Assembly (NCBI GenBank): GCA_905233215.1 | Contig: CAJODC010000036.1 | Span: 1 to 34,540 of the forward strand | From: an uncultured Synergistales bacterium | GTDB lineage: Bacteria; Synergistota; Synergistia; Synergistales; Aminobacteriaceae | Reading direction: 5' to 3' | DNA: 34,540 nt | Shown here: positions 1 to 34,540 of the stretch, piece after piece | Numbering within the stretch: position 1 is the first letter of the stretch | Layout of the letters: every line of letters begins with the position of its first letter | The notes under the pieces: generated by a model | Database searches by the model: none | Told to the model about the DNA's origin: nothing | What the model saw: only the letters and a program-made list of their open reading frames with translations | Made by a program: the position numbers and the translations under genes

Positions 1-40
1 CCCTGCCGTCAAAAGCAGAGAGGCAATTCTTACGTGTTGA

Positions 41-1114
41 TTAAGCTACAGTGATTTCCTTGCAGAGATAGACATCTTGAACGGCGTTGATGATCTGAAC
101 TCCCTCGCTCATAGGACGCTGGAAGGCCTTACGACCGAGAATGAGTCCCATTCCGCCCGCTCTCTTGTTGATTACGGCAGTTCTCACGGCCTGAGCGAGA
201 TCGTTTTCGCCCGAAGCACCGCCTGAATTGATGAGTCCTGCTCGTCCCATGTAGCAGTTGGCGACCTGATAGCGTGCGAGGTCAATAGGGTGGTCAGTCG
301 TGAGTTTGTCGTACATTTCCTTTGACGTTTTGCCGTAACCCTTGCCCATCGCAGGATAACCGCCGTTATTCTCGGGCAGTTTCTGTTTGATTATGTCCGC
401 TTCAATCGTAACACCGAGATGATTCGCCTGACCGGTCAAATCTGCTGAAGCGTGGTAATCCGTAACCTTGTCGCCGTTCTTGACCTTGAATGCCGAGTTA
501 CGGAGGTAGCACCACAGAATCGTTGCCATTCCCATTTTGTGAGCCTCATGGAACGCTCTTGAGATTTCCTGAATCTGTCTTGTTGACTCTGGGCTTCCGA
601 AATAAATCGTTGCTCCTACCGCAACAGCTCCGAGATTATAGGCCTGTTCGACTGAAGCGAATAATACCTGATCGAACTGGTTGGGATAAGTGAGAAGCTC
701 GTTGTGGTTGAGCTTGAGAACGAAAGGAATTTTGTGTGCGTACTTCCTTGCTGTCGCTCCGAGTACACCGAGTGTTGTCGCTACGGCATTGCAGCCTGCT
801 TCAATGGCGAGCTTGATTATGTTCTCAGGGTCGAAATAAATCGGGTTAGGGCCGAATGACGCTCCTGCTGAGTGTTCGATTCCCTGATCGACCGGGAGAA
901 TCGAAATGTAACCAGTATTGGCGAGTCTTCCGTGAGAGAAAAGAGTCTGCATCGCCCGCATCACTGGAACAGGACGATCCGACATGCCTACTACCCTGTC
1001 AACAAAATCAGGGCCGGGCAGTGAGAGCATGTCTTTGCTGATTGTCTTGCATTCGTGAGTCAGCAATGACTCCGCTTCTGAGCCTAAGAGGGCTTCAATT
1101 TTTCCGTACTGCAT
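41..1114 (-). CDS. fbaB: Class I fructose-bisphosphate aldolase (FbaB/DhnA type)
   Basis: Cleaves fructose 1,6-bisphosphate to dihydroxyacetone phosphate and glyceraldehyde 3-phosphate through a lysine Schiff base, in cytosolic glycolysis/gluconeogenesis. The protein matches E. coli FbaB nearly end to end: shared blocks include [47 protein letters not shown], the AD-I-I-K-Q-K segment likely carrying the Schiff-base lysine, and the closing [18 protein letters not shown] chose the ATG at 1114, which gives about 357 residues and aligns with the E. coli N-terminus. An in-frame ATG at 1180 would add 22 residues rich in Arg, Lys and Ser with no family counterpart, although it has its own GGAAAG-like site. 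The upstream gap is structured and holds promoter candidates. Family certain, start less so. Confidence 0.95.
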
Positions 1115-1223
1115 AAAATTTTGCCTGCTACGTAAAAAGTGTAATAATGTGCTGTGTACACTCTTTCGAATTTTCCTCATTCTTTCCGCATTTCTGCGAC
1201 ATTCCCTGCCCCTGTTCGCTTAT

Positions 1224-1333
1224 GCTACTAAGGTTTGTACGGCAGTCCAGAGGCTTTTACTTCCCCCCTAGCCGGAGGTAGCCGAATTTCTTCGGTTTGG
1301 TGTTACCTGTCCAGCACTCTGACATTACGTAGC
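1224..1333. ncRNA. 110-nt nested inverted repeat, possible structured RNA in the fbaB leader
   Basis: Four nested complementary arms are visible: GCTACTAA (1224-1231) with TTACGTAGC (1325-1333, one bulge); CAGAG (1248-1252) with CTCTG (1317-1321); AGGTA (1276-1280) with TACCT (1304-1308); CCGAA (1282-1286) with TTCGG (1291-1295). Read on the minus strand the apical loop is GAAA, a GNRA tetraloop. The whole would form a rod with asymmetric internal loops. It matches no riboswitch, SRP RNA or T-box signature I know. It lies in the 281-bp gap between rarA and the longest possible fbaB start, where no convincing gene is seen. It could be a cis-regulatory leader, a small RNA, or a degraded mobile-element end. 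Confidence 0.45.
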
Positions 1334-1362
1334 AAGTTAACCCTCCTCTTGATTTTTGTCAA
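1334..1362 (-). promoter_or_regulatory. Candidate sigma-70 promoter for fbaB
   Basis: On the minus strand a perfect TTGACA (1362-1357) lies 17 nt before TAACTT (1339-1334). A second -10-like TATAAT (1437-1432) lies further upstream, just after the end of rarA, with a weak TTCTCA -35. Either would give fbaB a 5' leader of more than 200 nt containing the inverted repeats at 1224-1333. Sequence match only. Confidence 0.4.
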
Positions 1363-1461
1363 GGTGCTTTTTGGTAACACTTATTTTTTAGAAGCTAAAC
1401 ACATCTCCTTGAGTTTTTTGTTACGCAAATAATTATACAACCTGCGAATTTTTTGAGAATG

Positions 1462-2736
1462 TTACGGCTTGTTACTCTCTCGCAGTTTCTCTTTCATCTT
1501 CTTCAGAGACTCAAGACGCTTCCTGTAATGAATCTCTCCGCCTTGTTCTGTCGGGTGGTAATACTCTCTTCCCTTCATGCTTTCTGGCAGACACTCCATA
1601 GCCGTTACTCTCTGTTCGTAATCGTGGGCGAACTTGTAGCCCTTTCCATAATCCAATTCTCTCATCAACTTTGTCGGAGCGTTCCTTATGTGCAACGGTA
1701 CAGGCTCGGCCATGCTGTGAAGTGCGTCATTCTTCGCTGTGTTGTAGGCAACATCAACAGCGTTCGACTTAGGTACGATTGACATGTGAATGACAGCCTG
1801 CGCTAAGTTCACGGCACATTCAGGCATTCCGACAAAATGACAGGCATTGTAAGCGGCTACAGCCATTGAGAGAGCATTGGGTTCAGCAAGTCCGACATCT
1901 TCGCTCGCAAATCGTATAACTCTCCTCGCAACATACAAAGGATCCTCGCCAGCCTCAAGCATTCTAGCAAGCCAGTAAACAGCCGCGTCAGGGTCAGAAT
2001 TTCTCATCGACTTGTGCAACGCTGAGATCATGTTGTAATGTTCCTCGCCGTTCTTGTCATAGAGCAATGACTTTCTTGACGTGCATTGTTCGAGAATGTC
2101 AAAAGTAATTTCACCTTCGGAATTTATCGCTGTCATCTCAAGAAGCGATAACGCAGCTCTTGCATCGCCGTCAGCAAAATTAGCGATTGCGTTCAGAATC
2201 TCATCGTCAGCCGTAACATCAAGAAGCGTCAATCCTCTCCGTAAAAGTTTCACGATCTCGTCAGCCGAAAGAGGTTTCAGCACAAAAACCTTACAGCGCG
2301 ACAATAAAGCCCCGTTAATCTCAAACGATGGATTTTCTGTCGTTGCTCCAATAAGAATGATGCTTCCTCGTTCAACAAACGGTAAAAACGCGTCCTGCTG
2401 TGCCTTGTTGAAGCGGTGAATTTCATCAACAAACAAAATCGTTCTAGTACCGAAATTTTTGTTAGTGTCAGCTTGCTTCATTACCTCTCGGATTTCTTTT
2501 ATTCCGCCAGTTACGGCTGAGAAGGTTACAAATTCGGCCTGAGTTTTTCGGGCGATTATTCCGGCGAGTGTAGTCTTTCCGACACCGGGAGGCCCCCAGA
2601 AAATCATCGAGGGTATTCGGTCGCTGTCGATAATTTTCCTCAATATCTTTCCGGGTGCTACTAGGTGAGACTGTCCGGCGAAATCGTCAAGGCTTTGAGG
2701 CCTCATTCTCGCCGCTAATGGTTCTTGTGTCAGCAT
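1462..2736 (-). CDS. rarA: Replication-associated recombination protein A (RarA/MgsA), AAA+ ATPase
   Basis: A clamp-loader-like AAA+ ATPase acting at stalled replication forks. Near the N-terminus is the family signature RMRPQSLDDFAGQSHL, then Walker A GPPGVGKT (about residues 48-55), Walker B with DEIHRF (about 103-108), the sensor-like GATTENPSFEIN, and the C-terminal tetramerisation region ending in GKGYKFAHDYE and YYHPTEQGGE-like segments. At about 424 residues it is full length. The ATG at 2736 overlaps the TGA of the upstream acetyltransferase gene by one base (TGATG), suggesting translational coupling; an in-frame TTG at 2739 is the alternative. No terminator is evident between this gene and fbaB downstream. 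Confidence 0.95.
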   Translation of the reverse strand: MLTQEPLAARMRPQSLDDFAGQSHLVAPGKILRKIIDSDRIPSMIFWGPPGVGKTTLAGIIARKTQAEFVTFSAVTGGIKEIREVMKQADTNKNFGTRTILFVDEIHRFNKAQQDAFLPFVERGSIILIGATTENPSFEINGALLSRCKVFVLKPLSADEIVKLLRRGLTLLDVTADDEILNAIANFADGDARAALSLLEMTAINSEGEITFDILEQCTSRKSLLYDKNGEEHYNMISALHKSMRNSDPDAAVYWLARMLEAGEDPLYVARRVIRFASEDVGLAEPNALSMAVAAYNACHFVGMPECAVNLAQAVIHMSIVPKSNAVDVAYNTAKNDALHSMAEPVPLHIRNAPTKLMRELDYGKGYKFAHDYEQRVTAMECLPESMKGREYYHPTEQGGEIHYRKRLESLKKMKEKLRESNKP

Positions 2737-3320
2737 CAATCTATAGTCTTGATGACTTTACACGGATTCCCTGCGGCCAAAACGCCTGACGGAATATTTT
2801 TTGTTACAACGCTTCCTGCGCCGATAACACTGCCGTCCCCGATTGTTACGCCTCCGATAACTGTAACGTTGCTCGAAAGCCAGCAGTTGTCGCCAATCGT
2901 TATGGGCTTGCCGTACTCAAGCTGAATGATGTTGCCGTTCTCGTCATTGCGGGCGTTACGTTCCTGCCATCGTAACGGGTGCATAGGTGTCAGAAGTGAT
3001 ACGTTCGTTCCCAGCATGACATTATCGCCGATATTGACCGGGCATATGTCGAGTATCGTTGTCCCGAAATTTGCGTAAAAATTTTTCCCGATGTGAATAT
3101 TTATTCCGTAGTCGAAAAATATATGTCCCTGAAAATACGCTTCATGATCCGAATAAGGCAGAAGCTCACGGAGAATCTTGTAGCGTTCTTCCTCGTCAGT
3201 GTCAAAAAGTTTGTTGTACATCATGCAAAGCCTGTGAGCCTTCGTCCGTAACAAGTACAATTCATCATCAGCAGGATTGTATAACTCACCGGCGGTCATT
3301 TTTTCTCGTTCGTTCAACAA
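2736..3320 (-). CDS. Maltose/galactoside-type sugar O-acetyltransferase
   Basis: A left-handed beta-helix acetyltransferase that moves an acetyl group from acetyl-CoA to a sugar hydroxyl. It aligns with E. coli Maa/LacA: N-terminal EKMTAGELYNPADDEL, then hexapeptide repeats including FFDYGINIHIGKNFYANFG, LDICPVNIGDNVMLGTNVSLLTPMHP (with the catalytic-type His), IGDNCWLSSNVTVIGGVTIGDGSVIGAGSVV and the closing AAGNPCKVIK. About 194 residues, usual family length. The start is one of several in-frame TTG codons (3326, 3320, 3317); an AAAGGTGA site abuts 3326, so 3320 or 3317 has better spacing. The substrate cannot be read from sequence. The gene overlaps rarA by one base. Confidence 0.9.
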   Translation of the reverse strand: MLNEREKMTAGELYNPADDELYLLRTKAHRLCMMYNKLFDTDEEERYKILRELLPYSDHEAYFQGHIFFDYGINIHIGKNFYANFGTTILDICPVNIGDNVMLGTNVSLLTPMHPLRWQERNARNDENGNIIQLEYGKPITIGDNCWLSSNVTVIGGVTIGDGSVIGAGSVVTKNIPSGVLAAGNPCKVIKTID

Positions 3321-3344
3321 AATCAATCACCTTTCGCTCAAACT

Positions 3345-3353
3345 TGGTATAAT
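3345..3353 (+). promoter_or_regulatory. Extended -10 promoter for the GntP permease gene
   Basis: TTGGTATAAT contains a perfect -10 hexamer TATAAT (3348-3353) preceded by the TGn extension. There is no good -35, as is common for extended -10 promoters. The site lies about 58 nt upstream of the ATG at 3411, in the divergent gap shared with the acetyltransferase gene. Confidence 0.5.
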
Positions 3354-3410
3354 TCTACACGATTCATTTCAGTTCACACAAAATTTTCAGAAAGGGGTTT
3401 CATTCTAACT

Positions 3411-4775
3411 ATGGTTCAAGGTTCTATGTTGGTAGTAATTCTTGTTGTTGCCATTATCTTAATGGTACTCCTCATCTCCAAGATGAAGTTTCACCCGTTC
3501 GTTGCGTTATTCGCTGTGGCTCTGGCGATGGGACTGGCTGTCGGAATGGCACCGGCTAAAGTTCTCGACACTATACTGAACGGTTTTGGCGGAACTTGCA
3601 GGGGTATCGGCATCGTTATTCTTTTGGGTACGATAATCGGAGCGATGCTCGAAAAGTCGGGAGCTGCTTTCACGATGGCCGACTCGGTATTGAAGGTTGT
3701 CGGCGAAAAACGGCCTGCCCTCGCAATGAGTCTCATCGGCTGGGTAGTGTCAATCCCTGTATTCTGTGACTCAGGCTTCGTAATCCTCTCATCGCTCAAC
3801 AAGTCATTGGCACGCCGGAGCAAAGTCAGTCTGTCAACAATGGCAATCGCTCTCTCAACAGGTCTCTATGCCACTCACACTCTCGTACCTCCTACACCGG
3901 GCCCGATAGCAGCCGCCGATAAACTTGGCGCAGACTTGGGAATGGTCATCATGTGGGGTATAGCAGTGTCAATAGTCTCGGTCTTAGCTGGCTATATCTA
4001 CGCTTTGATTGCCGGGCCGAAACTGCCTGTACCTTTCGACACAAACGCTGAAGAAGGCGTAACCTATGACTCGCTCAAAGCAAAATACGGTAAATTACCG
4101 TCAGCGTTTAAGTCATTCGCTCCGATTCTTGTACCGTTGATTTTGATCGCTTTCAGTTCGTTCATCAGTTACCCCTCAACACTCGCTAAGATTGGCGGAA
4201 AAGAGTCAACACTCTTCATCGTTTCGTCATTCTTGGGCAGTCCTGTAATCGCTTTGTCGATAGGCGTGATACTGTGCTTCTTCCTCGCTCCTTTGACTGA
4301 GGAAGTAACGAACGGCTGGATCGGCGCAGGTGTCAAAGACGGTGCCAACATCATCATGATAACGGCAGCAGGCGGAGGACTTGGCGCGGTAATTTCAGCG
4401 TCAGGCGTTGGACAGTACATCGGCGAGGCTCTTTCGTCATACAACTTCGGGATATTCCTTCCGTTCATCATTGCAGCAGCGTTGAAGACGGCTCAAGGTT
4501 CGTCAACAGTCGCAATCGTAACGACAGCCGAAATCATCGCTCCCATGTTAGCGTCATTGGGACTCGGTTCACCGATGGGCGGAGTCTTGGCGACTCTGGC
4601 AATCGGAAGCGGTGCAATGGTGGTATCACATGCTAACGACTCGTACTTCTGGGTTGTGACTCAGTTCAGCGACATGGATTTGGGAACTGCGTATAAGGCT
4701 CAGACGATGGCGACATTGATTCAGGGAGTCGTGGCAGTGCTGGCGATTTACGGAATATCACTCTACATGCTTTAA
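3411..4775 (+). CDS. GntP-family permease (gluconate/organic acid:H+ symporter type)
   Basis: An integral membrane transporter of 454 residues made almost entirely of hydrophobic helices. Family hallmarks are the N-terminal LISKMKFHPFVALFAVALAMG, GFGGTCRGIGIVILLGTIIGAMLEKSGAA, PVFCDSGFVILSSLN, THTLVPPTPGPIAAA, KTAQGSSTVAIVTTAEIIAPML and the near-C-terminal SHANDSYFWVVTQFSDM. Members carry gluconate, fructuronate, glycerate or related acids; the substrate here is not decidable because no sugar-acid catabolic gene is adjacent. The ATG follows an AAAGGGG ribosome site. It is monocistronic, with an extended -10 promoter before it and a strong hairpin after it. Confidence 0.92.
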   Translation: MVQGSMLVVILVVAIILMVLLISKMKFHPFVALFAVALAMGLAVGMAPAKVLDTILNGFGGTCRGIGIVILLGTIIGAMLEKSGAAFTMADSVLKVVGEKRPALAMSLIGWVVSIPVFCDSGFVILSSLNKSLARRSKVSLSTMAIALSTGLYATHTLVPPTPGPIAAADKLGADLGMVIMWGIAVSIVSVLAGYIYALIAGPKLPVPFDTNAEEGVTYDSLKAKYGKLPSAFKSFAPILVPLILIAFSSFISYPSTLAKIGGKESTLFIVSSFLGSPVIALSIGVILCFFLAPLTEEVTNGWIGAGVKDGANIIMITAAGGGLGAVISASGVGQYIGEALSSYNFGIFLPFIIAAALKTAQGSSTVAIVTTAEIIAPMLASLGLGSPMGGVLATLAIGSGAMVVSHANDSYFWVVTQFSDMDLGTAYKAQTMATLIQGVVAVLAIYGISLYML

Positions 4776-4787
4776 TCACGTCATTAA

Positions 4788-4817
4788 CCCCCTCCGAGAA
4801 ATTGAGAGGGGGCTTTG
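4788..4817. terminator. Intrinsic terminator between convergent gntP-type and hydF genes
   Basis: CCCCCTC (4788-4794) pairs with GAGGGGG (4806-4812) across an 11-nt loop, followed by a T-rich tail on the plus strand. It lies between two convergent genes and may serve both, though the T-tract is short. Confidence 0.75.
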
Positions 4818-4818
4818 T

Positions 4819-6021
4819 TCACCTGAAAGGCTCAAGACTTCGGTTTAATATCCCGTGCATCTTCGCTATCGCTACACCATAATTCACTATTGGTACACCT
4901 GCGGTCTTGGCGCGTTCGAGTCGTGATTTCATTTCCTGTTCGTTAAGCATACAGCCTCCGCAATGTACGACCAGTGAAAAATTTTTGAGCCTCTCAACGT
5001 CAGGGAACTCACCGCCGGACGTGAACGAAAATTCAGGACTTGCCCCTGAAAAATTCCGAATCCATGCCGGCATCTTCTCCGTTCCAATGTCTCCGCACTG
5101 CCTGTGATGCGTACAGCCTTCGGAGATCAGCACCTTGTCGCCGTCATTAAGAGCCGATAACTTTTCCGCACCTTCAGCGAGTGTCTTCAAGTCTCCCTTG
5201 TAGCGGGCGAAGAGAATCGAAAATGACGTGAGCGGAATATCCTTCGGTACTATTGCGTCAACCTGTGAGAAAACTTGAGAGTCTGTGATGACGAGTCGAG
5301 GAGTTTTCGTGAGAGCCTTTAACATTGCTGCTAACTCTTGAGGCTGACACACTAAGCAGGAACAGCGAGAGTCGAGTATGTCGCGTATTGTCTGCTGTTG
5401 AGGGAGAATGAGTCTTCCTTTTGGTGCTGCTTTGTCGACAGGCACAACGAGTACAACAATGTCCCCTTCAGTGAGAAAATCGGCAACAAGTCTTTTCCCG
5501 TTCACTGACTTCTTGACGAGTGAGGCTATACGTTCCTTGAGAGTGTTGACATTCTCGCCTGTTATTGCGCTGACGTAGAGTCTGCCGGGCTCTCTGTCTG
5601 TCATCAAGTCAGCTTTATTATTTGCGACAATGTATGGTAATTTCCTGTCGTCAAAAATTTTCATCAAGTCAATTTCATCTCGTGAAAATTCCTGTGAAGC
5701 ATCATGAACTAGAACAGCAACATCACATTTCGCCAAGACATTCATGGCTCTTTTGACTCTCAATTCACCCAAATAGCCCTCGTCATCAAGTCCCGGCGTG
5801 TCAATAATCACGACAGGCCCAAGCGGTAAAAGCTCCATTGCCTTGCTCACAGGGTCGGTCGTAGTCCCTTTGACATCAGAGACTACGGCCAAGTCCTGAC
5901 CTGTTACGGCGTTGACAAGCGATGATTTACCGGCGTTCCTCAGTCCGAAGAAAGCTATGTGTACACGTTCGCCCGATGGCGTTTCGTTGAGGCTAGAACC
6001 TGAAGTCCCTTGCGTTTCCAT
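4819..6021 (-). CDS. hydF: [FeFe]-hydrogenase H-cluster maturation GTPase HydF
   Basis: HydF is the scaffold and GTPase on which the diiron subcluster of [FeFe]-hydrogenase is assembled before delivery to HydA. The N-terminal G domain has P-loop GLRNAGKS (26-33), switch DTPGLDDEG and NKAD specificity motif. The C-terminal half carries the HydF metal-binding signature: Cys303-x-His305, then His353-Cys354-x-x-Cys357 (HCGGC), spaced 47 residues apart as in the family. Length of 400 residues is normal. It overlaps the end of hydG by 29 nt with a GAGG ribosome site inside hydG, so the two are co-translated. HydE and the hydrogenase itself are not in the window. Confidence 0.96.
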   Translation of the reverse strand: METQGTSGSSLNETPSGERVHIAFFGLRNAGKSSLVNAVTGQDLAVVSDVKGTTTDPVSKAMELLPLGPVVIIDTPGLDDEGYLGELRVKRAMNVLAKCDVAVLVHDASQEFSRDEIDLMKIFDDRKLPYIVANNKADLMTDREPGRLYVSAITGENVNTLKERIASLVKKSVNGKRLVADFLTEGDIVVLVVPVDKAAPKGRLILPQQQTIRDILDSRCSCLVCQPQELAAMLKALTKTPRLVITDSQVFSQVDAIVPKDIPLTSFSILFARYKGDLKTLAEGAEKLSALNDGDKVLISEGCTHHRQCGDIGTEKMPAWIRNFSGASPEFSFTSGGEFPDVERLKNFSLVVHCGGCMLNEQEMKSRLERAKTAGVPIVNYGVAIAKMHGILNRSLEPFR

Positions 6022-7435
6022 TCTTCATGGCCTCGATGTTCTGTCTCGCTATTTCCCGGACGTTCTCACGGGGTATTCTCTGAAGTTCACGCTCTATCAT
6101 CTCGTAACCGATTCTCTTCGTCTCTGGCGATGCGTAATCCTCAAGGTATTCCGTGAGCGTCATCAGTGCGTTAGGGTGGCAGCAGTTGAGAATCTGTCCT
6201 GACTTGCAGAGACTCATGAATCTGTCGCCCGTCCTCCCTGCCCTGTAACAAGCAGTACAGAATGACGGAATATGATTCTGTTTCATCAGCCACTGTACAA
6301 CCTCGTCAAGCGTCCTCTGGTCTGAAACGTCAAACTGTTCTGTGTCATGCGGTCTTTCCTCGCTCGTGTAACCTCCGACTGATGTTCGTGAAGCTCCGCT
6401 GATCTGCGAAATTCCTACGTCTAACATTTTCGCTCTGACTGCTTCGCTCTCTCTTGTTGAGATTATCATTCCTGTGTAAGGGACTGCGACTCTGATACAA
6501 GCCGCAATCTTCGTGAAAATTTCATCGGGTATCGAGTTGTTGAAGTCATCAGGGTTAATGTCATCGGCAGGCTTGACTCTCGGTACGCTTATCGTGTGAG
6601 GACCGACTCCGAAGACAGCCTCCAAGTGTTCAGCGTGCATCAAGAGTCCGGCGAACTCGTACTTATAGCCCTCAAGCCCGAAGAGTACGCCGAGTCCAAC
6701 GTCATCAATACCGCCCTGCTGCGCCCTGTCGTGAGCCTCAGTGTGGTAGGCGTAATCGTGTTTAGGCCCGGTCGGGTGGAGGTACTCGTAACTTTTTCGG
6801 TTGTAAGTTTCCTGAAATAGAATGTACGTTCCTATTCCGGCCTCTTTGAGCTTGCGGTAATTTTCGACAGTCGTTGCGGCTATGTTGACGTTTACCCGCC
6901 TGATGTCGCCGTTCTTGTGGTGAACGCTGTAGATCGTCTTGATACTGTCAAGAATGTACTCGATGGGATTGTTGACCGGGTCTTCGCCTGCTTCGATGGC
7001 CAGTCTCTTGTGTCCCATGTCCTGTAACGCTATGACCTCAGCTCGGATTTCTTCCTGTGTTAATTTCTTGCGCTTGATTGTCTTGTTCTTTGTGTGATAA
7101 GGACAATACAGACAGCCGTTGATACAGTAATTCGACAGGTAGAGAGGAGCGAAGAGAACGATTCGATTTCCGTAGAAAGCAAGTTTGATTTCTTCGGCGA
7201 CATCGTAAATGCGCTTGATGATTTCGGGGTCTTCACAGGCGAGAAGCACAGACGCTTCACGGTGAGTCAGTCCCGAACATGTACAGCCGTTTTTGTTGAA
7301 CTTAGGCCGAGCCTTTTCGAGAAGAGAGTTAATGAGAGCGGTATCGTTTTTGTGTGCTTCGGCGTAAACGAGAGTGTCAAGAATTTCATCATGGTTAATG
7401 AAGTCGTCAGCATGTGGCGATGATGGATTATACAT
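5993..7435 (-). CDS. hydG: [FeFe]-hydrogenase maturation radical SAM tyrosine lyase HydG
   Basis: HydG cleaves tyrosine to p-cresol and dehydroglycine and turns the latter into the CO and cyanide ligands of the H-cluster. The radical SAM motif Cx3Cx2C is seen at Cys104, Cys108 and Cys111 (CINGCLYC). The HydG-specific C-terminal CX2CX22C cluster site is at Cys393, Cys396 and Cys419 (CTACYRAGRTGDRFMSLC onward). At 480 residues it is full length, and both cluster motifs are intact, so it should be active. The ATG follows a strong AAGGAGGG site. It is the first gene of a two-gene unit with hydF, divergent from the epimerase gene. Confidence 0.97.
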   Translation of the reverse strand: MYNPSSPHADDFINHDEILDTLVYAEAHKNDTALINSLLEKARPKFNKNGCTCSGLTHREASVLLACEDPEIIKRIYDVAEEIKLAFYGNRIVLFAPLYLSNYCINGCLYCPYHTKNKTIKRKKLTQEEIRAEVIALQDMGHKRLAIEAGEDPVNNPIEYILDSIKTIYSVHHKNGDIRRVNVNIAATTVENYRKLKEAGIGTYILFQETYNRKSYEYLHPTGPKHDYAYHTEAHDRAQQGGIDDVGLGVLFGLEGYKYEFAGLLMHAEHLEAVFGVGPHTISVPRVKPADDINPDDFNNSIPDEIFTKIAACIRVAVPYTGMIISTRESEAVRAKMLDVGISQISGASRTSVGGYTSEERPHDTEQFDVSDQRTLDEVVQWLMKQNHIPSFCTACYRAGRTGDRFMSLCKSGQILNCCHPNALMTLTEYLEDYASPETKRIGYEMIERELQRIPRENVREIARQNIEAMKNGNARDFRF

Positions 7436-7502
7436 AGTTTTACCCTCCTTCTTTCGGATCAGAGAATGAGAACTCTTTGCCGTCAGAAATTTCTTGACTG
7501 TT

Positions 7503-7541
7503 ATTATAGCAGTGCGTCCCTGAAATTTTTAGTAATATAAT
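7503..7541. promoter_or_regulatory. Divergent promoter region of hydG and nnrE
   Basis: The 147-bp gap between hydG and nnrE is A+T-rich and holds two -10-like hexamers: TATAAT on the minus strand (7508-7503), about 68 nt before the hydG ATG, and TATAAT on the plus strand (7536-7541), about 42 nt before the nnrE TTG. Neither has a clear -35 at standard spacing. Confidence 0.35.
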
Positions 7542-7582
7542 ATTCTCAGCTATCAAAAATTTTTTGACGGAGGAGATTCAAC

Positions 7583-8299
7583 TTGCCCCCAGAATACGAT
7601 AACGAACTGGAATATTTTTACGACCCTGAGGAATTTCACAGGGAAGTTGTCTACGTAGGAGTCGACTCGCCCGAAGCATATTCACGGCAGCAGGCACGTG
7701 ATGCCGACAAGAGAGCGATTGAGACTTTCGGAATACCGAGCATCTTGCTCATGGAGAACGCTGCACTGTCGGTGATACGTGAAGTCAAAGAGTACATGGT
7801 ATTCGCTGTAGTCTGCGCTCCCGGCTCAAACGGCGGAGACGGTCTGGCAATAGCCCGGCACTTGTGCATAATGGGAAAGGACGTTCGAGTCTACATTCTC
7901 GGCGATCCCAAGAAGGGCAGCAATGATTTTCAGACCAATCTCAAAATAATGAGCCGACTCGCTCCCGAAGTCCTGAACACTGTCAACGATGAAAATTTTG
8001 ACGAGTTCGAGAGTGCGTTGAAAGGCTGTGAGGCTTGCATAGACGCAATTTTCGGAACTGGCCTCAATCGTCCTGTCGAAGGCATCTTCAAACGAGCAAT
8101 CGAGGCAATGAACACATTAACATCTCACATTGTCGCTGTCGATATTCCTTCTGGGCTTGACTGCGACACAGGCGAGGAGCTTGGCGTTGCTGTGAGGGCT
8201 GCCAGAACTGTAACGTTTCACAGAATGAAGAAGGGATTAGACATCTCGCCTCAATTCGGAGGAGATGTGATAGTTTCATACATAGGTATACCAAATTAA
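7583..8299 (+). CDS. nnrE: NAD(P)H-hydrate epimerase (YjeF N-terminal domain)
   Basis: Epimerises damaged NAD(P)HX so that the S-form can be repaired by a dehydratase. Family motifs are QQARDADKRAIETFGIPSILLMENAA near the start, PGSNGGDGLAIARHL (nucleotide and K+ binding region), CIDAIFGTGLNRPV and IVAVDIPSGLDCDTGE. The protein ends at 238 residues, so it has only the epimerase half; bifunctional NnrE/NnrD proteins carry an ADP-dependent dehydratase behind it. The dehydratase must be elsewhere or absent. The start is TTG at 7583, placed by GGAGGAG seven bases upstream; the N-terminal tail of about 25 acidic and aromatic residues before the conserved region is unusual. Confidence 0.88.
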   Translation: MPPEYDNELEYFYDPEEFHREVVYVGVDSPEAYSRQQARDADKRAIETFGIPSILLMENAALSVIREVKEYMVFAVVCAPGSNGGDGLAIARHLCIMGKDVRVYILGDPKKGSNDFQTNLKIMSRLAPEVLNTVNDENFDEFESALKGCEACIDAIFGTGLNRPVEGIFKRAIEAMNTLTSHIVAVDIPSGLDCDTGEELGVAVRAARTVTFHRMKKGLDISPQFGGDVIVSYIGIPN

Positions 8300-8319
8300 A
8301 TCGAGGAGGATTTTTTCTC

Positions 8320-11034
8320 ATGTTAAAACGTTTCGTGTTTTCCGTGTTACTGATGACGCTGATGTCAACAGTGTCATTCAGCGCGGAATATGACCCCTAC
8401 AACCTGCACTTCTGGTACAGGAATCCCGACTACGAAGCCAACGTATACAACACTTACGGCTCATCAAACGTCAATTTCTTCTACCAGCTCAGAGACGTAA
8501 CAGGCTCAACTTATTCCGACAGAAACAAAGTCGGCGGTCCTCAATGGTTCGCAACCGTCTACGAGAATTATTACTACGGGATTCGCTCCCTCATCTACGG
8601 AGTCGAGCCTGATGACACGTACCCGGGAATTTATCGGCGCACAATGGGCGGTGAGATTCCTAACATTACGATTCAGACTGTCGGAGATTTGATTGACGGT
8701 TTCAATTTCGTTTTTGCCGAAGAGCCTCAGCCCTACGCTTCAGCATGGAGGAATTATGTTGTGAGCGAGATTTACGATGTTTACCCTGACCCGGTTGAGA
8801 GTCTGTGTCTGGTCATCACCAACGGTACTGGCCAGTTCAACGTTGATTTCGGCAACCCTTACGCTAGACACTTCCCGTTCTGGTGGGACTTCAACACCTC
8901 CGGCTCAAGCAGTACGACAACAAAATGGTGGCTTCAGACTTACGACTGGCGGAAAGAAACTTATCCGACCTCCGAGCCTATAGCTTACATTTTCAGCTCG
9001 CCGGATATTTACGCAAGAAATAACAGCTTAGGAAAGTACGAAAAAGCCTACAAGCTCACAACCTCAAGCGACAAAGAAATTATTGTTGACCTCAATAACA
9101 TATGGGTGCTTACGATTTCAGGCGATAATATTTTCACGTCTGGTGACACATTAGCATGGACAGTCAGCGCGAGTCATGACAAAGTTTATGACGCTAACGG
9201 AACATTGACCTACACGATTGAGACCGACAGTGCCGGGGATATGTTCATCTGCGAAATCAGGAGCGTAAACGAGTCGATAACGTTCTCAGGCTTCGACAGC
9301 GATTACACCTTCACGATGACTCCTTCAGGCGAGGAGGCAATCACTTCAGGAGGTTCGCTGAAACGTGCCGTCAATGTTCGAGGGATTGCCGGTTCAGATT
9401 ACGGAAGCAGATTGGGCTACATCTCGTTCAGACAGAGAGCCAGCTTCGCCGACGGTTACTCGAACTACAGGGAATACACCACGCTTCCTCTTGTCATAGC
9501 GAACGTAGCGAACGGAAACGCATCAGTTACACCGCTTCTCTTCGACATGATAGTTACCGACAGCAGTGACGAAATCGTAAGCAGGGTTAAATTCACATGG
9601 GACGCTCAAACCGATAACATCAATCAGGACTTGGGAACGTTCTTCATGATAGGCTCAAGGGACGTTACATATAAACTCGAAACGCGAATCACCAACAGAA
9701 CTGGAACACGCTACGAGCTTTACCGTTATGACATGATGGGCTCAAACGGAGTCAATCCCAATTACAGAGACTCACACGTAAGCATAATGCCTGATTACTG
9801 GAAATACGATCTCACTCAGGATCTTTACGGTACACTGCCTGACTATTTCCTTCTTGACGCTCACAGCCAGATTGCTCCGGGTCTTGTTACTGTCTACAAG
9901 AAGAACATCGGCGAAGGTTACAGGACAATCAGCATGGGCGGAGACACAGCCGAGTCATTCCGTTTGACCGAATGGAATGACTCATCACCGAAGAATTTGC
10001 GCCTCAAGTACCGCAGAATCGGCGGAATGACACCGATTGAGAACGGAATACACGTGCCTGAGAGCGATGTCAAAGTTCAAGAGTTCAGTATGCAGTTTGT
10101 TGACGTTGCGAACAACACAGACCAGACGGCAGCCGAACTCACAACGATGATGGGCAAATATCCATCAATGATAGGCATCGGGCCTTTGGTCAACAATCCT
10201 GATCTTTCAATCATAAAGTCAGCGGCAGATGAAGATGCAGCCGAAGTGAAAAAGGTATACATCAACTCATCAGCGATTGACGCTTTCAGCTTTGTGAAGA
10301 CTGTACCGAGCGGAATCATAAGGCTAATGTCAGAGGACACCGCCCCGATTAACGATACACCGACATCAGGCGACAACAGTGTACTGACATCAGGCGACAC
10401 GCCGGGAGTGCCAGCGTTCAAACTTTCGGAGATAGTTTACACGAGCATTGACATCGGGCTTCAGCCTATAGCGGTAAGAATGAGAATCCCGAGAACATCG
10501 AACGCTCAAATCAATCAGAACTGGAACGCTCTCGATAACGCTGAAAATTCCCGTGCGCTTTTCACGGAACTGTCGAAGTACATAACCGTGTGGCTTCGTT
10601 CGGACTATACCGGCGAGAGAGATGCCGACATGTTCAGCGCAGTGAACAACAAGGGCAATGATCTCGGAGTCGGAGCTGTTGACTGCGTGAGAGCCTCAGT
10701 GTATGAGGACGCATTGTATCTTGACTTCATCGTACTCCTTGCTGACGGCAAAAGCACGAGGGAAGGCCGAACAGCTTATGTCAGCGTATTCAAGGACGAT
10801 GACGTACCGTATATCCTGATCGGCGACGGCTGCGAGGACGGAATCTGGAACATGACATTTTATGTCGGTCCAGCGTCAGGAGGCTCAAGCAGCGGAGGAA
10901 GCAACAACACCACAAGCACTGACCAACAGGGAGTCAGCACCGGCGGTTCAGGCGGCGGCGGTGGCTGTAACGGTTTCGGAATGATGATTATCGGACTTTC
11001 TGCTATCGCTTTGACGATGAGAAAAGTTAAGTAG
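8320..11034 (+). CDS. Large secreted protein with Synerg-CTERM-like C-terminal sorting signal
   Basis: A 904-residue exported protein of unknown function. A Sec signal peptide is evident (basic MLKR, hydrophobic stretch, cleavage expected after TVSFSA, about residue 22). The body is Tyr-, Asp-, Ser- and Thr-rich with beta-strand character and recurring SGD/TSGD tripeptides (FTSGDTLAW; PTSGDNSVLTSGDTPG), perhaps linker-like. The tail is a Ser/Gly/Asn/Thr-rich spacer, then GGGGGCNGFG, a short hydrophobic helix and a basic end RKVK. That tripartite layout (GG-Cys, helix, basic cluster) resembles the Synerg-CTERM sorting domains of Synergistota surface proteins. Inference: a surface-anchored protein processed at the Cys region. 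A clear GAGGAGG site precedes the ATG and a terminator follows. Confidence 0.7.
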   Translation: MLKRFVFSVLLMTLMSTVSFSAEYDPYNLHFWYRNPDYEANVYNTYGSSNVNFFYQLRDVTGSTYSDRNKVGGPQWFATVYENYYYGIRSLIYGVEPDDTYPGIYRRTMGGEIPNITIQTVGDLIDGFNFVFAEEPQPYASAWRNYVVSEIYDVYPDPVESLCLVITNGTGQFNVDFGNPYARHFPFWWDFNTSGSSSTTTKWWLQTYDWRKETYPTSEPIAYIFSSPDIYARNNSLGKYEKAYKLTTSSDKEIIVDLNNIWVLTISGDNIFTSGDTLAWTVSASHDKVYDANGTLTYTIETDSAGDMFICEIRSVNESITFSGFDSDYTFTMTPSGEEAITSGGSLKRAVNVRGIAGSDYGSRLGYISFRQRASFADGYSNYREYTTLPLVIANVANGNASVTPLLFDMIVTDSSDEIVSRVKFTWDAQTDNINQDLGTFFMIGSRDVTYKLETRITNRTGTRYELYRYDMMGSNGVNPNYRDSHVSIMPDYWKYDLTQDLYGTLPDYFLLDAHSQIAPGLVTVYKKNIGEGYRTISMGGDTAESFRLTEWNDSSPKNLRLKYRRIGGMTPIENGIHVPESDVKVQEFSMQFVDVANNTDQTAAELTTMMGKYPSMIGIGPLVNNPDLSIIKSAADEDAAEVKKVYINSSAIDAFSFVKTVPSGIIRLMSEDTAPINDTPTSGDNSVLTSGDTPGVPAFKLSEIVYTSIDIGLQPIAVRMRIPRTSNAQINQNWNALDNAENSRALFTELSKYITVWLRSDYTGERDADMFSAVNNKGNDLGVGAVDCVRASVYEDALYLDFIVLLADGKSTREGRTAYVSVFKDDDVPYILIGDGCEDGIWNMTFYVGPASGGSSSGGSNNTTSTDQQGVSTGGSGGGGGCNGFGMMIIGLSAIALTMRKVK

Positions 11035-11047
11035 CAAAAAAAATAAA

Positions 11048-11078
11048 CCCCCTTGTCATTCACGGCAGGGGGGAATTT
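11048..11078. terminator. Intrinsic terminator between convergent genes
   Basis: CCCCCT (11048-11053) pairs with AGGGGG (11067-11072), flanked by an A-run upstream and AATTTTC downstream, so it can act in both directions between the sorted-protein gene (plus) and hom (minus). Confidence 0.7.
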
Positions 11079-12095
11079 TCACAATACCCGGAATTTCTGT
11101 CCTTCTGGCTTTGACGGAGCGTTGACGCTCTGAACTGTCTCAAGATCGGCAAAACCAGTGTGAATATTTCTTCCCTGATTCTTCACGCACTCGATAACGT
11201 CAGAGACTACCGCGCTTGCTGTGGGAAGTTTGCCCGCTCCTCTTCCGTAAAACATAACATCATCAATCATGTTGCCCGTAACCATGACACCGTTGAAGAC
11301 ATCATTGACGGCGTAAAGAGGACTCGACTTCGGCACAAGATAAGGAGCTACGACAATACTTGATGACTCAGCTTCGTAGACACCGAGAAGTTTTATTGAC
11401 ATTCCGTTATTCTCAGCGTCCGAAATATCCTGCTGTGTAACGTTCGTTATACCCTCGCAAGAAACCTGCTCATACGAGAATTTTTTACCCGACACAAGCG
11501 ATGCGAGTATTGCAATTTTCCTCGCCGTGTCATGTCCTTCAACATCGGCGGCAGGGTTGCGTTCAGCGAATCCTTTTTCCTGAGCTTCTTTCAGTGCCGA
11601 GTCGAAATCCTTTCCGGCCTTCATGTTCGTGAGAATGTAGTTGCATGTACCGTTCAAGATTCCTGCGATGCGTGAGACTTTTTCATGGCCGAATGCCTCT
11701 CGTATCGTCCTGAGCAAGGGAATGCCTCCGCCTACGCTAGCCTCAAAGAGATATGAGCAGTTATGTTCTCGTGCTATTGCGCTGAGTTCAACGCCGTGAG
11801 CGTCAACAAGTTCTTTGTTCGACGTGCAGACGCTGATACCGTGTTCGAGAGCAAGATGTGTGTAAGTGTATGCAGGTTCTTTACCGCCCATTGTCTCGCA
11901 GATGACTTTAACGTCAGGATCGTTGACGATAATGTTAATGTCATTGACGACTCCGGGAATGTCCCTGATGTCGAGAATGTATTTCACGTGGAGATTGTCG
12001 CCAAGTACACGCCTGATCTCGTTCTGATTCTTCTCGATTACGTCCTTGACTCCTCCGCCGACTGTACCAAGTCCCAATATTGCAACGTTAATCAT
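11079..12095 (-). CDS. hom: Homoserine dehydrogenase, short form without ACT domain
   Basis: Reduces aspartate semialdehyde to homoserine, the branch point to threonine and methionine. The Rossmann motif GLGTVGGG is at residues 8-15, followed by TSNKELVD, FEASVGGGIPLLRTIRE, GILNGTCNYILT, the substrate-site EKGFAERNPAADVEGHDTARK and the late FYGRGAGKLPTASAVVSD. At 338 residues it stops right after the catalytic region, whereas many bacterial Hom proteins run to about 430 with a C-terminal ACT regulatory domain. Loss of ACT-mediated threonine feedback is inference. It starts two bases after the asd stop codon, so the two enzymes of consecutive steps are co-translated. Confidence 0.93.
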   Translation of the reverse strand: MINVAILGLGTVGGGVKDVIEKNQNEIRRVLGDNLHVKYILDIRDIPGVVNDINIIVNDPDVKVICETMGGKEPAYTYTHLALEHGISVCTSNKELVDAHGVELSAIAREHNCSYLFEASVGGGIPLLRTIREAFGHEKVSRIAGILNGTCNYILTNMKAGKDFDSALKEAQEKGFAERNPAADVEGHDTARKIAILASLVSGKKFSYEQVSCEGITNVTQQDISDAENNGMSIKLLGVYEAESSSIVVAPYLVPKSSPLYAVNDVFNGVMVTGNMIDDVMFYGRGAGKLPTASAVVSDVIECVKNQGRNIHTGFADLETVQSVNAPSKPEGQKFRVL

Positions 12096-12097
12096 GA

Positions 12098-13186
12098 CTA
12101 TTTCGCCTCGATATATTTCTGGTTGACCAAAAGTTCAGCGCATTCAACAGCACCGCCGGCGGCACCCCTCAAAGTGTTATGAGAGAGTCCGACAAACTTC
12201 CAGTCATAAACCGTGTCAGGTCTAAGCCTTCCGATCGTTACGCCCATTCCGCCCTCATAGTTCACATCGAGAGCGACTTGAGGCCTGTTGTCCTCTTCCA
12301 TGTACTTGATGAAATGTGCAGGGGCTGTAGGAAGTTTTGCTGACTGCGGTATACCTGCGAAATTCCTGAGAAGTGCAACGAGCTGTTCTTTGCTTTCAGG
12401 TTTTTTGCGGAACTTTACGAACGTTGCCGCCGTGTGTCCATAAAGAACTGGAATCCTTATGCACTGCGCCGAAATTACAGGCTCATTTGCCGGGACAATC
12501 TGACCGTCCTTGATGCTTCCGAAAATTCTGAGCGGTTCTTTCTCGGACTTCTCTTCTTCACCGCCGATGTAAGGAATGACATTGCCGACCATTTCCGGCC
12601 ATGTGTTGAAATTTTTGCCTGCCCCTGAGATTGCCTGATAGGTCGTAACGATTGCCTCATAGGGTTCAAACTCACGCCAAGCAGCGAACGCAGGAGCATA
12701 GGACTGAATCGAACAGTTCGGTTTCACGGCGATGAAGCCTCTAGTTGTTCCGAGACGTTTGCGCTGATACTGGATAACGTCAGCGTGTTCGGGGTTGATT
12801 TCGGGAATAATCATCGGTACATCAGGTGTCCATCTGTGAGCAGAGTTGTTGCTGACTACCGGTGTCTCTGTCTTCGCGTAATCCTCTTCGATTTTCTTGA
12901 TCTCATCTTTCGTGAGGTTCACTGCGCTGAACACGAAGTCAACATCTTCAGCGATGCCTTTGACATCATTGACATCACGGAGAATCATGCCTTTTACGTT
13001 TTCGGGGATAGGCTCATCGAGAAGCCATCGGCCGTTCATAGCTTCCTCGTAGGTTTTGCCCTTGCTGTTCGGCGAAGCTGCTATAACTTTCACGTCAAAC
13101 CATGCGTGATCGTGCAGTATCTGAATGAAACGCTGACCGACCATTCCTGTTGCGCCCAGAACACCGACACGTAATTTCTTGTCCAA
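12098..13186 (-). CDS. asd: Aspartate-semialdehyde dehydrogenase, archaeal/fungal-type
   Basis: Reductively dephosphorylates aspartyl phosphate to aspartate semialdehyde for lysine, methionine and threonine synthesis. Visible features: Rossmann GATGMVGQ (11-18), SNNSAHRW, the nucleophile Cys158 in KPNCSIQSY, QAISGAGKN and a His in IPVLYGHTAATF. The 362-residue length and motif wording fit the archaeal/fungal-like subfamily rather than the E. coli Asd type. The start is TTG at 13186, with AGGGAG ten bases upstream; the next Met is inside the Rossmann fold and so excluded. It is first of an asd-hom pair, 56 bp downstream of the B12-related gene, with its own candidate promoter. Confidence 0.94.
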   Translation of the reverse strand: MDKKLRVGVLGATGMVGQRFIQILHDHAWFDVKVIAASPNSKGKTYEEAMNGRWLLDEPIPENVKGMILRDVNDVKGIAEDVDFVFSAVNLTKDEIKKIEEDYAKTETPVVSNNSAHRWTPDVPMIIPEINPEHADVIQYQRKRLGTTRGFIAVKPNCSIQSYAPAFAAWREFEPYEAIVTTYQAISGAGKNFNTWPEMVGNVIPYIGGEEEKSEKEPLRIFGSIKDGQIVPANEPVISAQCIRIPVLYGHTAATFVKFRKKPESKEQLVALLRNFAGIPQSAKLPTAPAHFIKYMEEDNRPQVALDVNYEGGMGVTIGRLRPDTVYDWKFVGLSHNTLRGAAGGAVECAELLVNQKYIEAK

Positions 13187-13220
13187 AATTTATACACTCC
13201 CTGCTAAAAATTTTCAGAAT

Positions 13221-13229
13221 AGTATACCA
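13221..13229 (-). promoter_or_regulatory. Candidate extended -10 promoter for asd-hom
   Basis: On the minus strand TGGTATACT gives an extended -10 (TATACT at 13226-13221) about 35 nt before the TTG start of asd. The -35 region is poor, so read-through from the speD-metF unit is equally possible. Confidence 0.35.
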
Positions 13230-13242
13230 TTAAGACAAAGCC

Positions 13243-13836
13243 TCACTCCTGCTCAAAAATTCCAGCGATTGCCGTAACAGATTTAATCGGCGACATCATT
13301 AGCGATGCTGTAACGCTGAGGCCGATTCTTTTCTGTGCGCTCAATATTGCGATTATGTCCTCCGTAACATTCATCTTCAAGTCCCCGTAACCCGGGCTGA
13401 ATCTGTGTGTCAAACGCTCGCCCTTTCGGAGAGTCGGCACAATCTCATTCACAATGAACTGGTCGATGAAAGAATCAATCCTCACGCTTGCGCAGGCATC
13501 AAGAGCGAGACCGTCAAGCATGTTTCTGTTTTGCGCTATCGTAATCTGTCTGTCGGTCTCATGGCCTAGAGTAGCGGCAAGAACGATACATTCACCGCCC
13601 CTTCTCGTGAGCCTCGCAATGTCATCGCTGTAAATGTACGAGCCTTCAAGCTCAATTCCACCGTCAAAATGAACAATGTGAAACCTTCCCCAAGTACATC
13701 GAGGAGTAACAAACTCTTCAAGCCTCCTGAAAGCCTCTGAGACAGTCCGAATCAACTCATCGTTGAAGCCTTCAGGAGGTACTCGCATGTATCGGAGAGC
13801 GTTGGCGATCTGCTTATCCGTTGGAACGAACCGCAT
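13243..13836 (-). CDS. Stand-alone vitamin B12-dependent methionine synthase activation-domain protein
   Basis: Resembles the C-terminal activation domain of MetH, which binds S-adenosylmethionine and permits reductive methylation of inactive cob(II)alamin. The diagnostic stretch is RFSPGYGDLKMNVTEDI (compare the SAM-binding RxxPGY of MetH) followed by IGLSVTASLMMSPIKSVTAIAGI. At 197 residues it is a separate polypeptide, as in organisms with a split MetH (Thermotoga maritima is a known case). The N-terminal part has a helical NDELIRTVSEAFRRLEE segment typical of such stand-alone forms. It overlaps the end of metF by 23 nt. The catalytic MetH part is not in the window. Confidence 0.85.
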   Translation of the reverse strand: MRFVPTDKQIANALRYMRVPPEGFNDELIRTVSEAFRRLEEFVTPRCTWGRFHIVHFDGGIELEGSYIYSDDIARLTRRGGECIVLAATLGHETDRQITIAQNRNMLDGLALDACASVRIDSFIDQFIVNEIVPTLRKGERLTHRFSPGYGDLKMNVTEDIIAILSAQKRIGLSVTASLMMSPIKSVTAIAGIFEQE

Positions 13837-14662
13837 ACCGTTTTGTGTAAAGGACTGAACGAATCCCGGAGTCTATCCTTCGTACCGTGTCAGCCTGATT
13901 CATCGTGTAAAGGTGAATCGTAGCGTAGGCGATTCCTGCTTCCTTGACGGCTCCCTGATGGTGTCCGTAAGCGTTCACGAAGCGTCTCACTCTTTCGGGT
14001 ACTGAAGCTCCGCACATCTCGACAACTTTGCTGATCTGAGCCGCTGATGTTATCGGCATAACTCCGGCGATTATCGGCTGTGTTATTCCCATTGAACGGG
14101 CACGTTCTCTCCAGTCGCAGAAAATGTCATTGTCGAAGAATAATTGCGAGATTAAGCCTTTGACACCGAGACTGCATTTCTCTTTGAGGTAGTGAAGGTC
14201 ATCGTCAACTGAATTTGCTTCGGGGTGTTTTTCGGGGTAACAGGCAGCGAATATGTCGAAGTCGTCGCCGTATTCCTCATGAATAAACGCTATCAGCTCG
14301 CTTGCGTGGTGAAAGTCTCCGAGTTCCGCACCGGCTGGAAGGTCGCCTCTTAACGCTAGAATGTTGCGGACGTTGTTGGCTTTGAGCTGGTCGAGAATCG
14401 CTTTGAGTTCTGAGCGAGTTGTGCCGACACATGTTAAGTGAGCGACTCCGCATGTGTGGTAACGATTCTGAATGCCTGACGCAATCTCTACCGTGTTGTC
14501 CCGGCTTGAACCGCCTGCGCCGTAAGTTACGCTGATCAAGTCAGGGTTGAAGCTGACCAGACTGTCGATTACTCCGTAAGTGCCTTCAGTGCTTTTGTTG
14601 CCTTTTGGCGGAAAAATCTCGAACGTGTAACTCGGCGATAGTTTGTCGAAAAAGTTATCCAT
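13814..14662 (-). CDS. metF: Methylenetetrahydrofolate reductase
   Basis: FAD enzyme reducing 5,10-methylene-THF to 5-methyl-THF, the methyl donor for methionine synthase. Features include SYTFEIFPPKGNKSTEG (the Glu is the family's catalytic acid), DLISVTYGAGGSSRDNT, AHLTCVGTTRSEL, NILALRGDLP, FAACYPEKHPEA and the SQLFFDND substrate loop. The start is ATG at 14662 (MDNFFDKLSP), behind a strong GGGAGGAAA site 21 bases after speD ends. An upstream in-frame ATG at 14719 lies inside speD and adds 19 non-homologous residues. About 282 residues, normal length. It lies between speD and the MetH-activation-domain gene, forming an S-adenosylmethionine/methyl-cycle unit. Confidence 0.94.
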   Translation of the reverse strand: MDNFFDKLSPSYTFEIFPPKGNKSTEGTYGVIDSLVSFNPDLISVTYGAGGSSRDNTVEIASGIQNRYHTCGVAHLTCVGTTRSELKAILDQLKANNVRNILALRGDLPAGAELGDFHHASELIAFIHEEYGDDFDIFAACYPEKHPEANSVDDDLHYLKEKCSLGVKGLISQLFFDNDIFCDWRERARSMGITQPIIAGVMPITSAAQISKVVEMCGASVPERVRRFVNAYGHHQGAVKEAGIAYATIHLYTMNQADTVRRIDSGIRSVLYTKRYAVRSNG

Positions 14663-14682
14663 GATGCTAAAGTTTCCTCCCT

Positions 14683-15096
14683 CTAAACTTTGAGACCGTT
14701 CTTTCTGTCTTCTTCCCAAGTGATGAATGAGTGGTAATATTTCTCGTCATTGTCGTCAAGACCACGTGTTATTTCGGTAACATGAATGTGAGAGGCCTTG
14801 ACCTTTTCGAGAACGTAATCAACCGCTAACATCGGTTCAGTGTGCGCACCGCAAGTGTAAATGTCCAGAGCCATGTAATTTACTTCCGGCCATGTGTGAC
14901 AGGACAAGTGCGACTCGCTTATCACTACTACACCGCTTACTCCATTGGGGGGAAATTTGTTGAACGAGACAGACCAGACTTGAGCGTGAGCCCTGTTGGC
15001 AGCCTCGACAAGAATGTCTTGAAGTTTTGACACGTTGGTGATTGTGTCATCGCAGCCTGAAACTTCAACGATATAGTGAACACCTTTAGGGGACAA
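14683..15096 (-). CDS. speD: S-adenosylmethionine decarboxylase proenzyme
   Basis: A pyruvoyl enzyme that makes decarboxylated SAM, the aminopropyl donor for spermidine. The proenzyme self-cleaves between Glu61 and Ser62 in VVVISESHLSCHTWPE, Ser62 becoming the pyruvoyl group; His67 and Cys82 (DIYTCG) match the processing His and catalytic Cys of the Thermotoga/Bacillus type. At 137 residues it fits the short bacterial class. The start is TTG at 15096, with GGGAGG rather far (about 13 nt) upstream; no other start precedes the conserved N-terminus. A spermidine synthase gene is not seen nearby. It heads the speD-metF-activation-protein unit. Confidence 0.94.
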   Translation of the reverse strand: MSPKGVHYIVEVSGCDDTITNVSKLQDILVEAANRAHAQVWSVSFNKFPPNGVSGVVVISESHLSCHTWPEVNYMALDIYTCGAHTEPMLAVDYVLEKVKASHIHVTEITRGLDDNDEKYYHSFITWEEDRKNGLKV

Positions 15097-15155
15097 TTTA
15101 GAATCTCAGCCTCCCGTAGAATAGAAAAATATATTTTGAAATTGTATCACAGCGT

Positions 15156-15181
15156 TTGACAGCTTAACAGACGATTATAAT
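15156..15181 (+). promoter_or_regulatory. Candidate uvrB promoter
   Basis: TTGACA (15156-15161) and TATAAT (15176-15181) are both perfect but separated by only 14 nt, short of the usual 16-18. The TATAAT places the transcript start about 15188, just at the AAGGGAG site used by the TTG start at 15204, which argues for that start over the ATG at 15186. Confidence 0.4.
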
Positions 15182-15203
15182 ATTCATGAAGGGAGAAATA
15201 AAA

Positions 15204-17213
15204 TTGTTCAAACAAAAACATTTCGTATTACATTCACAGTGGCCGCCGTCAGGAGATCAGCCCCAAGCCATTGACGCTCTCACAAAAAGCATAAACTCAG
15301 GCAACCGCTTTCAGACCCTCAAAGGCGTAACAGGAAGCGGAAAAACTTTCACGGTCGCAAACGTAATCGCCAATCTCAACAGACCCGCACTAGTCCTCGC
15401 TCACAACAAAACCCTCGCTGCACAGCTCTACAGCGAGTTCAAAGCATTCTTCCCAGAGAACGCCGTAAAATATTTCGTCAGTTACTACGATTATTATCAG
15501 CCCGAAGCCTATATCCCTCAATCCGACACTTACATTGAGAAAGACGCTTCCATCAACGACAGAATCGAACGACTCAGACTCTCGGCCACTAAGGCTCTAA
15601 TCGAACGCCATGACGTTATCGTTGTCGCCAGCGTCTCATGTATATACGGACTCGGACTGAAAGAATCTTACGAGGAAGCGATAATTTCATTCAAGGCAGG
15701 CGAGAAAGTTGACGAACGGGAATTTTTATCACGGCTGGTAGCGAATTATTACGAACGCACCGACTACACCCCTGAGCCGGGAAAGTTCCGGGTCAGAGGC
15801 GATACTGTAGAAGTCTTCCCGGCTTACGAAGATGAAACTTGCGTACGTCTGACATTTTTTGACGACGAGATAGAACGCATCGACATTACTCACCCCGTCA
15901 GCGGCCATGTCATTGAGAGCGTCAAAGAAGCGTCAATATTCCCGGCAAAGCACTACATCACTCAAGAGGACGCAATCGCCAATTCAATCCCAAAAATTCA
16001 GGAAGAGTTAGCGAAAATCGAATCAGATTTCACGGCAAAAGGAAAATTAGTAGAAGCACAGCGAATAAAGATGAGGACGCTTTATGATATTGAGATGCTG
16101 ACGGAGGCCGGTTACTGTTCAGGGATTGAGAATTATTCGGTCTACCTTGACGGAAGAAAACACGGTCAGCCTCCGGGAACATTGATTGATTTTTTCCCTG
16201 ACGATTTCCTGATGATAGTAGATGAGTCTCACATAACGTTACCGCAGGTTCACGCCATGTTCAACGGAGACAGGGCGCGGAAAAATACGCTTGTCGAAAA
16301 CGGCTTCAGATTGCCTTCATGCACCGATAACAGGCCGTTGACGTGGGAAGAGTTCGAGTCGAAAATCAAACAGGCTGTATTCGTCTCGGCAACACCGGGA
16401 GATTATGAGCTTCATTCATCAAGCGTAACAGCAGAACAGATTATCAGGCCGACAGGAATCCCTGACCCTGAAGTGAAAGTACTCCCTGCTTTGAATCAGA
16501 TTGATGACCTCATCGACAGGTTAAGGGATAACGTCAAAAGGGGCGAGCGTTCTTTGGTCTTGACACTGACGAAGAAAGCCTCTGAAGATTTAGCCGACTA
16601 TCTGAGAGAATTGAAGTTCCGTGTCAAGTACATTCATTCCGAGCTTAACACTTTTGAGAGAGCCGAGTTAATCCGGGACTTGAGAGCCGGAAAAATTGAC
16701 GTTCTCGTTGGAATTAACCTTCTTCGTGAAGGAATGGATCTTCCGGAGGTTACTTTTGTAGCGATTCTTGACGCTGACCGTGAAGGCTACCTGCGTTCTT
16801 ACCGTTCATTGATTCAGATTATGGGAAGGGCCGCAAGGAACATCAACAGCAGGATTGTACTTTACGCCGATGTCATGACCGACAGTATCGCTCATGCCGT
16901 CAACGAGACAATGACACGGAGAAAGAAGCAGATTGCTTTCAACAAAAAGAACGGAATAACGCCCGTCAGCGTAACAAAAAGCGTTAGAGATTTATTGCCT
17001 CCTGAACTTGCAGCAGCCTATGAAGGCGAAAAGCATTCAGGTTCTTCAGTGTCAGTCAAAAAAACAAGAGCCTCCGACAGAATGAGCGTGTCAGAACTTG
17101 AGAGGGCAATGTGGGACGCTGTAGACAAACTTGATTTTGAGAGGGCAGCGATTCTCAGGGACGCTATAGCCGAAAGGGAACAGGCCATGAAACGGAAAAG
17201 AGAGACAGAATGA
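15204..17213 (+). CDS. uvrB: Excinuclease ABC subunit B
   Basis: DNA damage-verification helicase of nucleotide excision repair, working with UvrA and UvrC. Nearly every UvrB block is present: PSGDQPQAI, Walker A GVTGSGKT (41-48 from the chosen start), the beta-hairpin region FVSYYDYYQPEAYIP, VVASVSCIYGLG, DESHITLPQV, RPTGIPDPEV, the helicase motif GINLLREGMDLPEV, and a C-terminal UVR helix pair (SELERAMWDAVDKLDFERAAILRD). The start is TTG at 15204, eight bases after AAGGGAG; it gives 669 residues and the family's N-terminus. The ATG at 15186 lies too close to the -10 hexamer. Monocistronic. Confidence 0.97.
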   Translation: MFKQKHFVLHSQWPPSGDQPQAIDALTKSINSGNRFQTLKGVTGSGKTFTVANVIANLNRPALVLAHNKTLAAQLYSEFKAFFPENAVKYFVSYYDYYQPEAYIPQSDTYIEKDASINDRIERLRLSATKALIERHDVIVVASVSCIYGLGLKESYEEAIISFKAGEKVDEREFLSRLVANYYERTDYTPEPGKFRVRGDTVEVFPAYEDETCVRLTFFDDEIERIDITHPVSGHVIESVKEASIFPAKHYITQEDAIANSIPKIQEELAKIESDFTAKGKLVEAQRIKMRTLYDIEMLTEAGYCSGIENYSVYLDGRKHGQPPGTLIDFFPDDFLMIVDESHITLPQVHAMFNGDRARKNTLVENGFRLPSCTDNRPLTWEEFESKIKQAVFVSATPGDYELHSSSVTAEQIIRPTGIPDPEVKVLPALNQIDDLIDRLRDNVKRGERSLVLTLTKKASEDLADYLRELKFRVKYIHSELNTFERAELIRDLRAGKIDVLVGINLLREGMDLPEVTFVAILDADREGYLRSYRSLIQIMGRAARNINSRIVLYADVMTDSIAHAVNETMTRRKKQIAFNKKNGITPVSVTKSVRDLLPPELAAAYEGEKHSGSSVSVKKTRASDRMSVSELERAMWDAVDKLDFERAAILRDAIAEREQAMKRKRETE

Positions 17214-17238
17214 TTTTGCAATTAAGAAAATTTCTCTC

Positions 17239-17266
17239 TTGATACAAAATGAGAATGTACTAAAAT
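17239..17266 (+). promoter_or_regulatory. Promoter of the glp operon
   Basis: TTGATA (17239-17244), a 16-nt spacer and TAAAAT (17261-17266) make a good sigma-70 match. The transcript would start near 17273, leaving about 140 nt of leader before glpF. I see no known riboswitch in that leader. Confidence 0.55.
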
Positions 17267-17414
17267 ATCAATATCAACATCACAAAAAATCTGCGAATAT
17301 TCGACTGACAATTTCAGACTGTAACAAGCGGGGGCTTAACAGTTGTGATTTTGGCGGACAATATGAGCAGAGTACCATCAACAAAAAATTTCAGTAGGAG
17401 GAATCATTGTCATC

Positions 17415-18167
17415 ATGTTTACACCCGGACCAATCTTAGGCGAGTTCTTCGGTACACTTGTGCTTGTCGTATTCGGTGACGGAAACGTTGCTAACCTCGT
17501 TCTCAAAGACTCGAAAGCTAACGGCTCAAACTGGGTTCACATTTGCTGGGGCTGGGCTTGGGCAGTCGGACTCGGCGTATTCGCGGCCAACGCTCTCGGC
17601 TCGGCTCAGGGCGACCTTAACCCCGTTGTTACAGTCGCAAAGACTCTCGCAGGCGTTTACGGCTCATGGGGCGAAGCGTTCGGAATCATCATCGCTCAGA
17701 TGATCGGCGGTTTCTGCGGAGGCGTTGTAGTGTGGCTGGCTTACCTTGATCACTGGAAGGGTTCAGACCCCAGCGCACAGCTCGGCGTATTCTGCACGGC
17801 TCCCAACAAGTCAGAGAAAGACCGTAATCTCGGCTGCTGCTTCCTGACTGAGGCAATCGCAACATTCTTCCTCGTAACACTCATCATGTGCGTGTTCTCA
17901 AAGGGCGTAGCCGGTGCAGGCTTCACACCCGGACTCGGTACGTTCTTCGTTGTTGGAATCATTTACGGACTCGGAGCGGCTCTCGGCGGGCCTACAGGTT
18001 ACGCCCTCAACCCTGCGAGAGACCTTTCACCCAGAATCGCTCACTTCGTTCTTCCGATACCCGGCAAGAGGGACTCGGATTGGGCTTACTCATGGGTTCC
18101 TGTAGTAGGTCCGTTGGTCGGCGCGGTATGTGCTTACTTCTTCTGCCACGCTGTTGGAATTATGTAG
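17415..18167 (+). CDS. glpF: Glycerol facilitator (aquaglyceroporin)
   Basis: Channel for glycerol entry in the cytoplasmic membrane. The MIP fold is seen in two halves: the first half-helix is GDLNPVVTVAKTLAG, the second GPTGYALNPARDLSPRIAHFVLP. The Asp after the second NPAR marks glycerol-conducting members. The first box reads NPV instead of NPA, a variant at the pore constriction. At 250 residues with about six hydrophobic helices it is of normal size. The start is ATG 17415 with AGTAGGAGG about 13 nt upstream, a long but usable spacing. It is the first gene of the glycerol operon, 115 nt ahead of the chosen glpK start. Confidence 0.92.
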   Translation: MFTPGPILGEFFGTLVLVVFGDGNVANLVLKDSKANGSNWVHICWGWAWAVGLGVFAANALGSAQGDLNPVVTVAKTLAGVYGSWGEAFGIIIAQMIGGFCGGVVVWLAYLDHWKGSDPSAQLGVFCTAPNKSEKDRNLGCCFLTEAIATFFLVTLIMCVFSKGVAGAGFTPGLGTFFVVGIIYGLGAALGGPTGYALNPARDLSPRIAHFVLPIPGKRDSDWAYSWVPVVGPLVGAVCAYFFCHAVGIM

Positions 18168-18282
18168 ACTAAACAAAAAAGCCCCCGCGCTTTTGACATA
18201 AGGAGTCAGAGCAATGTTATTCAAACTTTTCGGAAGCAGGAAAGAATCCGCAACGGATACAAAAGAGGAGGTCAAAATTTCG

Positions 18283-19766
<1,484 letters not shown>

Positions 19767-19774
19767 ATTGAAAG

Positions 19775-19881
19775 ACCCCTCCGCCTCATTTCATTTCGGC
19801 ACCTCCCCTAATTTAGGGGCGGCAAGAGGAAAAGACTCGTCCCCCCTAGCTTTTAGGGGGGATGCCTTTAGGCAGGGGGGT
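19775..19881. repeat. 107-bp palindromic MITE-like repeat inside the glp operon
   Basis: Imperfect 11-bp terminal inverted repeats, ACCCCTCCGCC (19775-19785) and GGCAGGGGGGT (19871-19881, two mismatches), enclose two perfect hairpins: CCCCTA/TAGGGG (19805-19810, 19814-19819) and CCCCCCTA/TAGGGGGG (19841-19848, 19854-19861). There is no coding capacity. The base composition is strikingly different from the flanks. The pattern (CCTCCG...CACCTCCCCT...AGGGGCGGCAAG) resembles short dispersed repeats common in gut bacterial genomes; that family link is from memory. It begins nine bases after the glpK stop and ends 29 bases before the next start. Confidence 0.75.
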
Positions 19882-19910
19882 AACGACACAGACAGGGGGA
19901 ATAAAACTTC

Positions 19911-21383
19911 ATGAATTATGACATTGTGATTATAGGTTCAGGGATTACAGGAGCGTCAATAGCCCGTGAACTGTCGAAATACAAGCTCAATATAGCTGTA
20001 ATCGACAAAGCAAGCGAGCTTCCAGCCGGAGCATCACGCGCTAACAGTTCGATGATACACGGAGGTTTTGACGACAAGCCCGGAACAATGAAGGCAAAAT
20101 TCTGCGTGCCTGGCAATAAGTTGTGGCACAAGCTCAAAGATGTTCTCGATGTTCATCTTGACGAATGCGGCTCTTACGTCTGCGCATTCAACGATGACGA
20201 AGTGAAGCATCTCGAATTATTGTTAGAGCAGGGAAAGACTAATGGCAGTCCCGGTGTTGAAATAATTTCAGGCGATAAACTCCGTGAGAAAGAACCTAAT
20301 GTTTCGCCTGACATAGTAGCCGCTTTGTGGTCTCCTGAAGCCGGAATCATCAACAATTTTGAGGCCGTCAACGCAATGATAGAGTCAGCTCAGATTAACG
20401 GAGTTAAACTTTTTCTTGAGACTGTTGCAACAGGACTCCTTCTTGATGACAATGGGAATGTTCGCGGAGTGTCAACAACAAAAGGAGACTTCATCGCGCC
20501 TGTAGTGATTAACGCTGGCGGAGTTCATGCCGGTGAAATAGCATCATGGGCAGGCGATAAGTCATTCAAGATAATTCCGACAAAGGGAGAATATTTCCTG
20601 CTTGACCGTTCGACAAAAGGCTTCATTCACAGTTTCCTTTTCGCTTGTCCGTCAAAAGCAGGCAAAGGAATCACAGTCCTTCAAACCGCTGAGGGTAACT
20701 TGATGTCAGGCCCTACGGCAACCGAACAGCTTGACCCCGAAGACAGGTCAACAACTCCAGAAGGACTCGCCGAAGTCCTCAAGGGAGCAAGAAAACTCGT
20801 TCCGAATTTCCCAGTCAACATGAACATCACCACATTCGCAGGAGTCAGAGCCAACACAGAGTCAGGAGACTTTGAGATTCGCACTCTCAAGAATCCGAGA
20901 GGCTTCGTAAACGCTGCCGGGATTAAGTCGCCCGGTTTCACTTCAGCTCCGGCAATCGCTGAATATGTCGCCGGACTCGTCAAGGAAGAATTAGCCGACA
21001 GAGTAACATTGACTCCCAACGATAAATTCATTCCCGAAAGACACAACATTCCACGCTTCCTTTATCTTGACATGGCCGAACGCAAAAAGCTCGCCGAAAA
21101 AGATCCTTCATACGCTCAAATCGTCTGCCGCTGCGAGACAGTAACAGAAGGTCAGGTAATCGAGGCAATACGAAGGGGAGCAAGGACGGTTACAGCCGTT
21201 AAGATGATGACAAGAGCAGGAACAGGGCGTTGTCAGGGAGGCTTCTGCTGTCCGAGAGTGGCCGAAATACTTTCGAGGGAGCTTGGCATTCCGTTGGAGG
21301 AAGTTACGAGGCACGGAGGAGAGTCGAAACTTCTTGTCGGTAAAACGAAAGAGTTTCTGCTGAAGAAAGGAGCTGAGGCGTAA
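19911..21383 (+). CDS. glpA: FAD-dependent glycerol-3-phosphate dehydrogenase, GlpA-like
   Basis: Expected to oxidise sn-glycerol 3-phosphate to dihydroxyacetone phosphate. The N-terminal FAD-binding fold has IIGSGITGASIARELSKY and the DAO-family segment GASRANSSMIHGGFDDKPGT. The C-terminal domain is a BFD-like [2Fe-2S]-binding module with cysteines in CRCETVTEGQVIEAIRRGA and GRCQGGFCCPRV. That order (DAO then BFD-like) is the GlpA architecture; at 490 residues it is a little shorter than E. coli GlpA. The ATG has an AGGGGGA site after the MITE-like repeat. Its stop overlaps the next start by one base (TAATG). With glpK broken, its substrate must come from another source. Confidence 0.87.
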   Translation: MNYDIVIIGSGITGASIARELSKYKLNIAVIDKASELPAGASRANSSMIHGGFDDKPGTMKAKFCVPGNKLWHKLKDVLDVHLDECGSYVCAFNDDEVKHLELLLEQGKTNGSPGVEIISGDKLREKEPNVSPDIVAALWSPEAGIINNFEAVNAMIESAQINGVKLFLETVATGLLLDDNGNVRGVSTTKGDFIAPVVINAGGVHAGEIASWAGDKSFKIIPTKGEYFLLDRSTKGFIHSFLFACPSKAGKGITVLQTAEGNLMSGPTATEQLDPEDRSTTPEGLAEVLKGARKLVPNFPVNMNITTFAGVRANTESGDFEIRTLKNPRGFVNAAGIKSPGFTSAPAIAEYVAGLVKEELADRVTLTPNDKFIPERHNIPRFLYLDMAERKKLAEKDPSYAQIVCRCETVTEGQVIEAIRRGARTVTAVKMMTRAGTGRCQGGFCCPRVAEILSRELGIPLEEVTRHGGESKLLVGKTKEFLLKKGAEA

Positions 21384-22636
21384 TGAGCGGTAAAATTGAC
21401 GTACTCATAATCGGAGCAGGCCCGGCAGGTGTAGCGGCTGGCATCGGCGCAAGGCGTGAGGGCGCGGAGAATGTCGTTGTTCTTGAAAGAGACTGGGACT
21501 TGGGCGGAATACTTCAGCAGTGCATTCACCCGGGCTTCGGCCTTAGAACGTTCAAAGAAGAATTGACAGGCCCCGAATACATGCACAGATTCATCAAGCA
21601 GGCTCATGAAGAAGGCGTAGAGTTCCGTACCAACACAATGGTATTTCAGATTGACAGAGACACGAATACAGTGTGGACGATGAACAAGGAACGAGGCATA
21701 GAGGCTCTCAACCCATCATCAATCGTTCTCACTATGGGCTGTCGTGAACGTCCTTTAGGCGCAATCAGGATACCCGGAGGCCGTCCGTCAGGAATCTACA
21801 CAGCCGGTACCGCTCAACGCTTCGTCAACATGGAAGGCTACATGCCCGGAAAGCGTGCTGTGATTCTCGGTTCTGGCGACATTGGACTCATCATGGCTCG
21901 CCGAATGATCTGGGAAGGCGCGACAGTCGAAGGTGTCTACGAGGTCATGTCATGGCCGGGCGGATTGAGGCGCAACATTGCTCAATGCCTCGACGATTAC
22001 GGAATACCGTTCCATTTGAGAACAACAGTAACAAAAATTCACGGTCAGGACAGACTCGAAGGCGTTACGGTTGCAGAAGTTGACGACAAAATGACACCGA
22101 TACCGGGAACAGAACGCTACGTTGAGTGCGATACTCTTCTGCTTGCTATCGGCCTTATACCTGAAAACGAATTGTCTCGAATGGCAGGAGTCGACATTCA
22201 CCCCGTAACCGGAGGGCCTGTTGTGAATGACCTTTTGCAGACGACTAACCCGGCGATTTTCGCGGCCGGTAACGTTGTTATCGTTTATGATTTGGTCGAC
22301 AATGTGAGCGATGAAGGACTCATAGCCGGAGCGAACGCAGCGAAATTTGCATTGGGTAAAATTCCGTCAACCGCAAAAAGAATCCCGGTCAAAGGCGGAG
22401 AAAATGTGAGGCTCTATTCACCTCAATTTGTTACGGGCAAAACTGACTCGATAATTTTCATGAGGGTAACACACCCGATAGAGAAGGCGTGTAAAGTTTT
22501 TGCGACTGCTGACGGTGAAGAAATTTATTCACAGAGACTGCGTTACGCGCGTCCGGGAGAAATGAACGAGGTAAAAATCAAAGCCGACAAAGTGCAGAAT
22601 GTCAACAGCATCACAATAGACATTCAGCCTGTGTAA
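21383..22636 (+). CDS. Pyridine nucleotide-disulfide-type FAD oxidoreductase of the glp operon
   Basis: A two-dinucleotide-fold flavoprotein: N-terminal FAD motif GAGPAGVAAGIGARREGA with DLGGILQQCIHPGFGL, and a second Rossmann motif ILGSGDIGLIMARR about 155 residues in. The final NPAIFAAGNVV is the usual FAD-contacting end motif. In many Clostridia and Synergistota a gene of this kind lies between the GlpA-like dehydrogenase and DUF1667, and the three are thought to form one electron-transfer dehydrogenase; it is not an obvious homologue of E. coli GlpB. The 417 residues show no defect. It is translationally coupled to glpA. Confidence 0.85.
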   Translation: MSGKIDVLIIGAGPAGVAAGIGARREGAENVVVLERDWDLGGILQQCIHPGFGLRTFKEELTGPEYMHRFIKQAHEEGVEFRTNTMVFQIDRDTNTVWTMNKERGIEALNPSSIVLTMGCRERPLGAIRIPGGRPSGIYTAGTAQRFVNMEGYMPGKRAVILGSGDIGLIMARRMIWEGATVEGVYEVMSWPGGLRRNIAQCLDDYGIPFHLRTTVTKIHGQDRLEGVTVAEVDDKMTPIPGTERYVECDTLLLAIGLIPENELSRMAGVDIHPVTGGPVVNDLLQTTNPAIFAAGNVVIVYDLVDNVSDEGLIAGANAAKFALGKIPSTAKRIPVKGGENVRLYSPQFVTGKTDSIIFMRVTHPIEKACKVFATADGEEIYSQRLRYARPGEMNEVKIKADKVQNVNSITIDIQPV

Positions 22637-22649
22637 AGAAGGTGAGAAA

Positions 22650-23021
22650 ATGAGCGAAGAGAGAAAATTCATCTGTGTGTCGTGTCCTTTGGGCTGTGGC
22701 TTGACGGTAACGCTTGACGATTCGGGCGAAGTAACGAAAGTTGAGGGCAACACATGCGCTAGGGGCGAGAGCTACGCAAGATCTGAAGTGAAAGATCCTC
22801 GCCGTGTATTTGCGTCAACAGTGAGAGTCAAGGGCGGTAAACTTCCTGTGTGCCCTGTGAGGAGCAAGACACCTGCGCCGAAGGGAAAACTTTTCGACAT
22901 CACCAGAGCGGTAGCGGCTCTTGAGGTTGAAGCACCCATTAAGATTGGGCAAGTTTTGATTCACAATGTCTGCGGTACTGACGCTGATATTGTAGCAAGC
23001 AGAGATTTAGAAGCTGTGTGA
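22650..23021 (+). CDS. DUF1667 small cysteine-rich redox protein
   Basis: A 123-residue protein with Cys-rich motifs ICVSCPLGC near residues 8-15, GNTCARGESYA and LPVCPVRSKTPAPKG, matching the DUF1667 family that accompanies FAD dehydrogenases in glp operons. The four to five cysteines suggest a bound metal or Fe-S centre passing electrons from the two flavoproteins; this is inference. It starts 13 nt after the preceding gene with an AAGGTGAG site and is the last gene of the operon, closed by a strong terminator. Confidence 0.85.
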   Translation: MSEERKFICVSCPLGCGLTVTLDDSGEVTKVEGNTCARGESYARSEVKDPRRVFASTVRVKGGKLPVCPVRSKTPAPKGKLFDITRAVAALEVEAPIKIGQVLIHNVCGTDADIVASRDLEAV

Positions 23022-23030
23022 ATAAATTAA

Positions 23031-23063
23031 CCCCCTGTGAAAGCGCAGGGGGGATTTTTTTTT
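23031..23063 (+). terminator. Strong intrinsic terminator of the glp operon
   Basis: CCCCCTG (23031-23037) pairs with CAGGGGG (23046-23052), loop of eight, followed by nine consecutive T residues. It separates the operon from the convergent toxin gene. Confidence 0.9.
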
Positions 23064-23068
23064 GCTCT

Positions 23069-23533
23069 TCACTGACTGAGAGCGTCAATGATTTTCTTGA
23101 TGTCTGTTAATGTTATTTTTATTCCCTTTTTGTACATGGCCATAACTTTTCTGACTTTCTTACCGATTTCTTCTGAAAGTTTATTGTCAATAGTAACCTC
23201 AACAGTTCCCTTATCGATTGTGTACACCTCTGAAATCAATTCTTCGGTAACAGGGCATAAATTCTGAATGAGGAAAGCTCTCTTTTTACCGTTGACAAAG
23301 CCGAACACAATACCGTCATAACTGGAATATTTCTTAATTTTTTCATCGTAGATTGCCTGATACTTTTCGAGCTGTGATGAAATGGGCACCATCATGAAAA
23401 ATCTGTCATAATCATAACAATAATAACAAGGGCGGTTGTGATGGCCTTCCTTGTTGCCCATCAAATTGCAATCTGGAAATTTCTCGTAGTACTCATCACG
23501 AATGAAATAAAATCGCTTGTCCTTTAACAGCAT
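23069..23533 (-). CDS. Type III toxin-antitoxin endoribonuclease toxin, CptN/TenpN-like
   Basis: A 154-residue protein resembling the CptN/TenpN branch of type III toxin-antitoxin toxins, which cut RNA and are held inactive by their own repeat RNA. Recognised pattern: KFYFI-type opening (RFYFIRDEYYEKFPD), NLMGNKEGHHNRPCYYCYD, MVPISSQLEKYQAIYDEKIKK, the mid-protein YDGIVFGFVNGKKRAFLIQNLCP and a basic Lys-rich C-terminal helix. The context is the expected one: degenerate 46-47-nt repeats and a terminator hairpin directly upstream, then AGGAGG and the ATG. Lys-rich, A+T-rich coding and local base use unlike the neighbours suggest horizontal acquisition. The family is assigned from recalled consensus, so CptN versus TenpN is open. 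Confidence 0.78.
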   Translation of the reverse strand: MLLKDKRFYFIRDEYYEKFPDCNLMGNKEGHHNRPCYYCYDYDRFFMMVPISSQLEKYQAIYDEKIKKYSSYDGIVFGFVNGKKRAFLIQNLCPVTEELISEVYTIDKGTVEVTIDNKLSEEIGKKVRKVMAMYKKGIKITLTDIKKIIDALSQ

Positions 23534-23546
23534 AATAGATCCTCCT

Positions 23547-23577
23547 AAAAAAAAACAGGCCTCAAATCGAGAACCTG
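23547..23577 (-). terminator. Attenuating terminator between antitoxin RNA and toxin gene
   Basis: On the minus strand CAGG/CCTG (23577-23574 and 23559-23556) plus an inner CTC/GAG pair form a hairpin, followed by nine T residues (23555-23547), then AGGAGG and the toxin ATG. Type III systems use such a leaky terminator to make antitoxin RNA in excess over toxin mRNA. Confidence 0.85.
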
Positions 23578-23683
23578 AAATATAAGTGTCCCGACCATTT
23601 ATCAGTTCGCATATCGGGGAGCGAAAATATTTGTCTCTGTACCTTTTGTTATTACGCCGATATACAGTCCCGGCGAAAGTGTC
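23547..23683 (-). ncRNA. Type III antitoxin RNA with ~46-nt tandem repeats
   Basis: Read on the minus strand, three units begin with GACAC (23683), GAGAC (23637) and GACAC (23590), spaced 46 and 47 nt. Units 1 and 2 each carry a hairpin at the same place: CGCCG/CGGCG in unit 1 and TTCGC/GCGAA in unit 2, different sequence but same pairing, which looks like covariation. GACACTT is identical in units 1 and 3. The transcript would start near the first unit and end at the attenuating terminator before the toxin gene. Short A-rich linkers (AATAACAAAAGG, GATAAATGG) follow the hairpins. This is the layout of CptI/ToxI antitoxins. Confidence 0.7.
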
Positions 23684-23686
23684 TTT

Positions 23687-23714
23687 ATTTTATCACATCT
23701 TGTCGCAGCAACAA
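23687..23714 (-). promoter_or_regulatory. Promoter of the type III toxin-antitoxin locus
   Basis: TTGTTG (23714-23709), a 16-nt spacer and TAAAAT (23692-23687) on the minus strand. The start would fall within a few bases of the first antitoxin repeat. The -35 overlaps the inverted repeat TCTTGT/ACAAGA (23698-23703, 23711-23716). Confidence 0.55.
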
Positions 23715-23718
23715 GAGT

Positions 23719-23724
23719 TATAAT
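23719..23724 (+). promoter_or_regulatory. Candidate -10 for the five-gene membrane/adenine deaminase operon
   Basis: A perfect TATAAT lies 46 nt before the TTG start at 23770. I see no good -35 at standard distance; the TCTTGT/ACAAGA inverted repeat occupies that place, so the two divergent units share a compact control region. Confidence 0.35.
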
Positions 23725-23769
23725 TATCCCCAAGACTAACACTAAATTTTTTCACGGAGCTGATTCATT

Positions 23770-24045
23770 TTGCGCATCGTAAACACTCAGGTCGTTCTCG
23801 GTCTTTCCGTTTGGATTCTCGGTTTTGCTTTCATGGTCATGGGCTGGCTTGTCGGCGAACTCTCAGAAAAATGGGGGAAAATTCCCTCGAAAATTCTCTA
23901 CAGAATCGGTGTCGTAATCGTCGGCGTTCCCGTCATTATAATGCTCTGGAAAGTCTCAGCACTCCTCTACGTCAACCGCTTCCAGATCTCAACATACATT
24001 AACAGCGCATTCCAGTTCATTCAGGACGCAGTGAAAGTACTCTAA
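23770..24045 (+). CDS. Small two-helix membrane protein of unknown function
   Basis: A 91-residue protein I do not recognise. It has two hydrophobic segments, about residues 8-29 (VVLGLSVWILGFAFMVMGWLV) and 45-66 (RIGVVIVGVPVIIMLWKVSALL), joined by a basic, Lys-rich loop. The start is TTG at 23770, with a modest GGAG site upstream. It lies two bases before the CPBP protease gene, so both are likely co-translated and the protein may act with it in the membrane. Confidence 0.65.
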   Translation: MRIVNTQVVLGLSVWILGFAFMVMGWLVGELSEKWGKIPSKILYRIGVVIVGVPVIIMLWKVSALLYVNRFQISTYINSAFQFIQDAVKVL

Positions 24046-24047
24046 TC

Positions 24048-24599
24048 ATGGCCGGAATTATTTTGGCCAACATCATTGGGCTTGTTGCAGCCTCGTTCAT
24101 GCTCTACTTTCCCTACACTTGGTGCAGGTGGAAAAACGAACGTGAGGAAGATTTCGGGCTGAAATGGTTTGTTACTCGTCAGGCAAAAATTGAAGTCATC
24201 ATCGCTCTTTTGGTTACACTGATTCCGTTGACGCTGATTGTGTTTTACCTCCCGTCAAAATGGGGCGGTGGAATCAAAACTCCGTCACTATGGAACACGA
24301 TAAACATTTTATGCGGAGGAGTCGCAGCCGCGTTCATTGAGGAAACTTTCTTCAGGGGCTGGCTTCAGACTCTTGCCGTCAGGAAATTCGGAACTGTTAC
24401 AGGAATCTTAATTGTTACCGGACTGTTCGCTTCAGTTCATTTGATTGTGAATCCTCACCCTTCGAGATTGTTGACATTCTTTCCCGGTCTTGTCATGGCA
24501 CTCTTGAGACACCGCAACAATTCCGTCATGCCTTCCATAATTTATCACGCTGTCTGTAACGTTTGGGCAGTTTGGTTTTCACCATTGCCGGGAGTGTAG
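24048..24599 (+). CDS. CPBP-family intramembrane metalloprotease
   Basis: A 183-residue multi-spanning membrane protein of the CPBP (Abi/CAAX protease and bacteriocin-processing) family. The three conserved motifs are present: EETFFRGWLQTL (Glu-Glu-x3-Arg), FASVHL (Phe-x3-His) and HAVCNVW (His-x3-Asn). These residues form the metal-dependent active site inside the membrane. Four to five hydrophobic helices are visible. Roles in the family range from prenyl-protein or peptide processing to bacteriocin self-immunity; no bacteriocin gene is adjacent. It sits second in the operon, and its stop is followed after one base by the next ATG. Confidence 0.88.
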   Translation: MAGIILANIIGLVAASFMLYFPYTWCRWKNEREEDFGLKWFVTRQAKIEVIIALLVTLIPLTLIVFYLPSKWGGGIKTPSLWNTINILCGGVAAAFIEETFFRGWLQTLAVRKFGTVTGILIVTGLFASVHLIVNPHPSRLLTFFPGLVMALLRHRNNSVMPSIIYHAVCNVWAVWFSPLPGV

Positions 24600-24600
24600 A

Positions 24601-25644
24601 ATGATGAAATTTTTGTTGACACTGTTATTCTTATCGCTCTCAGTCTCATTGTCATCGGCTGAAAATTTCTTGGAGCTTCGCATACCCTGTGAGGTCGGCG
24701 GAATAGCAACAGCAATTCTCCCTGAAGGCGAGACAGTCGAAATCGGCAGGGTGAAAATGATTCCGTCAAAAGTCAACAATAACGCCTACACCGCAAGCAA
24801 GTGGGCATCACCTTCAACAGTCTGCGCAACCGCCGTCAACGCAATTCACATTCTCGTCAGTGTTGCCGGGAACAAGGGACGAATCATCAGCCTTGTTCCG
24901 TCCGTAACCGTTGCTCCCGCTGCCGTTCAAGGGGCGTTCTTCTCGCTTGACACTGAAGCAGGGACGGGGATTTTCGGAGGCTTCGCGCCTATGACGGGCT
25001 CTAGTGTCTCTGTCGAACATGAAGGCAATGAGTCAGCCCTGACCGATGCGCCTGTTGAGGGCGACACGCTGGTGATAAGGAGTCCTCTTGGTGCTTCAGT
25101 GTACATGGCCGACATCGAGAACAGGCCGGGCGGTCGTGTCATCGTTCACGGTGCTGACGGAGCGAGAGTTACGGCGAGAGTGATACGGCCGGTGAAGGGA
25201 GTCGGGCGTTTCGGGGGAAGCCTATATCAGGAACGAGGCCGAATCAGAGCGTCTCATTCGGGGGTTATATGCACAGCGACTTCATCACGAGGGACTGTCG
25301 GAGGCTTTCAGATTATGCCGTTGAAACACGCTTTGACATCGCCGGAGATGCTCAACTCATGGCTTCTGACTCAGTGGCTGATAATCGCTCCATTGCCGGG
25401 AATGCCTGACCTTGAGGGGACTCCTCCGTTGTTCAAGAGAGCATTCGTTCCGGGTCCGCAAAATGGAGACAGACTGCCGGACTTTTGGACTCAATACGGA
25501 AGAAGACCGCTGGTGCTGTGCAGGATTGACGGCGGTAACTGGGAGAGACTGCCGGAAGTTGAAGGAAGGGTTGACGATGGCTTAATGGGTGTAACGCACC
25601 TGAGATTTTATTTTCCTTTATGGGAGAGTGGTTTAGCGAAATGA
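24601..25644 (+). CDS. Secreted protein of unknown function
   Basis: A 347-residue exported protein not recognised from any family I know. A Sec signal peptide is clear (MMKFLLTLLFLSLSVSLSSA, cleavage expected near residue 20). The mature part is rich in Val, Gly, Thr and Ala in short beta-like stretches, with a Pro/Trp-rich C-terminal third (NSWLLTQWLIIAPLPGMPDLEG, DGGNWERLPEVEGRV). No Cys pairs, lipobox or C-terminal anchor are visible. It begins one base after the CPBP stop and overlaps the GtrA gene by four, so its position between a membrane protease and a lipid-carrier translocase suggests an envelope role; inference only. Confidence 0.7.
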   Translation: MMKFLLTLLFLSLSVSLSSAENFLELRIPCEVGGIATAILPEGETVEIGRVKMIPSKVNNNAYTASKWASPSTVCATAVNAIHILVSVAGNKGRIISLVPSVTVAPAAVQGAFFSLDTEAGTGIFGGFAPMTGSSVSVEHEGNESALTDAPVEGDTLVIRSPLGASVYMADIENRPGGRVIVHGADGARVTARVIRPVKGVGRFGGSLYQERGRIRASHSGVICTATSSRGTVGGFQIMPLKHALTSPEMLNSWLLTQWLIIAPLPGMPDLEGTPPLFKRAFVPGPQNGDRLPDFWTQYGRRPLVLCRIDGGNWERLPEVEGRVDDGLMGVTHLRFYFPLWESGLAK

Positions 25645-26039
25645 ATTTCAAACAGTTGTTACTTTACGGGATATGCGGAGTACTCGCAACGATCATAGAC
25701 ATTTTCACTTACTGGGCAGTTTCACGCCTTTTCGGGCTTTCTGTCGTAACGTCAACGGTAATCGCTTGGCTTGTCTCCGTGTTCTTCTCGTACTGGTCGA
25801 ACAGAAAATATGTTTTCGAGAGCAAGAACAGTTCATTCTTTACGATATTTTTCGAGGCGGTTTACTTTTTCGCCTGCAGGATTGCTACAGGGCTTCTTGA
25901 CGTGGCGATAATGTATATTTTTGCTGACCTTTTGGGACTTGATGACGTTATCGTTAAAACGGTCTCAAATATTGTCGTGATAATTTTGAATTACGCAGCC
26001 AGCAAATTATTTATCTTTAGGGAGAAAAAATCATCATGA
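25641..26039 (+). CDS. GtrA-family membrane protein
   Basis: A small four-helix membrane protein like GtrA, thought to help flip undecaprenyl-phosphate-linked sugars across the membrane for surface glycan glucosylation. Typical features: LLLYGICGVLATIIDIFTYW in helix 1, SVFFSYWSNRKYVFES in the second half and the C-terminal NYAASKLFIFREKK. I prefer ATG 25641, which overlaps the previous stop (ATGA) and yields 132 residues; ATG 25620 gives 139 but lacks a ribosome site. The stop overlaps the adenine deaminase start (ATGA). No glycosyltransferase partner is adjacent, so the substrate is unknown. Confidence 0.87.
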   Translation: MNFKQLLLYGICGVLATIIDIFTYWAVSRLFGLSVVTSTVIAWLVSVFFSYWSNRKYVFESKNSSFFTIFFEAVYFFACRIATGLLDVAIMYIFADLLGLDDVIVKTVSNIVVIILNYAASKLFIFREKKSS

Positions 26040-27754
26040 ACAGATTAGCAGCAGCAGCAAGAGGAGACATTCCGGCGGATTTAGTGATACACAACGCAAG
26101 TGTCGCCAACATTTTCACTCAAGAATACGAGAGCGCAGACATAGCGATTTACTCAGGAAGAATCGCCGGGATCGGTCAAGGTTATGACGGCCTCGTAAAT
26201 TTTGACGCAGGCGGAAGGGCTGTTATACCCGGCATGATTGACGGACACATTCACATTGAGGACACAATGATGACTCCTCAAGCGTTCGCATACATTGCGG
26301 CTTTGCACGGAACGTCAACAGTCATGGCCGACCCTCACGAAATCTCAAACGCTCTGGGAATGTCGGGACTTGAATACATGTTCAGGGCATCGCAGGGACT
26401 CCCGGTCGATATATTCTACGGTGCGCCATCGTGTGTACCGGCCAGCGATTTCGAGACGCCTTACGAGGAACTGGACATGACGGCGATGAAGTCGATGTTT
26501 GACCGCAAAATGACTCAGCACTTGGGAGAGATGATGAATTTTCCGGCGGTGATCAGCGGAGACTCTGAGGCTTGGGGGAAGATACTTGCTGCCGGGAATG
26601 TTCCTTTGACGGGCCACGCACCCGGCGTAACAGGAAAGGCACTCAACGCTTACATGTCAAGCGGAATAGACTCTGACCACGAATGCACGACTCTTGACGA
26701 AGCACGGGAGAAATTATCACGAGGAATGTGGCTGATGATTCGTGAGGGAGCGACATTTCTTGACTTGAAGACTCTTCTGCCTCTCGTCAAAGACAACCCC
26801 CTCAACGCCTCAAGATGTATGGCAGTCAGCGATGACATAACAGCGAGATATTTGCTTGAACGAGGACACATGGACGAGAAGATGAGAATAATGATTCGTG
26901 ACGGATTGAATCCTTTTGTCGCTCTCAGAATGGTAACGCTGAGTCCTGCTGAATATTTCAGGCTTCATGACAGAGGGATAATCGCTCCCGGAAAGATTGC
27001 CGACTTCGTTATTCTCAATGATGAAACGATGGACGAGGCGTTCAAGATTCATTCAGTGTGGAAGAATGGCCGTCAAGTTGCTCGTGATGATGACGTTTTC
27101 AGCGCGAACGAATACGAACACATCGCGCCCGCAATCCATGTGAAGGTCAAGAAAGTTCCTACAGCCGAGAAAATCCGTGTCAAAGCAGACGGAAATACCA
27201 TCAACGCAATCGGAGTAACAGAAGGCACAGTAATCACGAAAACTCTGACGATTACACCCAAGATTGTTGACGGTTTTGTTACTGCTGACGGTGAGAATGA
27301 TGTAGCGAAAATCGTTGTGCTTGAACGTCATCGTGATACGGGAAGATTCGGAGTCGGCTTCGTGAAGGGTCTCGGAATAAAGAAGGGCGCAGTCGGTTCG
27401 AGTGTTGCTCATGACGCTCATAACTTTGTTGTTGCCGGAGCTGATGACGAAAGCATAATAACGGCGTTGAGGAAACTTGCGGAAATGGGCGGAGGACTCA
27501 CAGTAACGGACGGCCAAGAAGTTAAAGCCTCGTTCGCTCTGCCGATTGGCGGACTGATGAGCTATTTACCGCCTGAAGAAGTTGCCGCTAAACTTGCTGA
27601 GACTGAGAACGCCGCCGTTGATTTAGGCGTAAAGATTCATCACCCTTTCATGGTCTTGTCGTTCTTGTGCCTGAGCGTTATACCCGAATTGAGGATAACG
27701 GATCAGGGTTATGTTGACATAACGAAGGGCGGAAAGCAGAAATTATTTGTGTAA
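26036..27754 (+). CDS. ade: Adenine deaminase (AdeC type)
   Basis: Hydrolyses adenine to hypoxanthine and ammonia in purine salvage. It is an amidohydrolase with the early metal-binding His pair in PGMIDGHIHIEDTMMTP, then MADPHEISNALG, VPLTGHAPGVTGKALNAYMSSGIDSDHECTT and AVSDDITARYLLERGHMD. The C-terminal part has the composite sandwich domain with the AdeC-specific VAHDAHNFVVAGADD and ALPIGGLMSYLPPEEV. The 572 residues are normal length. It is the last gene of the five-gene operon, coupled to gtrA by ATGA, and followed by a terminator. Its functional link to the membrane genes is unclear. Confidence 0.95.
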   Translation: MNRLAAAARGDIPADLVIHNASVANIFTQEYESADIAIYSGRIAGIGQGYDGLVNFDAGGRAVIPGMIDGHIHIEDTMMTPQAFAYIAALHGTSTVMADPHEISNALGMSGLEYMFRASQGLPVDIFYGAPSCVPASDFETPYEELDMTAMKSMFDRKMTQHLGEMMNFPAVISGDSEAWGKILAAGNVPLTGHAPGVTGKALNAYMSSGIDSDHECTTLDEAREKLSRGMWLMIREGATFLDLKTLLPLVKDNPLNASRCMAVSDDITARYLLERGHMDEKMRIMIRDGLNPFVALRMVTLSPAEYFRLHDRGIIAPGKIADFVILNDETMDEAFKIHSVWKNGRQVARDDDVFSANEYEHIAPAIHVKVKKVPTAEKIRVKADGNTINAIGVTEGTVITKTLTITPKIVDGFVTADGENDVAKIVVLERHRDTGRFGVGFVKGLGIKKGAVGSSVAHDAHNFVVAGADDESIITALRKLAEMGGGLTVTDGQEVKASFALPIGGLMSYLPPEEVAAKLAETENAAVDLGVKIHHPFMVLSFLCLSVIPELRITDQGYVDITKGGKQKLFV

Positions 27755-27760
27755 AAAAAA

Positions 27761-27795
27761 ATCCCCGCTGCCGACAAAGCAACGGGGATAAAAAT
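27761..27795. terminator. Bidirectional terminator between ade and ferredoxin genes
   Basis: ATCCCCG (27761-27767) pairs with CGGGGAT (27783-27789), with an A-run on the left and AAAAATTT on the right, so it can stop transcription from both convergent genes. Confidence 0.8.
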
Positions 27796-27803
27796 TTCGG
27801 TGT

Positions 27804-27977
27804 TTACTGCGAAATTGCGCTTACAGGGCAAGTCCCTACGCATGTTCCGCACTCTACGCAAGCTCCTGCGTCAACGCTTGCTTTTCCGCCTTCAACTGAG
27901 ATTGCACTGACGGGGCAGGCTCCTACGCATGACTCGCAGCCTACGCATACGTCCTGATCTACTACTGCTTTTGCCAT
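27804..27977 (-). CDS. 2[4Fe-4S] ferredoxin
   Basis: A 57-residue clostridial-type ferredoxin with two cluster motifs, CVGCESCVGACP and CVECGTCVGTCP, each Cx2Cx2Cx3CP. A soluble low-potential electron carrier, plausibly serving anaerobic oxidoreductases and hydrogenase. The start is ATG at 27977 behind GGGAGGAT; an upstream in-frame ATG at 28031 would add 18 residues with no ferredoxin character and is rejected. Stand-alone gene with the terminator shared with ade. Confidence 0.95.
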   Translation of the reverse strand: MAKAVVDQDVCVGCESCVGACPVSAISVEGGKASVDAGACVECGTCVGTCPVSAISQ

Positions 27978-28079
27978 TTTAATATCCTCCCATTCATTTT
28001 TGTTCATTTCGTTTGTCTCGAAGCCCCTCAACTTCTTGACTTCAGGATTATATCACATAAATTCAGTTTTGCACGTGTT

Positions 28080-28841
28080 TTATGCCCCCAACATACCAGA
28101 ATAGACTCTCCATTTCAGACTCTCGCAGAGCCACGCGCTTCCTCCTGCCGAAATATGAGCCTCGATATTCTCTTGACGGTCAGCAATCGGAACGACTAAG
28201 TGAGTTACGCCCAACGAGGCAAAAGATTCAGGAAGAGCAGGTATTCCCGGCCCTTGAAGGAAACAGCCTTTTTTGTCACGCAAAATATTTTGTGTCGACA
28301 ACAGCCACCTGTCCCGTATCGCCTCCGGTGAAAGCCAAACCCATTCAGCCTCACGGACAGCACGAGAAAATTCTTCCTGCCGGAAACAATCCTGTCTCCC
28401 TGCGTAACGGTCGTCAAAAAACGCTGACCTCCAGCCCCAATCCCTCATGAACGGCACTAAATCACGTTCGTAACCCAGCACAGCAACTTTATCGCCTCTC
28501 GCACACGTCATGACAGCATCGAGATATTTTCCCCCCGTCTCATGAAACGGAAGAAGTACGGAACATGCCGCGCTTGCTGCTGCGAACTCCTGCGGAAACG
28601 GCGAGACATAAAGCGATGCCAGCTCTTTGAGGCTTGACGAGATAAGAGATAGCGTGTGTATCGGCCTTGACGTGTGAGGCTCAAGACGCGAGTCGGGAAC
28701 AAAACCGACACCGCTCCGGCCGTCCTCAGCTAGAATATAGCTTGCGTGCCAGCCAAGTATCAATCGTGAAACGGGAGAGTCGTTCTTCTTCTGCAAAGCT
28801 CGTGAGAGGTCAGCAAAAAAATTTGTCGCTACATTCTGCAT
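28080..28841 (-). CDS. DUF364-like (putative metal-chelation/Rossmann) protein
   Basis: A 253-residue cytosolic protein tentatively likened to the DUF4213/DUF364 family, whose members occur near metal and cofactor transport genes. Points of similarity: the N-terminal ILGWHASYILAEDGRSGVGFV, then a Rossmann-like half beginning DKVAVLGYERDLVPFMRDWGW, a predicted strand EWVWLSPEAI where family members have a TGTT-like motif, the GPGIPALPESFASLGVTHLVV segment and a final short SAWLCESLKWRVY. The match is by pattern only. It overlaps the peptidase gene upstream by 13 nt, so the two are one unit. No metal-binding motif can be claimed. Confidence 0.5.
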   Translation of the reverse strand: MQNVATNFFADLSRALQKKNDSPVSRLILGWHASYILAEDGRSGVGFVPDSRLEPHTSRPIHTLSLISSSLKELASLYVSPFPQEFAAASAACSVLLPFHETGGKYLDAVMTCARGDKVAVLGYERDLVPFMRDWGWRSAFFDDRYAGRQDCFRQEEFSRAVREAEWVWLSPEAIRDRWLLSTQNILRDKKGCFLQGPGIPALPESFASLGVTHLVVPIADRQENIEAHISAGGSAWLCESLKWRVYSGMLGA

Positions 28842-30121
28842 AACGCAAACGCTTTCACGCAGACATTACAACCGAGCCCGAAACCGTCAACCCACTTTTT
28901 ACCGTCAACAGAAAAATAACTCTCTCCACGATTCACTTCTGCGTTCTCAGAATAATTTTCGTGTTTCTCCTCAACAGGCATGTATCCTCCCGACAGTTTC
29001 AGGACAACCGAAAAATATTCCCCCTCTTTGAGCGTAACAGTTTCAGGCAAAGTTACAGTGTGATAGCCTGCAAATTCATGAACACCGCTGACAGTCGAAA
29101 TCAAATCACCGTCAACAGGACTCGAAGGAGCTTTCTTGCCGTGAAGATACACGCTGGCTTCATAGCTCTCGTTGTTCCTGAGAGTGTAGAAGGCTATCTC
29201 CTTGAGGCGTTCCACCTTCCCGGAAACACGAAAGACATTCGCGCCTCTCGAAAATCTTTTGGCACCGCAATAGCCCAAGTCATCATAACCGTAATGTTTC
29301 AGTCTTCGGTCAAAACGTTCAGCGATGAAAGCAGCTCCGCCCGTCATCTTCTGTTCGTATGACAGCCAAAAATATCCGCCTTCATTGCCACGGCCTGTTC
29401 CCCAAGAATTTTTTACCAGCCATGCTCCATTCCTTGACGGTCTAGGCGAAAAGTTCAAACGAGAAAATTCATCGTCCCAGCCCGCAATAATGACATCGTG
29501 ATTTGTCTCGCTTCCGTGTGAATTGTTGAAGTACGTGTAATGCCCGTTGATGTTCCTGTACTTGTCAGCATCGCTATACAGGCTCACGACTATCGCCCCA
29601 TGATTCATGATGAGCGACTTCATCTCGTCAACACTCGGAATTTTACTGCCCGAAAGAAAATACGCCTCCTTCAGCCTCATTGAACGCTTGAAACTTTCGG
29701 GGCTTTTCTTCGACAGTGCTTTCTTTTCAGAGTCGGTCAGTCTCGTTGAGTATGGGAGACTCTTTTCGTCGACAGGCCCTGACAGTCTCGACATTAACGC
29801 TACAGGCATGAATACATTTCCTTCAAGGCTGAGAGTCCCGGATTTTACGTGAGAGGTGAAATTACGCTTCTTTTCGGGATCACGGTAACAGTAAAAAGCT
29901 ATCTGCATTTCCGACAAGTCAGCAATGCTTCCGGGATTCTGTGTCAGCCAGTTCGACTCCATCGCTCCTATCGCCGCAAACGCCCAGCACGGCCCGGGTA
30001 TTCCCTGATGCTTAACGCTCGTTATACGGCCATGTTCACGAAGATCGTAACGTGCCGGTTGACAATAGGCAGTGCCAAAAGTTGACAATAAAAAAATCAT
30101 CATCATAAAAAATTTTTTCAC
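28829..30121 (-). CDS. Secreted papain-like C1 family cysteine peptidase with lectin-like C-terminus
   Basis: An exported cysteine protease of 430 residues. A signal peptide (MKKFFMMMIFLLSTFGTAYC) is followed directly by the catalytic domain, with no long propeptide. The active site is complete: Gln39 and Cys45 in VKHQGIPGPCWAFAA, His208 in ETNHDVIIAGWDDEF and Asn238 in LVKNSWGTG. The last 170 residues form a second domain (SGKVERLKEIAFYTLRNNESYEASVYL onward, FSVDGKKWVDG near the end) resembling the lectin-like domain fused to C1 peptidases in anaerobes. The start is GTG at 30121, ten bases after an AAGGGGGAG site that lies within a hairpin. The upstream leader is long and structured. Confidence 0.9.
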   Translation of the reverse strand: MKKFFMMMIFLLSTFGTAYCQPARYDLREHGRITSVKHQGIPGPCWAFAAIGAMESNWLTQNPGSIADLSEMQIAFYCYRDPEKKRNFTSHVKSGTLSLEGNVFMPVALMSRLSGPVDEKSLPYSTRLTDSEKKALSKKSPESFKRSMRLKEAYFLSGSKIPSVDEMKSLIMNHGAIVVSLYSDADKYRNINGHYTYFNNSHGSETNHDVIIAGWDDEFSRLNFSPRPSRNGAWLVKNSWGTGRGNEGGYFWLSYEQKMTGGAAFIAERFDRRLKHYGYDDLGYCGAKRFSRGANVFRVSGKVERLKEIAFYTLRNNESYEASVYLHGKKAPSSPVDGDLISTVSGVHEFAGYHTVTLPETVTLKEGEYFSVVLKLSGGYMPVEEKHENYSENAEVNRGESYFSVDGKKWVDGFGLGCNVCVKAFALCRM

Positions 30122-30131
30122 GTATGAACTA

Positions 30132-30178
30132 CTCCCCCTTACGGTTATGGGAGCTTCCTAATTCAACGAGGTAGCTCC
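30132..30178 (-). promoter_or_regulatory. RBS-masking hairpin with competing alternative hairpin
   Basis: The ribosome site AAGGGGGAG (30140-30132 on the minus strand) can pair with upstream CTCCC (30153-30149). The same CTCC bases can instead pair with GGAGCT further upstream (30178-30173 with 30155-30150, perfect six base pairs). The two hairpins cannot coexist, the arrangement of a translational on/off switch. The block GGAAGCTCCC...GGGGGAGTAGTTCA also resembles right ends of IS200/IS605-type elements. Confidence 0.45.
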
Positions 30179-30188
30179 GCGATGTTCT

Positions 30189-30271
30189 GCCAGCGTCTTA
30201 TTTCTTACTTCTTAGACGGAGCGTTCTGCTGTCCTAGTGGCTGGCTTGCGGTTTTCCGAGCATCTCCGGAA
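30189..30271. repeat. Further inverted repeats in the peptidase leader
   Basis: Within the 368-bp gap: GCCAGC (30189-30194) with GCTGGC (30240-30245), enclosing CGTCT (30194-30198) with AGACG (30214-30218), then TTCCG (30254-30258) with CGGAA (30267-30271). No gene is convincing here; the 79-codon frame at 30182-30421 lacks a ribosome site and family resemblance. The region fits a folded 5' leader or a remnant of a non-coding mobile element. Confidence 0.4.
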
Positions 30272-30395
30272 GCGTCCATTTCCTTGCTGACTCAGTTGTA
30301 TTTTGTTTTGTTACTCTCTTGTCTTTTTCTGCTCGACCCAAATATTTTCTACACGTGCCACCCCGTATATCTGGTTTACGTGAGCATTAAAAAAA

Positions 30396-30426
30396 ATTAT
30401 ACTACACTTAACTTAATTTAGCGCAA
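30396..30426 (-). promoter_or_regulatory. Candidate promoter of the C1 peptidase transcript
   Basis: TATAAT (30401-30396, minus strand) is preceded by TTGCGC (30426-30421) at a 19-nt spacing. If used, the leader before the GTG start would be about 270 nt. The TTGCGC is also one arm of the inverted repeat 30421-30455. Confidence 0.35.
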
Positions 30427-30455
30427 TTCATCTAGAAGCTGGAGTCTTCTTGCGC
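30421..30455. repeat. Bulged inverted repeat in the divergent peptidase/YunG-like control region
   Basis: GCGCA (30421-30425) and AGAAG (30434-30438) pair with CTTCT (30446-30450) and TGCGC (30451-30455), giving ten base pairs with an eight-base bulge and a seven-base loop. No T-run follows, so it is not a typical terminator. It could be an operator or RNA hairpin. Confidence 0.5.
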
Positions 30456-30489
30456 GGTTTGATAAATTTTACACGAAGGAAGGATTATT

Positions 30490-30924
30490 TTGACTTACAA
30501 CTTTTACGGCTGGCACGACTCCAAAAACGTCAGAGCAGTAACAGACATTTACCCCTCAATCATTACACCCTGCGATTTGTATGACAATCTGCTTCACGTT
30601 TGGTGTGAATACACCTGCACGCCCCGACTCAGGGCTGAATGGTCAACGGAAAATATCACTCTCGGACAGTGTGCGATAACGGCGTTTCTAGCACAGGACA
30701 TATTCGGCGGAAAAGTCTTCGGAGTCCCAAGAGGAGACTCAAATTTTCACTGTTACAATATCGTCGATGATCATATTTTTGACCTTACGAGCGAACAATT
30801 CGGCGATGAAGAATTATGTTACACAGGAAACCCGGAACAATTCCGAGAGATTCATTTCTCACGGAGGGAAAAGAAAGAACGCTACGATTATCTCAAGTCA
30901 AAACTGAAGGAGCTAAAAATCTAA
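30490..30924 (+). CDS. YunG-like small protein
   Basis: A 144-residue cytosolic protein resembling Bacillus YunG and relatives, which have a compact papain/transglutaminase-like fold of unknown activity. The diagnostic part is AEWSTENITLGQCAITAFLAQDIFGGKVF followed by SNFHCYNIVDDHIFDLTSEQFGDE; the Cys in LGQCAIT, the His in FHCYN and the Asp in FDLT would be placed like a catalytic triad, which is inference. The start is TTG at 30490, with AAGGAAGG nine bases before it. It overlaps the next gene by one base (TAATG). Confidence 0.6.
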   Translation: MTYNFYGWHDSKNVRAVTDIYPSIITPCDLYDNLLHVWCEYTCTPRLRAEWSTENITLGQCAITAFLAQDIFGGKVFGVPRGDSNFHCYNIVDDHIFDLTSEQFGDEELCYTGNPEQFREIHFSRREKKERYDYLKSKLKELKI

Positions 30925-31874
30925 TGCCCGGAAAATTACAGCCTGAAATTTTGCGTGAGACCGTCTTGAATTTCACAGGCTCAAAGCGTGATGACCTTCT
31001 TGTCGGCGGTGGAATAGGCGAGGACGCTGCATTGATTCGAGTCCCTGAAGGCATCTTGGCGGCGGCCTCTGACCCTGTAACAGGAGCGGCGAAGAACGCT
31101 GGACGGCTTCTCGTACACATCAACGCCAACGACATCGCCTGCAAAGGTGCTGATCCTTCGTGGTTCGTAGTAACGCTGATAGTTCCCGACTCGATGGGAA
31201 GGGAGTACATTCACGACATAATGAGCGAGATTCACACGGCATGTGATGAACTTGGCGTATCAATCGCTGGAGGCCACACTGAACTGACTGACCGCTATGA
31301 ACAGCCTGTTCTTTCGGGAACTATGCTCGGAATAACTCGCCATGAACTCAGCGCAGAGAAGATTCAGCCCGGCGATGTGATTCTTGTTACCGGCCATGCA
31401 GGACTCGAAGGCATGAGCATAATCGCAAACGATCGGCCCGACTTGTTCACTGAAATTTTTACTGCTGACGAAATGGGCGTGATACGTTCTTGGGGGGATA
31501 AATTCTCGGTTGTTGAGGCAGCGAAAATTCTGCGTGATTTTGCCCGTTACATGCACGATCCCACAGAGGGCGGAATTAACGGAGCTTTGTACGAAATTCA
31601 GGAAGGGAGCGGGCTTTCTATTGTTCTCGACAGGAAGAGAGTCCCTGTTTCGCCGTTGACATTGAGAGCGTCAGAGCGTTTGAATTTTGACCCCTTCAAC
31701 CTCATATCATCGGGAATGTTGATCGCTGTTGTTCCTTCTGAGAGTGCTGAAAAAGCGCAAGATGCCCTGAAATCGTCAGGAATAGAGTCGGGATTGGCCG
31801 GGTATTTTTCAGAGGATTCGGAAAAGTTGCGATTGACTACGAATGAAGAGCTGTGGAAGATTTTGAGTCTCTAA
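30924..31874 (+). CDS. AIR synthase-related (PurM/HypE-like) protein
   Basis: A PurM-superfamily ATP-binding protein of 316 residues. Motifs include GGGIGEDAALI, the HINANDIACKGADPSWF metal/ATP region, GVSIAGGHTELTD, and a glycine-rich MHDPTEGGINGALYEIQEGSG. The shape is closest to HypE, the hydrogenase cyanide-ligand carrier, but the C-terminus (ELWKILSL) lacks the Cys that HypE needs, so it should not make the thiocyanate and its real role is unknown. I chose ATG 30924, coupled to the YunG-like stop; an upstream in-frame ATG at 30816 lies inside that gene. A clear terminator follows. Confidence 0.82.
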   Translation: MPGKLQPEILRETVLNFTGSKRDDLLVGGGIGEDAALIRVPEGILAAASDPVTGAAKNAGRLLVHINANDIACKGADPSWFVVTLIVPDSMGREYIHDIMSEIHTACDELGVSIAGGHTELTDRYEQPVLSGTMLGITRHELSAEKIQPGDVILVTGHAGLEGMSIIANDRPDLFTEIFTADEMGVIRSWGDKFSVVEAAKILRDFARYMHDPTEGGINGALYEIQEGSGLSIVLDRKRVPVSPLTLRASERLNFDPFNLISSGMLIAVVPSESAEKAQDALKSSGIESGLAGYFSEDSEKLRLTTNEELWKILSL

Positions 31875-31877
31875 TGT

Positions 31878-31914
31878 AAAAACCTGCCCCGAATCATTCA
31901 GAGCAGGTTTTTTT
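31878..31914. terminator. Intrinsic terminator between convergent genes
   Basis: AAAAACCTGC pairs with GCAGGTTTTT across a 15-nt loop; A-run on the left and T-run on the right allow it to work for both the AIR-synthase-like gene and the DapA-like gene. Confidence 0.85.
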
Positions 31915-31917
31915 CTT

Positions 31918-32808
31918 CTACTTCAACAAACCGATATTCTTCATCACTACTTCAAGTTTCGCGTGCTGTTCGGCTGTGAGCGGCTGAATCGGTTCGGCAC
32001 ATTTCCCAACGTTGAAGCCGATCATGTTCAACGCCTCTTTGATTACGACTGGGAAACTGCCCATGTTCGTTGCGATTCTCAGTTCGCTGAGTTTGAACTG
32101 TGCCTCAAGTGCATCGTCCCACTTCCCGGCCTTGAAGTTCTCGTAAATGTCAACAGCTATCTTCGGCGCAATGTTACCGCATGACGTGATAGCACCTGCG
32201 GCACCGTACCACAAGCCAGCGTAAATTAGCGTGTCTCTTCCCATCAGCGTGCAAAATTCCGGGTTGTCCCGTGTCAGCCTGATGTATTCTTCAGCGTTGG
32301 TCATGTCGCCGGTTGAGTCCTTGATGGCAATGATATTCTTGACCTTTGCGAGTTTCTGAATCGTAACAGGGTCAACGCCGACATTGGTCTTCGGCTTGTT
32401 GTTGTAGATTACGATCGGAAGGCTCGTAGCGTCTGCAATCTTTCGGTAGTAAATCTCAAGTTCGGCCTGTGTCTGACTCACAAACATCGGTGTCAGTACG
32501 CTGAGTGCATCGACTTTTAGTTCTTCGGCAATCTTTGCCAGTTCGATTGCTCCCTGAGGCGTGATGTGATTCGCTCCGGCGTAGATGTCCATCTTGCCTC
32601 TTGCGTACTCACACGTTACCTCAAGAACATGGCGGTAAAATCCGTTGTCGAACGCGTAGAACTCACCCGATGTCCCGAACGGAAACACGCCGTGAATGCC
32701 GTTGTCAATGAAATACTGAAGCAGCTTTTTGTACTCTTCTTCTTTGAACTTTCCGTTATCATCAATCGGAGTTACTACAGGAATGACTATGCCCTTTGGC
32801 TTGAACAT
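31918..32808 (-). CDS. DapA/N-acetylneuraminate lyase family aldolase
   Basis: A class I Schiff-base TIM-barrel enzyme of 296 residues. Lys163 in IAIKDSTGD is the Schiff-base lysine and Tyr135 in IVIYNNKP the general base. The phosphate/carboxylate loop reads GTSGEF (45-50) where true dihydrodipicolinate synthases usually have GTTGE. That and the lack of lysine-pathway neighbours make 4-hydroxy-tetrahydrodipicolinate synthase only one possibility; a sialate, keto-deoxy sugar acid or other 2-oxo-acid lyase is as likely. The ATG follows AGAGAGGGGA. It is a single-gene unit ended by the shared terminator. Confidence 0.88.
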   Translation of the reverse strand: MFKPKGIVIPVVTPIDDNGKFKEEEYKKLLQYFIDNGIHGVFPFGTSGEFYAFDNGFYRHVLEVTCEYARGKMDIYAGANHITPQGAIELAKIAEELKVDALSVLTPMFVSQTQAELEIYYRKIADATSLPIVIYNNKPKTNVGVDPVTIQKLAKVKNIIAIKDSTGDMTNAEEYIRLTRDNPEFCTLMGRDTLIYAGLWYGAAGAITSCGNIAPKIAVDIYENFKAGKWDDALEAQFKLSELRIATNMGSFPVVIKEALNMIGFNVGKCAEPIQPLTAEQHAKLEVVMKNIGLLK

Positions 32809-32940
32809 TGTTTGAATGTCCCCTCTCTTTGTAAAAAATTTTCGCGGTGAGAGTTATTATACACTTATTTGTGAAAAACCTGCTGTTATTATAGAATTAC
32901 AGCACAAAAATTTTTTCCGTTACAGGGAGGATACTAAATC

Positions 32941-34218
32941 ATGTTCAGGAAAACAGCACTTGCAATGTTGTTGGTGATGTGCTTTGTTCCTTGTGTTTTT
33001 GCTGACGAAAGCGAAGATGTCGCCGCATTATCACAGGACGCACAGCCCGATGAATTGACGCTCCGTGAAAACTCATTGAATCAAAAGGCCGCAGAACTTG
33101 ATACACTTGCCGCCGAATTAGCAGGACGAGAGTCGAAACTGTCTCAGCTTGAGAAAGAATTTTCGTTACGCTCAAAGACGCTCACGGCAGAGACCCGAAA
33201 AATTTCCGGGTTAAGTACGTCCCTTTTAGGCCGTGAAAACCAGATGACCAAGCGTGAACTTGACCTCAAAGCACGTGAGGCCGAACTTGCACGCCGTGAG
33301 ATGACTTTCGCACAAGAGAGTCAGAAATTCACGGAGGCATCGTCAGCACTCGCAGGGCGTGAAGCGGATTTGGCGAAAAGAGAGTCGGCACTTGCTGAAA
33401 GAGAAAACGAACTCAACGCAAAAATTTCAGCGAAAGAAGCCGCCGATACTCTCACAGCAAGAGAAGCGGAACTCGTCAAGCGTGAAGCGGCTCTGACGGA
33501 ACGTGAAGCCACTGGCAACAGGCTCAACGCTCTTGAGGCCGAACTGAACGCACGTGATGAAGCACTGAAAGCCCGTGAGGAAGCCGTAGCCGGAAGAGAG
33601 TCGGCAGTAACAGAAGGCGAAAAGACTCTCACTGAGTCGACCGAAAAACTCAAGGCTCAGGAAACCGAGTTAGCCCAAAAAGAATCAGCACTCACAGCAA
33701 GAGAGACAGAGCTTGAATCGTCAACCGCAAAACTCAACGACGCTACAGCCTCATTATCAGCGAGAGACTCGGCACTCATGAGCCGTGAAGCCGAATCGGC
33801 AAGAAAATCGGCGGAACTCACAGAACTTGAAACGCTCATCAAGGAGCTTCCAGCTTTTGACCCGAACAATTCAACCGAAGCGGCCATGATTCTGACCTAC
33901 AAGATTCCGGCAGCGAAACGCCGTGAGTTAATCGCAATGCAGAAAGAAGCCTACACACGTTACAGCTCGAACAGGGTAACACAGGCTCTTGAGAGTTACA
34001 CGGCAGCGTTTGAGGCCGAACCGACAGCGAATTATCTTGCTGCTTACTGGGCAGGACTTTCGGCTGAAAGACTCAAGAACAGGAAAGATGACGCTCTTAT
34101 GTGGGCGAACCGTGCGCTTGAGATCAACCCGAACTACAAGCCAGCTCAGGATCTCAAGAGGAGACTCGAAGCTCCAGCACGAGGCTCGAACAATCAGAGA
34201 AGACGTTCAGCACGTTAG
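32941..34218 (+). CDS. Secreted long coiled-coil repeat protein with TPR-like tail
   Basis: A 425-residue exported protein. Signal peptide: MFRKTALAMLLVMCFVPCVFA, cleaved about residue 21. From about residue 35 to 305 comes a continuous, highly charged Ala/Glu/Leu/Arg region built of variants of a REAELAKRESAL-like unit, predicted as a long coiled coil. After ELPAFDPNNSTEAAM come helices with TPR-like character (RVTQALESYTAAFEAEP; YLAAYWAGLSAERLKNRKDDALMWANRALEINPNYKPA), then a basic RGSNNQRRRSAR end. The function is unknown; a periplasmic scaffold or tether is a reasonable guess. The ATG follows GGGAGG. A weak hairpin lies between it and the chaperone gene. Confidence 0.8.
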   Translation: MFRKTALAMLLVMCFVPCVFADESEDVAALSQDAQPDELTLRENSLNQKAAELDTLAAELAGRESKLSQLEKEFSLRSKTLTAETRKISGLSTSLLGRENQMTKRELDLKAREAELARREMTFAQESQKFTEASSALAGREADLAKRESALAERENELNAKISAKEAADTLTAREAELVKREAALTEREATGNRLNALEAELNARDEALKAREEAVAGRESAVTEGEKTLTESTEKLKAQETELAQKESALTARETELESSTAKLNDATASLSARDSALMSREAESARKSAELTELETLIKELPAFDPNNSTEAAMILTYKIPAAKRRELIAMQKEAYTRYSSNRVTQALESYTAAFEAEPTANYLAAYWAGLSAERLKNRKDDALMWANRALEINPNYKPAQDLKRRLEAPARGSNNQRRRSAR

Positions 34219-34232
34219 GACAAAAAAATTTC

Positions 34233-34262
34233 TGCCCCTCGTGTTGTTGCGGGGGGTATTTT
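34233..34262 (+). terminator. Weak intrinsic terminator
   Basis: CCCC (34235-34238) pairs with the GGGGGG run (34251-34256) after the coiled-coil gene, followed by TATTTTC. The stem is short and the T-run imperfect, so partial read-through into the DnaJ-type gene is possible. Confidence 0.45.
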
Positions 34263-34283
34263 CTTCTAGGAGGACTTTAGCGT

Positions 34284-34540
34284 TTGGAGGATTTATACGA
34301 GATTCTTGGTGTCAAAAGAGACGCTGCACAAGCTGACATCAAGAAGGCTTACAGAAAGTTAGTACACGAGTATCACCCCGATTCACACCCCGGAGACAAG
34401 GCAGCCGAAGAAAAATTCAAGAAAATCAACGCTGCCTACTCGGTTTTGAATGACCCTGAGAAGCGGGCGAGATATGACCAGTTCGGCACGACAGGTCCGG
34501 GAGGTTCAGACCCCTTCGGCGGAATGGGCGGTGTAGATCT
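34284..34540 (+). CDS. DnaJ-type J-domain chaperone, 5' part only
   Basis: Eighty-five codons before the window ends. The residues [26 protein letters not shown]... form a complete J domain, with the HPD tripeptide ([10 protein letters not shown]) that stimulates DnaK ATPase, then [12 protein letters not shown] and the start of a Gly/Phe-rich linker ([16 protein letters not shown]). The J domain plus G/F linker points to DnaJ or CbpA, not decidable here. The start is TTG at 34284, ten bases after TAGGAGG; the first codons (TTG GAG GAT TTA) match the usual DnaJ opening. Truncated by the window edge. Confidence 0.88.

Follow-up and report, generated by a model that had tools for sequence, protein, structure and literature searches.

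Architecture of the Locus

The window, a stretch of 34,540 nucleotides of contig CAJODC010000036.1 from an uncultured Synergistales bacterium, carries on its minus strand a toxin gene of the CptIN family preceded by a two-unit RNA antidote, the carrier being a gut (rumen-type) bacterium. The toxin gene, cptN (23069..23533), encodes a 154-aa endoribonuclease assigned to the CptN family by NCBIfam, phmmer and an AlphaFold2 (AF2) model, and the minus-strand ORF 23533..23069 is indeed present, as an earlier sequence-only reading of this DNA had stated. Between the antitoxin array and the toxin lie (i) a terminator hairpin (CAGGU...CUC/GAG...CCUG, 23556..23577), (ii) an attenuator run of nine T (23547..23555), and (iii) the toxin ribosome-binding site AGGAGG (23541..23546), ahead of the ATG, all as that reading had described them. 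Hairpin and T-run together fold with an MFE of -8.7 kcal/mol (z -2.1); as in CptIN systems, a Rho-independent terminator thus separates antitoxin and toxin on one strand.

Upstream of the array, a candidate weak promoter (23687..23714, minus strand) comprises TTGTTG (23714-23709), a 16-nt spacer and TAAAAT (23692-23687), and would place the RNA start at approximately the first GACA. The sequence proposed earlier as a -10/-35 pair is thus there, but it matches the consensus at only 3/6 and 5/6 positions, and the consensus scan does not report it. Downstream lies a bidirectional terminator (23031..23052) common to the toxin and the convergent gene at 22650-23021. The surroundings comprise ordinary chromosomal-type genes, with no obvious prophage.

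The CptN Toxin

The window toxin scores 164.8 bits against the NCBIfam CptIN equivalog NF047359 (cut-off 90), the outcome of the HMM search that the sequence-only reading had suggested as a check, and matches CptN from Eubacterium rectale (PDB code 4RMO; Rao et al. 2015, PMC4627078) with an E-value of 4.9e-23 in phmmer. The two proteins are 33% identical over 147 aligned residues and alike in predicted fold. The AF2 model (pLDDT 88.4), computed with 13 relatives alongside the window protein, finds its best match in 4RMO (Foldseek TM 0.81; VIA Z 20.5, rmsd 2.2 over 147 residues), followed in VIA by ToxN and AbiQ with Z about 14, and predicts the CptN/ToxN fold characteristic of the CptIN family. 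Pfam returns just a sub-threshold DUF6240 match for the window protein and, up to E 10, no match to ToxN, the sign expected of a ToxIN member, and PADLOC gives zero model matches on the window; membership in CptN is therefore carried by the NCBIfam score, the sequence match to the PDB entry and the fold. On this same evidence, CptN is preferred and an assignment to TenpN or ToxN is rejected, which leaves standing only the first half of the "CptN/TenpN-like" label originally given to the protein. The ToxIN systems (ToxN_Pa, 2XD0; ToxN_Bt, 4ATO; AbiQ, 4GLK) resemble the window locus in type III layout and toxin fold, but their toxins are only 14-21% identical to the window toxin, and they display 34-36-nt repeats and a heterohexameric complex.

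The serine pair S52/S53 and Tyr104 of the window toxin occupy the corresponding positions of 4RMO; K57 and R34 hardly vary across the toxin family. A difference from the E. rectale enzyme resides in Asp81 and Ser85, which specify the adenine that is cut and are replaced by Asn81 and Arg85 in the window toxin, with the arginine beside the serines replaced by Gln54; cleavage specificity may therefore differ.

The Antitoxin Units

The pseudoknot of the E. rectale antitoxin, CptI_Er, follows the order S1, a one-base L1, S2, S1', an A-rich L2, and S2' (PMC4627078). A search for this arrangement upstream of the window toxin discloses exactly two units on the minus strand, each predicted to form an H-type pseudoknot as in the crystallised CptI. 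Unit 1, 48 nt long and of the "GGA-type" (23632..23679), comprises S1 (CGCCG 23675-23671 / CGGCG 23659-23655), L1 (GGA 23670-23668), S2 (CTGTAT 23667-23662 / GTACAG 23642-23637) and L2 (TAATAACAAAAG 23654-23643), its RNA reading CGCCG-GGA-CUGUAU-AU-CGGCG-UAAUAACAAAAG-GUACAG. Unit 2, 45 nt long and CptI_Er-like (23587..23631), comprises S1 (TTCGC 23625-23621 / GCGAA 23610-23606), L1 (TC 23620-23619), S2 (CCCGAT 23618-23613 / GTCGGG 23595-23590) and L2 (CTGATAAATG 23605-23596), its RNA reading UUCGC-UC-CCCGAU-AU-GCGAA-CUGAUAAAUG-GUCGGG. Both S1 and S2 are rewritten with compensation between the units, and pairing of the 5' strand of one unit with the 3' strand of the other fails (1-2/5 pairs for S1, 3-4/6 for S2). 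The tandem pair occurs in 0 of 2000 dinucleotide shuffles and is unique in the window when both strands are scanned.

The sequence-only reading had correctly recognised that CGCCG/CGGCG in unit 1 and TTCGC/GCGAA in unit 2 are differing stems in the same position, taking each unit for a hairpin; the S2 stems, which turn each unit into a pseudoknot, had been missed. Its three units of 46-47 nt reduce to two full units followed by a short third boundary, the supposed third unit being just a boundary motif between unit 2 and the terminator. The boundaries, read then as GACAC/GAGAC/GACAC, have GACA in common, at 23683, 23635 (instead of 23637) and 23590, with spacings of 48 and 45 nt; the first GACA (23680..23683) is the probable 5' end of unit 1.

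Tandem H-type pseudoknots of about 45 nt, as in the CptIN family, are thus present (48 and 45 nt), and near-identical direct repeats, a usual but non-defining CptIN trait, are absent, units 1 and 2 being 42% identical. The published type III definition (PMC5086642) asks that repeats be arranged in tandem, and in its structure the window array is of this kind; near-identity of the units is not decisive for membership, because other toxin-bearing CptIN loci also lack it. The ungapped direct-repeat finder reports no repeat in the window because the units are too diverged, and they yield no signal in nested RNA folding (z -0.3 to -0.6), as may be expected since the units are pseudoknots. Rfam yields no family at the gathering score, and nothing but chance matches in the antitoxin region.

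The likeness to CptI_Er comprises the 45-nt H-type pseudoknot with its S1-L1-S2-S1'-L2-S2' order and the succession of repeats, terminator and toxin. In addition, unit 2 has AUAAAUGGUCGG in common with CptI_Er, and A29 and A31-A33 of CptI_Er, part of the A-minor twist, are kept in both window units; the kink base U30 is retained in unit 2, whereas unit 1 has C there. On the other hand, the window units, of 48 and 45 nt, are distinct from each other in S1 and S2, and their boundary is GACA where that of CptIN_Er is UUGA.

Covariation and Unit Types across Relatives

CptIN-type loci with the same toxin family and pseudoknot units were gathered from Synergistota genomes, from Bacillota and Fusobacteriota plasmids, and from IMG/VR, and at least one pseudoknot unit is found at every toxin-bearing relative with upstream DNA examined, as expected if the repeat block belongs to the system. 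With the toxin matching a type III family, neither finding named in advance as telling against the sequence-only reading came about. In a structure-blind MAFFT alignment of 27 units of other loci, the window being excluded, the pseudoknot shows 87.9% standard pairs and two-sided changes in 10 of the 11 pairs. The covariation score of these 27 units, 0.62, compares with 0.25 for shuffles and at most 0.16 for slid partners, a comparison that is not fully independent, since a pair search had supplied the units in the first place and the curated pseudoknot list had been partly assembled in this way. A covariance model from which the window was left out recovers unit 2 as its top match in the window (E 2.4e-5) and misses unit 1, so that the search proposed with the original reading succeeded for one unit of the two; unit 1 is supported by the pseudoknot search and by its orthologues in L002, L029, L075 and L076. 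Weak matches of the RNA model elsewhere in the genus (G006, G023, G019) were set aside as chance, with no array in the stretch examined.

The identity of neighbouring units spans 18% to 100% (26 comparisons), and many arrays contain similar units with a few compensated pair differences, mostly in S2, whereas the window array holds two types. Among toxin-bearing loci, a two-type array with a GGA-type unit 1 is found only at the window locus, at L002 (G025, same genus as the window; toxin 45-47% identical to the window toxin) and at L029 (IMG/VR; toxin 46-47% identical). Compared between these three loci, the first units are 73-78% identical over their whole length, and their loops 93-100%; the two units of one and the same array are 25-44% identical. 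The exact pattern of the three first units occurs in 3 of the 188 Synergistota genomes; these three belong to the genus of the window, and every occurrence is at these toxin loci. From sequence comparison, unit 1 is a lineage separate from unit 2, and the two-type array was kept and not homogenised, since the unit-1 loops remain 93-100% identical despite toxin identities of about 46%. The toxin tree groups the window with L002 (90/91); to hold all three two-type loci as one clade takes 2 changes, with 1 change in 34% of bootstrap trees. Because L029 is not firmly grouped with the other two, common descent and array transfer are both possible. The two distinct unit types held side by side are a new antitoxin variant, a sharper sense of what the sequence-only reading had proposed.

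Other arrays of the family depart in different ways. Those of a Virgibacillus plasmid (L014:587-702) and a Peribacillus plasmid (L038:619-690) display a different CptI architecture, a heterogeneous array in which each unit, about 35 nt long, runs directly into the next, with single-stranded tails almost absent and most stems differing. Elsewhere in the Synergistota (L023 in G175, L024 in G133), toxin genes with stops or frameshifts still have recognisable pseudoknot units upstream.

Distribution and Likely Movement

A clear CptN gene is present in 3 of the 43 genomes of the genus (G000, G003 and G025), a further toxin match in G023 (L017) being discarded as spurious-looking, with five stops. 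The neighbour gene (window 22650-23021) is present in 35 of the 43, and at 29/29 other loci examined the toxin is absent within 1.5 kb beside it. The toxin-antitoxin block of G003 (L009) is almost the same as window positions 23455-23790, the only differences over about 300 nt being a missing T and a change in codon 2, and about a quarter of the adjacent gene differs, with a sharp edge in identity at the divergent gene start (about 23790) between these two species of one genus; the G003 contig stops inside the toxin gene. Transfer of the block between the window species and G003 is likely, the alternative being an assembly error.

CptI Units in Phage Contigs

Orphan CptI units occur in four IMG/VR phage contigs (L075, L076, L082 and L083), a phage identity backed by IMG/VR classification, a PHROG exonuclease match, a Clp-type protease and a cell wall hydrolase. 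The unit-1 pattern retrieves from IMG/VR two further contigs with toxin-less two-unit CptI arrays on the minus strand, L075 (122.7 kb; 1193-1290) and L076 (23.8 kb; 3551-3650), whose array is identical to the host antitoxin of G025 in 98 of 108 aligned columns (about 91%). A second pattern retrieves one complete unit each from L082 (83 kb; 7820-7868, minus strand), a relative of the L075 and L076 phages in which the unit lies before the same gene, and from L083 (181 kb; 2362-2410, plus strand), near a tRNA-Trp gene, with RNA-model E-values of 6e-13 and 5e-12, respectively. In L076, the same non-coding stretch also contains a third pseudoknot-like unit (about 2935-2985, minus strand) before a 359-aa gene, with the sequence AGCG-T-CGCGAC-CGCT-AAAGATAAAAATA-GTCGCG, followed by CTACAAATG and a terminator hairpin.

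A CptN profile finds no toxin in G201 (L075), G203 (L082) and G204 (L083) and is positive in three control contigs; a second profile finds none in G202 (L076), in a control-free run. The contigs with orphan units are probably fragments, beyond which a toxin could sit. Five related phage contigs (L088, L089, L090, L092 and L093) lack a unit in the DNA preceding the homologous gene, which makes the element accessory in these phages. The window array itself has no match in the GenBank phage or plasmid collections, nor its unit-2 pattern in IMG/VR. A precedent for type III antitoxin sequence borne by a phage is the pseudo-ToxI of phage TE (Blower et al. 2012, PMC3475682), whose 1.5 repeats in the wild type fall short of one full unit, a difference from the IMG/VR contigs, which hold complete CptI units with no toxin found. 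Judged from sequence, the orphan arrays suggest natural decoys that would disarm CptIN.

Proposed Mechanism and Biological Meaning

A CptN toxin preceded by two CptI pseudoknots and a terminator bears out the type III toxin-antitoxin reading given to this DNA from its sequence, and the window locus is a CptIN member beyond reasonable doubt. We consider it highly probable that this chromosomal type III locus, with its two pseudoknots, leaky terminator and cptN, operates in the following manner. The locus, whose expression, processing, stoichiometry and toxicity we infer, would give a single transcript comprising the two CptI pseudoknots, the leaky terminator and the cptN message, the terminator serving to keep the antitoxin in excess over the toxin. 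CptN, a predicted endoribonuclease of the MazF/ToxN fold, would cut its own antitoxin after GACA into the 48-nt unit 1 and the 45-nt unit 2, and the processed units would bind CptN and block its active site. In the complex, two toxin molecules and two RNAs probably form a ring, and it may contain one RNA of each type because the units are distinct, long-kept types. When transcription stops, through phage infection or loss of the locus, the antitoxin would drop and CptN would cleave RNA.

As to the role of such a system, that the locus is mainly a selfish stabilisation or addiction module, and not phage defence, has a chance approaching even. CptIN_Er stabilised a plasmid and did not block more than 200 coliphages (PMC4627078), and both the near-identical G003 block with its divergent flank and the rarity of the locus in the genus fit mobility; against this stand the orphan CptI arrays in phage contigs, which are most simply read as counter-defence. 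The corresponding proposal, that CptIN acts here in phage defence through a specialised mixed A/B RNA complex and that phages carry stand-alone array or single-unit decoys neutralising CptN, is put forward tentatively, as something short of probable. The mechanism would also have to be amended if the locus were an ordinary CptIN with a decaying array, unit 2 functional and unit 1 a drifting relic. One CptI_Er repeat suffices for full antitoxic activity (PMC4627078) and the family covariance model passes over unit 1, but both unit 1 stems are perfectly paired though both are rewritten, and the unit-1 type, with other compensated stems, holds the first position in L002, L029 and the phage arrays of L075 and L076; since a relic would not keep its pairing, this course of events is unlikely. 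That the toxin is another MazF-fold RNase, with upstream hairpins forming an unrelated leader or attenuator, is highly improbable. The AF2 model does resemble MazF and CcdB chains (VIA Z 8-10), but 4RMO scores much higher, the equivalog cut-off is passed, and the tandem CptI pseudoknot lies upstream with covariation across relatives.

Type III antitoxins have been described as one repeated unit, whereas the chromosomal CptIN locus of the window keeps two, with stems rewritten but compensated. Two-type arrays across toxins about 46% identical constitute a ready experiment on what CptN reads, whether loops and tails or stem sequence, and bear on whether the CptN ring requires two different RNAs. 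According to a review, the CptIN systems tested have shown no anti-phage activity (PMC5086642). The toxin-free phage CptI arrays, in turn, make the anti-phage question of CptIN directly testable, with both the decoy and its toxin partner named.
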